DNA of 64,000 nucleotides, from assembly GCA_009781005.1 (NCBI GenBank), contig WQYX01000002.1, forward strand, positions 62,001 to 126,000, read 5' to 3'. This DNA is from Polyangiaceae bacterium (GTDB lineage Bacteria > Myxococcota_A > Polyangia > Polyangiales > Polyangiaceae). A model generated the notes under the pieces. It saw nothing but the letters and a program-made list of their open reading frames with translations. It did no database searches and was not told where the DNA came from. The stretch's first letter is position 1, and every line of letters starts with the position of its first letter. Positions 1 to 64,000 of the stretch are shown here, piece after piece. The position numbers and the translations under genes were made by a program.

Positions 1-761
1 GCTTTGGTTTTTTCCCATTGGCCCCACGTGTAAACGGAGTCGCCGAACTCCATTCCCGCCAGCTCGTATCCCCACCTCATGAAAGCACCTTCGGTGAATT
101 TCATGATGTTTCCCTTGTGAACGAACGTGACGCTCTTGCGCTTATTGGCAATTGCATATTTGATGGCCGCGCGAACGAGGCGGTCGGTGCCCTCGTGGCT
201 GACGGGTTTGACGCCCACGCCCGCAGAGTGCGGAAATCGAATTTTCTTATAGTCCTTCGGAAATTCTTTTTCGATGAAGGAGAGAACCTTTTCGGCCTCC
301 GGGCTCCCGCTCTCCCACTCGATCCCCGCGTAGATATCCTCCGTATTCTCACGAAAGATCACCATGTCGACATCCTCGGGGCGACGTACGGGGCTTGGTA
401 CGCCTTTGAACCAGCGTACCGGGCGCAGGCATACGTAGAGATCGAGAAGCTGGCGGAGTGCAACGTTCAAGGAACGAATGCCGCCACCAATGGGCGTGGT
501 GAGGGGTCCTTTGATCCCAACGAGGTATTTGCGAAATGCCTCGACCGTCTCGTCGGGCAACCAGTTCCCCGTCGCCTTGAATGCCTTTTCGCCAGCGAGA
601 ACTTCGAACCAGTCGACCTTACGCTTGCCGCCATAAGCTTTTTCGACTGCGGCATCGAACACGCGCACGCTGGCGCGCCAGATGTCGCGCCCGGTGCCGT
701 CACCCTCGATGAAAGGGACGATCGGGTGATCTGGAACGTTTAGCTTATTTCCTGAACCCAT
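1..761 (-). CDS. icd: NADP-dependent isocitrate dehydrogenase, N-terminal part (runs off the window)
   Basis: Reverse strand reads [28 protein letters not shown]...[16 protein letters not shown]..., classic isocitrate dehydrogenase motifs. Open at the window edge, so absent from the ORF track. Confidence 0.9.
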
Positions 762-897
762 CGTGATTGGCATACCTGTAGGCGTAGACATCGGAAACCT
801 CCGGGGGAAATGCCGATGGCGTAACACGGTCTCGGGCCTCGGCGAAAGAGGCACGCGTCAACCCAGCCAGCATAAAGCCGACTACAGTGTCTCGCGC

Positions 898-3800
898 ATG
901 AGAGTTCGAAAAGCGGCGGCGTCCGTTCGGCGGATGTCCAAGCTTGTCATCCTGCTCGGAATTGCCGCAGCCCTGTCCGTACTCACACCGGCGAGAGCGG
1001 GCAGCGGTGCGACCGTCGCGCGCGCAGCATCCACCCAGCGCTTCACCGCCGAAACACCCGACGCGATCATCGACGCACATCGTCAACGCGTCCTCTCCGC
1101 GAAGAATGAAGAGGATGCGATCTCGTCACTTTCCGTCATCGCGTGGGTGATGAGTCGTGCGAGTGCAGGTGTCGCCGAGCGCGCTATCGCGGATATCGCG
1201 AATGCTTCGACCGTACCGGCAGAAATTCGAAGCGAAGCCGCGATGCTCGCGCGTGCACTCGCGGACGACGAGAGAACGATCGCGGGGATCGATAAAGCGC
1301 GCGCCCTTGGCATCGTCACCGACGTTGCCGTGCTCGGTCCATTCCGCGACACGGGCGGCGGCCTCGATTCGCGCGATGGACCGGAACGCACGCCGGGCGC
1401 GGCAGGCGCAGCGACGTTCACCGATCTGCGCGCGCCGTATTCGTGGGGCAGCGTGGAGGTTGGCTGGCGAGCGATCCCTCACGTCTTCGCGCAAGCGCGA
1501 GGCATACCGCTCGATTTGTTCGTCCACCCGCGACGCGAGAGCTGCTCGTTCGTTGCCTCGAAGATTCACCTCGATGCGCCGAAGTCGATCATCGTTCGGC
1601 TCGCCGCGTCGGGGCAGGCGCGCCTCGCATTCGACGGCGTCGACGTTGGCAAGAGCGACGACGTCCATGCTCTCGGCCGCTTCGATCGCCTCGCCGCGCG
1701 CATCGATGCAACGGCGGGCAGTCACATCGTCTACGCGAAGATCTGCGCGGGTGCACTCGAAGACTCGGGGCTCGTGCGCTTACGCATCACCGATGCGAAC
1801 CACGCGCCGCTGCGTCTCGTAGCATCGGCCGACCTGGCGCTCCACGACGGCGAAATCATCCCGTGGGAAAAAGCAAAGGTTCAGAAGATGACGACGCCCC
1901 TCGCGCGCGTCCTCGCACCGACGAGAGACTCTGCGGATGCCCTGCTCGACGCGGCCATCGTCCGGACGATGGCCGGCGCGGACGACCTGAAGAGCCCGCG
2001 CGCCGCCGGCGAGCTCGACGCATTCTTGCAGCACGAAGATCTCGATGCCGATCGCGTTGCCATGGCTGCCTGGGTCTCGCCCTCGGGCGCAGACAAAAGC
2101 GCACGCATGTATCATGCACGTTCTTTGGCGGGCAAGACCAGCGACGCCGTCACGAGCTCGTTCGTCGATCGCCGCCTCGTTGAGCTGCACCTCGAGAACG
2201 GGATGGAGGACTGGGCGATCGCAACCTTGCGAGGTACCCACATCGACAAGAAGAGAGACTCCGAAGCGGTGCTTCTCGGCGCGCGTGCGCTGGGCGGGTT
2301 GTTTGTGGATACGCTTGCGATCCAAGCATTCCGCAACCTCGCAACGGCGTTCCACGCCGCGCCCGAGCAGGTCTCGAACGCACTCGTCCTCGAGCTCGTA
2401 AGCCTCGCGCGAATCTACGACAAGAAGACGTGGACGGCGGCGTCGATCGAGCTCGCTCGGCGCGGCATCCGCGGCAAAGTTCTCGTCAATGCGATGGGGG
2501 CCCGGGGCAAAGACGACGTCGTCAAGGCCGCCATCGATGGCTTTGCGGGCGGAATCTACGACGCCGACGAAGCTTGCTCCATCGCGGAGCACGTGAGCGA
2601 TGCGGGCGCGCACGACGTCGCTGCTCGCCTTTACAGCACGCTCGTTGGATGGGCGCCGAACCGCGCCGAAGGGTGGGCGGGTCTTGCGCGCGAGATGTCG
2701 GCGCTGCCGAGATCCGACGAGACCTCGCAGAAAATCCTCCTCGCATTGCAGCGCGCGCGAGAGCTGTCTCCCGGCGACGCGAAGGTTCGCGCGGAGCTCG
2801 CGCTGCGTCTCGGCGCCGGCAAGCACGACACGAAGAAAGAACCGGCTGACGACGAGCGCTGGCTCACGGCAACCGAGACCATTCTCGCGCGCCGCAAGGG
2901 TATCCCCGCGGGCAACGCGCCGCCCGACGTCGCGGATCGCATGCTTCATTGGTTGCGCGCCGTGCGCACGCACGCCGATCACCGCGTCTCGCAGCTCATT
3001 CAGTACGCACGCGAAATCGTGATCGCGCCGCGCACGCAGCAGGGTCTCGTCGAGACGCTACCGCAAGAAGGAGATCTCACCGAGATCTTGCGCGCGCGCA
3101 TTCACAAAAAAAATGGCGGCGTTGCCTTCCCCGTCGAAGAGCACAACGACGGCGCCTCTCCGCGCATAAGTTGGCCGGAGCTCGAGCCCGGCGACACCGT
3201 CGAAGTCGTCATCCGTCAGTGGACGGCCGCAGCCGTTGGCGGCCGCGGCGATGCTCCGTACTTCTTCATGGACTACGCGGGTGGGACCGCCTCGCATCCG
3301 CTTCTCTACAACCACGTCGTCGTCGAGACGTTGCCGGGCCGCCCGCTCTACATCGATATCGTTCACAACGAACTCGCACCGCCAAAGCGCATCGAGCGAG
3401 ACGAACGCGGAATGCACGTCACGGAATTCATTTGGGAACATCCTGCGGTCGTTCCCGAAGAGCCGCTCGCACCCGAGCTCACCGAGACCACACCGGTCGT
3501 CGTTGGCTCCACGTTCAAGTCGTGGGCAGACTTTCGCAAGTGGTACGCCGAAGCCACGCGCGGCTTCACCGATCCAGACGACGAAGTTCGTCGCATCGCG
3601 CGGGAGCTGACGAAAGGCAAGACTTCGCGCGAAGACAAGCTCCGCGCGATCTTCGATTTCGTCTCGGACGACATCCGCTATGTCAACTACGTCAGCGGCG
3701 AATTTTGGCTGCCGAATCGTCCGCAGCAATTGCTCGCGCGCCGCGAAGGCGATTGCGACGACAAAGCGATCCTCCTCATCACGCTCCTTCGTGCTGTTGG

Positions 3801-4728
3801 TATCGAGGCCGAAGAAGTCCTCGTGCAGACGCGCATGACCGGACAACCCTCCGTGCTTCTCGCGAAGAATGCCGCGGTACCGCTCTTCGATCACGGCATC
3901 GCGTTCTTGCCTGGACCCGACGGCGGAACGTATCTCGATGCGACGAGCCCCGAGTCGCGTCTTGGTCCCATCCCGTCGATGGACGCACGGGCCGTTGCAC
4001 TGCGCATGAATGGCCCGCCCGAGATCGTTTCGCTTCCAGCAAGCTCACCGGACCATCACGGCAGCGACGTGACATGGACACTCGCACTCGCGCCGGATGG
4101 CAGCGGCGAGCTCACCGGCGAGGAGCGCCACTTCGGCGACAGCGCGTTCTGGCTGCGCACGAACCTCTCGCAAGCCGACGCGCGCAAGCAGTACGTGGAA
4201 GATACACTCATTGGACCGTGGTTTTCGACCATCGACGTCGACAAAGAAATCGACTTCCAAAGCAATCTCGAGGGCGGTCAGGCAAAGGTGAAGTACAAAG
4301 CGAAGTCGCGCGCTGTCGCGCGTCGCGAGGGGAGCGATCTCGTCGTGTCCTTGTCACCGAGCAACACCTTCGGCTCGTCGCTCGCGCCGCTACCAACGCG
4401 ATCGCTGCCGGTGCAGCTTCCATCTTCGCTTGCACCGAGCCATCAAAATCGCACGATGCGCATCGTCGCGCCGGCGGGTTATGTGTGGGGCGAGCTTCCA
4501 CCGGGCGGCGACGCAGACAGTCCGGAGGGAAGTTCCTTCGGCCATGCGCATCTCGAGATCAGGCGTGATCCAAAAGAATCGCGCGTGCTCCTCATCGAGC
4601 GAAGCCTCGTTTTCGATCGAGACCTCATCGCTGTAGGCAAGTACGCATCATGGCGAAAGTGGATTTTGCAGGTGGACGCGCTGATGCACAGGGAAGTGCG
4701 CCTCGTGCCTGCAGGAGCCGCCAAGTGA
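898..4728 (+). CDS. Large exported protein with DUF3857/transglutaminase-like domain
   Basis: Track ORF 763..4728, probable start at 898 or 934 before a signal peptide. Transglutaminase-like stretch DKLRAIFDFVSDDIRYVNY...REGDCDDKAILLITLLRAVGIEAEEVLV. Confidence 0.8.
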   Translation: MRVRKAAASVRRMSKLVILLGIAAALSVLTPARAGSGATVARAASTQRFTAETPDAIIDAHRQRVLSAKNEEDAISSLSVIAWVMSRASAGVAERAIADIANASTVPAEIRSEAAMLARALADDERTIAGIDKARALGIVTDVAVLGPFRDTGGGLDSRDGPERTPGAAGAATFTDLRAPYSWGSVEVGWRAIPHVFAQARGIPLDLFVHPRRESCSFVASKIHLDAPKSIIVRLAASGQARLAFDGVDVGKSDDVHALGRFDRLAARIDATAGSHIVYAKICAGALEDSGLVRLRITDANHAPLRLVASADLALHDGEIIPWEKAKVQKMTTPLARVLAPTRDSADALLDAAIVRTMAGADDLKSPRAAGELDAFLQHEDLDADRVAMAAWVSPSGADKSARMYHARSLAGKTSDAVTSSFVDRRLVELHLENGMEDWAIATLRGTHIDKKRDSEAVLLGARALGGLFVDTLAIQAFRNLATAFHAAPEQVSNALVLELVSLARIYDKKTWTAASIELARRGIRGKVLVNAMGARGKDDVVKAAIDGFAGGIYDADEACSIAEHVSDAGAHDVAARLYSTLVGWAPNRAEGWAGLAREMSALPRSDETSQKILLALQRARELSPGDAKVRAELALRLGAGKHDTKKEPADDERWLTATETILARRKGIPAGNAPPDVADRMLHWLRAVRTHADHRVSQLIQYAREIVIAPRTQQGLVETLPQEGDLTEILRARIHKKNGGVAFPVEEHNDGASPRISWPELEPGDTVEVVIRQWTAAAVGGRGDAPYFFMDYAGGTASHPLLYNHVVVETLPGRPLYIDIVHNELAPPKRIERDERGMHVTEFIWEHPAVVPEEPLAPELTETTPVVVGSTFKSWADFRKWYAEATRGFTDPDDEVRRIARELTKGKTSREDKLRAIFDFVSDDIRYVNYVSGEFWLPNRPQQLLARREGDCDDKAILLITLLRAVGIEAEEVLVQTRMTGQPSVLLAKNAAVPLFDHGIAFLPGPDGGTYLDATSPESRLGPIPSMDARAVALRMNGPPEIVSLPASSPDHHGSDVTWTLALAPDGSGELTGEERHFGDSAFWLRTNLSQADARKQYVEDTLIGPWFSTIDVDKEIDFQSNLEGGQAKVKYKAKSRAVARREGSDLVVSLSPSNTFGSSLAPLPTRSLPVQLPSSLAPSHQNRTMRIVAPAGYVWGELPPGGDADSPEGSSFGHAHLEIRRDPKESRVLLIERSLVFDRDLIAVGKYASWRKWILQVDALMHREVRLVPAGAAK

Positions 4729-7700
4729 TCCGCGATCTCCGATTCTTGACGATCACGCTCTTGGCACTCGTCGCAGCATGCGGCGGCGCAACCAAACACG
4801 TGAAAGAGCCGTCAACGGACAGGCTATCGTCACCGCTCGTCGCGGCATTTCGCGAAGAAGCCATAGGCGATCAAGCCAAAGCCGTCGGGCTCTATGCGAA
4901 TGCGCTCGATCGCGCGGCGCAGACACCGGACGATCCGTCGAGCGTCGCGGTGATGATGGCTTCGCTCGACGCGCTCGTGCATCGAAACGTGAACGCGCTA
5001 TCGAGCTTCACGGCATCGAGCGCGCTGTCCGACCGAATCGATCCGGCGGCCCTCGCAAAAAGCGGCGGCAGCATCGAATCGCGCCTCGCGCATGTACAAG
5101 CCAATGCAAAGGGACCGTTCGCGGCGCCGCTCATTGCACGCGCGCGCCTCGCCCTCGCAGAACGCCGCGGAGACATCGACGCAACCAAAATGTTGCGTAA
5201 CCAGACGGGATGCGTGCGCGAAGCCACCGTCACGGGTCCCGTCGCATGGGCACCTGTGAGCGGCGTTCATCAACCGAGCGATCTCGATCGCGCCGACGCA
5301 CCACTTCCGCGACTCGGACCGCGGCTCGGTCCGTTCGCACCTGGCGCAACGCCCGCGGTGGTGCACGCGCTCGGTTGTCGACTTCCACTTTTTGCCGAGT
5401 CGAGTGTGAGCGGCGTGCGCGAAGTCGTCGTCGACGTCGACGTGAAGGCAAAAGGGATCATCGGCATCGGTCTCGAGTCGCCCGCTGCAGCGAGTCTTCG
5501 CGCAGGCGGCATCCTCGCGATCGATCGAGCGACCTCGGCCGGAACGGGAGCCGTCGTGCGCTTCGCGCGCGTGGAGGTGGATCGCCCGGGGACATTGCGG
5601 CTCGTCGCACGCGTCGGCGATGCCTTCAGCATGATCGGCATCGGCGCGTGGGACGAGAACGGCAAACCGCTCCGCGCGCAAGCTCCCACATCCGGCTCGC
5701 GCGCCAATGCATCCGCAACACGCGCCACCATGATCACGGCGTCTTCGCCGAAGACGGCCGACGATGTACTCACTGTCTCGCTCGGATTGCTTGCCGCGAA
5801 GGAAGGACGCGACGCCGAATCGCTATTGTATCCCGAGCTCGCGCGCGCAACGACGCCCCCCGAGCTCTTGCTCGCCTACGGACGCGCGGTGCTCACCGTG
5901 AAGGATCTGCCATCTGCCACGTCGATCGAGCGCGCACAGAGTGCGTTCGATCGCGTGCTCGACGCTTGGCCGAGTGCGTGGGAAGCCGTCATCGAACACG
6001 CTGCGCTCGCAGGCGCACGGCGGTCCACGTCGGAGGCTTGTTTTGAAGCACTCGCCGATCTCGACAAGACACTCTCCAAGCGCGCAGTGTCTGCACCCGC
6101 CATCGCCGCCGCATTCGAGGCCGCAACGGCGGGCCGAGAGTCACTTTACGATCGTGCGGCCGCGGCGTTCGATCGGGCCAAGATGGGTATTCCGAACACG
6201 CTGCTCTTACGTGACTCCGAACGCCTGACATTCGCGCGCACGGGCAGAGAAGACGCCGCTTTCGAGTGCGACGCTCATTCCGCAGCCGATCGCACGACGC
6301 TCGCCTGTTACGGCGCGCGCATCACCATCGGCGATCGCCAAGGCGCCAGCGTCGAACTCGAACATTTGCGCGCGCTCGCCGGAAGCTCGCAGCTCTATCT
6401 CTCGCTATCGTCGCGGGCCGCACTCGAGACTGGCGACATCGCGCAAGTGGCTCGCGACGTAAGCGAAATGAACCCCGGCGACCGAACACTCGCCGTACTC
6501 TACGCTGCAAAGGGGGACGCCACCGTCCCCGAGATCCTGAAGCTCGCCTCGATCACGCGCGACGCTCTGCGGGTGCTGCCCGGCATCCTTCGCGCTTCCG
6601 GTGACAATCCGCTCGCCGCGTGGGACGGCGTCGCGGAGAAGGTCACGTCGGAGAGCAACATCGATGCAGATCGCGACCGCGGTGCCGCGACCGAAGTGCT
6701 CGCTCATGACGAGACGTACATCGTCGACGAACGCGGCCTCGTGCACTTCGTCATGTTCGACGTGCGGCGCGTGATGGGCACGACCGACGTGGAGGCCAAC
6801 GCAGCGGCGGCAAGGCCGGTTCTTCACGGCAAAAGCACAATGTCTGTTTTACGCCGTCGCATCTTCAAAAAAGACGGACGAATTCTCTTGCCCGACAGAA
6901 CACCGAACGCGGCGCAGGATCATGCAGATCTCTCACAGCTCGAAGCCGGCGATGCCGTCGAGGCGATCTACGAGGGCTTCGCGCTGCCCGCCGGCATGGG
7001 CAACATCGGCATCGACACACCCGATCTGCTCCCCGAGCGCACGGCTGTGCAGAGTGCACGTATCGAGCTTCGCCTACCGCGCGGGCTCCAAGGTTCGCTG
7101 TGGAGCCACCCCATGCTCGGCAGCGCCCAAGAGCGCAGCGACGAACATCAGCGCGTGCTCGTCTGGACCATCAAAAATCAGCCCGTCCGCCGGATCGAAT
7201 CCGGAGTGCCGAAGATGGACCGCAACGTCGCCGTTAGCTTTTCGACGACCCAATGGGCCGACGTTGCGCGCGGGCTCGAGAACACGATGGAATCGCTCGA
7301 CACGAAGGATCCCGAGGTCATGGCGTGGGCGCGCGAAGCCGCCAACGGCATGCCGAAGTCGCGCGCCCTCGTCGAAGCCGTCGTTGCGAAATCTGGTCAG
7401 ACCGTCAAAGAAGCGTCCGGCGTCGCACTCGCCAACATGGACCTCGAGAGCAACGCAGGGCAAACGATGACCGCGCGTACGGTGCTCACCGCACGCGAAG
7501 GGAGCCGCACCCTGCTCATCGTGCAGGCGTTGCGTGATCTCGGCATCCCCACCGACGTCGTCATCGCCGAGAACGAACCGCTCAGCGATAGCGCGTCGTT
7601 TCCCCCACATCTTAGTCGTTTCATGCATCCGCTCGCGATCGCGCACGTACCGGATCCGAACAAGCCCGGGGTCTTCCACGAAACGTGGATTGATGCCGAC

Positions 7701-8501
7701 GTCTCTGGTCCCCCTTTGCCTGCCGGGCGCATCTCGCCGGAGCTCCGGGGGCGCAGCGCGCTCTTTGCAGACGGACGCATTCAGCCGCTGCCCGCCATCG
7801 CGATAAGCACCGAACGCGATGAAATCGACGAGCACCTGGTCGTCGATGATCAAGGCAACGCGAAAGGCGTGATCACGGTTCTTCTTCGGGGGCGCGCAGC
7901 GCAAGATCTCGCCGAAGCGCTCGTGAACCTCGTCGGCCTGGAGCGCCAGCGCGCGCTGCGAGGCATTGCGCTTGGCTTCATGCCATTTGCCACAGTCGAC
8001 AAAGTCGAACTCACGTCCTCCGAAGGCAGTTGGCAGATCGCCGTTCGCGCCGAATTCACCGCGCCCGCCTACGCACAAATCGAAGGCCAGAAGGCTGCGT
8101 CACGTACGTGGGTTTTGCCGGGAATGGATCCGATTCACCACGTCTTCCCGCGTCCGTACGTTTCAACGCTTGCATCGAGTTACGCGACCGAGGCCGCGAG
8201 AGAAAGCGCACTCGCGATTCTTCGTGCGACGCAATACCGTGTACGAAGACGCATCGAGCTCCCGGAGAATGCAAAGATTGTCCGCGCGCCGATATCCTTC
8301 GATGGCAAAGGTCCGCTTTTGTCCGCGTCGCGCAAATTCCAAATCACCGGAACGAATATCGAAGAAGACTTCACTCTCGAGATATCGACCGGCACCGTCG
8401 CACGCGAGCACTACGAACAATTCGTGAACGCCGCGCAACGCACGGATGACGCTTTTCGTGCAAGCACCCGCGTGAAATGGGGTAGAACCCCCGCACCATG
8501 A
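4725..8501 (+). CDS. Lipoprotein, DUF3857-like paralogue of the upstream gene
   Basis: GTG start overlaps the upstream stop (GTGA). Lipobox LLALVAAC. C-terminal half shows DUF3857-like organisation (RRIFKKDGRILLPDR..., LEAGDAVEAIYEG). Confidence 0.7.
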   Translation: MIRDLRFLTITLLALVAACGGATKHVKEPSTDRLSSPLVAAFREEAIGDQAKAVGLYANALDRAAQTPDDPSSVAVMMASLDALVHRNVNALSSFTASSALSDRIDPAALAKSGGSIESRLAHVQANAKGPFAAPLIARARLALAERRGDIDATKMLRNQTGCVREATVTGPVAWAPVSGVHQPSDLDRADAPLPRLGPRLGPFAPGATPAVVHALGCRLPLFAESSVSGVREVVVDVDVKAKGIIGIGLESPAAASLRAGGILAIDRATSAGTGAVVRFARVEVDRPGTLRLVARVGDAFSMIGIGAWDENGKPLRAQAPTSGSRANASATRATMITASSPKTADDVLTVSLGLLAAKEGRDAESLLYPELARATTPPELLLAYGRAVLTVKDLPSATSIERAQSAFDRVLDAWPSAWEAVIEHAALAGARRSTSEACFEALADLDKTLSKRAVSAPAIAAAFEAATAGRESLYDRAAAAFDRAKMGIPNTLLLRDSERLTFARTGREDAAFECDAHSAADRTTLACYGARITIGDRQGASVELEHLRALAGSSQLYLSLSSRAALETGDIAQVARDVSEMNPGDRTLAVLYAAKGDATVPEILKLASITRDALRVLPGILRASGDNPLAAWDGVAEKVTSESNIDADRDRGAATEVLAHDETYIVDERGLVHFVMFDVRRVMGTTDVEANAAAARPVLHGKSTMSVLRRRIFKKDGRILLPDRTPNAAQDHADLSQLEAGDAVEAIYEGFALPAGMGNIGIDTPDLLPERTAVQSARIELRLPRGLQGSLWSHPMLGSAQERSDEHQRVLVWTIKNQPVRRIESGVPKMDRNVAVSFSTTQWADVARGLENTMESLDTKDPEVMAWAREAANGMPKSRALVEAVVAKSGQTVKEASGVALANMDLESNAGQTMTARTVLTAREGSRTLLIVQALRDLGIPTDVVIAENEPLSDSASFPPHLSRFMHPLAIAHVPDPNKPGVFHETWIDADVSGPPLPAGRISPELRGRSALFADGRIQPLPAIAISTERDEIDEHLVVDDQGNAKGVITVLLRGRAAQDLAEALVNLVGLERQRALRGIALGFMPFATVDKVELTSSEGSWQIAVRAEFTAPAYAQIEGQKAASRTWVLPGMDPIHHVFPRPYVSTLASSYATEAARESALAILRATQYRVRRRIELPENAKIVRAPISFDGKGPLLSASRKFQITGTNIEEDFTLEISTGTVAREHYEQFVNAAQRTDDAFRASTRVKWGRTPAP

Positions 8502-9244
8502 GCGGCCACTCGAAATGGGCAACAATCAAGCACAAGAAAGGCGTTGTCGACGCCAAGCGTGGCAAGCTCTTTACGAAACTCATCAAAGAACTCACGGTCG
8601 CCGCGCGCATGGGCGGCGGGGAGCCGGCGCATAACCCGCGGCTTCGCAAGGCCATCGCAGACGCCAAGGGCCAGTCGATGCCCGGCGATACCATCAAAAA
8701 TGCCATCAAGCGCGGCACGGGCGAAATCGAAGGCGTGTCTTACGAAGAAGTCCTCTACGAAGGCACGGGACCTGCGGGCACCCTCTTTCTGGTCGAAGCC
8801 ACGACGGACAATCGCAACCGAACGGTTGCGGAGATCAGGAAGGTCTTCGAAAAACATCATGGCAACCTGGGTGGCGCAGGCGCCGCCGCGTGGGCCTTCG
8901 ATCGGCGCGGCCTCATCACGATCGAAAAGCCCGCTGCCACCGAAGACCGTCTCATGGATGTCGCCGTGGGTGCAGGCGCCGAGGACTACGCCGACGACGG
9001 CGAAGTTTGGACGGTGACGACACCATCCGACGAGCTGCAGATCGTACTCGACGCGCTCGAAGCCGCGAAGATCGCTGTCAAGGCGTCGCAGGTGGGCTTC
9101 GTCCCGAAGAACAAAAAGTCCGTGAGCGGACGCGACGCCGAGGTGTGTATCGACCTCGCCGACGTGCTCGACGATCACGATGACGTGCAAAATGTCTACG
9201 CGGATTTCGACGTATCAGACGAGGACTTGGCAAAGCTCGCGTGA
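8498..9244 (+). CDS. YebC/PmpR family transcriptional/translation regulator
   Basis: MSGHSKWATIKHKKGVVDAKRGKLFTKLIKELTVAARMGGG is diagnostic. ATGA overlap with the upstream gene. Confidence 0.95.
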   Translation: MSGHSKWATIKHKKGVVDAKRGKLFTKLIKELTVAARMGGGEPAHNPRLRKAIADAKGQSMPGDTIKNAIKRGTGEIEGVSYEEVLYEGTGPAGTLFLVEATTDNRNRTVAEIRKVFEKHHGNLGGAGAAAWAFDRRGLITIEKPAATEDRLMDVAVGAGAEDYADDGEVWTVTTPSDELQIVLDALEAAKIAVKASQVGFVPKNKKSVSGRDAEVCIDLADVLDDHDDVQNVYADFDVSDEDLAKLA

Positions 9245-9783
9245 TCACCGCGCCGGCCAAGCGTAGCGACGGCGTAACTGTTCTCGGGCTCGATCCCGGC
9301 ACGCGCAACTTCGGCTGGGGCGTCGTCCGGCGCATCGGCACGCGCATCGTGCACGTCGCGCACGGCACGATTGCCGTTGGCGGGGACGCATCGCTCGGAG
9401 AGCGGCTCGTCGGCATCGAAGAAGCGCTCGTCGAAATCATCGCCGCGCACGCGCCCGACGAAGTAAGTATCGAGTCTTTGTTTTTCGCGAAGGACGCGCA
9501 AGCGGCCGCGAAGCTCGGTCATGCACGCGGAGTCGCGCTTCTCGTGTGCGCGCGCGCCGGGCTCACCGCGTTCGAATACGCCCCCGCTCGCGTGAAGCGC
9601 ACTGTGACGGGGTCGGGACGCGCCGACAAAGCGCAAGTTGCACAGATGATGCGCGTGCTGCTCGGGCTGCCCGTCACCCCGCATTCGGACGCCGCGGACG
9701 CCCTTGCCATCGCGGTCACGCATCTTCAAGGGCGCGCATTTCTTGGGACATCGTCGCATTCGGTGCGCGGCGCAATCCGCTAA
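9241..9783 (+). CDS. ruvC: Crossover junction endodeoxyribonuclease RuvC
   Basis: VLGLDPGTRNFGWGVV...VSIESLFFAKDAQAAAKLGHARGVALL...ADALAIAVTH. Start codon overlaps the yebC stop. Confidence 0.95.
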   Translation: MITAPAKRSDGVTVLGLDPGTRNFGWGVVRRIGTRIVHVAHGTIAVGGDASLGERLVGIEEALVEIIAAHAPDEVSIESLFFAKDAQAAAKLGHARGVALLVCARAGLTAFEYAPARVKRTVTGSGRADKAQVAQMMRVLLGLPVTPHSDAADALAIAVTHLQGRAFLGTSSHSVRGAIR

Positions 9784-9824
9784 ACCATTTGCGCCGTGGT
9801 CTAGCTCGCAATATTGCATTCATC

Positions 9825-10514
9825 ATGCGTCGTTTTCTCAAGCTTGCGCTCGTCGCGCTCGTGCTCTCGTCTGCGCCGGTCATCACCACGCACGTGTTCG
9901 CGCAAGCTGCGGCGCAGCCCCTCCCCGCTGCAAAGGCAGCCGAAGTCACGCAGAAGGTTCAGGCCTTCTACGACAAGTCGACGACCTTCACGAGCGACTT
10001 CAAACAAGAGTTTTTCGTCCAGTCGCACAACGTCCGGAAGACATCGAATGGCACCGTCATCTTCGCCAAACCCGGCAAGATGCGCTGGGACTACGCGTCG
10101 CCCGCAGGCAACGTGGTCGTATCCGACGGTACCATCCTCAGAGTCTATGAAGCCTCGAACAAACAGATGTTCGAGCAGAGCGTCGACAAATCGCAATACC
10201 CGGCGGCTCTGTCCTTCCTCGTCGGCGGCGCGAAATTGTCGGAGGTGTTCAACTTCGATCTTTACGACGGCGCCGCGATGAACTTCCCCGGTGGTCAAGT
10301 CCTGGTCGGCACTCCGAAGCAGCCGTCGCCCGCGTACCAGAAAGTCTTCTTCTACGTCGATGCACAGACCGCGCAGGTGCGGCGCGTGCTCATCGTCGAC
10401 GGTCAGAACAACAGAAACCGCTTCGACTTCGAAAACCCGCGGATCAACCTGCCGGTGAAGCCGGAGCAATTCACATTCACGCCGCCCCCGGGCACGCAGA
10501 TCATCAAACCTTAA
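9825..10514 (+). CDS. lolA: Outer-membrane lipoprotein carrier protein LolA
   Basis: Signal peptide MRRFLKLALVALVLSSAPVITTHVFA, then KVQAFYDKSTTFTSDFKQEF...TVIFAKPGKMRWDYASPAG. Track ORF 9546..10514 has an over-extended start. Confidence 0.85.
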   Translation: MRRFLKLALVALVLSSAPVITTHVFAQAAAQPLPAAKAAEVTQKVQAFYDKSTTFTSDFKQEFFVQSHNVRKTSNGTVIFAKPGKMRWDYASPAGNVVVSDGTILRVYEASNKQMFEQSVDKSQYPAALSFLVGGAKLSEVFNFDLYDGAAMNFPGGQVLVGTPKQPSPAYQKVFFYVDAQTAQVRRVLIVDGQNNRNRFDFENPRINLPVKPEQFTFTPPPGTQIIKP

Positions 10515-10523
10515 TATCCCTGA

Positions 10524-10735
10524 GAGCATGTTGACCAGCCGTCGCGAGCGAATCGAGGCTAGGGCGGGCGCGAGCACCGCCGGACTCGAACTGTACGGAG
10601 TCCAGCGTGCTGGACGGAGTACAGTGAGAGCGACGGAGCGAAGCGAAGTGCACAGGCTTGGTGGCCTTTGAGTACGGAGCGCAGCGCCCAACCGACGCAT
10701 CGATTTGCGCAGCAGGCTGGCTGTCCTGCGTGTGG
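10524..10735 (+). repeat. Dispersed imperfect-hairpin element, copy 1 (outer stem type A)
   Basis: AGCATGTTGACCAGCCGTCGCGAGCGAATCGAGG...CATCGATTTGCGCAGCAGGCTGG. Internal nested hairpin CTGTACGGAGTCCAGCGTGCTGGACGGAGTACAG. The right outer arm has decayed into the downstream CDS. Confidence 0.8.
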
Positions 10736-11444
10736 TGCGAGCGCCGTCGAGAATGATGTCTGCGCTCGCTGTGGATATGCGTTCGGAGAGGAGCATCGGT
10801 GTCCTCATTGCGGCGTCGTGGCGCGCACCGAGGCGCGCGTCGTGCGCGGACGGACGCAGCCGATCTGCGCGCTCTGCGGCGGACCACGAATTCCGAGTGG
10901 TCTCGGTGGGGACGCAGCCGCCACGGCGCTGCGTCAGAGCAAGGCCCTCGATGGGCGATCCATGCGCGCACGGATGACGAGCGTGATCTTCGCGGTCATG
11001 ACGGTGCTCGGCGCGTTGGTGCTCTTGGCTGCGTGGCACGCCGGATTCGTTGTCATGCTCGCTCTCTTTGCATGCACGGCGCTCTTCGCGGCTCTCGCTC
11101 TGCGCGCACGAAGGACCGCCACCCGTCTCGATCGCAAATCGAAGGACGCGCAGGATGAAGCGTGGCTGGCTGCGGTCGAAAACGTGACCGCGCACGAAAC
11201 GAATGGGGTCACGGTGCACGAACTCGCCGCGCGTCTGCACATCGACGAAGAGCGCGCCGACCATCTCTTGACGCGGCTTCTTGCAACCGAACGCACGCGC
11301 ATCGACGTCGGCGACGACGCCGAGGTGCGCTACCGCACGCGCACCGAAATCGCACCGGGTCTTCGTGTCGACGACGACGCGCTCTACGAACAGGAGCTCG
11401 CGAACGAGGACGATCCCGCACGCAACAAACGAGGTGCGCCGTGA
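10668..11444 (+). CDS. Zinc-ribbon membrane protein
   Basis: CPACGASAVENDVCARCGYAFGEEHRCPHCG ribbon, then a two-helix TM segment. Only in-frame start before the first Cys pair is TTG 10668, inside repeat copy 1. Confidence 0.65.
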   Translation: MSTERSAQPTHRFAQQAGCPACGASAVENDVCARCGYAFGEEHRCPHCGVVARTEARVVRGRTQPICALCGGPRIPSGLGGDAAATALRQSKALDGRSMRARMTSVIFAVMTVLGALVLLAAWHAGFVVMLALFACTALFAALALRARRTATRLDRKSKDAQDEAWLAAVENVTAHETNGVTVHELAARLHIDEERADHLLTRLLATERTRIDVGDDAEVRYRTRTEIAPGLRVDDDALYEQELANEDDPARNKRGAP

Positions 11445-12685
11445 TCGAGCACCGTCGACGCGCCTTGACCAACGTGGGCGGCGATGCCGACGAGGGCGGA
11501 GACCGCACGGCGAGCAAAGCGCTCGCGCACGCCATCGACGTCGACCCAACGGAAGATGCCAATGCACCCGATCGCGCGCACGTGCACGGCTTTCACGCCT
11601 ACCCCGCGCGCCTTCATCCCGTCACGGCACGAAGACTCATCGAGTTCTTCTCGTCCGTCGGCGACACCGTTGTCGATCCATTTTGCGGCTCGGGCACCGT
11701 CCCCGTCGAAGCCATGCTCGCAGGACGCAACGCCATTGGCACGGATCTCAACCCTCTCGCGGTGATGCTCGCGCGCTCGAAGACGTACCCTCGAACGCCC
11801 GAACAAATCTCTCGGCTCGTCGATGCATCGAAGGGTGTTGCGGCCTTCGCGGACGCGCGACGTAAAGCCAAGGCCGGCGCGTTGCGAAGGCTCCCGCGTG
11901 AAGACGCCCTGCTCTTTGCGCCGCACGTGCTGCTCGAGCTGGGCAGCCTTCGCGCCGGAATCGATCAGGCACCGGCCGAAACGCGACCCGATCTAAAACT
12001 CGTTTTGTCGTCGATCCTCGTGAAACTCAGTCAGACGCGCGGCGACACCGCAGACGACGCCGTCGACAAACGCATCAGTCGCGGCTACCCCGCGCGTCTG
12101 TTCGTCAAGAAGACCGAGGAGCTCGCGCGCAGGTTCGGTGAATTCGCGGCACTCGTTCCTTCGCCGAAACCGCGCGTTCGCATCCTCGTCGACGACGCCC
12201 GCACGCTCCATGAGCTCGACGATGCTTCGGTCGATGCGATCATCACCTCTCCGCCGTATGTTGCAACCTACAACTACCTCGCTCACCACGACATGCGCAT
12301 GCGCTGGCTCGGCCTCGACGCGCGCCGGTTCGCCGAAGGAGAGGTCGGCGCGCGAAGGAATTACGAGCGCCTGTCGCCGAGCGACGCGCGCCGACATTGG
12401 GCCGAAGAACTCGCCGACCTCTTGCGCGCCATCGCACGCGTGGCGCGCAGGGGAGCTCCCGTCATTCTGCTCATCGGCGACTCCGTTGCCGCGCGCGGCC
12501 CGCATGGCGAACCACCAGAAGCTCTTTACGCCAACGACGTGGTGGCCGACGTTGCGAACCACCTGCAATCGCTCGTGCCCGTCGCACGCGCATCACAAAC
12601 ACGTCCTCACTTCCACGGACCAACGGCGAGCGCGTTTCGCGATCGCCCGCGCGCCGAACACGCACTCCTTCTTCGCCGTGCATGA
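11441..12685 (+). CDS. N6/N4-type DNA methyltransferase-like protein
   Basis: DPFCGSGTVPVEAMLAGRNAIGTDLNPLAVMLA (SAM motif I) and IITSPPYVATYNYL (SPPY motif). GTGA overlap with the zinc-ribbon gene. Confidence 0.85.
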   Translation: MIEHRRRALTNVGGDADEGGDRTASKALAHAIDVDPTEDANAPDRAHVHGFHAYPARLHPVTARRLIEFFSSVGDTVVDPFCGSGTVPVEAMLAGRNAIGTDLNPLAVMLARSKTYPRTPEQISRLVDASKGVAAFADARRKAKAGALRRLPREDALLFAPHVLLELGSLRAGIDQAPAETRPDLKLVLSSILVKLSQTRGDTADDAVDKRISRGYPARLFVKKTEELARRFGEFAALVPSPKPRVRILVDDARTLHELDDASVDAIITSPPYVATYNYLAHHDMRMRWLGLDARRFAEGEVGARRNYERLSPSDARRHWAEELADLLRAIARVARRGAPVILLIGDSVAARGPHGEPPEALYANDVVADVANHLQSLVPVARASQTRPHFHGPTASAFRDRPRAEHALLLRRA

Positions 12686-12710
12686 ATGCGAAATGGGATG
12701 CGAGTCCGCT

Positions 12711-12858
12711 TAGAGCGTGTAGGGCAGCCGTCGCGAGCGAATCGAGGCTAGGGCGGAGCGCGAGGAGCCCGCGTAAGCGTACTTTTCGTACGTGCGCAGG
12801 CACCGCAGCGCCCAACCGACGTATCGATTTCGCGCAGCAGGCTGGCGAACACGCTCTG
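12711..12858 (+). repeat. Dispersed imperfect-hairpin element, copy 2
   Basis: Outer stem TAGAGCGTGTAGGGCAGCC / GGCTGGCGAACACGCTCTG. Core GTCGCGAGCGAATCGAGG...TATCGATTTCGCGCAGCAGG. Confidence 0.85.
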
Positions 12859-12878
12859 AGTGGTAGTAGGCGGTCACC

Positions 12879-13187
12879 ATGCCCATCGTTACCTTCGAAT
12901 CGGTCAACGGCACCACCAAGAAGACCGTGGATGCTCCCAAAGGCGGCTCTCTCGCCAACATCTGCGACGATCACGATGCGCCCATTCCATTTTCGTGTCG
13001 GAGCGCAGTCTGCGGGACGTGCCACATCGAGGTGCTTGAAGGACAAGCCTCGCTGTTGCCACCGGGCGACGAAGAGCTGGACGTGCTCGAGGCGATCAAC
13101 GCAGCGCCGCCACGCTTCCGTCTGGCTTGCTGCGCGCAGATCAAGCCGGGCCCCGGCGCTGTCCGGGTCCGCGCCCAGAATGAATAG
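12879..13187 (+). CDS. 2Fe-2S ferredoxin
   Basis: PFSCRSAVCGTCHIEVLEG...CCAQIKPG; plant-type [2Fe-2S] cysteine pattern. Confidence 0.9.
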   Translation: MPIVTFESVNGTTKKTVDAPKGGSLANICDDHDAPIPFSCRSAVCGTCHIEVLEGQASLLPPGDEELDVLEAINAAPPRFRLACCAQIKPGPGAVRVRAQNE

Positions 13188-13320
13188 AGCGTGGCAATGA
13201 CGGCGTAACAAGATTCGCGCATCGCGAATAGTTTTTCGCGCCTAATTTCGGAGTCATTCGGTTGACGACGAACAACCATGCGGCATACGAATTTCTAGAC
13301 CGGCATCGTTCGGCAGGTGA

Positions 13321-14559
13321 ATGTGGCGAGAAATATGCAAGAAAGTTCATCGGATGACGCATTACTTCGGTCCCGAACGAACGAACGCCCGCGTCGGCGA
13401 ACTCCAGCAGCTGCGGTCGCGAACGTCCGGCTCGAGCGCCGTGTGTGAAGACGTGCACGTGAGCGTCCCGCCGAGTGCAAGCGCGGTCGCTTCCGGCATT
13501 GCAAGAGGACGCACGAGCCTCCTTTCGCGCATCATCACGAACCTCGCCGTTCAGGACTACTTCATCGCCGGTTACTTCTTGGTGCTGCTCTTTGCGCTTG
13601 CCGTGGGCACGGGTCCCGGCCGCGAGGCGTGCGTGCGCACGGTCCTCGGCGATCTCGGTTTCTTCTGCACAGGTATCGTGCTTACGCGCGGCGGCATTCT
13701 CCGCGAAGGAACCATGATCCACGCGCTCGTCTACCGACTCTGTGGGTTCCTCCCCGTCTTCCTTTCGTACTTTCAGTTACGGCATATCCTGCCGGCGGTA
13801 GCTCCCACGTCGGTCGACGCCCACCTCGTCGCCCTCGATCTACGCATCTTCGGTGTCGAGCCTGCGCTCGCATGGGATCGCTTCGTAACAGCGAATACCA
13901 CCGAGTGGTTCGCATTCTTTTATTTTAGCTACTTCTTCTTATTGACCGTGCACGTCATCCCCCTGCTGCTCAACGCATCGAGCCGCATCAGACTCGCGCA
14001 CTTTGCATTCGGCGTATTCATCGTCGTCTGTTTCGGCCACATTGGCTACATGCTCGTGCCGGGTTGGGGTCCGTACCGCGCATTGGCAGGGCAATTCCAG
14101 CACCCACTCGTTGGCGGATTCTTTTGGAATCTCGTGAAAGCCACTGTGGATGCAGGCGGCTCACAGAAAGATATCTTTCCTAGTTTGCATACGGCCTTAC
14201 CCACGTATTTCGCCATTTTCTCGTTCATGCACCGGCGCCACAAGCCATTTCGATATACGTGGCCAATTCTTGCGTTCACCGTGACGCAAATCATTATCGC
14301 AACGATGTTCCTTCGATGGCATTACCTCATTGACATCGTTGCGGGTCTGACGCTCGCCATCACGGCAGCACTCGTGAGCTACCGCGTCGTCCTCTGGGAA
14401 ACGGCGCGGCGCGACCGGCTTGGACTCGAGCCGATCTACTCGATCGTCGCGTGGCCTTGGTCAACGAACGCCGCGACCGATTCAAGCAAGGAATTCGGCG
14501 CGGCGCTGCGAGAGCACGAAGTGGCGGACGAAGAAGCACGCGACGAAGCAGCGCAGTAG
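13321..14559 (+). CDS. PAP2-family membrane phosphatase/phosphotransferase (Aur1/inositol-phosphotransferase-like)
   Basis: Multi-pass protein with FPSLHTALP and RWHYLIDIVAG motifs of the PAP2_3 group. Exact start uncertain. Confidence 0.7.
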   Translation: MWREICKKVHRMTHYFGPERTNARVGELQQLRSRTSGSSAVCEDVHVSVPPSASAVASGIARGRTSLLSRIITNLAVQDYFIAGYFLVLLFALAVGTGPGREACVRTVLGDLGFFCTGIVLTRGGILREGTMIHALVYRLCGFLPVFLSYFQLRHILPAVAPTSVDAHLVALDLRIFGVEPALAWDRFVTANTTEWFAFFYFSYFFLLTVHVIPLLLNASSRIRLAHFAFGVFIVVCFGHIGYMLVPGWGPYRALAGQFQHPLVGGFFWNLVKATVDAGGSQKDIFPSLHTALPTYFAIFSFMHRRHKPFRYTWPILAFTVTQIIIATMFLRWHYLIDIVAGLTLAITAALVSYRVVLWETARRDRLGLEPIYSIVAWPWSTNAATDSSKEFGAALREHEVADEEARDEAAQ

Positions 14560-14562
14560 GGG

Positions 14563-15996
14563 TTAAGGCACGGTGAGCGTGGCTTGCGCATAGGCGTACT
14601 GCGCGAAGGTCGGTGCGGTCACGGTGCCGCCCGGCTCCGTCGTGCCGCGAGCTTCGGCGGACATGATCGCGCGCGCGCCATCGCCGAGAATGAGCCCCGA
14701 CCATCCAATGCGGATGTCGAGCGCCGTTGCAGCGCGCCAGGTGAAGGCCGCGTCGATCTCGCTCCCGAGCCCGGCGCCTGTCGAACCCGCTGCGCGACCG
14801 AGCGACGTGAGGTAGCTTCCGATCCACTCACCCGATGTTCGGGCGAGGCGTGCATAGCGATACTCCACGGCGAAGGAAGTTTGCGCCCAAGGAACGATCT
14901 GTACGCGCGCGCTCGCATCCATCGCGTTCGACCACGCAAAGAGGTCCATCTGTCCGTGAAAGCGCTGCGGATCAGCAAGCAGTGGATCGAACTGGTGATA
15001 GCTCCCGCTGCCGTCGTCACCCGACGCATAGGAACCGGCAATGCGCAATGTTGGCGTGAGCGCGATCTCCGGAAGCGTCTTCGCGATGTGCGCTGCCGCC
15101 GCCCACGCCGAGACATCCGCGCCGCCAATGGCAAGGGCGTTGGCTCGACCGAATTGGTACGCACCCTCGGCCGCGTAGTCCCAACCCCTGGCATCGCCGA
15201 AGATGCGGAGCGCGCCGGTGTACGTTTCACCCGAGAGCCGCGAAGCCGAAAAGCGCGATCCGTCGAAGTTATCTCCTTTCGAGCGCGAGATGCGCGCGAG
15301 CGCGTAGGCTTCAATGCGAAAGAGGGGCGCGGCTGACCATCGCGCGAGCGCACCATAGAGTTCAACGCCCGAACGCGACGGCCCCGACGTATTGCTGAAC
15401 GAGGAGCCGAGCGGCGACGGCGCCTCGAGCACCGCGGCGAGCGCCTCGATGTCGACATTGCCGGCTGCATAGTGCGCGCGCGCCGCGTCGAGCGATCGAC
15501 CCATCGGCGAAAAGTCCGCATCACCGAGCAGGCGTCCTTCGCCCCAGACGACGGCTTGCCGGCCCAAGCGCACGTAGCTTGGGCGCGCGCCACGGTCATG
15601 AACTTCGAGGAAGGCTTCGTATGCGCCGAATCGTGCAGCATTGCTCGCGGGTGCGAACGTCGCGTCGGGCGCCCCCGAACCGAGCGCCCGTGCATCCTGA
15701 AGCGTGAGCTGTGCACGCAATATTCCGCGCTCTACGCCGAGCCCGAGCCGCGATCGTTCCGACGCGGTCCATGCATCGCGCACACGCGGGCTCTGGCGTC
15801 CGAAGGGATCGGATCCACCGAGATCGGGCGGGCTATTCATGTATTCTGCACGCATTCGGATCTCGAGCGACGGAGCGAGCAGAAAATCGCCGAGCGCGAT
15901 CTTGTCTGGCGCAGGCGGCGGCGACTGCGCACGCGCGGATCCACTCGCCAAGAGAAAATGGGCAACGGCTAAAATCGAAAGCGGTATAGGCTTCAT
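14563..15996 (-). CDS. Alginate-export-type outer-membrane beta-barrel protein
   Basis: Signal peptide MKPIPLSILAVAHFLLASGSARA; EIRMRAEY...ERSRLGLGVE...RLGRQAVVWGEGRLLG resembles Alginate_exp family porins. Confidence 0.65.
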   Translation of the reverse strand: MKPIPLSILAVAHFLLASGSARAQSPPPAPDKIALGDFLLAPSLEIRMRAEYMNSPPDLGGSDPFGRQSPRVRDAWTASERSRLGLGVERGILRAQLTLQDARALGSGAPDATFAPASNAARFGAYEAFLEVHDRGARPSYVRLGRQAVVWGEGRLLGDADFSPMGRSLDAARAHYAAGNVDIEALAAVLEAPSPLGSSFSNTSGPSRSGVELYGALARWSAAPLFRIEAYALARISRSKGDNFDGSRFSASRLSGETYTGALRIFGDARGWDYAAEGAYQFGRANALAIGGADVSAWAAAAHIAKTLPEIALTPTLRIAGSYASGDDGSGSYHQFDPLLADPQRFHGQMDLFAWSNAMDASARVQIVPWAQTSFAVEYRYARLARTSGEWIGSYLTSLGRAAGSTGAGLGSEIDAAFTWRAATALDIRIGWSGLILGDGARAIMSAEARGTTEPGGTVTAPTFAQYAYAQATLTVP

Positions 15997-17117
15997 CCTA
16001 AGAGCTCGGCGTAGAGATCGTCGTAGGCGCTTGCGACGATCTCGGGGGTATAGCGTGCATGATACATGTGCATGCCTTGGCGACCGATGGCGCGCGCGAT
16101 GTCCTCATTGGCAAGGAGTTCGATCACGTGCTCTGCGAGTGCATGAGGATCGCCTGGGTTGACCATCGGTGCAAAGTCGAACGTCTCGAGCGGACCGCCG
16201 CGAGCAACCACGAGGGGGATGCCAAGCGCCATCGCTTCGAGCAACACGAGCGGCAGATCGACTTTGCCATAGAGATCATCGACGGGAAACGCAACGACGG
16301 ACGCAATGGAGAGAAGATCGGCCATGCTCGAGACTTCGCCGAGGTGACGTGTCTTGGCTGCAGCGCCGCACCGATCGAGATCGCGCTCGATGATCCGCTG
16401 CGCGATCTTCGCGTCGCTCTTCTTCTTCCTGCACGCAAACACAATGGTTGTATCCGGAAACGCGCGCACGATGGCAGGCACGGCGGCGGCAACGGTTTGT
16501 GCTCCATGCGAAACCTCGTAGTCGCCCGGGTAGAGCACCACGGGGCCATCACCAATGTGGTAGCGCGCGCGAACGCGGGCACGTTCGTCTTGGGAGAGGA
16601 CTCTCGGAGCGCGCGCACACGGCGGGATCACGCGCAGCAGATCTGCGTTGACGCCAGCACCGAACAGACCTTGGCGCGTATGCTCCGAGAGCGTGACGAC
16701 GACGTCGCCAAAGATCCAGCGAGCTGCGCCGTCGAAGGTCCGTGGCGCACTTGCGACGGTCTGCACGACTCTGCCGCGCCAGCCAGCCGCCCGCCTCGCC
16801 ATCTTTGCGAAGAGCGCAACGCTCGACGATAGCGGGTTTGGTGCGAAGACGAAGTGCCATGCGTCGAGCGGATCACCCGTGAGCAGGCGCAACGCCACGC
16901 GTGCATTCGCCGTCACACTGGGTGCAAACCGACCCGCATCGCGATAGATCGGCTCGGCGCTGACGCGCGGGCCGATCGGCTCGCCGCCCTTCGTGATCAT
17001 CACCGCGGCGCGCGCGCGTGTCAGGTTCGCGGCGATGTCGCGCACGAGGTTCTTCGAACCATCGTTCCACGGCGGCGCCATCGGCTTCGACACGAAGAGG
17101 ATCCGAGGTTCAAGCAT
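15993..17117 (-). CDS. Glycosyltransferase (GT-B, group 1-like)
   Basis: MLEPRILFVSKPMAPPWNDGSKNLVRDIAANL...VDLPLVLLEAMALGIPLVVARGGPLET. Stop overlaps the downstream porin start. Track ORF starts at 17249, but homology starts at the ATG at 17117, inside a repeat. Confidence 0.85.
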   Translation of the reverse strand: MLEPRILFVSKPMAPPWNDGSKNLVRDIAANLTRARAAVMITKGGEPIGPRVSAEPIYRDAGRFAPSVTANARVALRLLTGDPLDAWHFVFAPNPLSSSVALFAKMARRAAGWRGRVVQTVASAPRTFDGAARWIFGDVVVTLSEHTRQGLFGAGVNADLLRVIPPCARAPRVLSQDERARVRARYHIGDGPVVLYPGDYEVSHGAQTVAAAVPAIVRAFPDTTIVFACRKKKSDAKIAQRIIERDLDRCGAAAKTRHLGEVSSMADLLSIASVVAFPVDDLYGKVDLPLVLLEAMALGIPLVVARGGPLETFDFAPMVNPGDPHALAEHVIELLANEDIARAIGRQGMHMYHARYTPEIVASAYDDLYAELLG

Positions 17118-17254
17118 GTTTACCAGCCTGCTGCGCGCCGCGATGCCTGCGTTGGACCCTGCGGTGCCTGCGCACGTACGAAAAGTACGCTTACGCGGGC
17201 TCCTCGGGCCCGCCTTGGCCTCGCGTCGCTCGCGACGGCTGGTAAACATGCTCT
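17113..17254 (-). repeat. Dispersed imperfect-hairpin element, copy 3 (outer stem type A, reverse orientation)
   Basis: AGCATGTTTACCAGCC...GGCTGGTAAACATGCT. Shares an identical 47-nt inner module with copy 2 (GAGGAGCCCGCGTAAGCGTACTTTTCGTACGTGCGCAGGCACCGCAG). Confidence 0.85.
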
Positions 17255-17283
17255 CAAGTTAGCCAGCCCGGTGCTCATACTTT

Positions 17284-18666
17284 TCATACCCTGCCCTGGA
17301 GGATCTCTCGCGCATGCTCGAGCAGTGCCTCCCGCTCGTTCAGAGATGGATCCACGGTGACGAGCTCGAGGAGCGCATCGAGGATCTGCCCGATGATGCG
17401 ACCCGGCGAAAGACCGAGTTCTTTCATGAGAACGTTGCCATCCACGGCGAGATCGCGCGTCGAGAGCGCCGCACCTTCGGCAAGTGTCTTATCAACGTGC
17501 GCCTTGAGCAGCGTGAGTGCCGCGAGATCGGCCTCTTTGAAGACGGTGCCTTTGCCGCGGAGATCCGCCTCGTTGAGCGCATAGAGATCGACGATGCGCT
17601 CTTTGCCAACGCGTCGGATCCATCGGCGCACGGCTGCATCCGACCACGCGTCGTAATGAAAGAGATGATGGCGCACGAGCGCAACAATTCGGTTGCATTC
17701 GTCGTTCGAAAAACGGAGGCGCGTGACAATCGGAAGTGCGATCTCGGCACCGAGCTTGTCGTGACCGTAAAACGTGAAGTCTTGCACCTTGTCGCTGTAT
17801 GCGCGCGTCCGCGGCTTGCCGACGTCGTGCAGGAGCGCAGCGACGCGAAGCACGGGATCACCCACGCATGCATCCATGCACGCCATGCCGTGGTTCCAAA
17901 CATCGAGCGAGTGATGCTTGTTTTGCTCGCAGCCAACACCCTCGAGGAGCTCGGGGCACGTAATCGCGAGGATGCCGCTTTTTCGCATGATCTCGAAAGC
18001 GCGCGACGGCCTGTTCGCCTTCATGGTTTTAACCCACTCTTCGCGCACGCGTTCCGCGCTGACTTTGCGGAATGTATCCAGCGTTGGCTCAATGGCAGCG
18101 AACGTCTCCGGATCGAGATCGAAATCGAGAGTGGCCGAAAAACGCGCTGCGCGCAGCACACGCAGTCCATCTTCGGAAAATCGATCGAAGGCAATGCCCA
18201 CGGCGCGCACCACCTGCTTGGCGAGATCGGCCTGACCGCCAAACGGATCGATGATCGCGCCGCTCGACGGATCGACAGCCATCGCGTTGATGGTGAAGTC
18301 ACGCCGCGACAGGTCCCGAGCGATGTCGTCGACGAAGTGCACGGCGTCAGGGCGGCGCCCGTCGGAGTACGTGCTCTCGCCGCGCAGCGTGGTGATTTCG
18401 TAGTGGTGTACGACGGCGTCCTTCGGATCGCGCACGGCGAGCGTGACGGTGCCGTGCTGGATCCCCGTTGGAATGGCGCGCGGGAAGATCGTCATCAGAT
18501 CTTTTGGCAATGCATCGGTGGCGACATCCCAATCCGCCACGGCCTTGCCAAGCAGCGAGTCGCGCACACATCCGCCAACAATCCACGCACGCTTGCCCGC
18601 ACCACGAAGCCGGTCGCAAATCGCGAACACGTTCGCGGGCACGAGTTGCAGGTTGAAGGACGTCAT
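17284..18666 (-). CDS. cca: CCA tRNA nucleotidyltransferase / poly(A) polymerase family with HD domain
   Basis: AWIVGGCVRDSLLGKAVADWDVATDALP...RRDFTINAMAVDP...RVAALLHDVGKPRTR. ATG at 18666 rather than the longer track start. Confidence 0.85.
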   Translation of the reverse strand: MTSFNLQLVPANVFAICDRLRGAGKRAWIVGGCVRDSLLGKAVADWDVATDALPKDLMTIFPRAIPTGIQHGTVTLAVRDPKDAVVHHYEITTLRGESTYSDGRRPDAVHFVDDIARDLSRRDFTINAMAVDPSSGAIIDPFGGQADLAKQVVRAVGIAFDRFSEDGLRVLRAARFSATLDFDLDPETFAAIEPTLDTFRKVSAERVREEWVKTMKANRPSRAFEIMRKSGILAITCPELLEGVGCEQNKHHSLDVWNHGMACMDACVGDPVLRVAALLHDVGKPRTRAYSDKVQDFTFYGHDKLGAEIALPIVTRLRFSNDECNRIVALVRHHLFHYDAWSDAAVRRWIRRVGKERIVDLYALNEADLRGKGTVFKEADLAALTLLKAHVDKTLAEGAALSTRDLAVDGNVLMKELGLSPGRIIGQILDALLELVTVDPSLNEREALLEHAREILQGRV

Positions 18667-18732
18667 GGGAGAGCCCACACTTTTTTCTGCATGACGGCTC
18701 GAGGTGTCAACAGCGTTTGAGTACCGCCGCTC

Positions 18733-18855
18733 GACCGCTTTCAAGTTGACGCGAGGTCGAGGCGGGGCCGAGGAGCGAACCGGAACAGCCTTGGTGGGCT
18801 TTGAGGACCGCACCGCAGGCCCCAACGATGAGATCGCGGCAAATCGAAAGCGGTC
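18733..18855 (+). repeat. Dispersed imperfect-hairpin element, copy 4 (outer stem type B)
   Basis: GACCGCTTTCAAGTTGACGCGAGGTCGAGGC...GATGAGATCGCGGCAAATCGAAAGCGGTC. Confidence 0.85.
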
Positions 18856-19714
18856 AATTCGAAGCGAGCAGACTCTCCAGTTGCTGTTGCGAAAACTCGT
18901 AAGACTTTTTGCAGTAGTCGCATTCGATCTCGAGCGGCTTTCCGCCTTCCATGAGCGACTCGATGTCGGCCTTTGGCAACGACGCAAGACTCGCGGCCAG
19001 GCGCTCCGCACTGCATTGGCAAGCGAAACGCACCTCTCTCTCGCCGACCTTCGTAGAAGGCATGCCGTAAAGCATCTCCTTGAGAAGCTCCTTGGGTGAG
19101 CCGGCGCCGCGGGCAAGCAATGGGACGATGTCCTCGAAGTCCTTGAGACGCTCGGTCATGATCGCGAGCGGCCCTTCGGCCACGTCGGGCAGGAGTTGCA
19201 CCATATAGCCGCCTGCGGCCGCAACTTGCCCATTCGAAAAATGCGCACCAATGGCAATCATCGTGAGCGTTTGCTCCGACTCCTGCATGTACGCCATGAA
19301 CGCGGACGACATGGCTTGCGAGCCTAGCGGCACGCTCACCACTCCTTGGTGGAGCGAGCCGTTGTGTAAAGTACGTGCAATCTGCAATAACCCGTGCCCG
19401 GCGAGGGAAAGCTCTTTGATGTTCGCCGGAAGCTGAATGAGCCCGCGCGCAGAGCCGTCCGGATGCGTGTCGGCGACCATGCGCGCACGCGGATTTTCGC
19501 GCTGGAGGATGGCTTGCAACCGATAATTGGGCGCCATGCTTTCTCGCACCAGAATGGCGCCGGTCAGCAAATCCGCGAATGTGCGCTGTAACTCGTTCGT
19601 CTCTGCGCGTTGGACGTCGAGCGCAGCGCGAACGGTGGCCGTCGTGTCAGCCACAATCACACGAAAAGCGCCGTCATCCGTCATGGCGCGGATCACGTTG
19701 TCTGCATGGAGCAC
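18854..19714 (-). CDS. hslO: Hsp33 redox-regulated chaperone
   Basis: ADNVIRAMTDDGAFRVIVADTTATVRAA...VRFACQCSAERL...IECDYCKKSYEFS (CxC + CxxC switch). GTG start at 19714, 13 nt after the upstream stop. Confidence 0.9.
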   Translation of the reverse strand: MLHADNVIRAMTDDGAFRVIVADTTATVRAALDVQRAETNELQRTFADLLTGAILVRESMAPNYRLQAILQRENPRARMVADTHPDGSARGLIQLPANIKELSLAGHGLLQIARTLHNGSLHQGVVSVPLGSQAMSSAFMAYMQESEQTLTMIAIGAHFSNGQVAAAGGYMVQLLPDVAEGPLAIMTERLKDFEDIVPLLARGAGSPKELLKEMLYGMPSTKVGEREVRFACQCSAERLAASLASLPKADIESLMEGGKPLEIECDYCKKSYEFSQQQLESLLASN

Positions 19715-19727
19715 GGTTACCTCGCTT

Positions 19728-21590
19728 TCAAGAGACTTCGGACGCCTCGAACGATCTTTTGCCGGCGGCAACCTTCTTTTTCTGTGCTCGCATCTCGCGG
19801 TAAAGTGTCAGATCTTCTCTCATGCGCTCCGCCATCACCGGCGCCCGCTTTAGCACTGATCGAGAGAAATTCACGATAGCGTCCGGCGCTTTCTGCGCTG
19901 CTTTCGTGCTGCCTTCGACGAAACCGATCACGTGATCGCACAAGCGCTCCGTGCGCGACCTTCGAATGTACGGAGCGGCCGCAGCAACCATGTCCGCGGC
20001 GCTGCCCGCATAACGATGCCGTGCTTTGTAAAGCGGACTGCGCAGACGCGCATTCGATGCGAGCACCGCCGATACTTCTTCTTTCGTTACACGATGCTCG
20101 GCAAGCACGCCCTCGTACTCGGAAAGAGCAACCTGCTTGGCTTTGAAGAGATACATCTGGACGCGCGAATAAAAGTTCACGCGGCCATCACCGCTCGTTT
20201 CCACCGGGCAAAAGATCGTGCCCGGATATTTCTCGATAATTGCACTCTGAACCCCATCCGACACGCCGGAGCTCGGCATGCAACCAAAAGGTTTCACGCT
20301 GAGCGTCATATGCGCTTTCTTGTGAACGACGTTGGAGATGAGTTTACCAACCTCCATGTGCCCTTCGCCACCGCGCAAATCGGTGTTGTAGGAATCATGG
20401 CTCGTGCGCGCGATCTCATCCATGTTGGCCAGCGTGTAACCGTAAAGGCCCGCGGTGTGCGCGAACGTCTGGAACAGCACGCGCATGAGGAAGTCGCCGC
20501 CATAACTAATTGCAAACTTCTGGAAAACCGCAAAGGGTCCACTTTTGCCGAGGCCGCGAGCAGCCTCATCGAACGCGCGCAGATCCGCGCGTTCATGCGT
20601 GTCGTTTCGCATTTCCCAGAGCGTGTAAAGGAGCCACGCGGTCACGGGCTGAACATCACACTCCGCACCTTCCTGCTCGAGAAAGGACTGCAATTGGTAA
20701 TTGCCGTCGCCTTCGGTCGTCATGGCCCAAAATTCGCCAATGATGCTGACCTTCGGCTTTGCCACCGTTTTGTCGACTTCGACGGCCGCGAGGATTGATT
20801 TGCACCTCCAAAGCGCGACGAGAATATTCGTCCTTTTTTCGAGCGCCTCGTAAAGAATCTTTCGGGACTTTTCGAGCGCCTCGTTCGTCGCGCCCTTCAC
20901 CTTCTCGTACGGCCGAACGCGATAGCCATAGGCGTTGAGAACGTCACCAGCGATACCACCTTTGAAGAGCGCCCAGAAAAACGTCCCGTTCAATTCGAGG
21001 CCCGCGCCCTCACCCGTCGCTTGATGGAAGGCGCCCGTCTGCTCGAAGAGCAGGACACGAAAGCCGTCGAATCCCGCATCGCGAAGCGCTTTTCGATACT
21101 CCGTGACATACATGCCGAAACGGCACGGGCCGCATGCGCCAGCGGTCACGAAAACGAATTGGTCGATAATCTCTTTCGATGTCATTCCATGCTTGTCACG
21201 CAACGTGACGAGGTACCGAAGGAGATTGCCAACTGTGAAGTATGTCGGGTTGCACTGGCCACGATTGCCGAATTCTTTGCCAACCTGAAATGCGCCGCTG
21301 TCGGGGACGCCGAGCCACTGCGCCTTGTAGCCAATGCCCTTGAGCGCACCTTCAATGAGGGAATCCTGCATCCTCGTGAGGCCGCCGATGAGCATCGTCA
21401 CCCTCGAGCGCTCGGACCTCGTGAAGCCAAGTCCGACCATCTCCTCCGCCCAGTGCTCGGTTGCGACGTCGACACCAAGGCGCTGCTTTTCCTCCGCCTC
21501 GAACTTGGCGAGCTCAGCCTCCACATCGAAGAGCGGCTCCGCGAGGGGAAGCCTTCTTTTCTCACGATGCGGAGAGGTTTGATGGCTCAT
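19728..21590 (-). CDS. 2-hydroxyacyl-CoA dehydratase (HgdB)-like protein, partner of the large activase
   Basis: GNRGQCNPTYFTVGNLLRYLVTLRDKHG...FVTAGACGPCRFGMYVTEYRKALRDAGFDGFRVLLF. 17 nt downstream of the activase stop. Confidence 0.75.
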   Translation of the reverse strand: MSHQTSPHREKRRLPLAEPLFDVEAELAKFEAEEKQRLGVDVATEHWAEEMVGLGFTRSERSRVTMLIGGLTRMQDSLIEGALKGIGYKAQWLGVPDSGAFQVGKEFGNRGQCNPTYFTVGNLLRYLVTLRDKHGMTSKEIIDQFVFVTAGACGPCRFGMYVTEYRKALRDAGFDGFRVLLFEQTGAFHQATGEGAGLELNGTFFWALFKGGIAGDVLNAYGYRVRPYEKVKGATNEALEKSRKILYEALEKRTNILVALWRCKSILAAVEVDKTVAKPKVSIIGEFWAMTTEGDGNYQLQSFLEQEGAECDVQPVTAWLLYTLWEMRNDTHERADLRAFDEAARGLGKSGPFAVFQKFAISYGGDFLMRVLFQTFAHTAGLYGYTLANMDEIARTSHDSYNTDLRGGEGHMEVGKLISNVVHKKAHMTLSVKPFGCMPSSGVSDGVQSAIIEKYPGTIFCPVETSGDGRVNFYSRVQMYLFKAKQVALSEYEGVLAEHRVTKEEVSAVLASNARLRSPLYKARHRYAGSAADMVAAAAPYIRRSRTERLCDHVIGFVEGSTKAAQKAPDAIVNFSRSVLKRAPVMAERMREDLTLYREMRAQKKKVAAGKRSFEASEVS

Positions 21591-21607
21591 GAGCGATCTC
21601 CCGGGAA

Positions 21608-24600
21608 TCATTCGGCGGCGCTGCTCGACGCCGTGTCGAGCCGGACGATGCACCCATCCTTCGTCTTTTTTCCAAGCTTCACGATTCCCTTCTGATCGGG
21701 TTCGGGTGCACGAGCGCGCGGCGTGTACGCTCGGACTTTCTCGCGTACGACTTCGATCTCGGCAGCGAGATCCACGTCTTGCGTGCGGCGCTCGGCGAGT
21801 TGTTTTTGCCTGAGTTCGAGTAGCTCGAGGCGCTTGCTGTCAATGGCGTGCACGAGCTCATCGCGCTTGATACGTGCATCATGCAAGCGTTCTTCATGGA
21901 GCTTGAGTGCGTGCGCATACGTCTTCACACGTATCTTGATCGATCCGGCTGGCTTGTTTGCATCGATATCGTGAAGCGCCGCATATGGAGTTTTCGACGT
22001 TTCAACGATCGAATCGATGAGTCCGTACACGGGGGAGTCATGCCCGCACTTGAAGGACGAGAGATCGAGCACCACGACGTTGGGGTGATGCGCGGCGAAG
22101 ACGGCGGCCCAAACCTTCTGCGCGCTGTTGACCGAATAGTTCTCCGGCCACACGTGATTCAACCCGAGCGGCGTCTTCATCGTGCCGCTTGCAAGTTCCT
22201 CTTTGAAATAACGATCGAGGTACTCGCGCGCTCTCGGAATCGAGCGAACGCTGAGCACCGGATATCCGAGCACCTGGAACTCCTCCGGAATACCGTGATT
22301 CAGCCCCGGATCGGAATGGTAGGGACGCGACAGGAGAAGAATTGCGACGCGGTCTTCGGCTTCCACGGTCTCGAGAATGGCCCGGCCTTTGTCTTGCAGG
22401 TCATTTTCGAACATTGTAAGGGCCTTCCACGCCTCGCGGCAGGCATGATCATTTTCGTCTTCGGTGATTCGGAGGCGCGGTCCCCAGGTCGAGAAGAGAC
22501 GTTTGGCCAACAGATTCGGCTCGGCGAACGACACGGCAGGATCGACATATTCGATTCCGCGCTGCGCAAAAAAGTCGACTTCCTTCGTAAACGCCGCCTT
22601 CATGACGTTCGGCGCGCCGGCGACGATAGGACAGGTTGCGTCGTCCATCGTGTCGGAAACGAAATTCGTAATATGCGTGACGATCGGGAAGAAGATGTAA
22701 GCGAGCGGTTTTTTTTCGGTGTGCTCGTGGAAGAGGAGCTGATGGATATGCGCCTGCGCGACCTTCGACGGGTAACACGGGTCAACGGAGCCGTATTTTC
22801 CGCCTTCGGCCCACATCTCTTCGGTGGTCTCCTCGCTGAATACGATATTTTGCTTCGGCACGCCGAGCGCCTCGAAATAGGTCCGAAAGAAGGGGGCCGT
22901 TGAATACAAATTCAAAACGCGCGGAATGCCGATACGCGTTCGACGGCGAAATTCGGCAGCAGAGCTCGACGAACGCTCGAAGGGCCGCGTGATCTCGACC
23001 CGCCTCTGGCCAAAAATGCCCTTTCGAACTTCGATGTCCTTGACGAGCGAGCCCGCTGCGGGCTGAGGCACCGGCGCATAGAAATGCATGAAGGCGCGCT
23101 TGGCCTCGTAGTCGACCATGTTCGGGTATTGCTTCGCGATCTTCTTGCGTTCGGCGACGAGGCGGAGCATCGCCTCTTTGCTCTCCACCGTCCCCTTCTC
23201 GCAAGAAAAGCCGGCAATGTAGCGGCTTTCACGACCGTCCGGCGTTTTCGTGTCGATGAACGTTCGCTTGCATTCGTTCGGACAGAAATAACATACGGTT
23301 TCTTCGTTGGTCTTCGTCGTGTATTCGAGATGAATGGCCGCATCGACACCGATGAAACTCGTGCGTCCGCGGCGTTTGACCGCACGAAGGGTCTCCATCG
23401 CCGCGCCAATGGCGCCGGCTTCGCCCGTGTGCGGATGAACGAAGACCTCGGCGTTCGGGACGCGTTCTTTGATGTAATCGACCTGCGCTTTGACGGCCGC
23501 GAGATTGTATTGCGTGCCACCCTGCAAAACGAACTTCGTCCCGAGCGACGCGAGCCGCGGAATCTGAACGACGTATTGCCAGACGTTTTTGGGAAGCACC
23601 TGCGCGAGACCGGCAAGCATCTCCTCTTTCGAAAAACCTTCTTTCTGAAAGTTGACGCGATCGGTATCTAAAAAGACGGCGCATCCGTAGCTAAATTTCG
23701 GCGCGAGATCGGCCTTGAACGCGACGTCCGCAAATTCATGCACGGGAACGCCAAACGATTCTGCCGTAGCCTGAAGCAACATGCCATTTCCGGCCGAACA
23801 GCTATTCGAAAGACGGAAATTCGCGATGTCGCCATTCTTCATGAACAGGACCTTGATATCCTGCCCGCCGATGTCACATACGACGTCGATATCACCGAAA
23901 AAGTGCACGGCACTCATCATGTGGGCGACGGTCTCAACGATATTCACGTCGCTCTTCACGCACTCTTCGAGCACATCGGCGGCATAGCCTGTCGCGCCGA
24001 AACCCATGCATTCGAACGTTGCGCCCTGCTTTTCGATATAGCTCTTGAGCTGCGCAAGGAGCTCTTTCGCGTCTTGAATCGGGTTGCCCTTCGAAAGCTG
24101 ATAAGCCTTCGCGAGGATCTTGCCCGAATCGTAATCGACGACCACCGCCTTGCTCGAAGTCGAACCACCATCGAGTCCGATGACGCCCCGCACGTTCTGC
24201 CCGGGCTCGAACACCGCAGGTTCGAAATTCGGAATTCTGTAGAGCGCACGGAACTCTTCGAGCTCGATGTCCGTTTTCGATAGCGGAAGACCGGCGTTCT
24301 CGCCGAGGCGCGCCTTTCGGCCCGTCGTGATGTATTCACGAAGATTGCCGAGATCGTTGAGCCACCCAACCTGGGCCGGCTCGTGCATGCCATAAAGCAC
24401 CGCGCCGAATGCGGCATAATATTGTGCGTTCTCGGGGACGAAGACGATCTGCTCGATGGGTCTGTCCTTCGGCCACTCGTATCCACGTTCTCGCCAGACC
24501 TCCGGGATTCGAAGCCGCCAGCACTCCTGCAAAAAAGGCAAATACGTGTTGGGTCCGCCGAGAAGAAGCACACGCGCCTTGAGCGTGTTGCCGCGTGTCA

Positions 24601-25282
24601 GCACGCTGAGATTCTGCATCACGATGGCGTCGGCGAGCGAACAGAGCACCTCGCTCGATGGGATACCGCTCTTGATCAAGTTGACGATATCCGTCTCTGC
24701 GAACACACCGCACTTCGCAGCCACGTGATGAAGCTTCGAGGCGTCGAAGTGCAGCGCCGCAACGAGTTCCGGCGGTGCATTCACTTTGAGAAAACACTTG
24801 TCGATCGTGGCGCCCGTGCCGGACGCGCATTTGTCGTTCATGGACGCAATGGCAGTCTTGTCGCCCGTCGTCTCGTCCGTTTTGAACACGATGATTTTGG
24901 CGTCCTGTCCGCCAAGCTCGATCACGGAGCCGACGTCGGGATGCAGTTCCTCGACGGCCAGCGTCATCGCGTTGACCTCTTGAACGAACTTGCCTCCTGT
25001 TGGAGGCGCAAGCGGCGCCGACCCTGATCCAGTCAGGAAAATGCGCCATTTGTCCTTCGGGTGATCGGGAAAGGCAACCATGATCTCCTCGAGCAACTCG
25101 AGGACCTTTTCCGGCTGCTTGGTGTGATGACGCTGGTAGTCGCTCCAAAGGATCGCTTTGGTCGTCGGATCGACGACCGTCGCTTTGACGGTCGTACTGC
25201 CGACATCCATGCCAATCGCGAGAAAGCCGTTGCCGTTCACCATGCCATCACCAGAGTTCACAAGGCTGGCAAGCGCGTACAC
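21608..25282 (-). CDS. Large BadF/BadG/BcrA/HgdC-type CoA-enzyme activase, two ATPase domains plus DUF2229/HgdB-like region
   Basis: Two ASKHA-type modules (IGMDVGSTTVKATVVDP...CASGTGATIDKC; GLDGGSTSSKAVVVDYDSG...CSAGNGMLLQATAE) and CYFCPNECKRTFID, FSCEKGTVES cysteine motifs. Confidence 0.85.
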   Translation of the reverse strand: MYALASLVNSGDGMVNGNGFLAIGMDVGSTTVKATVVDPTTKAILWSDYQRHHTKQPEKVLELLEEIMVAFPDHPKDKWRIFLTGSGSAPLAPPTGGKFVQEVNAMTLAVEELHPDVGSVIELGGQDAKIIVFKTDETTGDKTAIASMNDKCASGTGATIDKCFLKVNAPPELVAALHFDASKLHHVAAKCGVFAETDIVNLIKSGIPSSEVLCSLADAIVMQNLSVLTRGNTLKARVLLLGGPNTYLPFLQECWRLRIPEVWRERGYEWPKDRPIEQIVFVPENAQYYAAFGAVLYGMHEPAQVGWLNDLGNLREYITTGRKARLGENAGLPLSKTDIELEEFRALYRIPNFEPAVFEPGQNVRGVIGLDGGSTSSKAVVVDYDSGKILAKAYQLSKGNPIQDAKELLAQLKSYIEKQGATFECMGFGATGYAADVLEECVKSDVNIVETVAHMMSAVHFFGDIDVVCDIGGQDIKVLFMKNGDIANFRLSNSCSAGNGMLLQATAESFGVPVHEFADVAFKADLAPKFSYGCAVFLDTDRVNFQKEGFSKEEMLAGLAQVLPKNVWQYVVQIPRLASLGTKFVLQGGTQYNLAAVKAQVDYIKERVPNAEVFVHPHTGEAGAIGAAMETLRAVKRRGRTSFIGVDAAIHLEYTTKTNEETVCYFCPNECKRTFIDTKTPDGRESRYIAGFSCEKGTVESKEAMLRLVAERKKIAKQYPNMVDYEAKRAFMHFYAPVPQPAAGSLVKDIEVRKGIFGQRRVEITRPFERSSSSAAEFRRRTRIGIPRVLNLYSTAPFFRTYFEALGVPKQNIVFSEETTEEMWAEGGKYGSVDPCYPSKVAQAHIHQLLFHEHTEKKPLAYIFFPIVTHITNFVSDTMDDATCPIVAGAPNVMKAAFTKEVDFFAQRGIEYVDPAVSFAEPNLLAKRLFSTWGPRLRITEDENDHACREAWKALTMFENDLQDKGRAILETVEAEDRVAILLLSRPYHSDPGLNHGIPEEFQVLGYPVLSVRSIPRAREYLDRYFKEELASGTMKTPLGLNHVWPENYSVNSAQKVWAAVFAAHHPNVVVLDLSSFKCGHDSPVYGLIDSIVETSKTPYAALHDIDANKPAGSIKIRVKTYAHALKLHEERLHDARIKRDELVHAIDSKRLELLELRQKQLAERRTQDVDLAAEIEVVREKVRAYTPRARAPEPDQKGIVKLGKKTKDGCIVRLDTASSSAAE

Positions 25283-25358
25283 TCACCCGCCGAAATCGCG
25301 CGAGAGGCACGACAATGCGTGACTGGCTCGCCAAACGCCGCGTCGGGACAGCCCGTAG

Positions 25359-25382
25359 GCTGAACTGACACGTCAGTTCAGC
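25359..25382. promoter_or_regulatory. Near-perfect 24-bp dyad, candidate operator upstream of the activase gene
   Basis: GCTGAACTGAC-AC-GTCAGTTCAGC: 11-bp perfect arms around a 2-nt centre, about 75-140 bp upstream of the candidate activase starts. Confidence 0.5.
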
Positions 25383-25392
25383 ACAACACTAA

Positions 25393-25501
25393 GCCGCTTT
25401 CAAGTTGACGGGGGCTTCCCCGGCGGCGCGCGGATGGGGCCCCAACCGACCGCAGCGCGGGCCCCAACGATTTGCGGCGCGCAGCAGTTTCCGGACGGGA
25501 A
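25393..25501 (+). repeat. Dispersed imperfect-hairpin element, copy 5 (degenerate, chimeric)
   Basis: Left end GCCGCTTTCAAGTTGACG (type B); right end AACGATTTGCGGCGCGCAGCAG (type A family). Ends do not pair with each other. Confidence 0.55.
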
Positions 25502-27061
25502 CTATCTCGAATACGGGTTCGGCGGCGGTGCGTGCGGATTTCCCGCGCGAGGCGGCGAAGTGGCCACGGGCCTCGGCGATCCGGTTTTCGGCTTCGGCGG
25601 CGGCAGCGCCAGATCCGCGGTGGACTCCGGAGGCGGATCCGGCGGGAGATCGAACGTTGGCACCGGCGAGAGCGCGAGATCGACCGAAGACGACGGCAGC
25701 GGCGCCGGCGGGAAGCCCTCCGGCACGTGCGCCTTTGGTTTCGTGTCCTCCGCGTTCACCACGATCACTGCGGCAGCCACTGCGAACACCACGCACACGC
25801 CGAGCAGCACGAGGACGACGCGCAGCGCGAGGCTCGGTCGCTGCCCCACGACGTTGCCGCGCACAGTTGGAGACTGCCGACGGATGGCATCCCCCGGCGC
25901 GTAGACCTCGTACGAGAGCGCCTTCCCAGGTTCCGCCTGCGGAGCCGACATTGCCGGCATAGGAGAACGCGGATCGACCGAGCGATGACTGGCGTTCAGT
26001 GCCGACGCCAACAGGGGCGAGGGCGTGAAAGACGCACCCGTTGCAACGGGTGCGCGGAAATCCGGGGTGGACGGGGCCTGCGAAGCGAAAGGCAACGTTG
26101 TAAGAGGCAACGTGGATTCCGACCACGCCGAGTCTTCAGCGCGAGGCGGAGCGGACTCCGCTCGACGCTCCTCCGCCGACAGCGCATGGAGAGATTGTGG
26201 GGGAGGCCGTGACGCGGGCGGCGGACCGATGATCGTCGGCGTGTACGAAGTATGGGTGACCGCGGATGGCGCGTACGACGGCGGCATGGGCCGCTCGGGA
26301 GCCCGAGCGATCAACGTTGGCGGTTCCGACGCCAGCGGCGACACAGGGTCTCCGAGGCCGATCGTGGTGGGCTCATACGACGGCCGCACGAGCCCTTCGG
26401 GCACCATGGCGATCACCGTTGGTTGATCCGACGGCGGAGGATCCGATTCCGACTCCGACAGCGCCGAATCTCCCAGGCCGATCGTGGTGGACTCGGGCGA
26501 AACAGGCACCGCAGGGGCCTTGACGATCATCGTTGGCGGTTCCGACGGCGGGGGCGGTTCCGACGGCGGGGGTTCCGACTCCGATCCCGGCGGCGCAGAA
26601 TCGGTGACGTTTGCCAACGGCCCCATCAACGGCAACGGCACGACGACAGCGGCGGGGGGTGCAGGTTGCGGTGTCACTCGCGGCGTGACGGGCGTGACCG
26701 GGGCTCGTTCGGAACCTGCCGGGGCTTTCGACGCAGGGGACGACTTTGCACCGATCGCCGACGGAAGCCCCGGGGCCTGCCTGGCGGGGGCCTGCCTGGC
26801 GGGAGCCGGCCTGTTGGTTGCGCCAGCACGGGGTACCATTGGCTTCGTGCTCGGCGCCGTAGCAAGGAGATCTTCGTTATTTTGTACCGCATCCGACGAA
26901 GTTTCGACGGGCGGCGTGACCGGAGCACGATGCGAAGCGGCACGCGGGGAAGACGTCGAACCGCCCGGGCGCGGTATGCGCGGCACTACCGGACGGGCCG
27001 CTCCTCCACCATTCGACGGGGCCGCCGAAGTTTGGGGGTTGACATTCGATTTTGCCGACAT
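25502..27061 (-). CDS. Proline/serine-rich protein with one TM helix, low complexity, function unknown
   Basis: MSAKSNVNPQTSAAPSNGGG..., TM LALRVVLVLLGVCVVFAVAAAVIVV, recurring PPT(M/V/L)I and TTIGLGD blocks. Confidence 0.6.
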   Translation of the reverse strand: MSAKSNVNPQTSAAPSNGGGAARPVVPRIPRPGGSTSSPRAASHRAPVTPPVETSSDAVQNNEDLLATAPSTKPMVPRAGATNRPAPARQAPARQAPGLPSAIGAKSSPASKAPAGSERAPVTPVTPRVTPQPAPPAAVVVPLPLMGPLANVTDSAPPGSESEPPPSEPPPPSEPPTMIVKAPAVPVSPESTTIGLGDSALSESESDPPPSDQPTVIAMVPEGLVRPSYEPTTIGLGDPVSPLASEPPTLIARAPERPMPPSYAPSAVTHTSYTPTIIGPPPASRPPPQSLHALSAEERRAESAPPRAEDSAWSESTLPLTTLPFASQAPSTPDFRAPVATGASFTPSPLLASALNASHRSVDPRSPMPAMSAPQAEPGKALSYEVYAPGDAIRRQSPTVRGNVVGQRPSLALRVVLVLLGVCVVFAVAAAVIVVNAEDTKPKAHVPEGFPPAPLPSSSVDLALSPVPTFDLPPDPPPESTADLALPPPKPKTGSPRPVATSPPRAGNPHAPPPNPYSR

Positions 27062-27290
27062 TTCTGCTCTACACACATGGCGACAGGGAAACCACACCGG
27101 GCCCCGAGCGTCGCGCCTTGGCAAGTCTACGCCTCTTATCGCTTCGGCGCCTCAGAAACGACAGGCGAAGTGAGGAGCGTAGGTCCTTCACATTTCCAGC
27201 GTGAATGCGCGTGTGTTCCGAACTCCGCCCGTGTAAAACAAAATCTGCGTGGGCTGTCATTGGGGCCCTGCAAAGGGCTGATCGAGGGTC

Positions 27291-27878
27291 GTGGACAAGA
27301 CCGAGCGAAGACAACAAATTCTTACACACGCGCGCAATGTCTTCGCAAAGCGCGGATACCACGCGGCGAAGATCGACGACATCGTCGCCGCTGCAGGGAT
27401 TGCGCGCGGCACGTTCTACCTCCACTTCGAGGACAAGCGCGCCATCTTCGAGGAGATCGTCGACGGCGCCTTCGAGGGGCTCGGCAAGGCGGTCGTGCGC
27501 GTCAACACCGAGCACCCCACGCTCTCGGTCGCCGATCAAATCATCGAGAACATCCGCAGCATCGTCCGCGTGCTCATCGCAGATCCGGCAACGACGAAGA
27601 TCCTTCTATCGGACGCCGTCGGACTCGATCCGGCATTCGATCGCAAACTTCTCTCGTTCTACGAAGGCATCGGCAAATTCCTCGAGTCTTCGCTCGAGGA
27701 CGGCCAGGCGCTCGGCATCGTCTCGCCAGGCGACGTGCGCATGTTCGCGATCATGACGCTCGGGGCAATGAAGGAGATCATGTACCAGGTCGTGATGCGC
27801 GGCCTCGCGTACCCCGAAGGGCGCATCGTCGAGCAGCTCTTTTCGTTTCTGTCCGCAGGCTACCTTCGCGTCACATAA
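27291..27878 (+). CDS. TetR/AcrR family transcriptional regulator
   Basis: QQILTHARNVFAKRGYHAAKIDDIVAAAGIARGTFYLHFEDKRAIFEEIV is a canonical TetR HTH. Confidence 0.92.
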   Translation: MDKTERRQQILTHARNVFAKRGYHAAKIDDIVAAAGIARGTFYLHFEDKRAIFEEIVDGAFEGLGKAVVRVNTEHPTLSVADQIIENIRSIVRVLIADPATTKILLSDAVGLDPAFDRKLLSFYEGIGKFLESSLEDGQALGIVSPGDVRMFAIMTLGAMKEIMYQVVMRGLAYPEGRIVEQLFSFLSAGYLRVT

Positions 27879-27894
27879 CGAGAGTTTCGTGAAT

Positions 27895-27978
27895 GTTGGG
27901 GTTCGTAAAACTCACCCCAACCCACATGTTTGCTTGCTGCGTGGCTGCGTAGGTTGGGGTGAGCTTGCGAACCCCAAC
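27895..27978. repeat. Intergenic long hairpin
   Basis: GTTGGGGTTCGTAAAACTCACCCCAACC ... GGTTGGGGTGAGCTTGCGAACCCCAAC, near-perfect inverted arms. Confidence 0.7.
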
Positions 27979-29635
27979 TCCAACGTGGAAGACTTTTGGT
28001 TCTGTGTTGGCACTGACGACCGAAGCACCTCCACATCCCGAACAGCTCCAGACAGAGCAGCTCCCCCTTCCCCTCGATGACTTCGCATCGCAAGAGCGCG
28101 GTCACGGCATTGCTCGACCGAACCGCGTTTATTGCAACCGCAACTTGAAGATGACCAGCATTGCGTGGGTCGGCTTCGACATGGACTACACGCTGGCGAT
28201 CTACGACCAGGCGGCGATGGACGACCTATCCATCCGCGCGACCATCGCGAAGCTCATTTTGCGCGGCTACCCCGAGTTCATCAAGACCGTGCCGATCTCG
28301 ACCGAATTTCCTGTGCGCGGTCTGCTCATCGACAAGCGCTTCGGGCACGTCCTCAAGATGGACCGCTACAAGTACGTCCACAAGGGTTATCACGGCTTTC
28401 GCGAGCTCACGAAAGAGGAACTCCGCGCCCTCTACCACGCGAAAAAGATTCGCCCCGCAACGCCGCGGTTTCATTGGATCGACACGCTCTACGCGCTCTC
28501 CGAGGTCGCCACCTACGTGGCGCTCGTCGATGCGATGGAGAAAAGGGGGCTCTCGGTAAACTATGCGCGCCTCTTCACCGATATCCGCGAGGGGATCGAC
28601 GAAGCGCATCGCGACGGCACGATCCTCGACGAGGTCGCGTCGGATCTCCCACGCTTCGTGCACCGTGATCCGAACCTCGCACCCACGCTCCACAAGCTCC
28701 GCTCCGCAGGCAAGAAGCTCTTTCTTCTCACCAACTCGCGCCGACAATACACGGAGAAGATGATGACGTATCTGCTCGGCGACGCGATGGCCGAGTACCC
28801 AACGTGGCGCAACTACTTCGACGTCGTCATCGTCGCAGCGCACAAACCCGTGTTCTTCACCGAGCGTCATCCGCTGATGGAGCACGATGGTGAGGCGCTT
28901 ATGCCAGCGACCCAGCCGCTCGAGCGAGGCAAGATCTACGAGGGAGGAAACCTCCAGGAGCTCGAACGCGCGCTCGGCGTCACGGGCGACGCAATCCTCT
29001 ACGTCGGCGATCACATCTACGGCGACATCCTTCGGTCGAAGAAGGACAGCGCGTGGCGCACGGCGATGATCATGCAGGAGCTCGAAACGGAGATCGCTGC
29101 CTACGTATCATGCAAGGAAGATTTCGCGGCGCTCGAGTCCCTGGAAGATCAACGCGAGCACCTCGAAGACGATCTTCGCTACTACCAAGCGCGCATCAAG
29201 GAGCTCACGCGCAACATCGATCATCGCTCCGGCGATCACCAGAAGAGCACGCGCGATCTGAATGCCGCAGCAGCGGCCGCTCCGCCGCATCCGAACTCGG
29301 AGACGAGTCTGAACGCGGACGCTGCCGCGTCGCACGGCGAGCATTCGGAGCTCGAGGCCGAACGCGTGCGCTTCAAGCGCGCCGTGGAGCGCATTCGAGG
29401 CAAGCTCCGACAGATCGAAGCCGAAGTCAGCGCGCTCGAACGACGCATCGACCAGCGCTTTCATCCCTTCTGGGGCTCGCTTCTCAAGGAGGGCAACGAG
29501 CAATCGAGCTTCGGCAAACAGGTCGACGATTATGCGTGCGTTTACACGTCTCGCGTGTCGAACTTCTTGGCGTACTCACCCCAACAGTCCTTTCGGAGCC
29601 CGCGCGACGTCATGGCTCACGAGTTTGGGATGTAG
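27959..29635 (+). CDS. HAD-IG family 5'-nucleotidase
   Basis: RVYCNRNLKMTSIAWVGFDMDYTLAIYDQ...KLFLLTNSRRQYTEKMMTYLL...ILYVGDHIYGDILRSKK. True start may be nearer 28004. Confidence 0.85.
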   Translation: MSLRTPTPTWKTFGSVLALTTEAPPHPEQLQTEQLPLPLDDFASQERGHGIARPNRVYCNRNLKMTSIAWVGFDMDYTLAIYDQAAMDDLSIRATIAKLILRGYPEFIKTVPISTEFPVRGLLIDKRFGHVLKMDRYKYVHKGYHGFRELTKEELRALYHAKKIRPATPRFHWIDTLYALSEVATYVALVDAMEKRGLSVNYARLFTDIREGIDEAHRDGTILDEVASDLPRFVHRDPNLAPTLHKLRSAGKKLFLLTNSRRQYTEKMMTYLLGDAMAEYPTWRNYFDVVIVAAHKPVFFTERHPLMEHDGEALMPATQPLERGKIYEGGNLQELERALGVTGDAILYVGDHIYGDILRSKKDSAWRTAMIMQELETEIAAYVSCKEDFAALESLEDQREHLEDDLRYYQARIKELTRNIDHRSGDHQKSTRDLNAAAAAAPPHPNSETSLNADAAASHGEHSELEAERVRFKRAVERIRGKLRQIEAEVSALERRIDQRFHPFWGSLLKEGNEQSSFGKQVDDYACVYTSRVSNFLAYSPQQSFRSPRDVMAHEFGM

Positions 29636-29649
29636 TACGAGCCCACCCG

Positions 29650-30711
29650 ATGCGCGCTTCATTGCCCACCGGTAGGATCAAGAGCTCGCCTGACGACTTC
29701 CTCGTCGACGAGATCGCTGCGTATGAACCCTGCGGAACCGGCGAGCATCTCTACGTCCATTTCAGGAAACGGGGGCTGACCACGGACGAAGCTGCGCGCG
29801 CCATCGCCAACGCACTCGGTGCCGACTTTCGCCAAGCCGGCATCGCAGGTCTGAAGGACAAGGCGGCCGTGACGACGCAGTGGATGAGCGTGCTCGTGCG
29901 CGATCCGAATGCGGAAGCACGCGCAATGGAACTTTCGCTACCGAACATCGAGATCCTCGCGGCGAAGCGGCACGGCAACAAGTTGAAGACCGGGCACCTG
30001 CGCGGAAATCGCTTTCGCATCGTCGTGCGCGGGCTCGCAGACGGAGCGCTCGGCAACGTGAAAGAAACCTTTGCGCGCATCGCGAACGAGGGCGTTCCGA
30101 ATGCATTCGGGTTGCAACGATTCGGGCGCGAAGGCGACACCGCCTCGATCGCGCGCGCGTGGCTCACGGGCAAGGCACGAGCTCCCTCGAATCCACGCGT
30201 GCGCCGTTTTCACTTCTCGGCATTGCAGTCTGCGATCTTCAACGCCGTGCTCGAAGCGCGCGTGGCCGACGGATCGTGGAACGTTCCTGCCGCAGGCGAC
30301 ATCCTCAAGAAAGAGGACACCGGTGGGCTCTTTCTCTGCACGGACGCCTCTGTGGACCGCGAGCGCGCGCTCCGCGGCGAGCTCTGTCCCACGGGGCCGA
30401 TCATCGGCGAAAAAATGCAAAAGCCCGAAGGCGAGATCCGCGCGCTCGAAGAGCGAGTGAGCGCGCCCTTTCTCGAAGGGATCGATCTGCACCGAGCTCG
30501 CACTCTCGGCGAGGGGACGCGGCGCGCGCTGCGCCTTCGTGTCATCGATCCGTCAATCGATGAACTGACGAACGATAAAGTGGAAGCTCCTCGGGAACAT
30601 GGCGGCGCGTGCGAGGTTTGCTTTGTGCTACCCAAAGGAGCCTACGCCACAACGGTCCTCGGCAATGTCTTCGATCTCGGCGCAACCCCTTCTCATTCGG
30701 AACCGTCGTGA
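29650..30711 (+). CDS. truD: tRNA pseudouridine synthase TruD
   Basis: IKSSPDDFLVDEI...AGIAGLKDKAAVTTQWMSV...NAFGLQRFGREGD. Confidence 0.88.
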   Translation: MRASLPTGRIKSSPDDFLVDEIAAYEPCGTGEHLYVHFRKRGLTTDEAARAIANALGADFRQAGIAGLKDKAAVTTQWMSVLVRDPNAEARAMELSLPNIEILAAKRHGNKLKTGHLRGNRFRIVVRGLADGALGNVKETFARIANEGVPNAFGLQRFGREGDTASIARAWLTGKARAPSNPRVRRFHFSALQSAIFNAVLEARVADGSWNVPAAGDILKKEDTGGLFLCTDASVDRERALRGELCPTGPIIGEKMQKPEGEIRALEERVSAPFLEGIDLHRARTLGEGTRRALRLRVIDPSIDELTNDKVEAPREHGGACEVCFVLPKGAYATTVLGNVFDLGATPSHSEPS

Positions 30712-30809
30712 GCGACGCAAAGCTAGGAAGGCCGACCGAACAATACTCGGAGTATTTTGAGGGAGGCCGACCGACGATTTGCGGCGCGCAACAGGTTCCG
30801 AATGAGAAG
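30689..30809 (+). repeat. Dispersed imperfect-hairpin element, copy 6
   Basis: Perfect 16-bp outer stem CTTCTCATTCGGAACC / GGTTCCGAATGAGAAG; core GTCGTGAGCGACGCAAA / TTTGCGGCGCGCAACAGG; central AATACTCGGAGTATT. Confidence 0.9.
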
Positions 30810-30820
30810 AAAGAGGAAGA

Positions 30821-31579
30821 ATGATCGAGCGAGTGAAGAACGCGATGGTCGGGCTGGGGGCCGGGTGGGTCCTCATCCTGATGTTGATCCTCAGCGTCAT
30901 TTCGCTGGCCATCATGCTCGAGCGCGCGTGGCTCTATTGGTCGCTCCGCGATGACGTGCCCAACTTGATGAGGGATCTGGGTCGTCTGCTCCGCGGCGGC
31001 GATCTCGACGGCGCACGTCGCCGCCTCGAAGCTTCACCAAGCGCAGAAGCCGCAGTGGTCATCGCGGGCGTCGTCGAAGCAGGCATGGGGCCAGAAGCCG
31101 CTGAAGAAGCCATGGCAGGCGCGAGTGCGCTTCAGCGAGTGAAGCTCGAACGGCGGCTCGCGTTCCTCGGAACGCTCGGCAACAACGCACCGTTCATCGG
31201 GCTGCTCGGCACGGTCATCGGCATCCTTGGCGCCTTCAACGAACTCGGCAAGGAGAAGAACGCAACGTTGTCGGCCGCGGGCTCGGCCATCGCTCCCGAA
31301 GCGGTCATGAGCAACATTGCCGAAGCACTCGTCGCAACGGCGGTGGGGCTCCTCGTCGCCATTCCCGCGGTCGCCGCGTTCAACACGTTCCAGCGCGTGG
31401 TCCGCACCACGCTCTCGAACACCGAAGCACTCAGCCACGTCCTCCTCGCTCACCTCAAGGCAACGGGAACGCCGGGACCCGACGTCGATTCAACGGTCAA
31501 ACAGGCGGCTGCGCGCGTGGAGCACACGCCGGCCAGCAAAGGCGGCCGCCGTTCGGCAAAAGAGTCGGACGACAACTGA
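30821..31579 (+). CDS. MotA/TolQ/ExbB proton channel family protein
   Basis: VKLERRLAFLGTLGNNAPFIGLLGTVIGILGAFNEL...ALVATAVGLLVAIPAVAAFN. Confidence 0.92.
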   Translation: MIERVKNAMVGLGAGWVLILMLILSVISLAIMLERAWLYWSLRDDVPNLMRDLGRLLRGGDLDGARRRLEASPSAEAAVVIAGVVEAGMGPEAAEEAMAGASALQRVKLERRLAFLGTLGNNAPFIGLLGTVIGILGAFNELGKEKNATLSAAGSAIAPEAVMSNIAEALVATAVGLLVAIPAVAAFNTFQRVVRTTLSNTEALSHVLLAHLKATGTPGPDVDSTVKQAAARVEHTPASKGGRRSAKESDDN

Positions 31580-31592
31580 GGAATTATCGAAG

Positions 31593-32048
31593 ATGGCAGG
31601 CGGCGCTCAAGACACGGAAGACGCTATCGTCGGGATCAACGTCACCCCGCTCGTCGACATCGTCCTCGTCATTCTCATCATCTTCATGGTGACCACGAAG
31701 ATGATCGTGTCCAAATCGGTTCCACTCGATCTGCCGAAAGCAGCTTCGGGCTCCGACATCCAGACCGTTTTCAGCATCGTGCTTCTCGCTGACGGCACTA
31801 CGCAGGTCGACAGCCGGCAAGTGCCGAACGACGACGCGATCGCGCCGCTCGCAAAGGCCGCGCATGACAAGAACGCGGAGCTTCGCGCCGTCATCAAGGC
31901 GGATACGGCCGTGACTCATGGGCGCGTGATTCACGTGCTCGATCTGTTGAAGCAAGCGCAGGTTGCAAAGATCGCGTTCGGCGTTTCCCCCATCGCTCCT
32001 GGCACCACACCCGGTACAGGCGGTGCAACACCAGCTCCTGCGAAGTAG
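31593..32048 (+). CDS. ExbD/TolR family biopolymer transport protein
   Basis: IVGINVTPLVDIVLVILIIFMVTTKMIV...VPLDLPKA. Confidence 0.92.
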   Translation: MAGGAQDTEDAIVGINVTPLVDIVLVILIIFMVTTKMIVSKSVPLDLPKAASGSDIQTVFSIVLLADGTTQVDSRQVPNDDAIAPLAKAAHDKNAELRAVIKADTAVTHGRVIHVLDLLKQAQVAKIAFGVSPIAPGTTPGTGGATPAPAK

Positions 32049-32053
32049 GTGAC

Positions 32054-32947
32054 GTGAAGCGGGTGGATATGGCGAAGTCGAACGGAGCAACCAAGCAAAC
32101 GGGCGAGAGCATCGATCCGTTCGCTACCGTGCTCGGCATCGAGCCGAGGTTTCCGGTGGCCGTCATGATCGCCGTGGCGCTGCTGCTGCATGCGGGTGCA
32201 GCAGCCGCCGCCGGAACGGCCATGATGCTCGCGGACATGGCCACGTGGGCTCACAAGGTTCGATCGAGCATCGCCGCGCAGCTCACGCAGACGTACGAAA
32301 TCGAAATGGCCAAGGAGAAACCGCCGGAGCCTCCGCCGCCGGAACCCGCGAAAGAGGAACCGAAGGAAGAGCCCGCGCCGGTCATCAAGCAGCAACAACA
32401 AGAGGCGAAGCCGCATGAGAACACGCCGCCGCCTCCTCCTGCTGCTGCCCAAGCCGGCAAGGTGCTCACGCAAGAGCCGCCGAAAGACGAGCCGGTCGAT
32501 CTCACGGGCAACACGTTCGTGACCGGATCGAGCAGCACTTTCGCGGGCGGGACCACACAAGCCGGCGGCACGAGCAAGACAGCGGTGTACGGCACTGCGG
32601 CCGCGGCAACGGGAGTGCCCGGCGGCAAAGGCACAGCGCCTGCACATACTCCTGGCGTTGACAAGTCGCGCGCGGCCGGCCTTCTCGGCGGCGCGAGCTG
32701 GGATGATTGCCCCTTCCCCTCCGAAGCCGACGCCGAGCAGATCGATAACGCGTACGTGACCATTCAGGTGAAGGTCAAATCGGACGGCGCGGCCGACTCG
32801 GTCACCGTCGTGCAAGATCCCGGGCACGGCTTCGGTCGCGAGGCGAAGAAGTGTGCAATGCGCAAGCAATACGCAACCGCACTCGACGCCGACGGCAACG
32901 CCATGGCAGGCACCACGAAGGTTTTTCGCGTCCGCTTCAGTAGGTGA
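32054..32947 (+). CDS. TonB-like energy transducer (AgmX/PglI-type C-terminus)
   Basis: N-terminal TM, Pro/Glu-rich spacer (EKPPEPPPPEPAKEEPKEEPAP), C-terminal TonB-like domain; follows exbB/exbD. Confidence 0.75.
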   Translation: MKRVDMAKSNGATKQTGESIDPFATVLGIEPRFPVAVMIAVALLLHAGAAAAAGTAMMLADMATWAHKVRSSIAAQLTQTYEIEMAKEKPPEPPPPEPAKEEPKEEPAPVIKQQQQEAKPHENTPPPPPAAAQAGKVLTQEPPKDEPVDLTGNTFVTGSSSTFAGGTTQAGGTSKTAVYGTAAAATGVPGGKGTAPAHTPGVDKSRAAGLLGGASWDDCPFPSEADAEQIDNAYVTIQVKVKSDGAADSVTVVQDPGHGFGREAKKCAMRKQYATALDADGNAMAGTTKVFRVRFSR

Positions 32948-32990
32948 TCCCTCCGCGCGCTTCGCCTTCGGCTCGGAGCGCTCTCAGACT

Positions 32991-33261
32991 GGCTTCCCAG
33001 ATGGTCGCGAAGCTTCCCAGATGGGTCGCGGAGTTTTCCAGACCGGATTTTGGCTCAAATTTTCGATCTCGAAGCCAGCGACCGGCTGTCCCAAGCTCGA
33101 AAGTGCATCTTTCTAGGCAAATTTCTGATCCGAGAAGCTTCCTTCCCATCTGGGAAGCTTCGAAGACCGTCTGGAAAGCTTCCTTCCCATCTGGGAAGCT
33201 TCGAAGACCGTCTGGAAAGCTTCCTTCCCATCTGGGAAGCTTCGAAGACCGTCTGGAAAGC
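32991..33261. repeat. Inverted/tandem repeat tract including 3 exact 41-bp units
   Basis: Units TTCCTTCCCATCTGGGAAGCTTCGAAGACCGTCTGGAAAGC at 33139, 33180 and 33221; inverted degenerate copies (CTTCCCAGATGG..., TTTTCCAGACCGG) at 32991-33047. Confidence 0.85.
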
Positions 33262-33344
33262 TCGGGGAGGGCAGGCACGAGGGCCTCTGCCCCTACAGCC
33301 AACTGACAACGTATGCGTAGGGGCGGCCCCCCGTGGCCGCCCTT
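33262..33344. repeat. REPIN-like pair of inverted GTAGGGGC hairpins
   Basis: GGCAGGCACGAGGGCCTCTGCCCCTAC ... GTAGGGGCGGCCCCCCGTGGCCGCCCT. Confidence 0.65.
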
Positions 33345-33379
33345 ATTCGATGCTATCTGTGCACACGCGGAGGTGGCCC

Positions 33380-34849
33380 TCAGCGAGCTACACCTGTGGG
33401 AGCGAACGGCAGAATCGTTTTGAGATCGTCGTCGGTGAAACGAAGTTGCAAGCCGAGGAAGTAATCACGCCTGTCGGGTGTGAAGATTTGATCGGCGCCG
33501 CCAATGAGCCAAAGGCGATGAAGGAATTCGTAACCAATCCACACTCTGTAGCGCGGTCGAATCTCTTCACCGAATCCGAAGAGATCTTGCACGACCTCGA
33601 ATCGGTTCGACAGAAGGTGTGTATCGAGGCCAATGCCGCCCGTGGATTCCTTGATACCGAATCGGCCTGTGAACGGGCCAATTCGCCGCGCAAACTGCAA
33701 CGAAAAGCGGAATGCGTCCGTGGTGGTCGTGGTCACCGTGCGATAGTGCGCGGGCTCGTTCGGGTTCGTGGTGTCCACGTCGGTCTGCGTGATATTCGTT
33801 TTGCCGCGCGGGTCATTAATGAGCTCGATGACGTAATACTTGTCTTCGCGCGGCTGAAGCCGGAGCTCGACATAACTCTTGATGGTATTCGCGAGGAAGT
33901 TGTAGTCGGCGCGCAGACCAACGACGGTTTGAAGGCGTCTTAGACCGTCCACATATTCGTTGACGCCTTCGGCAACGCCCTGGACGTCGTTGATGAGGGA
34001 CTCGTCCTTGGTGAGGCGGCCCACGGTGCCCTCGCCGCGGTCGATTCTTCCGGCAACGCTGTCAATGTGGCCGAGCGCGCTCTCGAGGCTCTTCGATGCG
34101 CGGTTGATGCGCTCGACGCTGCTCCGAAGCTCGCCCGACTCACCGTCTTTGCCGCCCTGAGTCGCAAGCAAAACTTTTACGTCGTCGGTAATGGCGCGCA
34201 CGTTCTCGAGGATTCTTTGGATCTCGGGCGCGCTGTGCTGCGAGATACGATCGACGTTTTCGAGGGCATCTTTGATGGCCGCGCGATTCTCACGCACCGT
34301 GAGGTTGATGGCCTCGGTAGCCTGCGCGAGATTCTCTAGCGTCGCCTTCATGTTGCGACCGCCCTCTTCGCTGCCGATGGAGAGCGCAAGCTGCTGCGCG
34401 ACCTTCTCCACCAAGTCTGCAATACGTCCGACCGTCTCCTTGAGATCGTCGATGGAACGAGCTTCGGGCAAGGTCTGGATCTCGTCGCCGTCTTTCTTGT
34501 CCGGCTCGCCGACTCCTTCGGTGAGGACGACGACGTTCTCACCGAGAAGCGACGCGCTCTTGACGCCGAGCCGAGCGCTCTCGTGAAGTTTCACGTCGGA
34601 GTTGACGCGAACGTCGATGCGCGCGGCTCCGTTCTCGAGCCGGATGTCTTGGACCGTGCCGACAGGGATACCAGCAATGGTGACGCGCGAGTTCTTCGCG
34701 ATGCCCGTTGCATCGGTCAGGTAAGCATGGACGGTGTAGCCCTTGCCGCCTCCAACGTGCGGGCTGATCGTGTGAAAGACGAGGTACCCCGCGCCCGCCG
34801 TAATCACGACGAAGAGGCCGATTTTGGCCGCTTGGGTAACCCTCGCCAT
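33380..34849 (-). CDS. MlaD/MCE-family protein
   Basis: KIGLFVVITAGAGYLVFHTI...YTVHAYLTDATGIAKNSRVTIAGIPVGTVQDIRLENG. Confidence 0.85.
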   Translation of the reverse strand: MARVTQAAKIGLFVVITAGAGYLVFHTISPHVGGGKGYTVHAYLTDATGIAKNSRVTIAGIPVGTVQDIRLENGAARIDVRVNSDVKLHESARLGVKSASLLGENVVVLTEGVGEPDKKDGDEIQTLPEARSIDDLKETVGRIADLVEKVAQQLALSIGSEEGGRNMKATLENLAQATEAINLTVRENRAAIKDALENVDRISQHSAPEIQRILENVRAITDDVKVLLATQGGKDGESGELRSSVERINRASKSLESALGHIDSVAGRIDRGEGTVGRLTKDESLINDVQGVAEGVNEYVDGLRRLQTVVGLRADYNFLANTIKSYVELRLQPREDKYYVIELINDPRGKTNITQTDVDTTNPNEPAHYRTVTTTTTDAFRFSLQFARRIGPFTGRFGIKESTGGIGLDTHLLSNRFEVVQDLFGFGEEIRPRYRVWIGYEFLHRLWLIGGADQIFTPDRRDYFLGLQLRFTDDDLKTILPFAPTGVAR

Positions 34850-34863
34850 ACTTTTTTCGGAGG

Positions 34864-36336
34864 TTAGTCGAGGTAGCGCGAAAGTTCACGCTGTGACTTC
34901 GCAGGAGGTGCGAGTGCGTTCGTCCAACGTCCGCGAGCATAGACGACGGCGTATGCGAAAGCGCTCGCGACGTTGGTGATCGCGACCACCTGAAAGACAG
35001 CACGAATGGATTCGGGGAACAAGATCACCGCGAGGAGACCCGCAGGAAGCTCCACACCAAGGATGACCGCGAGATCGATCGCGAAGGTCGTGCGCGTCGC
35101 ACCTGCGCCGGCCATCGCGTTGCCGAGGACGATCCCCGTGCCGAGCGCGACGTACGATGGCGCAACGACCTCGAGGTAGTCGAGCGCGATCGCAACGGGT
35201 CCCGGCTCGTTGTCGAAGATATGGAGGATGGCCGTGCCGTACGTGAAGACGAGCGCGATGAGACCAAAGTTCGTGGCGATGTCGTAGAGAACGGTGATCC
35301 AACCAGATCGACGCGCGCGCGGCAGCTCGTTTGCGCCGAGGTTTTGCCCCACGAAGGTCTGTGCCGCGCTGCCCCAGCCCATGGCGATGAAGAGCGCCAT
35401 CGTGTCGAGCCGGAAGACGAGCCCCATGGCAACCGTCGCAGTTTGGTCGGCTTCGGTGGTGAAGAAGCGTGCAACCAACGAGTTGACGAAGAGCATGGCG
35501 GCGATGCGCAGAAAGAACTGCGTGCTCGCGGGCCACGCGATGTTCGCGATCCTCCGGATCTCCCGCCAATCAGGGTGGCGCGAGCCTCTCGCGGGAAAGA
35601 CGTCGAAGCGGCGCACGAGGATGATGACGTTTGGAAGAAGGACCAGCGAACGCGCGACGACTGCGGCCCACGCGGCGCCCACCATGCCCATACGCGGCAC
35701 GTGCAAGGCTCGCGCAAGGGGGAGCGACCAAGCGAACATGGCCGGCGCCGGGCCGGGGCCGAAGATGAAAAGGATGGCGAGCAAGACGTTGAGAACGTTG
35801 GCGAGCACGAGGAGCAGAACGGGGGTCTTCGCCGAGCCGAGGGAACGCTGGACGCTCGTGAGTTGAAGCAAGAAGTAAATCGAGAAGCCGCCGGTCGCTG
35901 CAACATGCAAGTACGAGGTCGCAATGTCCGCGACGTCCCCTTTGGCCCCGATCAAATCGCGAACGACGAAGCCGGCACCCAACCCGAAGACCACGGCGAG
36001 CACCACGCTGAGCGCGCCGATGATGAGCATCGACTGCCACGCGGCGTTCTTTACGCCGCGTTCGTCACCCGCCCCTTTTCGTCGTGCGAGCAGCGCTCCC
36101 GCGGCGGTCGAGACGCCGTAGCAGAGAATCGTTCCGAGAGCCGCGACCTGATCACAGATACCGATCGCACCGACAGCAGCACTGACTTCGCCGAGCGGGA
36201 GCTGAGCGATGAGATATGCGTCGACGAGATTGAACGTCGTCTGTAGCGCCATCCCGAGCGCGAGCGGAGTGCCAAATCGGGCGATCTCGAGCGCGAGTGG
36301 GCCGTGGACGATTCGACTTTCACGGCCCTTGGCCAT
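34864..36336 (-). CDS. MATE family efflux transporter
   Basis: IARFGTPLALGMALQTTFNLVDAYLIAQLP...MGWGSAAQTFVGQNLGANELPRARR...VLGNAMAGAGATRTTFAIDL. Confidence 0.9.
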   Translation of the reverse strand: MAKGRESRIVHGPLALEIARFGTPLALGMALQTTFNLVDAYLIAQLPLGEVSAAVGAIGICDQVAALGTILCYGVSTAAGALLARRKGAGDERGVKNAAWQSMLIIGALSVVLAVVFGLGAGFVVRDLIGAKGDVADIATSYLHVAATGGFSIYFLLQLTSVQRSLGSAKTPVLLLVLANVLNVLLAILFIFGPGPAPAMFAWSLPLARALHVPRMGMVGAAWAAVVARSLVLLPNVIILVRRFDVFPARGSRHPDWREIRRIANIAWPASTQFFLRIAAMLFVNSLVARFFTTEADQTATVAMGLVFRLDTMALFIAMGWGSAAQTFVGQNLGANELPRARRSGWITVLYDIATNFGLIALVFTYGTAILHIFDNEPGPVAIALDYLEVVAPSYVALGTGIVLGNAMAGAGATRTTFAIDLAVILGVELPAGLLAVILFPESIRAVFQVVAITNVASAFAYAVVYARGRWTNALAPPAKSQRELSRYLD

Positions 36337-36385
36337 TGCGGAGCAGGTTGCCATCAATCTGCGACAAGAGCTAAAAACCATTGCC

Positions 36386-37411
36386 ATGAGCGACGAGAAG
36401 GACGCGCGTCCGAACGGCCGTACGGACGAAAAGCCATCTCGCCGCGACGTGATCAAGCGCGTCGGCCAGACGGCCGGCGTGCTCGCAGGGGCCGCAGTGC
36501 TCGGCCGCCTACTCTGGGATAGGGGCGGCACGGCGTCTGCGGCGACCGCGACGGCGCAGGCGCGCGACTTTCGCTCGAAGGCCGCCTCATCCCAAGATGC
36601 TGCCGAACTCGCGATCGCGAGGGCGAAGAGCGACGAGGCCGAACCCTCGGCCGACGCGCTCGTTCGCCGCGCCGTGGATGCCATGGGCGGCATGCAGCGC
36701 TTCATCGGTCGAGGCGACGTCGTCGTCATCAAACCAAACATCGGCTGGGACAGATTGCCTATCCACGCGGCAAACACGAACCCCGATGTCGTCGCGGCTC
36801 TCGTCAAACTCGTGCTCGACGCAGGCGCGAAGAAGGTCGTCGTTGCCGATGCATCATGCAACGATCCGCATCGTTGCTACCAGCGCTCGGGGATCTGGCG
36901 CGCAGCCTACGGGCTCGGCGCCGAAGTGGTGCTGCCCGACGAGCATCGCTTTCGCACGACGCGCATGAACGGCGAAATCTTGGACGAGTGGCCAATCTTC
37001 ACGACGCTCATGGACGCCGACAAAGTCATCAACGTGCCGGTTGCCAAGCATCACAACCTCGCCAAGTACACGGCCGCGATGAAAAATTGGTACGGCATGC
37101 TCGGCGGCCGGCGAAACCGTCTGCATCAAAACATCGACACGTCGATCGCCGATCTCGCCGGGTTCATGCGCCCCACGCTCGTCGTCGTGGATGCCATGCG
37201 AGTGCTCATGCGAAACGGCCCGCAAGGCGGAAATATCGACGACACGAAGGTGATGAACACCGTCGTCGCAACCACCGATCAGGTCGCGGCCGATGCCTAC
37301 GGCGCGACGCTCATTGGCCAGCATCGCGACAACCTGCCGTATCTCAAAGTGGCGCATGATCGCGGGATTGGCACGATGTTCTGGGAGAAGCTGAGGGTAC
37401 GCGAAGTATGA
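36386..37411 (+). CDS. DUF362 domain protein with Tat-type signal
   Basis: SRRDVIKRVGQTAGVLAGAAVLGRLL signal; VVVIKPNIGWDRLPIHAANTNPDVVAALVKLVLDAGAKKVVVADASCN. Confidence 0.85.
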   Translation: MSDEKDARPNGRTDEKPSRRDVIKRVGQTAGVLAGAAVLGRLLWDRGGTASAATATAQARDFRSKAASSQDAAELAIARAKSDEAEPSADALVRRAVDAMGGMQRFIGRGDVVVIKPNIGWDRLPIHAANTNPDVVAALVKLVLDAGAKKVVVADASCNDPHRCYQRSGIWRAAYGLGAEVVLPDEHRFRTTRMNGEILDEWPIFTTLMDADKVINVPVAKHHNLAKYTAAMKNWYGMLGGRRNRLHQNIDTSIADLAGFMRPTLVVVDAMRVLMRNGPQGGNIDDTKVMNTVVATTDQVAADAYGATLIGQHRDNLPYLKVAHDRGIGTMFWEKLRVREV

Positions 37412-39129
37412 AGCGCCCGGGGTCGGGCATCCCGGCGCGCGCGAGCATCCGCGCGCTCAAGTGGTTGCGCCGTGCATCGCAGATCTTTTTCTTTGCATTG
37501 TTCATGTATTTTCTTTTGCAAACGGGTTTTCGTGGCAACTTCGCCGCCGGCTCGGATGCACCCGTGCGTCTGCCGTATCCGGTGGAGGCATTTCTTCTTG
37601 CCAATCCGTTCGTGAGCATCATGACCGTGCTGTCCACGCACACGGTTTACCGAGGTCTTCTTTGGAGTCTCGGGTTGATTGCTCTCACGCTCATCGTCGG
37701 GCGTGCCTTCTGCGGATGGATTTGTCCGTTCGGCGCGCTCCACCATTTCTTCGGTTGGATCCTCCCGTCGCGCCGTGGCCGCGGCGCGGCCCGCGTAGAG
37801 GCGAACAAGACGCACGGCCGTCGCCAGCGCATCAAATACTACATCATGGTGGCGTCGCTGCTCGGAGCGGTTGCGGGCAGCGCCATCGGCGGCATGCTCG
37901 ATCCGATTTGCGTCGCCGTCCGATCCATCGGTCTCGGGGTCATCCCCGGCACGCAGTACATCATGCATCGCGCGTTCGGCGCGGTGGAGAATGTGCCTGC
38001 GCGCGCCGTTCAATCCGCCGCCGGCCACGCGGAAGATGCACTTGCGCAGGCCGTATGGGGCTCACACCAGTTTTACTTCCACCAGACGTGGCTCATTGTC
38101 TTTCTCCTGGTTGCCGTCGTTTTCATGAATCGTTTCATCCCGCGGTTCTGGTGCCGCGTGCTCTGTCCGCTCGGCGCGCTGCTCGGCGTCTTTGCTCGCT
38201 TCGCGCTCTTCGGGATGGAGAAAAATCATGCAAAGTGCACAGACTGCAACCTGTGCCTCGTCCACTGCCAGGGCGCCGACAGCCCGCAGGGTGGCGTGAA
38301 GTGGCGGCAGGACGAGTGCCATATGTGCCTCAACTGCGAGAACGCTTGCCCTGAGGACGTCATCAAGTTCCGCTTTTTGCCAAACCGAAAGAGCGCGATA
38401 AGAGAGCCGGATTTGCAGCGCCGCACATTGCTGGCGACCACGGCGGCGGGCGCTGCATTCATCCCCGCAACACGCATCGCCGACAGCCTGGACGTCAATT
38501 ACCACTCGAAGGTCATTCGTCCCCCGGGTGCAGTCGAGGAGCGGGCCTTCCTCGAGCGCTGCATTCGATGCGGAGAATGCATGAAAGTCTGCCCGAACAA
38601 CGCCCTCCACCCTGCCATGTTCGAAGCAGGCATCGAGGGGCTCTGGACTCCCATCCTGATCCCACGCATCGGTTATTGCGAGCACTCGTGCGTCCTCTGC
38701 GGCCAAGTCTGCCCCACGGGCGCCATTCAAAAGATTACGGAGAAAGAGAAGCTTGGTTTGGGCGTCGCGCCGGTAAAAATCGGCACGGCGTTCTACGACC
38801 ACGGTCGCTGTTTGCCGTGGGCCATGCAGACGCCGTGCATCGTCTGCGAGGAGTTCTGCCCGACATCGCCAAAAGCCATTTGGGTGGAAGAAGTCGAGGC
38901 CCCGGTGCGCGAAAAAACTCCGGGACCAAACGGCGAGCCGCCGGCCATGAAGACCGTCAAGCTTCAGCGCCCGCACGTGGATCCGAGCCTCTGCATCGGG
39001 TGCGGCGCGTGCGAGAAGGTCTGCCCGGTGCAGGATCAGCCAGCGGTGTATGTTACAAGTGTTGGCGAGAGTCGCAGCAAAACGAACGTGATTCTTCTCG
39101 AGAATACGAAATACCAATCAAAGAGTTGA
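37408..39129 (+). CDS. Membrane polyferredoxin (NapH/CcoG-like 4Fe-4S protein)
   Basis: N-terminal TMs, GRAFCGWICPFGAL, and CTDCNLCLVHC, CHMCLNCENACP, CIRCGECMKVCP, CVLCGQVCP, CIGCGACEKVCP motifs; ATGA overlap with the DUF362 gene. Confidence 0.88.
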   Translation: MKRPGSGIPARASIRALKWLRRASQIFFFALFMYFLLQTGFRGNFAAGSDAPVRLPYPVEAFLLANPFVSIMTVLSTHTVYRGLLWSLGLIALTLIVGRAFCGWICPFGALHHFFGWILPSRRGRGAARVEANKTHGRRQRIKYYIMVASLLGAVAGSAIGGMLDPICVAVRSIGLGVIPGTQYIMHRAFGAVENVPARAVQSAAGHAEDALAQAVWGSHQFYFHQTWLIVFLLVAVVFMNRFIPRFWCRVLCPLGALLGVFARFALFGMEKNHAKCTDCNLCLVHCQGADSPQGGVKWRQDECHMCLNCENACPEDVIKFRFLPNRKSAIREPDLQRRTLLATTAAGAAFIPATRIADSLDVNYHSKVIRPPGAVEERAFLERCIRCGECMKVCPNNALHPAMFEAGIEGLWTPILIPRIGYCEHSCVLCGQVCPTGAIQKITEKEKLGLGVAPVKIGTAFYDHGRCLPWAMQTPCIVCEEFCPTSPKAIWVEEVEAPVREKTPGPNGEPPAMKTVKLQRPHVDPSLCIGCGACEKVCPVQDQPAVYVTSVGESRSKTNVILLENTKYQSKS

Positions 39130-39131
39130 TC

Positions 39132-39431
39132 ATGGCCCGCCCTATTCGCCGAATGCTCCGCATCACCCTCTTCATCCTCTGTGCGCTCTCCATCTGGACG
39201 ACCTATGCAAACGTCCTGTCCGATGACACGGCCGTGCGCGCGCTGGCCGACTCCGTTGCAAACAAGGCTGCCGGCTGCGGCGACGCCTGCAAAGCCACGA
39301 CGATACGGGGCGGCCGGGGAATGCTTTCCACCACCATCGATTACGACATGGCAGGCCACGGGCACGTATCCGTCGTTTGCCGCAGACCATACATTGCCTT
39401 TGGCGATGTCGCGTGCGAAGTAGCGAAGTAG
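39132..39431 (+). CDS. Small exported protein of the DUF362/polyferredoxin operon
   Basis: MARPIRRMLRITLFILCALSIWTTYANVLS..., signal-like N-terminus, immediately downstream (2-nt gap). Confidence 0.55.
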   Translation: MARPIRRMLRITLFILCALSIWTTYANVLSDDTAVRALADSVANKAAGCGDACKATTIRGGRGMLSTTIDYDMAGHGHVSVVCRRPYIAFGDVACEVAK

Positions 39432-39437
39432 GGCACG

Positions 39438-40055
39438 TTATAACGTGCGTTGGTGCCAGCACGTGCGAAGCTCTTCGATGCATTGACGAGCGCGTGCAAG
39501 GCTTGGGCTCCGTCGAATGGCCCGTTCGACCGACCAGCTCCGAGCCGCCTCGATGAACCAGGATCCGTATCCGGGTGCAGTTTTTCGGCAAAGTCCAGGT
39601 TTTGGTACAATCGCTGTTTGAATTCGAGGCTTCGTCGACATGCGAGCTAAATTAACGAGAGTTACTTTAGGGTCACGTTCTTTTTCCGGTTCCATCGGCA
39701 ATTTCATCGCGCCTACGTGAAGTGCTGCGGCTGCGCACTCATGGTCTGCAAGAAACCATGCTTCGACGGCGTGTACGGCAAGACGAAGAACGTAGTAGTC
39801 GCCCTGATTTGTTAGTCTATTTTTCGATAGCCAGGTACCCGGACACTCCTCGTCGCAATCGAGATCCCGAAGAATCAAATAAGGCGAACTCCGGTTGGCG
39901 TTGAGCAGATTGGGAATGAGCGAATCAAGCCTAGATTTCCATCCTGAGGCAACAAGCAAGGGACTGACCTGAAAACCGGCAGCTTCACAGAGCCGCGTGG
40001 CAAAGGGAGCATCCGTGTCTCCTTCGACGACGATGGTGATGGAAGCTGGAATCAA
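39438..40055 (-). CDS. TOPRIM/DUF4276-like protein, putative nuclease partner of the AAA ATPase
   Basis: ITIVVEGDTDAPFATRL...PYLILRDLDCDEE...LAVHAVEAWFLADHE; TTGA overlap with the upstream AAA gene. Confidence 0.65.
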   Translation of the reverse strand: MIPASITIVVEGDTDAPFATRLCEAAGFQVSPLLVASGWKSRLDSLIPNLLNANRSSPYLILRDLDCDEECPGTWLSKNRLTNQGDYYVLRLAVHAVEAWFLADHECAAAALHVGAMKLPMEPEKERDPKVTLVNLARMSTKPRIQTAIVPKPGLCRKTAPGYGSWFIEAARSWSVERAIRRSPSLARARQCIEELRTCWHQRTL

Positions 40056-41221
40056 GGCCTGGTCCCGAATGTCCCGAGATTCGCGTATTCATCAGGGCGT
40101 GTGATGTCCTCCACATACATAGATAGTGGCATATCCGCTTTGGCAGCATCCACGAGCTTGGGCCATGCCTTGCCGCTTTTCGCGGTCGTTTCGGAACCGG
40201 TTGTCTCGAGAATCAAGAGTTCCGAGGGATCAACTCCTTTATCCGCAAGGAGATCTGGAGAATGGCTGGTCATGATCACCTGTCGAGCGTGACGCGACGT
40301 CACGTTGCTGACAATGCTTGGAAGTTGCCGAACGGCCGCCGCATGAAGTGACATTTCCGGTTCTTCGAGCAGGAGCGGACCTCCAGATTCATCGAGAAAC
40401 CAAAGGAGTCCGATAAGACGGAGGGTTCCGTCGGAGAAGGCCCACTCCCGTTGCCACGCACCTTCCTTACGCCAATGATTATATTTCGCACGCAAATGCG
40501 GAACACCCTTTTTGTCTTGCATCCATTCTAATTTTTCGAATTGCGGCAAAACGCTTCGAAGCCCTTTCTGAATTCGATTCAAACGAGCATCGCGCGTCCT
40601 TTTGGAAACTTCGCCCATCGCCTCGATGAGTCCCGTTCCAAGCCCCTTTCCGAAACGGCGGGAGTCGCCTTGTGCAGGCGCCCGAACGAGCTGCGGAATC
40701 ACATGAATGTAGTCAACCGTACGAAGAAAATCGCGGAGAGATCGAAACTTGGCATTCGCCGAGCGTTGCTCCAGGGCGGTTGCGAAGAGAAGCTCGGGAT
40801 CCTTCTTGTCATCGGGATTCGGGCGATGCAGGCGATTCTCTTCATCCCGATCAACGATCTCTTCAACAATCCGTGCGGGACCAGGTTTCTGCGATGAACC
40901 CGTGGCCTCGAGAACCAAGCGATAACGCCACGTGCTTCCATCAATTTCGGCACTAACCGCGATTGTTATGGTCGGATTTGCGCCCGCGTGCAGCGAGCGC
41001 ACCGAGCGAATACCGCCGCGATTGCTCTTCTCGAGAGCATTGGTGAGACCCCCACCGTCAACGGCAAGTTCTTGAAGAAACCGAAACGCATCGAGCAAAT
41101 TCGACTTTCCGGACGCATTCGGACCGACCACGAACACCCGGTTGGCCAGTTCCACGTCGACCGTCCTGAAGTTGCGCCAGTTTTCGAGTTTGAGGCGCGT
41201 GAATCGTCCTTGCATGATCAA
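40052..41221 (-). CDS. AAA (ABC/SMC-type, OLD/AriA-like) ATPase
   Basis: LKLENWRNFRTVDVEL...VGPNASGKSNLLDAFRFL (Walker A), GPLLLEEPEMSLH (Walker B), QVIMTSHSPDLLA. Confidence 0.9.
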   Translation of the reverse strand: MIMQGRFTRLKLENWRNFRTVDVELANRVFVVGPNASGKSNLLDAFRFLQELAVDGGGLTNALEKSNRGGIRSVRSLHAGANPTITIAVSAEIDGSTWRYRLVLEATGSSQKPGPARIVEEIVDRDEENRLHRPNPDDKKDPELLFATALEQRSANAKFRSLRDFLRTVDYIHVIPQLVRAPAQGDSRRFGKGLGTGLIEAMGEVSKRTRDARLNRIQKGLRSVLPQFEKLEWMQDKKGVPHLRAKYNHWRKEGAWQREWAFSDGTLRLIGLLWFLDESGGPLLLEEPEMSLHAAAVRQLPSIVSNVTSRHARQVIMTSHSPDLLADKGVDPSELLILETTGSETTAKSGKAWPKLVDAAKADMPLSMYVEDITRPDEYANLGTFGTRP

Positions 41222-41293
41222 CCCGCTTGTTTTCCGCGATGCTACGGCACGCGTCGTAGGCTCGCAACGAGGTCGCGCTCGTCCATCCTCCGA

Positions 41294-42487
41294 TCAAAAA
41301 AGCCTTGCGGCGGTGTCGTCCATGAAGAGCCACGATGCGCGCGGGATGCGCAAGGTGTCACCTTCGCGCGTGAGTCTGCCGCATGCGGTGAGCTTGTCGA
41401 TGGCCTCGATGCGTTCGGCAGTCCATGGATCGATGCCGAGATCGCTCGAGGCGCGCGCGAGATCGACTCCGCCCTCGATGCGCAATCCAAGCATGATGCG
41501 CTCGCGTAAGAGCGTTTGCGCATCGAGCATCTCGGACGAGATCGAAATCCCGTCACCTTCGCCAACCACGTCGTCGCGCACGGTCTTCGTGGCCTCGACG
41601 TACTTCTTGGGATCGATCGCGTTTCGATAACGCACGCCACACCGCCCGGCCCTAAGAGCTCTCAGAAAACCGAAGGCGGCGACGCCGAGACCGATGTACT
41701 CGTCGCCATGCCAATATGCGAGGTTGTGCCGTGCCTCTTGCCCGAACGTTGCGTAATTCGAAATCTCGTAATGATGAAAGCCGCGCGCCTCGAGCGCCTC
41801 ATCGACCGCCATGAAGGCATCCGCAACGACCCCGTCATCGGCCACAGGAAGAAGACCGCGACGTCGCCTTTCGCCAAACTGCGTGCCTGGCTCGATCGTG
41901 AGCTGGTAGCAAGATAAATGTCCGACGCCCGTTGCTGCGAGCGCATCGGCTTGCGACCGTGCGTCCTCAGCGCTCTGGTTCGGCAGACCGAAGATGAGAT
42001 CCGTGGAGACGCGCGGGACCCCGGAAGCGAGCGCGGCTTCGATGGCGCGGCGTGCGCCATCCGGATCGTGCAGTCGTCCGAGGAAGCGCAGCTCCTTGGC
42101 GCGCAGCGACTGCGTGCCGATCGACAGTCGGTTGACACCGGCACGACGAAGAGCAGAGGCACGCGCGCGATCGAGAGAAGTGGGATTGCATTCGACTGTG
42201 ATCTCGGCGTCCGCGCTCACGTCGTAAAGCTCGCGCAGTAGGGCGAGCACGCGCCCGAGCTCGCGCGGCTCCCAGAGACTCGGCGTGCCGCCACCGAAAA
42301 AGATGCTCGTGATCGCGACGGGTTCGATGCGCCCAGCAACGTACCTCGCGCGCGCCCGAGCCTCTCGCACAACAGCATCGGCGTAACCTACGTGATCGAG
42401 CTCGTCTCGCCCGATCGCGTAGCTAACGAAATCACAGTACGGGCACTTTGCGAGACACCATGGAAAGTGCACGTAAATCGCGGTCAC
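41294..42487 (-). CDS. hemW: Radical SAM coproporphyrinogen III oxidase-like / HemW
   Basis: AIYVHFPWCLAKCPYCDFVSY...IFFGGGTPSLWEP...GVNRLSIGTQSL...STDLIFGLPNQS. Confidence 0.88.
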   Translation of the reverse strand: MTAIYVHFPWCLAKCPYCDFVSYAIGRDELDHVGYADAVVREARARARYVAGRIEPVAITSIFFGGGTPSLWEPRELGRVLALLRELYDVSADAEITVECNPTSLDRARASALRRAGVNRLSIGTQSLRAKELRFLGRLHDPDGARRAIEAALASGVPRVSTDLIFGLPNQSAEDARSQADALAATGVGHLSCYQLTIEPGTQFGERRRRGLLPVADDGVVADAFMAVDEALEARGFHHYEISNYATFGQEARHNLAYWHGDEYIGLGVAAFGFLRALRAGRCGVRYRNAIDPKKYVEATKTVRDDVVGEGDGISISSEMLDAQTLLRERIMLGLRIEGGVDLARASSDLGIDPWTAERIEAIDKLTACGRLTREGDTLRIPRASWLFMDDTAARLF

Positions 42488-42613
42488 AACGACGCTTCTA
42501 TAGCTAAAGCGGAGGCTACATCGAGACCTGCACTCCCGTTGCCGTAAGGAAGCGAGGGTGGTAGGCACAATGTGGGCATTTCGCCTGCAGTATTGAAGAT
42601 CCAAGCCGTATCT

Positions 42614-44776
42614 ATGCTTGAGGTCACCGACATCATCGATCGTGTGCGGGCCTACCAGCCGGCGGCAGACGCCGCCTTGATCCAGCGCGCGTACGACTTC
42701 AGCGCGAGGGCTCACCAAGGTCAGAAGCGCAAATCAGGGGAGCCGTACTTCGTGCACCCCGCGTCGGTTGCCGGCATCATCACCGAGCTCCGCCTTGACA
42801 CGGCGAGCGTTTGCGCCGGGCTGCTCCACGACGTCGTTGAGGACACGCTCGCCACCGTCGAAGACATCGAGCACGAGTTCGGCGGGGAGATCGCGTCGCT
42901 CGTCGACGGCGTCACCAAGCTCGGCAAGATCAACTTCACCTCGAGGGCAGATCACCAGGCCGAGAATTTCCGCAAGATGGTCGTTGCCATGGCGCGCGAC
43001 ATCCGCGTCTTGCTCATCAAGCTCTGCGACCGCGTCGACAACATGCGAACGCTCGAGCACATGAAACCGGACGCGCAGGAACGCATCGCGAGAGAGACGC
43101 TCGAGATCTACGCGCCGCTCGCCAACCGCCTCGGCATCCAAGCGTTCAAGTGCGAGCTCGAAGATCTGTCATTTCGCTGGCTCGAGCCCGATTCCTACGC
43201 CTCGGTCAAGAGCGCGGTTCAAACCACCAAGAAAGACCGCGACAAGTACATCCTCGAAGTCACCAAAACGCTTTCGAGCCGCCTCGCCGAACAAGGCTTC
43301 GCCTCCGAGGTCAACGGCCGCGCCAAGCACCTTTACTCCGTGTGGCGCAAGATGAAGGCGAACGACAGTGCGATCGAACAGATCCACGACATCATCGCCT
43401 TTCGCGTGCTGGTGGAGAGCGTTGGCGACTGTTACGCGGCGCTCGGCGTCGTTCATTCGAAGTGGACGCCCGTGCCGGGGCGCTTCAAAGATTACATCGC
43501 GCTGCCGAAACCGAACATGTACCAGTCGCTGCACACCACGGTCATCGGGCCGGGCCGCGAGCGCATCGAGATCCAGATCCGAACCCACGAGATGCATCGC
43601 GTGGCCGAACGCGGGATCGCAGCGCATTGGAAATACAAGGAGCGCCACGGCGGTGGAGTTGCAGCGGACGACGCGCAACGTTTTGGTTGGCTCCGTCAAC
43701 TCATGGAATGGCAAAAGGATCTCAAGGATCCGGCCGAGTTCCTCGAGGGAGTCAAAGTCGATCTCTTTCAAGACGAGGTCTACGTCTTCACGCCCAAAGG
43801 CGAGGTGCGCGTCTTTCCGAGGGGCAGCACGCCGGTCGATTTCGCCTTCGCGATCCATTCCGAGCTCGGCGAGCACATCACGGGCGCGCGCGTCAACGGC
43901 AAGCTCGAACCCCTGCGCTACAAACTCCATAACGGCGACGTTCTCGAGGTCGTCACCAGCTCTTCGCAGCAACCGAACAAGGATTGGCTCGACTTCGTCG
44001 TCACCACGCGCGCGCGCGCGAAGATCCGAAGTTTTCTTCGTCAAGAACAGCGCGACAAGTCGCTCAGGCTCGGGCGCGAGCTGCTCGAACGCGAGTTCCA
44101 GCGCGCAAGCGTGTCGCTCTCGAAGCTGCTCAAGAACGACAGCGAGCTTCGCAAGGTGCTCGAGACGGTGAGCGTTCAGAACATCGACGAGCTCTTCATC
44201 GGCATCGGCTACGGCAAAATCGATCCGAGCGACGTGCTCGACGTACTCGCGCCACCGTCGGCCGACGGGGTCAAGAGCGTGCCTCCCGAGCAGCTCCGCG
44301 AAGGACGCCTCGCCGGGTTCGTCCGCAAAATCAAGGGCGACGACGGTGGCATCCGCTTGAACGGCATCGACGACGTGCTCGTCCGCTACGCCAAATGCTG
44401 TAACCCGCTGCCGGGCGACGACATCCTTGGATTCATCACGCGCGGCCGCGGCGTCACCATTCATCGTCGCGGATGCCCCAAAGCGTTCGATACGGATCCG
44501 GAGCGCCGCGTGGAAATCACGTGGGACTCGAAGGCAAAGATCAACCGCGCCGTGCATCTGCGCGTCGTCACCGCGAACCGTCCCGGCATCCTCGCAACGG
44601 TGGGCCAAACCTTTAGTCAGATGGGCATCAATATCAGCGAAGCGACCTGCCGCGCCGGCGACGACGGCAAGGCGATCAACACATTCACATTCGTCTGTCA
44701 GGACTTGAACCAACTGAAGAGCGTGATGCGCTCACTGCAGAAGGTGCAGGGTGTGGTGATAGTTGAGCGCGCATGA
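42614..44776 (+). CDS. Bifunctional (p)ppGpp synthetase/hydrolase (RelA/SpoT)
   Basis: [31 protein letters not shown] (HD), synthetase, TGS ([33 protein letters not shown]) and ACT domains. Confidence 0.95.
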
Positions 44777-46176
44777 AAGTGACTGTCGTTGGCGGAGGGC
44801 TTGCGGGCTGTGAGGCGGCGTTTCAACTTGCCGAGCGCGGGATCGACGTCGAACTCATCGAGCAGAAACCGCTGTCGCGCACGCCCGCGCAAACGACCGA
44901 CAAGCTCTGTGAGCTCGTGTGCTCGAACTCGCTGCGCGGCGCGTCGCTCACGAACGCCGTTGGTCTCTTGAAGGAGGAGCTCCGGCGTGCGGGCTCACTC
45001 ATTGTCGAAGCCGCGGAGATCGCGAGAGTGCCTGCCGGTGGCGCTCTTGCCGTGGATCGAGACGTCTTCGCCAGCACCGTGACGGCGCGCATCCATGCAC
45101 ATCCCCGAATCCACGTTCGCCACGAGGTCGTCACGCGCTTGCCCGACGGAGCGGCCAAAGCACCGGTGATCCTCGCTACCGGTCCGCTCACCGGCGACGC
45201 GCTCGCAGCCGATCTCGCGCACGTCGTCGGTGCCGAGAACCTCGCATACTACGACGCGATCGCGCCCATCGTGAGCGCCGACTCGATCGCGTGGGACAAG
45301 GTCTTTCGGCAGTCGCGCTGGGGCAAAGGCGCACCGGTGACGGACGAAAGCGGCGACGAAACGCAAGATGCAACAGCGCTCGGCGACGAAGCGTACGTCA
45401 ATTGCCCATTCGACGAAGAAGGATACAAGACCTTCGTCCGCGCGCTCATGGATTCACAGAAGGTGGAGCCGCGCGCTTTCGAGGACGCGCGCTACTTCGA
45501 AGGCTGCCTGCCCATCGAAGTCATGGCCTCGCGCGGCGAGATGACGCTCGCCTTCGGTCCCATGAAACCCGTCGGGCTCACCGATCCACGCACAGGGAAA
45601 CGGCCGTACGCGGTCGTGCAGCTCCGTGCCGAAGACAAGATGCAAACTGCATACAATCTCGTCGGCTTCCAGTCCCGCATGACGCACGGAGATCAGGCGC
45701 GCATCTTCCGCATGATCCCCGGACTCGAAGACGCCGAGATCCTTCGCTACGGCAGCGTGCATCGCAACACGTTCATCGACTCACCGAAGTTGCTCGACGC
45801 GCGCATGCAGCTTCGTGCACGGAGCAACTTTTTTGTTGCAGGGCAGCTCGCAGGCGTCGAGGGCTATGTCGAGAGCTGCGCGAGCGGCTTTCTCTGCGCC
45901 GTGCTTCTTGCGCAGGCGCTCACGAATCACGCCGTCACGCCTCCCCCGGAGACAACCGCGCTCGGAGGCATTCGCACGCATCTGATGCGTGCAACCGAAA
46001 AGTTTCAGCCGTCGAACATCACCTGGGCGTGCATGCCTCCACCGCCGAATCGCAGACTCAAAAAGCACGATCGCTATCGAGCCATGGCAGACAGAGCACT
46101 CCTCGATCTCGACGCATGGCTGTCGACGGCACCGCTCGCAAAAGTCGCGCGCAATTTTAGACCGCTTTCAAGTTGA
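44773..46176 (+). CDS. trmFO: Methylenetetrahydrofolate-tRNA-(uracil-5-)-methyltransferase TrmFO
   Basis: [31 protein letters not shown]...[21 protein letters not shown]...[21 protein letters not shown] overlap with relA/spoT. Confidence 0.93.
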
Positions 46177-46328
46177 CGCGAGGTCGAGGCGGGGCCGAGG
46201 AGCGGACCGGAATAGCCTTGAAGGCTTTGAGGACCGCACCGCAGGCCCCCCTGAGGTCCCGCCATAGGCGGGCCGACAGCGCCGAAGGCGCCGTCGATGC
46301 CGAGATCGCGGCAAATCGAAAGCGGTTA
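46159..46328 (+). repeat. Dispersed imperfect-hairpin element, copy 7 (outer stem type B)
   Basis: AGACCGCTTTCAAGTTGACGCGAGGTCGAGGC...GAGATCGCGGCAAATCGAAAGCGGTT, with internal CCCGCCATAGGCGGG and GGCGCCGAAGGCGCC insertions relative to copy 4. Confidence 0.85.
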
Positions 46329-47864
46329 GGAGGGCTCTATTTCGCTCTCGGTGGGAAGTGCTTCCGCGGCCTTGTCGCGCTCCAATCGCTCGAGTCCGCG
46401 CTTGTACATGATGAGCGTCGCGATCTCCTCGTGCTCTCGGCCATCCACGCGCACTCCGATTTTGATGGGCACTCGATAGTACCGGGGCGCATCGATGAAA
46501 CGGACTTTGCGACTCGTGTCGTCGAGCACGGGCACCGGCTTCACGGTGTCGTCGAGCCGCGCGAACATGGGAGACAGATCGTAACGGAAGACGTGCTTGA
46601 CCCGGCGCACGTCAGTGGCGAGGAGCGATGCATTCCGTTCGACGCGGCCGCTATGAACATAGCTGAGGATCGTGACGGGCACGGTTGCGCCCGCCTCGGG
46701 GTTCAGCGGATCGGGCAACGTGGTGGCGCTTTGCCAGAACGACTCGCGCGCGTTCACGATCACGTCGCGGCCAGACAGACGGCGAGCAGGCGCGCGGTAA
46801 CGCGTGATCCGCTGCGCGCCATAAACGCGGTGTACGCGCCGCATCATCCATTTGCTGACAATCTCTTGGATGCGATCCCTCGCGGCGTAGAGAAGACCGG
46901 CGATGAGGGCGAAGATGAAAAGACTCGAGCTCACGGTCCGCGGCGAACCCGCGCGCTTGGAAATCGCGAGCTGCCAAACGAACGCCCCTGCCGATACGAG
47001 AAGCGCGACGAAACCAGCAATCCAGTGATAGGCGCGCTCTTCGACCCGGAAGCTCTCGCGCTCGAGGAAAAGCACCTCTTGAAAGTGCTTCTTCAGACGG
47101 CTCGAGCGATCGAGGTAGCGCTCGAGCGCAGCGGGCGACGAGGGATCGGCATTCCCAAAACCGCGCTCGGTCCTGTACGCGAACTCCGATGCGAGCACCT
47201 CGCTGAGCCTAGCCTCGACCACCGCAAGCACAGGTTCGACGCGTTCGAGGTTCGGGGACTTCGACTGCGCGAAGTTCGACAGTGCGCGCTCCGCGTCCGC
47301 GAGCGCCTCACACATGCGAACGCTGATGTACTCGTCGACGAGCTCGCGCTCGCGAGTGAGCTCGGCGAGCTCGTCGTCGCCGGCATGCACGAGCCCTTCG
47401 CGCGCATCTTGCGAGATGCGCACGAAAGCCTCGATCCAGATCATGAGCGCGTCTTCGAGCTCGCTGCGGGAGGCCACGACGAAGAGCGAACCCGCGAGGC
47501 GGCAATGGCGGGCGAAGCCGTCCGAAGCGCGTGCGAGCTGGCTTGCCATGGCGAGCGCTCCACGTCGCAACGCATCGATCGTGACGGCGTCGTCCGTTGC
47601 GGCGAGCGCGGGCCCATCGAGACGCGTGAACACCTGCATCTGGTCCCACGGCACATGACGAACGAAAGCGTTTTGCGGAATCTGGATTTCGACATGCAAC
47701 GAGTACGGCACAGGCGCCTTCGCGGGGAGCGGAAGCGACAGGCTCCACTCCAGACGGGACGCATCATGAACGCCGACCCGAACCTGACCGGCTTGCTCAT
47801 CTGCCGCCTGTTCGGCCGCGATATAGTTTTCGGTCAGTTCAGCGATGGCCATGGAAGAATTCAC
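46326..47864 (-). CDS. Conserved-looking membrane-anchored protein of unknown function
   Basis: Long ORF with two central TM helices (AYHWIAGFVALLVSAGAFVWQL; SSLFIFALIAGLLYAA). Stop abuts repeat copy 7. Confidence 0.6.
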   Translation of the reverse strand: MNSSMAIAELTENYIAAEQAADEQAGQVRVGVHDASRLEWSLSLPLPAKAPVPYSLHVEIQIPQNAFVRHVPWDQMQVFTRLDGPALAATDDAVTIDALRRGALAMASQLARASDGFARHCRLAGSLFVVASRSELEDALMIWIEAFVRISQDAREGLVHAGDDELAELTRERELVDEYISVRMCEALADAERALSNFAQSKSPNLERVEPVLAVVEARLSEVLASEFAYRTERGFGNADPSSPAALERYLDRSSRLKKHFQEVLFLERESFRVEERAYHWIAGFVALLVSAGAFVWQLAISKRAGSPRTVSSSLFIFALIAGLLYAARDRIQEIVSKWMMRRVHRVYGAQRITRYRAPARRLSGRDVIVNARESFWQSATTLPDPLNPEAGATVPVTILSYVHSGRVERNASLLATDVRRVKHVFRYDLSPMFARLDDTVKPVPVLDDTSRKVRFIDAPRYYRVPIKIGVRVDGREHEEIATLIMYKRGLERLERDKAAEALPTESEIEPS

Positions 47865-47913
47865 TCGATCGGCATGTGGACGTGGCCACGATCCAAAAAG
47901 CGCATTTCATGCC

Positions 47914-48051
47914 GCACGGCGAGCGCGCAGATCTGCAGCCGAGACGGCCAAAGAGATGCGAGCCCGCCGAGACAGCGAGGCCGGAGGCGTACTAGAGGTA
48001 CGGGGGGAGGCCGAGCAACGAAGGCGGGCGACGCAGATCTGCAGGCCGTCA
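47914..48051. repeat. Dispersed imperfect-hairpin element, copy 8 (divergent)
   Basis: ACGGC...GCAGATCTGCAG...CCCGCC...central CGTACTAGAGGTACG...GGCGGG...GCAGATCTGCAGGCCGT. Confidence 0.6.
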
Positions 48052-48816
48052 CATGCTGAGGCCGCCGTCGACGTCAATGGTGCGTCCGTTGAAGTAGTCA
48101 CACTCGAGGACGAACTTGACCGCAACCCAGATGTCCTCCGGCACGCCAATGCGACCAACGGGAATGGCAGCAACGAGGGCGTCGCGCGCTTTCTGATTCA
48201 TGCCCTGTGTCATTGGCGTTTCGATCATGCCTGGGGCAACGGCGCCCACGCGGATGCCGAACGGCGCAAACTCTTTCGACCAAGTGACCGTGTTCGCAGC
48301 GAGCGCAGCCTTCGCCGCGGAGTAATTCGACTGCCCGCGGTTGCCATGGCGCGCGATGCTCGAAATGTTGACGATGACGCCCGGACGCGTGTTCGTTTCG
48401 ACCATCTTCGCAACGACTTCGCGCGCGAGAAATGTTGCACCGGTAAGGTTTACACCGATGACCGCGTCCCAATGATCCATCGAGAGCCTCATGATCTTGC
48501 CGGTCTCCTTGTCCTTTTTGACGAGCAGCCCGTCGCGCAAAATACCTGCATTGTTCACGAGACCGTTCAGGCCTCCCATGGCACCGTGGGCCCACCCGAC
48601 GAACGAGATGAGGTCGAATTCGTCCGTGACGTTGAGACGGCGCGCGTGCACCTTTCCGCGCGCGGCTTTGGCAGCGTCGACGGTGTCGGCGAGACCCGCC
48701 TCGTTGACGTCGCCAATGGCAACTTGAGCGCCGGATTCGGCGAGCCGGAGGGCGAAGTGACGACCCATGCCTTGGGCGCCACCGGAGATGACGATCTTCA
48801 GATCCTCGAGCTTCAT
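48049..48816 (-). CDS. SDR-family oxidoreductase (FabG-like)
   Basis: VISGGAQGMGRHFALRLAESGAQVAIGDV...NNAGILRDGL...SSIARHGNRGQSNYSAAKAAL. Confidence 0.9.
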   Translation of the reverse strand: MKLEDLKIVISGGAQGMGRHFALRLAESGAQVAIGDVNEAGLADTVDAAKAARGKVHARRLNVTDEFDLISFVGWAHGAMGGLNGLVNNAGILRDGLLVKKDKETGKIMRLSMDHWDAVIGVNLTGATFLAREVVAKMVETNTRPGVIVNISSIARHGNRGQSNYSAAKAALAANTVTWSKEFAPFGIRVGAVAPGMIETPMTQGMNQKARDALVAAIPVGRIGVPEDIWVAVKFVLECDYFNGRTIDVDGGLSM

Positions 48817-48853
48817 GGCCGCGGATTCTAGACTGAACAGGCTTTGAGTTCTC

Positions 48854-48892
48854 AGAGCATGTTGACCAGCCGTTTGCGCAGCAGGCTGGTCA
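48854..48892 (+). repeat. Dispersed hairpin element, copy 9: mini-derivative with the core deleted
   Basis: AGAGCATGTTGACCAGCCGT joined directly to TTGCGCAGCAGGCTGGTCA. Confidence 0.75.
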
Positions 48893-49255
48893 CCAGCGGA
48901 GCCATCCGACTGCGGTCGCGGCCAGTAGAATGAGTGTCACGACAACGACTTCCACAACGAACCGCATCGATCTCTTGAGTAGGCGATAACCTAAAGCCAC
49001 GAGCAAGGCCGCAATGAGCAACACAGGTAACCCTGTGTGGGCAGAGAGCGATCGCACGGCGATCTTGGCCGAACGCACGGCTGTCCCGAATGGGAACACG
49101 GAGACGCGGATCAAATGTCGGAGGACATCGTGGAGGTTCGGCACGAATATGCACGGATCGTGGCCAGCATCGCCGCATATGAGCAACTTCGTGGCAACGG
49201 TTCCGCCGCATCGAGTTCGCGGGGAGGCGTGCAATGCCTTGCGCAGATCGCGCAC
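48890..49255 (-). CDS. Small membrane protein, unknown function
   Basis: TM segments GLPVLLIAALLVALGYRLL and FVVEVVVVTLILLAATAVGWLRW; stop codon lies in repeat copy 9. Confidence 0.45.
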   Translation of the reverse strand: MRDLRKALHASPRTRCGGTVATKLLICGDAGHDPCIFVPNLHDVLRHLIRVSVFPFGTAVRSAKIAVRSLSAHTGLPVLLIAALLVALGYRLLKRSMRFVVEVVVVTLILLAATAVGWLRW

Positions 49256-49258
49256 CTT

Positions 49259-49401
49259 GAACGCATTTCAGAACCGTCGCGAGCGACGCGAGGTCGAGGC
49301 TTTTTCCGAGGAGCGCGCGGAGCGTACTTGAAGTACGTGAGCACGCACGGGCCGGAAAAAACGATGAGATCGCGGCGCGCAGCAGGTTATGAAATGCGTT
49401 C
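49259..49401 (+). repeat. Dispersed imperfect-hairpin element, copy 10
   Basis: Outer GAACGCATTTCAGAACC / GGTTATGAAATGCGTTC; inner TTTTTCCG / CGGAAAAA; central CGTACTTGAAGTACG; core CCGTCGCGAGCGACGCGAGG / GAGATCGCGGCGCGCAGCAGG. Confidence 0.9.
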
Positions 49402-49438
49402 TAGCGGTCGCGGCGAAGACGGGTCATAAGGCGATACG

Positions 49439-51325
49439 ATGACGACGCAGGTGACGCCTCAATCGAGCTCCGCGCTCGAGGCGCCGGCGGGCGATACGAC
49501 CGTCCGGTCGGTGCGCTCGCGGATCGAGTGGCTCGGGCTCGCCGCTCTCGGCATCGTCGCCGTGCTCGTCTTCTGGGTCTTCGACGCCCTGCCCTTCCAA
49601 GATCTGCCGGCTCACGCGGGGCTCATCGCGATGCGCCACAGGTACGCCGAATCGTCGTTCGAGCAACGCTTCTACGTGCTCGCTCCGCACGTCGGCCCGT
49701 ACTCGCTCTTTCGATTTCTCGGTGAGGTTTTCGTTCGCGTCGTCGGGCCACTCGGAGCGGTGCGCGCCCTAGCCACGCTGCCCGTCATCGCGACGCCGCT
49801 CGCCCTGCTTTTCGCGCGGCGAAGGCTCTACGAAGATCATTCGCCGGCGTTCGGCTTCATCGGCCTGACTCTGTCTTTCAGCCTGATGACGCTGCTCGGT
49901 TTTGCGAGCTACTTGCTCGGCGTCGCCGTGATGCTCGTCGGTTTGACGCTCTGGCTCGAACTCCTCGTTGCAGCGGACGACGGCGCTCCGAACCTTCGCC
50001 GGCGCGAATTCGTCATGGCCGTGTTCACGCCCTTCATTTTCGTCGCGCACGGACATGCGTTCGTGCTCTTCCTCGTCTGCGCGGGGGTCGCGTGCCTCGC
50101 CGCCGGCAACGTTCGCGAGCGCCTCATGCGGCTCTGGGTGCTCGCGCCGGCCGTGGGACTCGCAGCTTGGGTCGCGTGGATCGAGCGCGGAACCACCACG
50201 CCGCCAGGATCCTTACCCGTCGTGCCTCGGCTGGCGCCTCTGTTTCACTCGTTCACGGAGAAGCTTGGCCTGCTCGTGACGCCAACGCTCATGACACGCA
50301 GCGGAATCGATTTTCTTATTTCCATATTCATTTGGATTTTCACGATCGTGAGCACCGTGTTCACCGTCCGCTCGCTGCGCACTCCGGCGCGAATCAAGAA
50401 CGGAGTTCAGAGAGAATATTCACGAGACCGCTTTCAAGTTGACGCGAGTTCGAGGCGGGGTGGGATGCGACCGGACTCGAACTGTACGGAGTCCACGAAG
50501 TGGACAGAGTACAGTGAGAGCGACGGAGCGAAGCGAAGTGAACAGCCTGCTTCGGCTTTGGTGCGTGTGCTGGATGGCACACGCACACGCCGTCGCACGG
50601 CTCCGTCAGAGGCCGTACCGCAGCCGCCAACGACGAAATCGCGTCAAATCGAAAGCGGTCTAGCCGCGGACGTGCGCCATAGCCGCGCGCTCTACGCATC
50701 GGCGGCGGTCCTCTTGCTCGCATTTCTCGCACTTCCGCATGCCGTTGGGTGGTTCGGATTCGTCGACGGCCGTCTCGTTCCCTTGGTCCTCATCCTCCCG
50801 CTTCTCGGGATCCGCCGCGCAACCCTTCCGCGCGCGCTCGTGAGGCTGCTCGACACGGGCGCACCCGTCTGCGCTGCAACCATCGCCCTCTTGGCCATGA
50901 TTGCATCTTACAAGTTTCAGGCAGAAGCCTCCGGCTTCCATGAAGTGCTCGCGCACGTGCCAGCGAGAGCAAGCCTCTTGAACCTCCCGCTCGATCCGAA
51001 CAGCGAGATCTTCACCGCGCATCCGTTCGTCCACTACGACAAGCTCACCCTCGCCGAGCGTCCCGTCGTCGTCAGCGACATCTGGTTTCACCAGGGCTCG
51101 GCGCTCTATCCAACACCGGAGAACCCAGCGGTCCGCCTTCCTTCGAGTTACAGCGAAAGCGATCTCAAAGAGATTGATTGGCCCGCCTACCACCTTGACG
51201 ATTGGGACTTCGTCCTCATTCGCACCAAGCCATCCGCCGGGCAGCCTTCCACACCCAACAGTCTCGTGCTCGAAGAGCATCGCGGGGGCTGGTGGCTCTT
51301 TCGGCAGGCCGCCCCAACTCAATGA
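49439..51325 (+). CDS. Polytopic membrane protein carrying an in-frame repeat element
   Basis: Multiple TM segments before (to about 50390) and after (from about 50690) repeat copy 11; ORF continuous through the element. Confidence 0.7.
   Translation: MTTQVTPQSSSALEAPAGDTTVRSVRSRIEWLGLAALGIVAVLVFWVFDALPFQDLPAHAGLIAMRHRYAESSFEQRFYVLAPHVGPYSLFRFLGEVFVRVVGPLGAVRALATLPVIATPLALLFARRRLYEDHSPAFGFIGLTLSFSLMTLLGFASYLLGVAVMLVGLTLWLELLVAADDGAPNLRRREFVMAVFTPFIFVAHGHAFVLFLVCAGVACLAAGNVRERLMRLWVLAPAVGLAAWVAWIERGTTTPPGSLPVVPRLAPLFHSFTEKLGLLVTPTLMTRSGIDFLISIFIWIFTIVSTVFTVRSLRTPARIKNGVQREYSRDRFQVDASSRRGGMRPDSNCTESTKWTEYSESDGAKRSEQPASALVRVLDGTRTRRRTAPSEAVPQPPTTKSRQIESGLAADVRHSRALYASAAVLLLAFLALPHAVGWFGFVDGRLVPLVLILPLLGIRRATLPRALVRLLDTGAPVCAATIALLAMIASYKFQAEASGFHEVLAHVPARASLLNLPLDPNSEIFTAHPFVHYDKLTLAERPVVVSDIWFHQGSALYPTPENPAVRLPSSYSESDLKEIDWPAYHLDDWDFVLIRTKPSAGQPSTPNSLVLEEHRGGWWLFRQAAPTQ
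50425..50661 (+). repeat. Dispersed imperfect-hairpin element, copy 11 (outer stem type B), in frame inside a CDS
   Basis: AGACCGCTTTCAAGTTGACGCGAG...GAAATCGCGTCAAATCGAAAGCGGTCT, 237 bp = 79 codons. Inner module shared with copy 1. Confidence 0.88.
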
Positions 51326-53961
51326 ACCCACCATGGCTCCGCGCCATGAAAGCCATCATTGAGCGACATATAGAGGGCATCATGGAGGGGCGTGAGGCTC
51401 GTTATACTCGAACTTGCTGATCCCGGATTCGCGTCCAGAACGAGCACGGTACCTTCCGTGGTTCCGTCGCTCATCCAAAGCTCCTGACCGGTGGTGGGGT
51501 CCGAGGCCGAGAAGAAAAGGTGATTGTCAAAGACCACCAGCGTTGAACCGAGATTGCCGACGAAGGATCGTACGAGCTCGGAGCTTTGTGGCGTCAACGC
51601 GGTCATCCGCCAAAGCCCCATACCCACGGTACCGTTGCCGCCAAGGAAATAGATACCGTCCCCGAAAAGCACGAATCCGGAGGTGGGCGTCATGGCCTCG
51701 AGCGGAGTGAGCGCAGTCGACGTTTCGTCGATCTTTAAGATAGCTCCCCCAACGGCGTAGACAATGGCGTCGTCCTTTTCGATGAGCGCGCTGGGCGTCG
51801 TGGTCAGAGGAGTCAGGAGCGTTGCCGGGGCCGCGCCTCTCGTTCGATAAATACCGGTGCTCATCGCAAAATAGGTATCCTGATGACCTTCGGTGATCAG
51901 GATTGCCGTGCTCATCGTCATCGCGTCCACCGTGGGGCCTATCTGAAGGATGTCACTCTTGGTCGTTGGATCGAGCGCGAACAAGCCAGACGTGAGGTTC
52001 AAGTTGTCGAGTATCGTAAACATTAAAACATCATTGTAGACACCCATGCTTTGAATGCTTTGAATTTGAGGCCGGAGTCCAGAGGGCGATGAATCGAGAT
52101 CCGCGACGAGCTGCGTTCCCTGCTCCGTGCCGTCTGTAGTCCAAAGCGCCACGTTCGTTGATGCTGGCGCTGACGTGTTGTTACTAAAGAAATAGATATT
52201 GCCCTCATAAGACACTGGCGACCCGACGATTCCGCTGCCAACGCCGGGTTGGACATCTTTCACCAGCGTCGTGCCGGCCGCGGTTCCATCGCTCGTCCAT
52301 AACTCGGTTCCGGTATCCGGTGTCGTGCCTGAAAAATACACGCGATCCCCGAGGACGCGTAGGGAGCTACCGCTCACGACTCCATTGGCGCGTCCGGGAT
52401 TGATATCGGTCACCAGATGCGTTCCGCTCGTGTCATTCACCCACAGCTCATTGCCATCATTGAAATCGGAAGCCATGAAGAACACGTTGCCGCCGGCAGC
52501 AACGAAACCGCTTGGCGACGAAGGCTGGGTACCCGTGGCGCCCAAAGCCAACGGAGTCATCATGGTACCATCGGACTGGTCGGGAATGCCGGTGTCACCG
52601 CCGTCCAAAAAGAGTACCCCATTGGCAACGACGGGGCTGCCGTAAAGCCCGCTTCCTGAACCAGGTACGAAGTCCGATACCATCGACGTGCCCAATGACG
52701 TTCCATCGGTCCGCCACAATTCGTTGCCATGCGTGCCGTCATTTGCGCTGAAGTAGGCTTGATTGCCAAGGACGGCAAAGCCGGAAATGCTCGAGGAGGC
52801 GTAGCCTGGATTGATGTCGAGAACCATGGAGGTCCCTGCGGCGGTTCCATTGGTCACGAAGAGCTCGGTTCCGTGCGTCGCGTCCGTTGCCTGAAAGATC
52901 ACCTTCGAGCCGAGTGCCGTAAAACCAGTTGGACTGCTCGACCCTAGACCTGGGTAGAGATCGGCGACTATCGTTGTGTTGTCCTCGGTGCCGTCGGAGC
53001 GCCATGGTTCGGCGCCGTAGGTGCCGTCGTTCGCTTGGAAATAGACAAACCCACCTTGCGCAACGAAGCGCATGTTGCTCGAAATGGACCCGCCGGCTCC
53101 AGGGTAGATGTCCGAAACGAGGACGGTTCCCGCGGCAGTTCCGTCGGTGATCCACGGCTCCATGCCATGCGTGCCGTCATTCGCCGCGAAGAAGACGCGG
53201 TTATTGAATGCAACAAAATTCATGGGCGATGAGCTCGCCGCACCGGGATAGATATCTTTGAGGAGAACGGTGCCGTCGGCCGTGCCGTCCGTCACCCAGA
53301 GCTCGGTGCCATTGCCGCTGTTATCCGATGCCGAAAAGACGAGTTTTCCACCCAGAAGCGCCGCGCTGCCAGAAACGCTGTTGATGACGGGTGCGGGGCC
53401 TGACTTCACTTGCACCGTGGACGCCGGATCGCCATTCGTGCTCCAGAGCGTCCTTCCATTCGTGTTCGACTCCACGAAAAGAAGGCGGCCGGATACCTCA
53501 CCGAGAATGCCTTGGAATCCTGATGGGGTGCCAGGATACCCGTCGACGAGGAGCTCGGTGCCGCCGTCCGATCCGTCGCTCACCCAGAGCTCGTTTCCAA
53601 CGATGGCGTCCGTCACAGTGAAATAGAGTTTTCCGCCTGACGCGATCTGGACAACGGGCGAAGAAAGCCACGTGGAGCGCGTGGCCACCACCGTGGGTGT
53701 GACCGAACCGCTGTTCAGTGAATAAAGCGCATAACCAACAACGTTTTGGGCCCGCGCGCCAAAGAACACGCGATGATCGATCTCGATATAGCCATTCGCA
53801 TTCACGACGGGCATGGTGTTGACGTCCTCCAGCATCGAGAGCGAATAACTCCTGCCTGCATCGCCGCCCGCATCGCCGGTGTCTACGGAGTCCACCGAAG
53901 GAACGTCATACCCAGTGCATCCCGCCGCTATCAACGCGACCAGAAGAATCCCGTGACGCAT
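51319..53961 (-). CDS. Lipoprotein with ELWxxDGT (hyalin-like) repeats
   Basis: Lipobox LLVALIAAGC; about ten copies of variants of ELWVTDGTADGTVLLKDIYPGAASSSP. Confidence 0.85.
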   Translation of the reverse strand: MRHGILLVALIAAGCTGYDVPSVDSVDTGDAGGDAGRSYSLSMLEDVNTMPVVNANGYIEIDHRVFFGARAQNVVGYALYSLNSGSVTPTVVATRSTWLSSPVVQIASGGKLYFTVTDAIVGNELWVSDGSDGGTELLVDGYPGTPSGFQGILGEVSGRLLFVESNTNGRTLWSTNGDPASTVQVKSGPAPVINSVSGSAALLGGKLVFSASDNSGNGTELWVTDGTADGTVLLKDIYPGAASSSPMNFVAFNNRVFFAANDGTHGMEPWITDGTAAGTVLVSDIYPGAGGSISSNMRFVAQGGFVYFQANDGTYGAEPWRSDGTEDNTTIVADLYPGLGSSSPTGFTALGSKVIFQATDATHGTELFVTNGTAAGTSMVLDINPGYASSSISGFAVLGNQAYFSANDGTHGNELWRTDGTSLGTSMVSDFVPGSGSGLYGSPVVANGVLFLDGGDTGIPDQSDGTMMTPLALGATGTQPSSPSGFVAAGGNVFFMASDFNDGNELWVNDTSGTHLVTDINPGRANGVVSGSSLRVLGDRVYFSGTTPDTGTELWTSDGTAAGTTLVKDVQPGVGSGIVGSPVSYEGNIYFFSNNTSAPASTNVALWTTDGTEQGTQLVADLDSSPSGLRPQIQSIQSMGVYNDVLMFTILDNLNLTSGLFALDPTTKSDILQIGPTVDAMTMSTAILITEGHQDTYFAMSTGIYRTRGAAPATLLTPLTTTPSALIEKDDAIVYAVGGAILKIDETSTALTPLEAMTPTSGFVLFGDGIYFLGGNGTVGMGLWRMTALTPQSSELVRSFVGNLGSTLVVFDNHLFFSASDPTTGQELWMSDGTTEGTVLVLDANPGSASSSITSLTPLHDALYMSLNDGFHGAEPWWVH

Positions 53962-54143
53962 ACGAACCTCCAATAGCCCGTCCATGTACGCGCTTGGTGC
54001 GCAATCTTCAGCCCGGCATTGGTCAATTGCAAGTTCGCACTACGCGCGGCCGCGACGTGAGGACGGGCCGCAGCGCAAGCCGGAGCGGACGGAGCACTCG
54101 CAGTTTGCCGCGGATCGAACCGCGCAGTAAAGAACCCACCTCC

Positions 54144-55502
54144 ATGCGTCTCGTTGTCTTCGGTGCAGGGTACGTTGGTCTCGTCACGGGCACGGGCTTG
54201 AGCGATCTCGGTCATGAGGTTCTGGTCTTCGACATCGATCCGCATCGCATTTCGAAACTCAAAGAGGGCCATGTCCCTATTTACGAGCCGGGACTCGCGG
54301 ATCTCGTCCACCGTAACCAACGCGGAGGTCGGCTCGCGTTCGCCTCCGAAATCCCAGCATCGTTCGCAAACGCCGATGCGTACTTCATCGCCGTAGGCAC
54401 GCCTCCAGGCCCAAACGGCGCCGCGGATCTGTCGGCCGTCATGAACGTTGCCGACGTGATCGCGAAAGTCGCAACGCGCAGAGCGTTCGTCATCGTCAAG
54501 AGCACGGTTCCCGTTGGAACGTGCGACGCAGTTCAAGCGCGGCTCGACGCAGCCAAGGTGTCTCTCGAAGTCGTGTCGAATCCCGAATTCTTGAAAGAGG
54601 GCGACGCCGTCTCGGACTTCTTCAAGCCCGATCGAGTCATCGTTGGCGCTCGTTCGGAGGACGCGCGGCAGATGCTTCGCGAGCTGTACGCGCCGTTGCA
54701 GCTCTCCGGCGAGCGTCTCGTCATGACCGATCCGCGTTCGAGTGAACTCATCAAGTACGCATCGAACACGATGCTCGCGATTCGTATCTCGTTCATGAAC
54801 GAACTCGCGCGCCTCTGCCACGCAACGGGCGCGGACATCCACGCCGTACGCCTCGGCGTCGGGACGGACTCGCGCATCGGCAAGAAATTCCTCTACGCGG
54901 GCCCTGGCTACGGCGGCTCGTGCTTCCCGAAGGACGTGCAAGCGCTCGCCGCGCTCGGCCGCGAGAGTGGTGTCCAGCTTCGCGTTGCCGAAGCTGCACA
55001 CAGCGCAAACGAAGAGCAGGCGTCGTTCCTCGCGCACCTCGTCGACTCCGCGTTGGGCGGCGTCCGCGGCAAGCAGATCACGCTCTGGGGTCTCGCCTTC
55101 AAGCCGGAGACCGACGACATCCGCGAGTCGCCCGCCGTACGCCTCGCGAGCGCGCTGCTCGAGCGCGGTGCAAGCATCGTCTGCCATGATCCGGAGGCAG
55201 GCCCAAACTTCGCGAAGCTGTTCGGCCGCAAAGTCACCGTGAAAGAACGCGACTACGACGCGCTCGATGGCTCACATGCTCTCGTGCTTCTCACTGAGTG
55301 GCGTAGTTACCGCGCACCCAACTTCGCCGAGATCAAACGGCGACTCAAGAGCGCCACGGACGGCATGCCACCCGTTCTCATCGACGCGCGCAACATCTGG
55401 CGCCCCGGCGATGTCATGCGCGCGGGCCTGCGCTACCAGGGCATTGGTGTTTCACTCCATCGGACGCCGGATCGCCCGTCCCAAATCTTGGATCGCTCGT
55501 GA
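54144..55502 (+). CDS. UDP-glucose/GDP-mannose 6-dehydrogenase family protein
   Basis: MRLVVFGAGYVGLVTGTGLSDLGHEV...GPGYGGSCFPKDVQALAALG...WGLAFKPETDDIRESP. Confidence 0.92.
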   Translation: MRLVVFGAGYVGLVTGTGLSDLGHEVLVFDIDPHRISKLKEGHVPIYEPGLADLVHRNQRGGRLAFASEIPASFANADAYFIAVGTPPGPNGAADLSAVMNVADVIAKVATRRAFVIVKSTVPVGTCDAVQARLDAAKVSLEVVSNPEFLKEGDAVSDFFKPDRVIVGARSEDARQMLRELYAPLQLSGERLVMTDPRSSELIKYASNTMLAIRISFMNELARLCHATGADIHAVRLGVGTDSRIGKKFLYAGPGYGGSCFPKDVQALAALGRESGVQLRVAEAAHSANEEQASFLAHLVDSALGGVRGKQITLWGLAFKPETDDIRESPAVRLASALLERGASIVCHDPEAGPNFAKLFGRKVTVKERDYDALDGSHALVLLTEWRSYRAPNFAEIKRRLKSATDGMPPVLIDARNIWRPGDVMRAGLRYQGIGVSLHRTPDRPSQILDRS

Positions 55503-56491
55503 GTACCGACCAAACACGAAAGCCACGTCGCTGGCTCGTGACGGGTGGCGTTGGCTTCATTGGCCATCATTTGTGCGCTGCACTGCTCGAACGCGGCGAC
55601 GCCGTCCGCATCGTCGACGACTTTAGCGACGCGCCTTACCCCGCCGTGATGAAGGAAGAGAACGAAGCCTCGTTGCGGCGTGCATTTGCTTTACAGGATG
55701 ACCGTTTCGAAGTCGTGCGTGGATGCATCACCGACGCGGCTCTTGGTCGAAGGCTCGTCAAGGACGTCTCCGGCGTGATGCACCTTGCCGGCCTCGCGGG
55801 CGTTCGTCCTTCGTTCGCCGATCCCGCGCGCTACCTGCACGTGAACGCGGAGGGCACGGCGAACTTGCTCGATGCCTCGCAGCGTGAGGGTCTCGGCCTC
55901 TTCGTGCTTGCTTCGAGCTCCTCGGTTTACGGCAACACGACGCCCCTGCCCGCCCACGAAGATGCGCCGGCGATCGTGCCGGAGTCACCGTACGCGGCGA
56001 GCAAGCGCGCGGCGGAGCTCGTCGCGTCCGCGATGATCCGCAAGAGCCCACGGATGCGATGCCCGGCGCTCCGCTTTTTCACCGTCTACGGTCCGCGTCA
56101 AAGGCCCGAGATGGCAATCTCGCTGTTCCTCCGGAGGGTCCTTCGCGGCGAATCGATCACCGTGTTCGGCGACGGATCCATGCGTCGCGACTTTACGCAC
56201 GTGGCAGATATCGTGCGCGGGATCCTCGCCGCGGCCGATCACGCGCCCGAAGGCGTCCGCGCGTACAACCTCGGCTCCGGCGCGCCCGTAACGCTCAACG
56301 AACTCGTCGTCGCGATGAGCATAGCCGCAGGACGCCCGCCCGCTGTCGAGCATGCACCCGTGCCCCTCGGCGACGTCGACGCAACCTTCGCGGACATCTC
56401 TCGCGCATCTCGGGAGCTCGGATGGCGTCCAGAGATCAAGCTCGCCGAGGGACTCGCCACCGTCGTCGACGGATTTCGAGCTGATGCATAG
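55499..56491 (+). CDS. NAD-dependent sugar-nucleotide epimerase/dehydratase
   Basis: WLVTGGVGFIGHHLCAALLERGDAVRIVDDFSD...SPYAASKRAAE...RFFTVYGPRQRPEMA. GTGA overlap with the dehydrogenase. Confidence 0.9.
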   Translation: MSTDQTRKPRRWLVTGGVGFIGHHLCAALLERGDAVRIVDDFSDAPYPAVMKEENEASLRRAFALQDDRFEVVRGCITDAALGRRLVKDVSGVMHLAGLAGVRPSFADPARYLHVNAEGTANLLDASQREGLGLFVLASSSSVYGNTTPLPAHEDAPAIVPESPYAASKRAAELVASAMIRKSPRMRCPALRFFTVYGPRQRPEMAISLFLRRVLRGESITVFGDGSMRRDFTHVADIVRGILAAADHAPEGVRAYNLGSGAPVTLNELVVAMSIAAGRPPAVEHAPVPLGDVDATFADISRASRELGWRPEIKLAEGLATVVDGFRADA

Positions 56492-56657
56492 TGCAAGTGA
56501 TTATGTGCAATCTACACGAAAATACGTGTATGCCCCACCTCGTGCGAGTGAATGCTGCAGCTCCATTGCGTCGCGCATGCGCTCACTCGTGAGCGAGCCC
56601 AGAACGAGGGAACGAAAGCTTCCTCCGGCGCCGTGAGATGGTGGTAGATTTGCATGA

Positions 56658-58922
56658 GTGAGTGTCGTCGGTATCGACCTCGGAACGACGAACACGGTCG
56701 TTGCCTGCGTTCGTGGCGGCAAGGTTCACGTCCTCGCGGACGAGCAGGGTCAGCGGCTTCTGCCAAGCGTCGTGAGCTTCCACCCGAATGGCCAGGTGCT
56801 GGTCGGAAGTGCGGCGCGCGCGCGCCGGATCATCGACCCGCGCAACACCATCTACAGCCACAAGCGGCTCATCGGTCGCTCATGGGGCAGCCCAGAGATT
56901 GCCCGAGCCAAGCAACGCTGCACGTTCGAGCTGCGTGAAGGCCCGGGCCAAGCGCCGCTCGTGCGCGCACGCAACCAAGACTACACGTTGCCCGAGATCA
57001 GCGCGTTCGTCCTCAGGCGCGTCCGCCAGATCGCCGAGCTTGCTCTTGGCGAGCCCGCAGAGCGCGCGGTCATCACGGTGCCAGCTCACTTCAACGAGCT
57101 GCAGCGCGCGTCAACGAAAGTGGCGGGCCGTGTCGCGGGGCTCGACGTCCTTCGCATCTTGAATGAACCCACGGCCGCAGCGCTCGCGTATGGCCTCGGC
57201 CGCACGGGCAACGAACGCGTTGCGGTGTACGACTTCGGCGGAGGCACGTTCGACTGCACGCTGCTCGATTTGAACGGCAATGTGTTCGAGGTCCTCGCGA
57301 GCGCCGGAGACACGTTCCTCGGTGGCGACGACATCGATATGGCCATTGCCGAACGCATGACGGAGGCGCTCCTCAGAGAGCACCGCGTCGACGCGCGCAC
57401 CGACCCGCAGTTGTTCGAGCGGCTCAAGACGAGCGCCGAAGAGGTGAAGATCGCGCTCTCCCGTACCGATAAATACGCCATCACGCTGAAGGATATCGGC
57501 CACGGCGTGGGCGGTGGAGCGCTCCAATTCACATTCACGCTTGCACGGCGCGATCTCGAGTCGATGATTCAGCCGCTCGTCGACCGCACGTTCAAGGTCA
57601 CGGAAGATGCGCTCGCCATCGCGCGCTTGACGCCGACCTCGTTCGACAAGGTCATTCTCGTCGGAGGTTCGACGCGCATCCCGATGGTGCGCAGACGCGT
57701 GGAAGCGTTCTTCGGTGCGCCGCCGCTCGACCGCGTGAACCCTGAAGAAGTCGTTGCCATCGGCGCCTCCATCCAAGCGGCGGCACTCACCGGATCATCG
57801 CGCCGGCGTCGCATTCCCGACCCGCCACCGCGGCCATCAACCGCCACGTCCGACACGCTGCCTGCGGTGCGAGGGGCAGCCCCGCCCGTGTGGTCTCCAC
57901 AGCAGCAAGACGACTTGCCAAGCGGCCAATTCGGCGACATCGGCGATCTGTCCCTTGCCTCCACGACGGGGGTGTCCGTCGCGGAATCCACCTCACCATC
58001 CATGACGGCCGGTCGACCCACGGAACCCTCCGTGAGCGACTTCGGACGCATCTCCGAGCTTTCGCTCATCTCGATGGCGGACGCGGACCTTTTGCCAGCG
58101 AAATTCGAAGACGACAAATTCGACAACCTGCCGCAAGCCCGCGAAGACAACTTGCCGCAAGCTCGTGAAGGCGGCTTGCAGCGCTCGCACACGATGCGCC
58201 CGTCCTCGCCGCCGCCCGAGTTCGCGCGCGGCACCATGCCGTTGCCGCAGACGCCAGCAACGCCTGCGCCTGCATCGCGGGGCACGGCGCCAATGCCGCC
58301 GCCGCGCACGACGCTGCCAATTCCGGGAGCGGTGAGCGTCCCATTCAATCCAAAGTCCACCGCGCCAATGCCAACGCGCTCGGTGCCGCCGCATCCGCAA
58401 GGCACTGTCGGGCCTGCACCTGCGGATCTATCGCCGATCACCGTGCCGAGCCCCGAGCCGTTGATGCCTGCGCGAAATCTCGGAGTCACCCCACCCATCC
58501 TCATCGACGTCACGCCGCGGGCGCTCGTGGTGGAGACCGCAGGCGGCTACACCGACACGATCATCCCGCGAAACGCGAAGATCCCTTGTGAACGCACGCG
58601 TCGCTTTGCAACCGGGCGCGACATGCAGACGAGCGTGCGCGTCCGCGTCGCGCAGGGCGAACATCCGGGCTTCCAACAAAACACGTATCTCGGCGAGCTC
58701 GAGCTCTCCGGCTTGCGACCCGCTCCTCGCGGCGGCGTCGTCATCGCGGTCACGTTCGAAGTGGATGCAGACGGCACGCTTCGCGTTCGCGCGCGCGACG
58801 TTCAGACGGGAGTCGAAGCGCGCGCAACGCTTCAACTCGTCGGCGTCGCCGACGAGTCTTCGGTCGTCATGATGATCAACCGCCTCAGCAAGGAGCCCGC
58901 AGCGGGCGGACAGACAGGTTAG
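56658..58922 (+). CDS. Hsp70/DnaK-family protein with long Pro-rich linker
   Basis: VVGIDLGTTNTVVACV...VITVPAHFNELQRASTKVAGRVAGLDVLRILNEPTAAALAYGL...VILVGGSTRIPMVRR; SBD-beta-like C-terminus after about 230 low-complexity residues. Confidence 0.88.
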   Translation: MSVVGIDLGTTNTVVACVRGGKVHVLADEQGQRLLPSVVSFHPNGQVLVGSAARARRIIDPRNTIYSHKRLIGRSWGSPEIARAKQRCTFELREGPGQAPLVRARNQDYTLPEISAFVLRRVRQIAELALGEPAERAVITVPAHFNELQRASTKVAGRVAGLDVLRILNEPTAAALAYGLGRTGNERVAVYDFGGGTFDCTLLDLNGNVFEVLASAGDTFLGGDDIDMAIAERMTEALLREHRVDARTDPQLFERLKTSAEEVKIALSRTDKYAITLKDIGHGVGGGALQFTFTLARRDLESMIQPLVDRTFKVTEDALAIARLTPTSFDKVILVGGSTRIPMVRRRVEAFFGAPPLDRVNPEEVVAIGASIQAAALTGSSRRRRIPDPPPRPSTATSDTLPAVRGAAPPVWSPQQQDDLPSGQFGDIGDLSLASTTGVSVAESTSPSMTAGRPTEPSVSDFGRISELSLISMADADLLPAKFEDDKFDNLPQAREDNLPQAREGGLQRSHTMRPSSPPPEFARGTMPLPQTPATPAPASRGTAPMPPPRTTLPIPGAVSVPFNPKSTAPMPTRSVPPHPQGTVGPAPADLSPITVPSPEPLMPARNLGVTPPILIDVTPRALVVETAGGYTDTIIPRNAKIPCERTRRFATGRDMQTSVRVRVAQGEHPGFQQNTYLGELELSGLRPAPRGGVVIAVTFEVDADGTLRVRARDVQTGVEARATLQLVGVADESSVVMMINRLSKEPAAGGQTG

Positions 58923-58924
58923 CC

Positions 58925-59461
58925 GTGACCGACGACGCGCAGGCCATCACGCAATGGCTCGCCGTCATCGACGAGATCTCGTACTACGAGCTCTTTCGCG
59001 TGACGCCAGCGGCAAGCTTCGACGATCTGCGCGCGGCCTTTCACGCCTTCGTCGAAGACTTCCACCCGGACGCACACTACTGGCGCGACCCAGGCGAACA
59101 AGCGGCCATCGGCGTTGTCTTCCGGCGCGGCACCGAGGCGTACCGAATCTTGTCCGATCCGTCGCTCCGCGCGCGCTACGACGAAGGACTGCGAGCCGGC
59201 ATTTTGCGGCCTGAGCTGCTCGTCCTCGAAAACCCCGCGAGCACTCCATCGAGGACGTCGATGCGCGCACGCCTCATCGACCAGATCCGCATGCCGAGCG
59301 CACGCCCCTTCGTTCTGCGCGCCGAGGAATTATTCAAAAAGGGGGATTTGAAGCAGGCAAAGATTCAGCTCGTCATGGCTATGCACTTGGACGCGAACAA
59401 TCCGGCGCTCGAAGCCTTCGCGAAAGAGCTCGAGGAGGCAATGAAGGCCCAAAAGACGTAG
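58925..59461 (+). CDS. DnaJ-domain-like protein
   Basis: SYYELFRVTPAASFDDLRAAFHAFVEDFHPDAHYW...AYRILSDPSLRARYDEGL; HPD motif; 2 nt after the Hsp70 gene. Confidence 0.8.
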   Translation: MTDDAQAITQWLAVIDEISYYELFRVTPAASFDDLRAAFHAFVEDFHPDAHYWRDPGEQAAIGVVFRRGTEAYRILSDPSLRARYDEGLRAGILRPELLVLENPASTPSRTSMRARLIDQIRMPSARPFVLRAEELFKKGDLKQAKIQLVMAMHLDANNPALEAFAKELEEAMKAQKT

Positions 59462-59500
59462 GTCTGGAACGATGAGATCGCGTCAAATCGAAAGAGGTCT
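59461..59500 (+). repeat. Dispersed hairpin element, copy 12: right-end remnant (type B)
   Basis: GAACGATGAGATCGCGTCAAATCGAAAGAGGTCT directly after the dnaJ-like stop. Confidence 0.6.
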
Positions 59501-59666
59501 GCGAGGGCGATGAATCCATCGCACCGTCTTATCCGGAAGCGCCTGTTCGATCTCCACGGCAAACGCGTCGAGTCTCGCAAGTGCCGACAGACGCGGCACG
59601 ATCACGACCGTGCCCGGCGAAACATGGAGCCATGGCGCAACGCGCGCAGAACGCTGATCGCGCGCC

Positions 59667-60188
59667 CTAAACGATGCTGTACTTTGACTCTGCGAATACG
59701 CGACGCTCGGGATCCCACACGAAGAGCTTGCGCTCGCTTACCTCTCCCCCCTGCACGCTCGTCACCAGATACGCCAAATCATAACTTGGCCCGTCTCCAC
59801 CCGCCGTTGTCGCCTCCACGTCCGTGGGCGAGAAGTAGGCTCCCGCATCCACGTGCGAATGATAGAGCACCTTGGCGGGCCTGCCCGCCGCTGCTCGCTC
59901 ACGTATCTCTCTTTCGAATTTCAAAGGATTGATATCGAAATACATCCGGCCGGTGCGGGGATATGTCTCGGGATCGAGCGCATGCAGCTTGTTCGCGCGA
60001 TTCTCCATTGGCACAATCTCGTCGACGAGGAGCGCATCACTCGCGCCAGAGAATGGTCCAACGAGCAGTCCGCAGCTTTCCTCATCGCGCGCGTAGGCCG
60101 CCTTCGCCTCTTCATCCACGCGCGCAAGGATATCCGCATGGATGACAAGGCCTCCCAAAATCCATGGATGCTTGTCAATATCGTGCAT
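59667..60188 (-). CDS. JAMM/MPN metalloprotease (Mec+-like)
   Basis: SCGLLVGPFSG...VLYHSHVDAGAYFSPTDVEA (HxH-x7-S-x2-D motif); 2 nt downstream of cysM. Confidence 0.85.
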   Translation of the reverse strand: MHDIDKHPWILGGLVIHADILARVDEEAKAAYARDEESCGLLVGPFSGASDALLVDEIVPMENRANKLHALDPETYPRTGRMYFDINPLKFEREIRERAAAGRPAKVLYHSHVDAGAYFSPTDVEATTAGGDGPSYDLAYLVTSVQGGEVSERKLFVWDPERRVFAESKYSIV

Positions 60189-60190
60189 GA

Positions 60191-61138
60191 CTACCAGACG
60201 TATTCCTTCTCCCACTGGAGTGGAGAGAAATACCGGTCTCCCCGATCGGCAATGATCGCAACCACACAACCAGGCTTGCCTTCACGCTGCAGCCGCTCCG
60301 CCATGCTCACCGCGGCAAATACGTTTGCACCCGACGAATGCCCAATATGGACTCCCTCTTCCCGCGCAAGCCTGTCCGCCATATCCCAAGCCTGTTCGGT
60401 GGACACGTGGAAGATCTCGTCATGGCCTGCGGCGTCATAGATCTCGGGAATGATGCTCGAGGCGAAGTGCTTGAGTCCGTCGAGTCCGTGAATGGGAGAG
60501 TCGGGTTGCACGGCGATGCAGCGGATAGATCTGTGGTGCTCGCGCAGCCGGCGCGCCGTGCCCATCATCGTGCCGCTCGTGCCAAGGCCGGCAACGAAAT
60601 GCGTGATTGTGTCGCCCACGTCACGCAAGATCTCCGGCCCCGTGCCGTAATAATGCGCGAGAGGGTTTGACGGATTCGCATATTGATCCGGGTAAAACCA
60701 TTTCTCCGGATCTTCCTCGACGATTTTCTTCACGAGGCGGATCGCGCCGTCCGTGCCCTCGAGTTCATCGGAGAAAATAGTCTCCGTGCCAAATGCACGA
60801 ACGATATCCTTTCGTGCCTTCGACACGTTTGCCGGCATGACGAGCTTTACTGGAATCCCAAGGGCCGCGCCGTAAAGCGAATACGCAACTCCCGTGTTGC
60901 CGCTCGTTGCGTCGATGAGCGTCTGACCTTTGCGCAGCCGACCACTCTTGCGCGCGTCCTGGATCATGCGAAGCGCTGGGCGATCCTTGACGCTGCCGCC
61001 CGGATTTTCGAATTCGAGTTTCGCGTAAACGGCGACATCCGGTGCATTTTTGGTAACGACACGCAGGCGCAAAAGCGGCGTATCTCCGACGGCTTCGACA
61101 ACCGACTCCATCCGGTGAGCTCGCATGACACCGCTCAT
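60191..61138 (-). CDS. cysM: PLP-dependent cysteine synthase (CysM-like)
   Basis: VGDTPLLRLR...KLEFENPGGSVKDRPALRMI...DATSGNTGVAYSLYGAALGIPVKLVMP...GLGTSGTMMGTARRL. Confidence 0.9.
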   Translation of the reverse strand: MSGVMRAHRMESVVEAVGDTPLLRLRVVTKNAPDVAVYAKLEFENPGGSVKDRPALRMIQDARKSGRLRKGQTLIDATSGNTGVAYSLYGAALGIPVKLVMPANVSKARKDIVRAFGTETIFSDELEGTDGAIRLVKKIVEEDPEKWFYPDQYANPSNPLAHYYGTGPEILRDVGDTITHFVAGLGTSGTMMGTARRLREHHRSIRCIAVQPDSPIHGLDGLKHFASSIIPEIYDAAGHDEIFHVSTEQAWDMADRLAREEGVHIGHSSGANVFAAVSMAERLQREGKPGCVVAIIADRGDRYFSPLQWEKEYVW

Positions 61139-61464
61139 GACAATATCTCCTTTTCATCTTCGAAAACGATATGGCGCATGGCAATGAGCGCGCGCAGCGA
61201 TCCTTCGGCGACCTCGCGCGCTGCCGCGTGATCGATGCCGAGCGACGCGACGTCAAGCTCCCGCACACATGCAACCTTAAGGTTGCATGATGCAACCCTC
61301 CCTACCCCGGCGAGTCGCAAGTACGTTGCCTCGATCTCGCGCACAAACCCCTGGCCGCCGAGAACGACGGCGGCCGCGCCGAGACGCACCTGCCCCTCCT
61401 CACCGATTTCCGGCACGCGAATCTGGCGCTCGTAGCGGCGACGAAGAAAGCTCACGCGATTCAC
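61135..61464 (-). CDS. Short ThiF/E1-like N-terminal fragment protein
   Basis: RRRYERQIRVPEIGEEGQVRLGAAAVVLGGQGFVREIEATYLRLAGVGRV aligns by eye with E1 N-termini (RYSRQ...EIGEEGQ..L..A.VLVVGAGGLG) but has a degenerate glycine loop. Confidence 0.65.
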   Translation of the reverse strand: MNRVSFLRRRYERQIRVPEIGEEGQVRLGAAAVVLGGQGFVREIEATYLRLAGVGRVASCNLKVACVRELDVASLGIDHAAAREVAEGSLRALIAMRHIVFEDEKEILS

Positions 61465-61733
61465 CCTCCGGCGATGGCAGGAACGATGCTGATCTGATCG
61501 CCGGCCTTGAGTGCCGTTGACAGACCGCCGGTGAAGCGGACGTCTTCCTCACCGACGTAAATGTTGATGAAGCGGCGCACGCCTTTTTCGTCGAGCAACC
61601 GGTCACGAAGGCCGGGATGGCGCGTCTCGAGATCGGCGATGACGTCACCCACGGTGCTACCCGCGCCTTTGACTTCGTCGGCGCCACCCGTGAGGGTTCG
61701 CAGCGCGGCCGGGATTCGAACGATGATCTCCAT
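61461..61733 (-). CDS. ThiS/MoaD/CysO-like sulfur carrier protein
   Basis: Beta-grasp sequence ending ISIVPAIAGG (C-terminal GG). Stop overlaps the E1-fragment start. Confidence 0.88.
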   Translation of the reverse strand: MEIIVRIPAALRTLTGGADEVKGAGSTVGDVIADLETRHPGLRDRLLDEKGVRRFINIYVGEEDVRFTGGLSTALKAGDQISIVPAIAGG

Positions 61734-61786
61734 GATGACTGTCTCCTACGAATGCGTCGCGAAACGAATGGCGTTTCTATCAGAAG

Positions 61787-62458
61787 TCACGCGCGGGCAC
61801 CGCACAGCGCGCACCTCGAACGAGGTTCAATGCGCCGCCGCCTTACAAAAAGCGTCTTTGCATCAAAAGTGAAAAGCGCGCCGAACACGTCCTTGCCTAA
61901 AAGCGCAGAGAGCGCGAGATCGGCTTGCGCGGCCGCAACGACACCGACCATCGGCCCAATCACGCCCGCCTCCGCGGAGTTCACCTGGTCACTCGGAATG
62001 TCCTCGAACAAGCAGCGGTAACACGGCTTGCCCGCAGATCCGACCGCGAGCGCCGTGCCGTACCAGCGAACTGCGGCCGCGTGAACGACGGGCCTGTGCG
62101 CGCCATGCGCAGCGTCTGCCGCGAGAAACTTCGTCGAGAAGTTGTCGCTGCATTCGACGACGAGATCATAACGGGACGCGAGATCCACCGCGTTCATCGG
62201 CAGAAACCGCGTCTCATGGGCTTCGATGCGCACCTGTGGCGCGAGCGCCGTGAGAGCGCGCGAAGCGGCCAACGTCTTCGACACACCAACGTCCTCCTCG
62301 CGATAAAGGATCTGCCGATGGAGGTTCGTCACGTCGACGAGATCATCGTCCACGAGGCCGATCGTCCCGACGCCGGCGCGCGCGAGCACGATGGACGCCG
62401 GACATCCGAGACCGCCCACGCCAACGACAAGCACGCGCGCAGTCGATAGAATACTCAC
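61787..62458 (-). CDS. ThiF/MoeB-like E1 adenylyltransferase lacking the usual N-terminal arm
   Basis: VSILSTARVLVVGVGGLGCPASIVLARAGVGTIGLVDDDLVDVTNLHRQILYREEDVG...CYRCLF...CALCG. GTGA overlap with the cysK stop. Confidence 0.88.
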   Translation of the reverse strand: MSILSTARVLVVGVGGLGCPASIVLARAGVGTIGLVDDDLVDVTNLHRQILYREEDVGVSKTLAASRALTALAPQVRIEAHETRFLPMNAVDLASRYDLVVECSDNFSTKFLAADAAHGAHRPVVHAAAVRWYGTALAVGSAGKPCYRCLFEDIPSDQVNSAEAGVIGPMVGVVAAAQADLALSALLGKDVFGALFTFDAKTLFVRRRRIEPRSRCALCGARA

Positions 62459-63417
62459 GCCAGGCCGTCGCGCGGATCGTCGACAGTGATGCCCGGGAAG
62501 TAGTCCTCGAGGCTGAAATACCGTTCGCCCGTGTCGCAAAGCACGGTGACGACGTTCTTGCCTGCACCGAGCTCGTGCGCGATGGCCAACGCCGCAACGA
62601 TGTTCGCCCCGGAGCTGATGCCAACGAGCAGCCCTTCACGCCGCGCAAGCAGCATCTTCGCCCGCCATGCATCTTCGTCCGTCACCGTGCGCACTTCGGA
62701 GACCACCGACGCGTCGTAGTTGCGCGGGACGAACCCGGCGGCAAGCCCTTGGATCTTCGTCGGCCCGCGCTCACCTCGCGAGATGGTCGCGCACGCGGCC
62801 GGTTCAACGGCGACGATGCGCGCCGATGCATGCACTTTGCATATTTCTCGGCCCACGCCGCTCACGGTTCCGCCGGTGCCGACGCCCGAGACGAAAGCGT
62901 CGACGTCGAGAGGACCCATGGACGTTAGAATCTCGTGAGCCGTGGTTCGCGCATGCACGGAGGGATTGGCTGGATTGGCGAACTGCTCGGGCATGAATGC
63001 GCCCGGCGTGCGCTCTTGGATTTCGTGCGCCTTCGCGATGGCTCCATCCATTTGCTCTTCAGCGGGCGTGAGCACGATCTCTGCGCCGTAGGCCTCGAGT
63101 AATTGCCTACGTTCGAGGCTCATGCTCTCCGGCATCGTCAGAATGAGCCTGTAGCCCTTGACGGCGGCGATCCACGACAGGCCGATGCCCGTGTTGCCGC
63201 TCGTGGGTTCGACGATGGGGCCCGGCGGCCGGAGCAGACCGCGTGCTTCCGCATCTTCGATCATCGCGCGACAGACGCGATCCTTCACGCTGCCGCCTGG
63301 GTTCATGTGTTCCATCTTCGCCCACACCGTGGCGCGCGGAACGCTGCCGGCCCAAGGCGCTCGGATGCGCACGAGCGGCGTATGTCCAACGAGATCGAGC
63401 ACAGAGGATGCAATCAC
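62455..63417 (-). CDS. cysK: Cysteine synthase A-like
   Basis: LVGHTPLVRIR...KMEHMNPGGSVKDRVCRAMIEDAE...EPTSGNTGIGLSWIAAVKGYRLILTMPESMS...GTGGTVSGVGR. Confidence 0.92.
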   Translation of the reverse strand: MIASSVLDLVGHTPLVRIRAPWAGSVPRATVWAKMEHMNPGGSVKDRVCRAMIEDAEARGLLRPPGPIVEPTSGNTGIGLSWIAAVKGYRLILTMPESMSLERRQLLEAYGAEIVLTPAEEQMDGAIAKAHEIQERTPGAFMPEQFANPANPSVHARTTAHEILTSMGPLDVDAFVSGVGTGGTVSGVGREICKVHASARIVAVEPAACATISRGERGPTKIQGLAAGFVPRNYDASVVSEVRTVTDEDAWRAKMLLARREGLLVGISSGANIVAALAIAHELGAGKNVVTVLCDTGERYFSLEDYFPGITVDDPRDGLA

Positions 63418-63554
63418 GGAAATCTCCTTGCGCGCGCGAATCTACTTGCCACACGCGAATTATCAACCCAGAACGGCCCGGCTTGACCCCGCGGGGCCGC
63501 ACGCTAGCGTTCTCAAGACGCGCGCAAGGAGCATCCAGCGTTTTGAGCATTTTA

Positions 63555-63698
63555 AAAGCATGTCTACCAGCCGTCGCGAGCGGACCGAGGCTAGGGCGGA
63601 CGCGAGTACCGCGCGGAACAGGCTTGAAGGCCTTTGAGCACGGAGCGCAGCGCCCAACCGACGCATTGGTCTGCGCAGCAGGCTGGTAAACATGCTTT
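63555..63698 (+). repeat. Dispersed imperfect-hairpin element, copy 13 (outer stem type A)
   Basis: AAAGCATGTCTACCAGCCGTCGCGAGCGGACCGAGG...CATTGGTCTGCGCAGCAGGCTGGTAAACATGCTTT. Confidence 0.9.
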
Positions 63699-64000
63699 CA
63701 GAACCGATCGTTTTGGCCGTTGTTGTGGCGGCCGTCGGCTCTCTCTTCGCCTCGGCCGACGCAGCGCTGACGTCCTTGCCTGAAGTGCGGCTTCAGACTC
63801 TCCTAGAAAAAAAGGAGCGAGGTTTTCTCCGCTTCTCGGCAAACAGGCAGCGCCTTCTCGCGCGCTGGCTCGTGCTACGTGTACTCTGCATCAGCACCGC
63901 TTCGGTGCTCGTTCTACGGGCGCTCGGAAGTGCGCTCGGTATCGCGGCAGCCGCTGCAGTCTCGGTGTTCGCATCCGTGCTGACGTACGGAACGTTCACC
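63692..64000 (+). CDS. DUF21/CNNM-CorC-like membrane protein, N-terminal part (runs off the window)
   Basis: MLSEPIVLAVVVAAVGSLFASADAALTSLPEVRLQTLLEKKERG...; open to the window edge, so absent from the track. Confidence 0.65.
   Translation, partial: MLSEPIVLAVVVAAVGSLFASADAALTSLPEVRLQTLLEKKERGFLRFSANRQRLLARWLVLRVLCISTASVLVLRALGSALGIAAAAAVSVFASVLTYGTFT

Follow-up and report, generated by a model that had tools for sequence, protein, structure and literature searches.

A probable in-frame insertion of a repeated palindromic element in a membrane-protein gene of a Polyangiaceae bacterium

Rickettsia palindromic elements (RPE) are palindromes of ~100-150 bp with terminal inverted repeats that lie between genes or in frame inside unrelated conserved genes. 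The in-gene copies are translated in a preferred frame, and certain families or subfamilies make up most of them (PMC2229807, PMC10969869). The ERIC, YPAL and NEMIS MITEs are likewise small hairpin repeats, with terminal inverted repeats (TIRs), TA-rich ends, open frames and in-frame fusions; one size class of NEMIS occurs in genes and another does not (PMC2229807). The GTAG and CGTC REPs and their RAYT form a further group of high-copy palindromes, some of which reside within ORFs, including replication and repair genes (PMC3733652). Finally, compact double hairpins are known from organelles as the mitochondrial double-hairpin, or repetitive hairpin-forming, elements (PMC2800124).

Here, we describe a palindromic repeat family, family A, with one complete copy inside a membrane-protein gene of a Polyangiaceae bacterium. 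The window, the whole stretch of 64 kb of DNA that was analysed, contains this focal copy alongside further repeats:

49439..51325, + strand: host gene, a 628-aa polytopic membrane protein (ORF list, Pfam, orthologues, hydrophobicity)
50425..50661, + strand: in-frame element of 237 bp, a composite palindrome AGACC..GGTCT of the TT subfamily
50425..50447, + strand: left terminal inverted repeat of the focal copy, L end AGACCGCTTTCAAGTTGACGCGA (family alignment)
50474..50538, + strand: nested module M66, CTCGAACTGTACGGAGTCCACGAAGTGGAC..GAAGTGA, net 63 bp in the TT context (185-bp vs 122-bp copies; boundaries approximate)
50561..50608, + strand: nested double-hairpin module M49, GTGCGTGTGCT..AGCACACGCAC ACGCCGTCGCACGGCTCCGTCAG (170-bp vs 122-bp copies; boundaries approximate)
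50639..50661, + strand: right terminal inverted repeat of the focal copy, R end TCGCGTCAAATCGAAAGCGGTCT (covarying pairs)
18732..18856, + strand: base-type family-A copy, 125 bp, between Hsp33-like and CCA-adding-enzyme-like genes (translations inspected)
46159..46328, + strand: family-A copy at the 3' end of a trmFO-like gene (44773-46176)
near 59425-59500: decayed family-A copy
10521-10721, 12712-12830, 17095-17257 (- strand) and 63552-63714: family B palindromes, CGTCGCGAGCGAATCGAGGCTAGGGCGG arm
33135-33262: tandem array of a 41-bp unit in three perfect copies, register AAGCTTCCTTCCCATCTGGGAAGCTTCGAAGACCGTCTGGAAAGCT

Family A shares with RPE a base unit of 125 bp, a long hairpin with covariation and terminal inverted repeats, as well as in-frame insertion in conserved genes whose orthologues are without the element and a certain subfamily that accounts for most in-gene copies. 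It differs in that its host belongs to another phylum with another base composition and GC content, and in that its copies are composite, with hairpin modules nested at several sites and a net multiple of three kept in genes. Moreover, each of two genomes carries several hundred copies of family A, with no detectable target duplication. The likeness to RPE that a first-pass annotation of the window had pointed out thus holds for the mode of insertion, in frame and with orthologues that are without the insert. In this respect family A appears to work like RPE, an analogy that does not extend to a claim of membership. Module M49 is, by inspection, of similar shape to the mitochondrial double-hairpin elements; it is bacterial, whereas the known elements are organellar.

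The focal segment is one full copy of a repeated palindrome whose abundance lies far beyond chance. The family-A end ACCGCTTTCAAGTTGACGCGA, allowing up to 2 mismatches, has 311 matches (150 + 161) in the 4.77-Mb host genome and its reversed control has none, while a sister genome of the same genus (G009) has 268. No match was found in 56 other relatives, ten of which belong to the same genus. The exact element end and the M66 core have no match in IMG/VR, nor does the element in a plasmid collection, and a partial search of the literature yielded no description of the repeat in Myxococcota. The label 'copy 11' that the focal segment first received comes from a numbering that mixed two families; 50425-50661 is a complete family-A copy. 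For the second family, B, one arm was matched 78 times across 1.98 Mb of host sequence and twice across 0.37 Mb from the sister genome, and one family-B copy is nested within family-A ends (G000 C21).

Most family-A copies are ~125 bp long and have imperfect terminal inverted repeats, with an L end AGACCGCTTTCAAGTTGACGCGA and an R end TCGCG[T/G]CAAATCGAAAGCGGTCT. When copies of 119-122 bp are aligned, they form one long interrupted hairpin of 37 pairs in which 99.6% of cells are paired. In 11 of these pairs both partners have changed; columns 43/84, for example, read G-C in 69 copies but C-G in 16. Columns 62-67 make up a terminal loop whose sequence and length are hypervariable, and the loop length sets the total of 119-122 bp. 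Folding of the 125-bp base unit gives z = -4.58, and that of the focal 237-bp copy z = -9.57, with 0/200 shuffles as good. Some copies are of an LL type, with the L end on both sides and the interior inverted relative to one end (G000 C3 99168, C6 63848), which suggests inversion between the arms.

In longer copies, additional modules are found at defined positions, and the focal copy is composed of the base hairpin, M66 and M49. The extent of M49 can also be given as GTGCGTGTGCT..AGCACACGCACACGCCGTCGCACGGCTCCGTCAG; its net contribution is +48 bp, since one adjacent A is missing in the alignment with a 185-bp copy. M49 occurs in two different positions within the base unit, plus once in the unrelated family B. 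The 185-bp copy, which lies in a thioesterase gene, is 97% identical to the focal copy over 184 bp and differs from it by M49 minus one base, an identity from which we take the focal copy to be recent. M66 is found without family-A ends in freshwater Myxococcota MAGs (L122, L123, L125), and its core is also present in two other Polyangiaceae genomes (G064 and G235). In the freshwater contig L122 it seemed by eye to lie within a serine-recombinase-like reading, yet no ORF of at least 100 aa was listed through M66 on that strand, and we make no claim of in-frame insertion there. These sequences suggest that M66 may be a separately mobile small hairpin.

Our preferred reading, to which we assign a probability of about 0.88, is that a non-autonomous palindromic mobile element inserted in the hydrophilic loop of an existing gene and was retained there as an in-frame loop of 79 residues, its length being a multiple of three. 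The hairpin-forming element, with several hundred copies in the host genome, would move as DNA by means of an enzyme supplied in trans, and in the focal case it would have entered the loop between two membrane segments of the pre-existing gene. Mobility is argued from distribution, as the searches turned up neither a transposase acting on the family nor an autonomous copy nor a target-site duplication. Among 95 copies, with offsets of 0-3 and lengths of 1-8, there was no consistent excess of target-site duplications over shuffled pairing, and the element ends prefer TAG/CTA. A search for orphan ends 450-5000 bp apart in 2.35 Mb of the two genomes revealed no convincing autonomous copy. The Y1/RAYT transposase was considered as a mobiliser: there is a single Y1_Tnp gene in the host genome and no match in the sister genome with its 268 ends, so this enzyme does not seem to explain the family.

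These observations also bear on the alternative of a strict assignment to the IS630-like MITEs or the RAYT-mobilised REPs, which we regard as rather unlikely. It is favoured by the terminal inverted repeats, by copies that are small and numerous, by ends rich in TA and by the one Y1_Tnp gene of the host genome. Like ERIC, YPAL and NEMIS, family A is hairpin-forming and has in-frame fusions and a size class found in genes; unlike them, it shows no detectable target-site duplication and no partner IS was found. Similarly, family A agrees with MITEs in its small size, TIRs, high copy number and want of a transposase gene, and strict membership fails because target-site duplication is not significant. 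As with the REPs, its high-copy palindromes are also found inside replication and repair genes (LigD, ImuB), but its unit of at least 125 bp is several times larger than the 20-40 bp tagged hairpin, and the sister genome is without a Y1_Tnp match. Nor does any long copy in the 2.35 Mb carry a gene between matching ends.

At the focal gene, insertion of the element is supported by comparison with relatives. The gene belongs to no named family, its sole Pfam match being a sub-threshold one to DUF6057. As first annotated, the segment measures exactly 237 bp, or 79 codons, and the listed ORF is free of stops across it; it is bounded by AGACCGCTTTC and the exact inverse, GAAAGCGGTCT, and encodes the peptide DRFQVDASSRRGGMRPDSNC...SRQIESGL. 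The element spans from the third base of codon 329 to the second base of codon 408, and with these corrected boundaries the added peptide is DRFQVDASSRR...SRQIESGL, 79 residues, the end being as originally given and the start shifted slightly. The peptide is hydrophilic (mean Kyte-Doolittle -1.30) and slightly basic, and it is flanked by hydrophobic segments at ~289-313 and ~415-439 of the 628-aa protein, which bears out its earlier placement in a hydrophilic stretch between membrane segments. An AlphaFold2 model of the protein from two aligned sequences only was uninformative (mean pLDDT 34.6). Homologues are present in all 11 other same-genus genomes, in genome G001 only as two contig pieces, and in several more distant relatives; within the genus, identity over the flanking blocks is 64-75%. 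The alignment of orthologues that had been proposed as a check shows that every relative's homologue covering the site is without residues ~329-407; judged by sequence, the segment is not an ancestral loop. Since relatives have a short loop of variable length and sequence at this place, an exact empty site at the focal gene is not recoverable.

The gene itself has no further disruptions. Compared with the sister genome, dN/dS is ~0.20 for the N part (dS 0.87, dN 0.18) and ~0.14 for the C part (dS 1.17, dN 0.16). By these values, which average over the time preceding the insertion too, both halves of the gene are under purifying selection. It has to be considered that the interrupted gene was already non-functional and its open frame coincidental, given that a stop-free frame of 237 bp is expected in ~6% of shuffles. 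The dN/dS values of the two halves and the intact remainder of the gene argue against such a pseudogene, as do at least eight other genes with the same pattern, and we consider this explanation very improbable.

These other genes emerged from a context census of 1.98 Mb of the host genome (~41%) and 0.37 Mb of the sister genome. As a score of coding potential for each flank lacked the strength to assign all copies, ORF continuity and orthologues were used. In this way, eight further mid-gene copies with orthologue support were found, seven in the host genome and one in the sister genome. From inspection of the translations, the interrupted genes encode LigD, a DNA methyltransferase (the sister-genome case), a diacylglycerol-kinase-like protein, an ApaH-like phosphatase, a thioesterase, a LuxE-like protein, ImuB and RimI. 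When the flanks of each copy are joined, homologues in relatives extend on both sides of the junction and are without the element. The LuxE-like gene carries an exact insertion of 42 codons (SAAP/../KG vs ASPKG in the sister genome). LigD is a special case, in which relatives carry the ligase part between the flanks; in the host LigD-like gene (G000 C14 near 51627), the phosphoesterase and polymerase parts are joined through the element and the ligase part is missing.

All nine mid-gene copies, the focal one included, keep the frame: 233, 119, 122 or 185 bp lie between ACC and GGT, for a net multiple of three. They are also all stop-free in one frame of the element, GAC CGC TTT (DRF...ESG), in either orientation. 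Lengths of this class are found in 9/9 mid-gene copies vs 17/105 other complete copies (Fisher p = 4.8e-7), a figure that is partly due to ascertainment because the requirement of an ORF running through the element favours such cases. We therefore sought copies of other lengths with same-strand coding sequence at both edges, and those examined separate distinct genes, for instance the end of the Hsp33-like and the start of the CCA-adding-enzyme-like gene. With a simple coding model, no gene split out of frame by an element was found in ~41% of the host genome. Several copies whose length is not a multiple of three lie directly at gene 3' ends and supply these ends, as in the trmFO-like gene (44773-46176), whose stop codon is contained in the copy at 46159-46328.

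Removal of the element at the RNA level, as an intron-like or bypassed segment whose coding content is irrelevant, is likewise very improbable: a very stable hairpin could bring the two ends together and 237 bp fits the range of small RNA-processed inserts, but neither a length divisible by three nor an open frame would then be required, all nine mid-gene copies have both in one specific frame, the copies of other lengths that were examined are not within genes, and no Rfam family, known intron RNA families included, matches at the gathering threshold across the whole 64-kb window. Between the two outcomes initially envisaged, tolerance as peptide or removal from the RNA, the comparison of copies thus favours an insert that would be translated and tolerated. 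With insertion and retention in frame as the preferred reading, the focal copy would have been kept because its net length, 237 bp, divides by three and because its open frame is the one in which the gene is read. The full-length protein would still be encodable, with a hydrophilic loop of 79 residues that is presumably made and tolerated, and out-of-frame insertions would be purged by selection.

The focal copy belongs to a minor subfamily, TT, defined by GCGAGTTCGAGG in the arm; the GG type has GCGAGGTCGAGG in the arm. There are 12 exact GCGAGTTCGAGG matches across the whole host genome. All 8 complete TT copies that were read in the host have lengths that are multiples of three, and in each the DRF frame lacks stops on either strand; among composition shuffles, ~6% keep a 237-bp frame open on one strand and 0.5% on both. 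Half of the sister genome's TT copies (4/8) are 121 bp long, not a multiple of three, and mostly not open. Host copies lie in genes in 6/8 cases for TT (five mid-gene, one in frame near the start) vs 3/97 for GG (p = 1.4e-6), with the proviso that TT copies share ancestry and that their in-gene counts and frames are not independent events. It is conceivable, and we put this forward tentatively, that the TT lineage has become adapted to protein-coding genes: the base unit and its modules would sum to a multiple of three, the frame would be open on both strands, and the element could enter in either orientation as a recurrent source of protein segments.

Mobile palindromes inserted in frame are best known from Rickettsia and its relatives, where they may be an oddity of reduced intracellular genomes or reflect a general way for proteins to acquire segments. 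A family of several hundred copies in a phylum of free-living type with large genomes, together with a gene-enriched subfamily and empty sites in a sister genome, makes this question testable. It can now be asked how frequently such elements insert in genes, which of the insertions survive, and whether an element evolves compatibility with the genes it enters.
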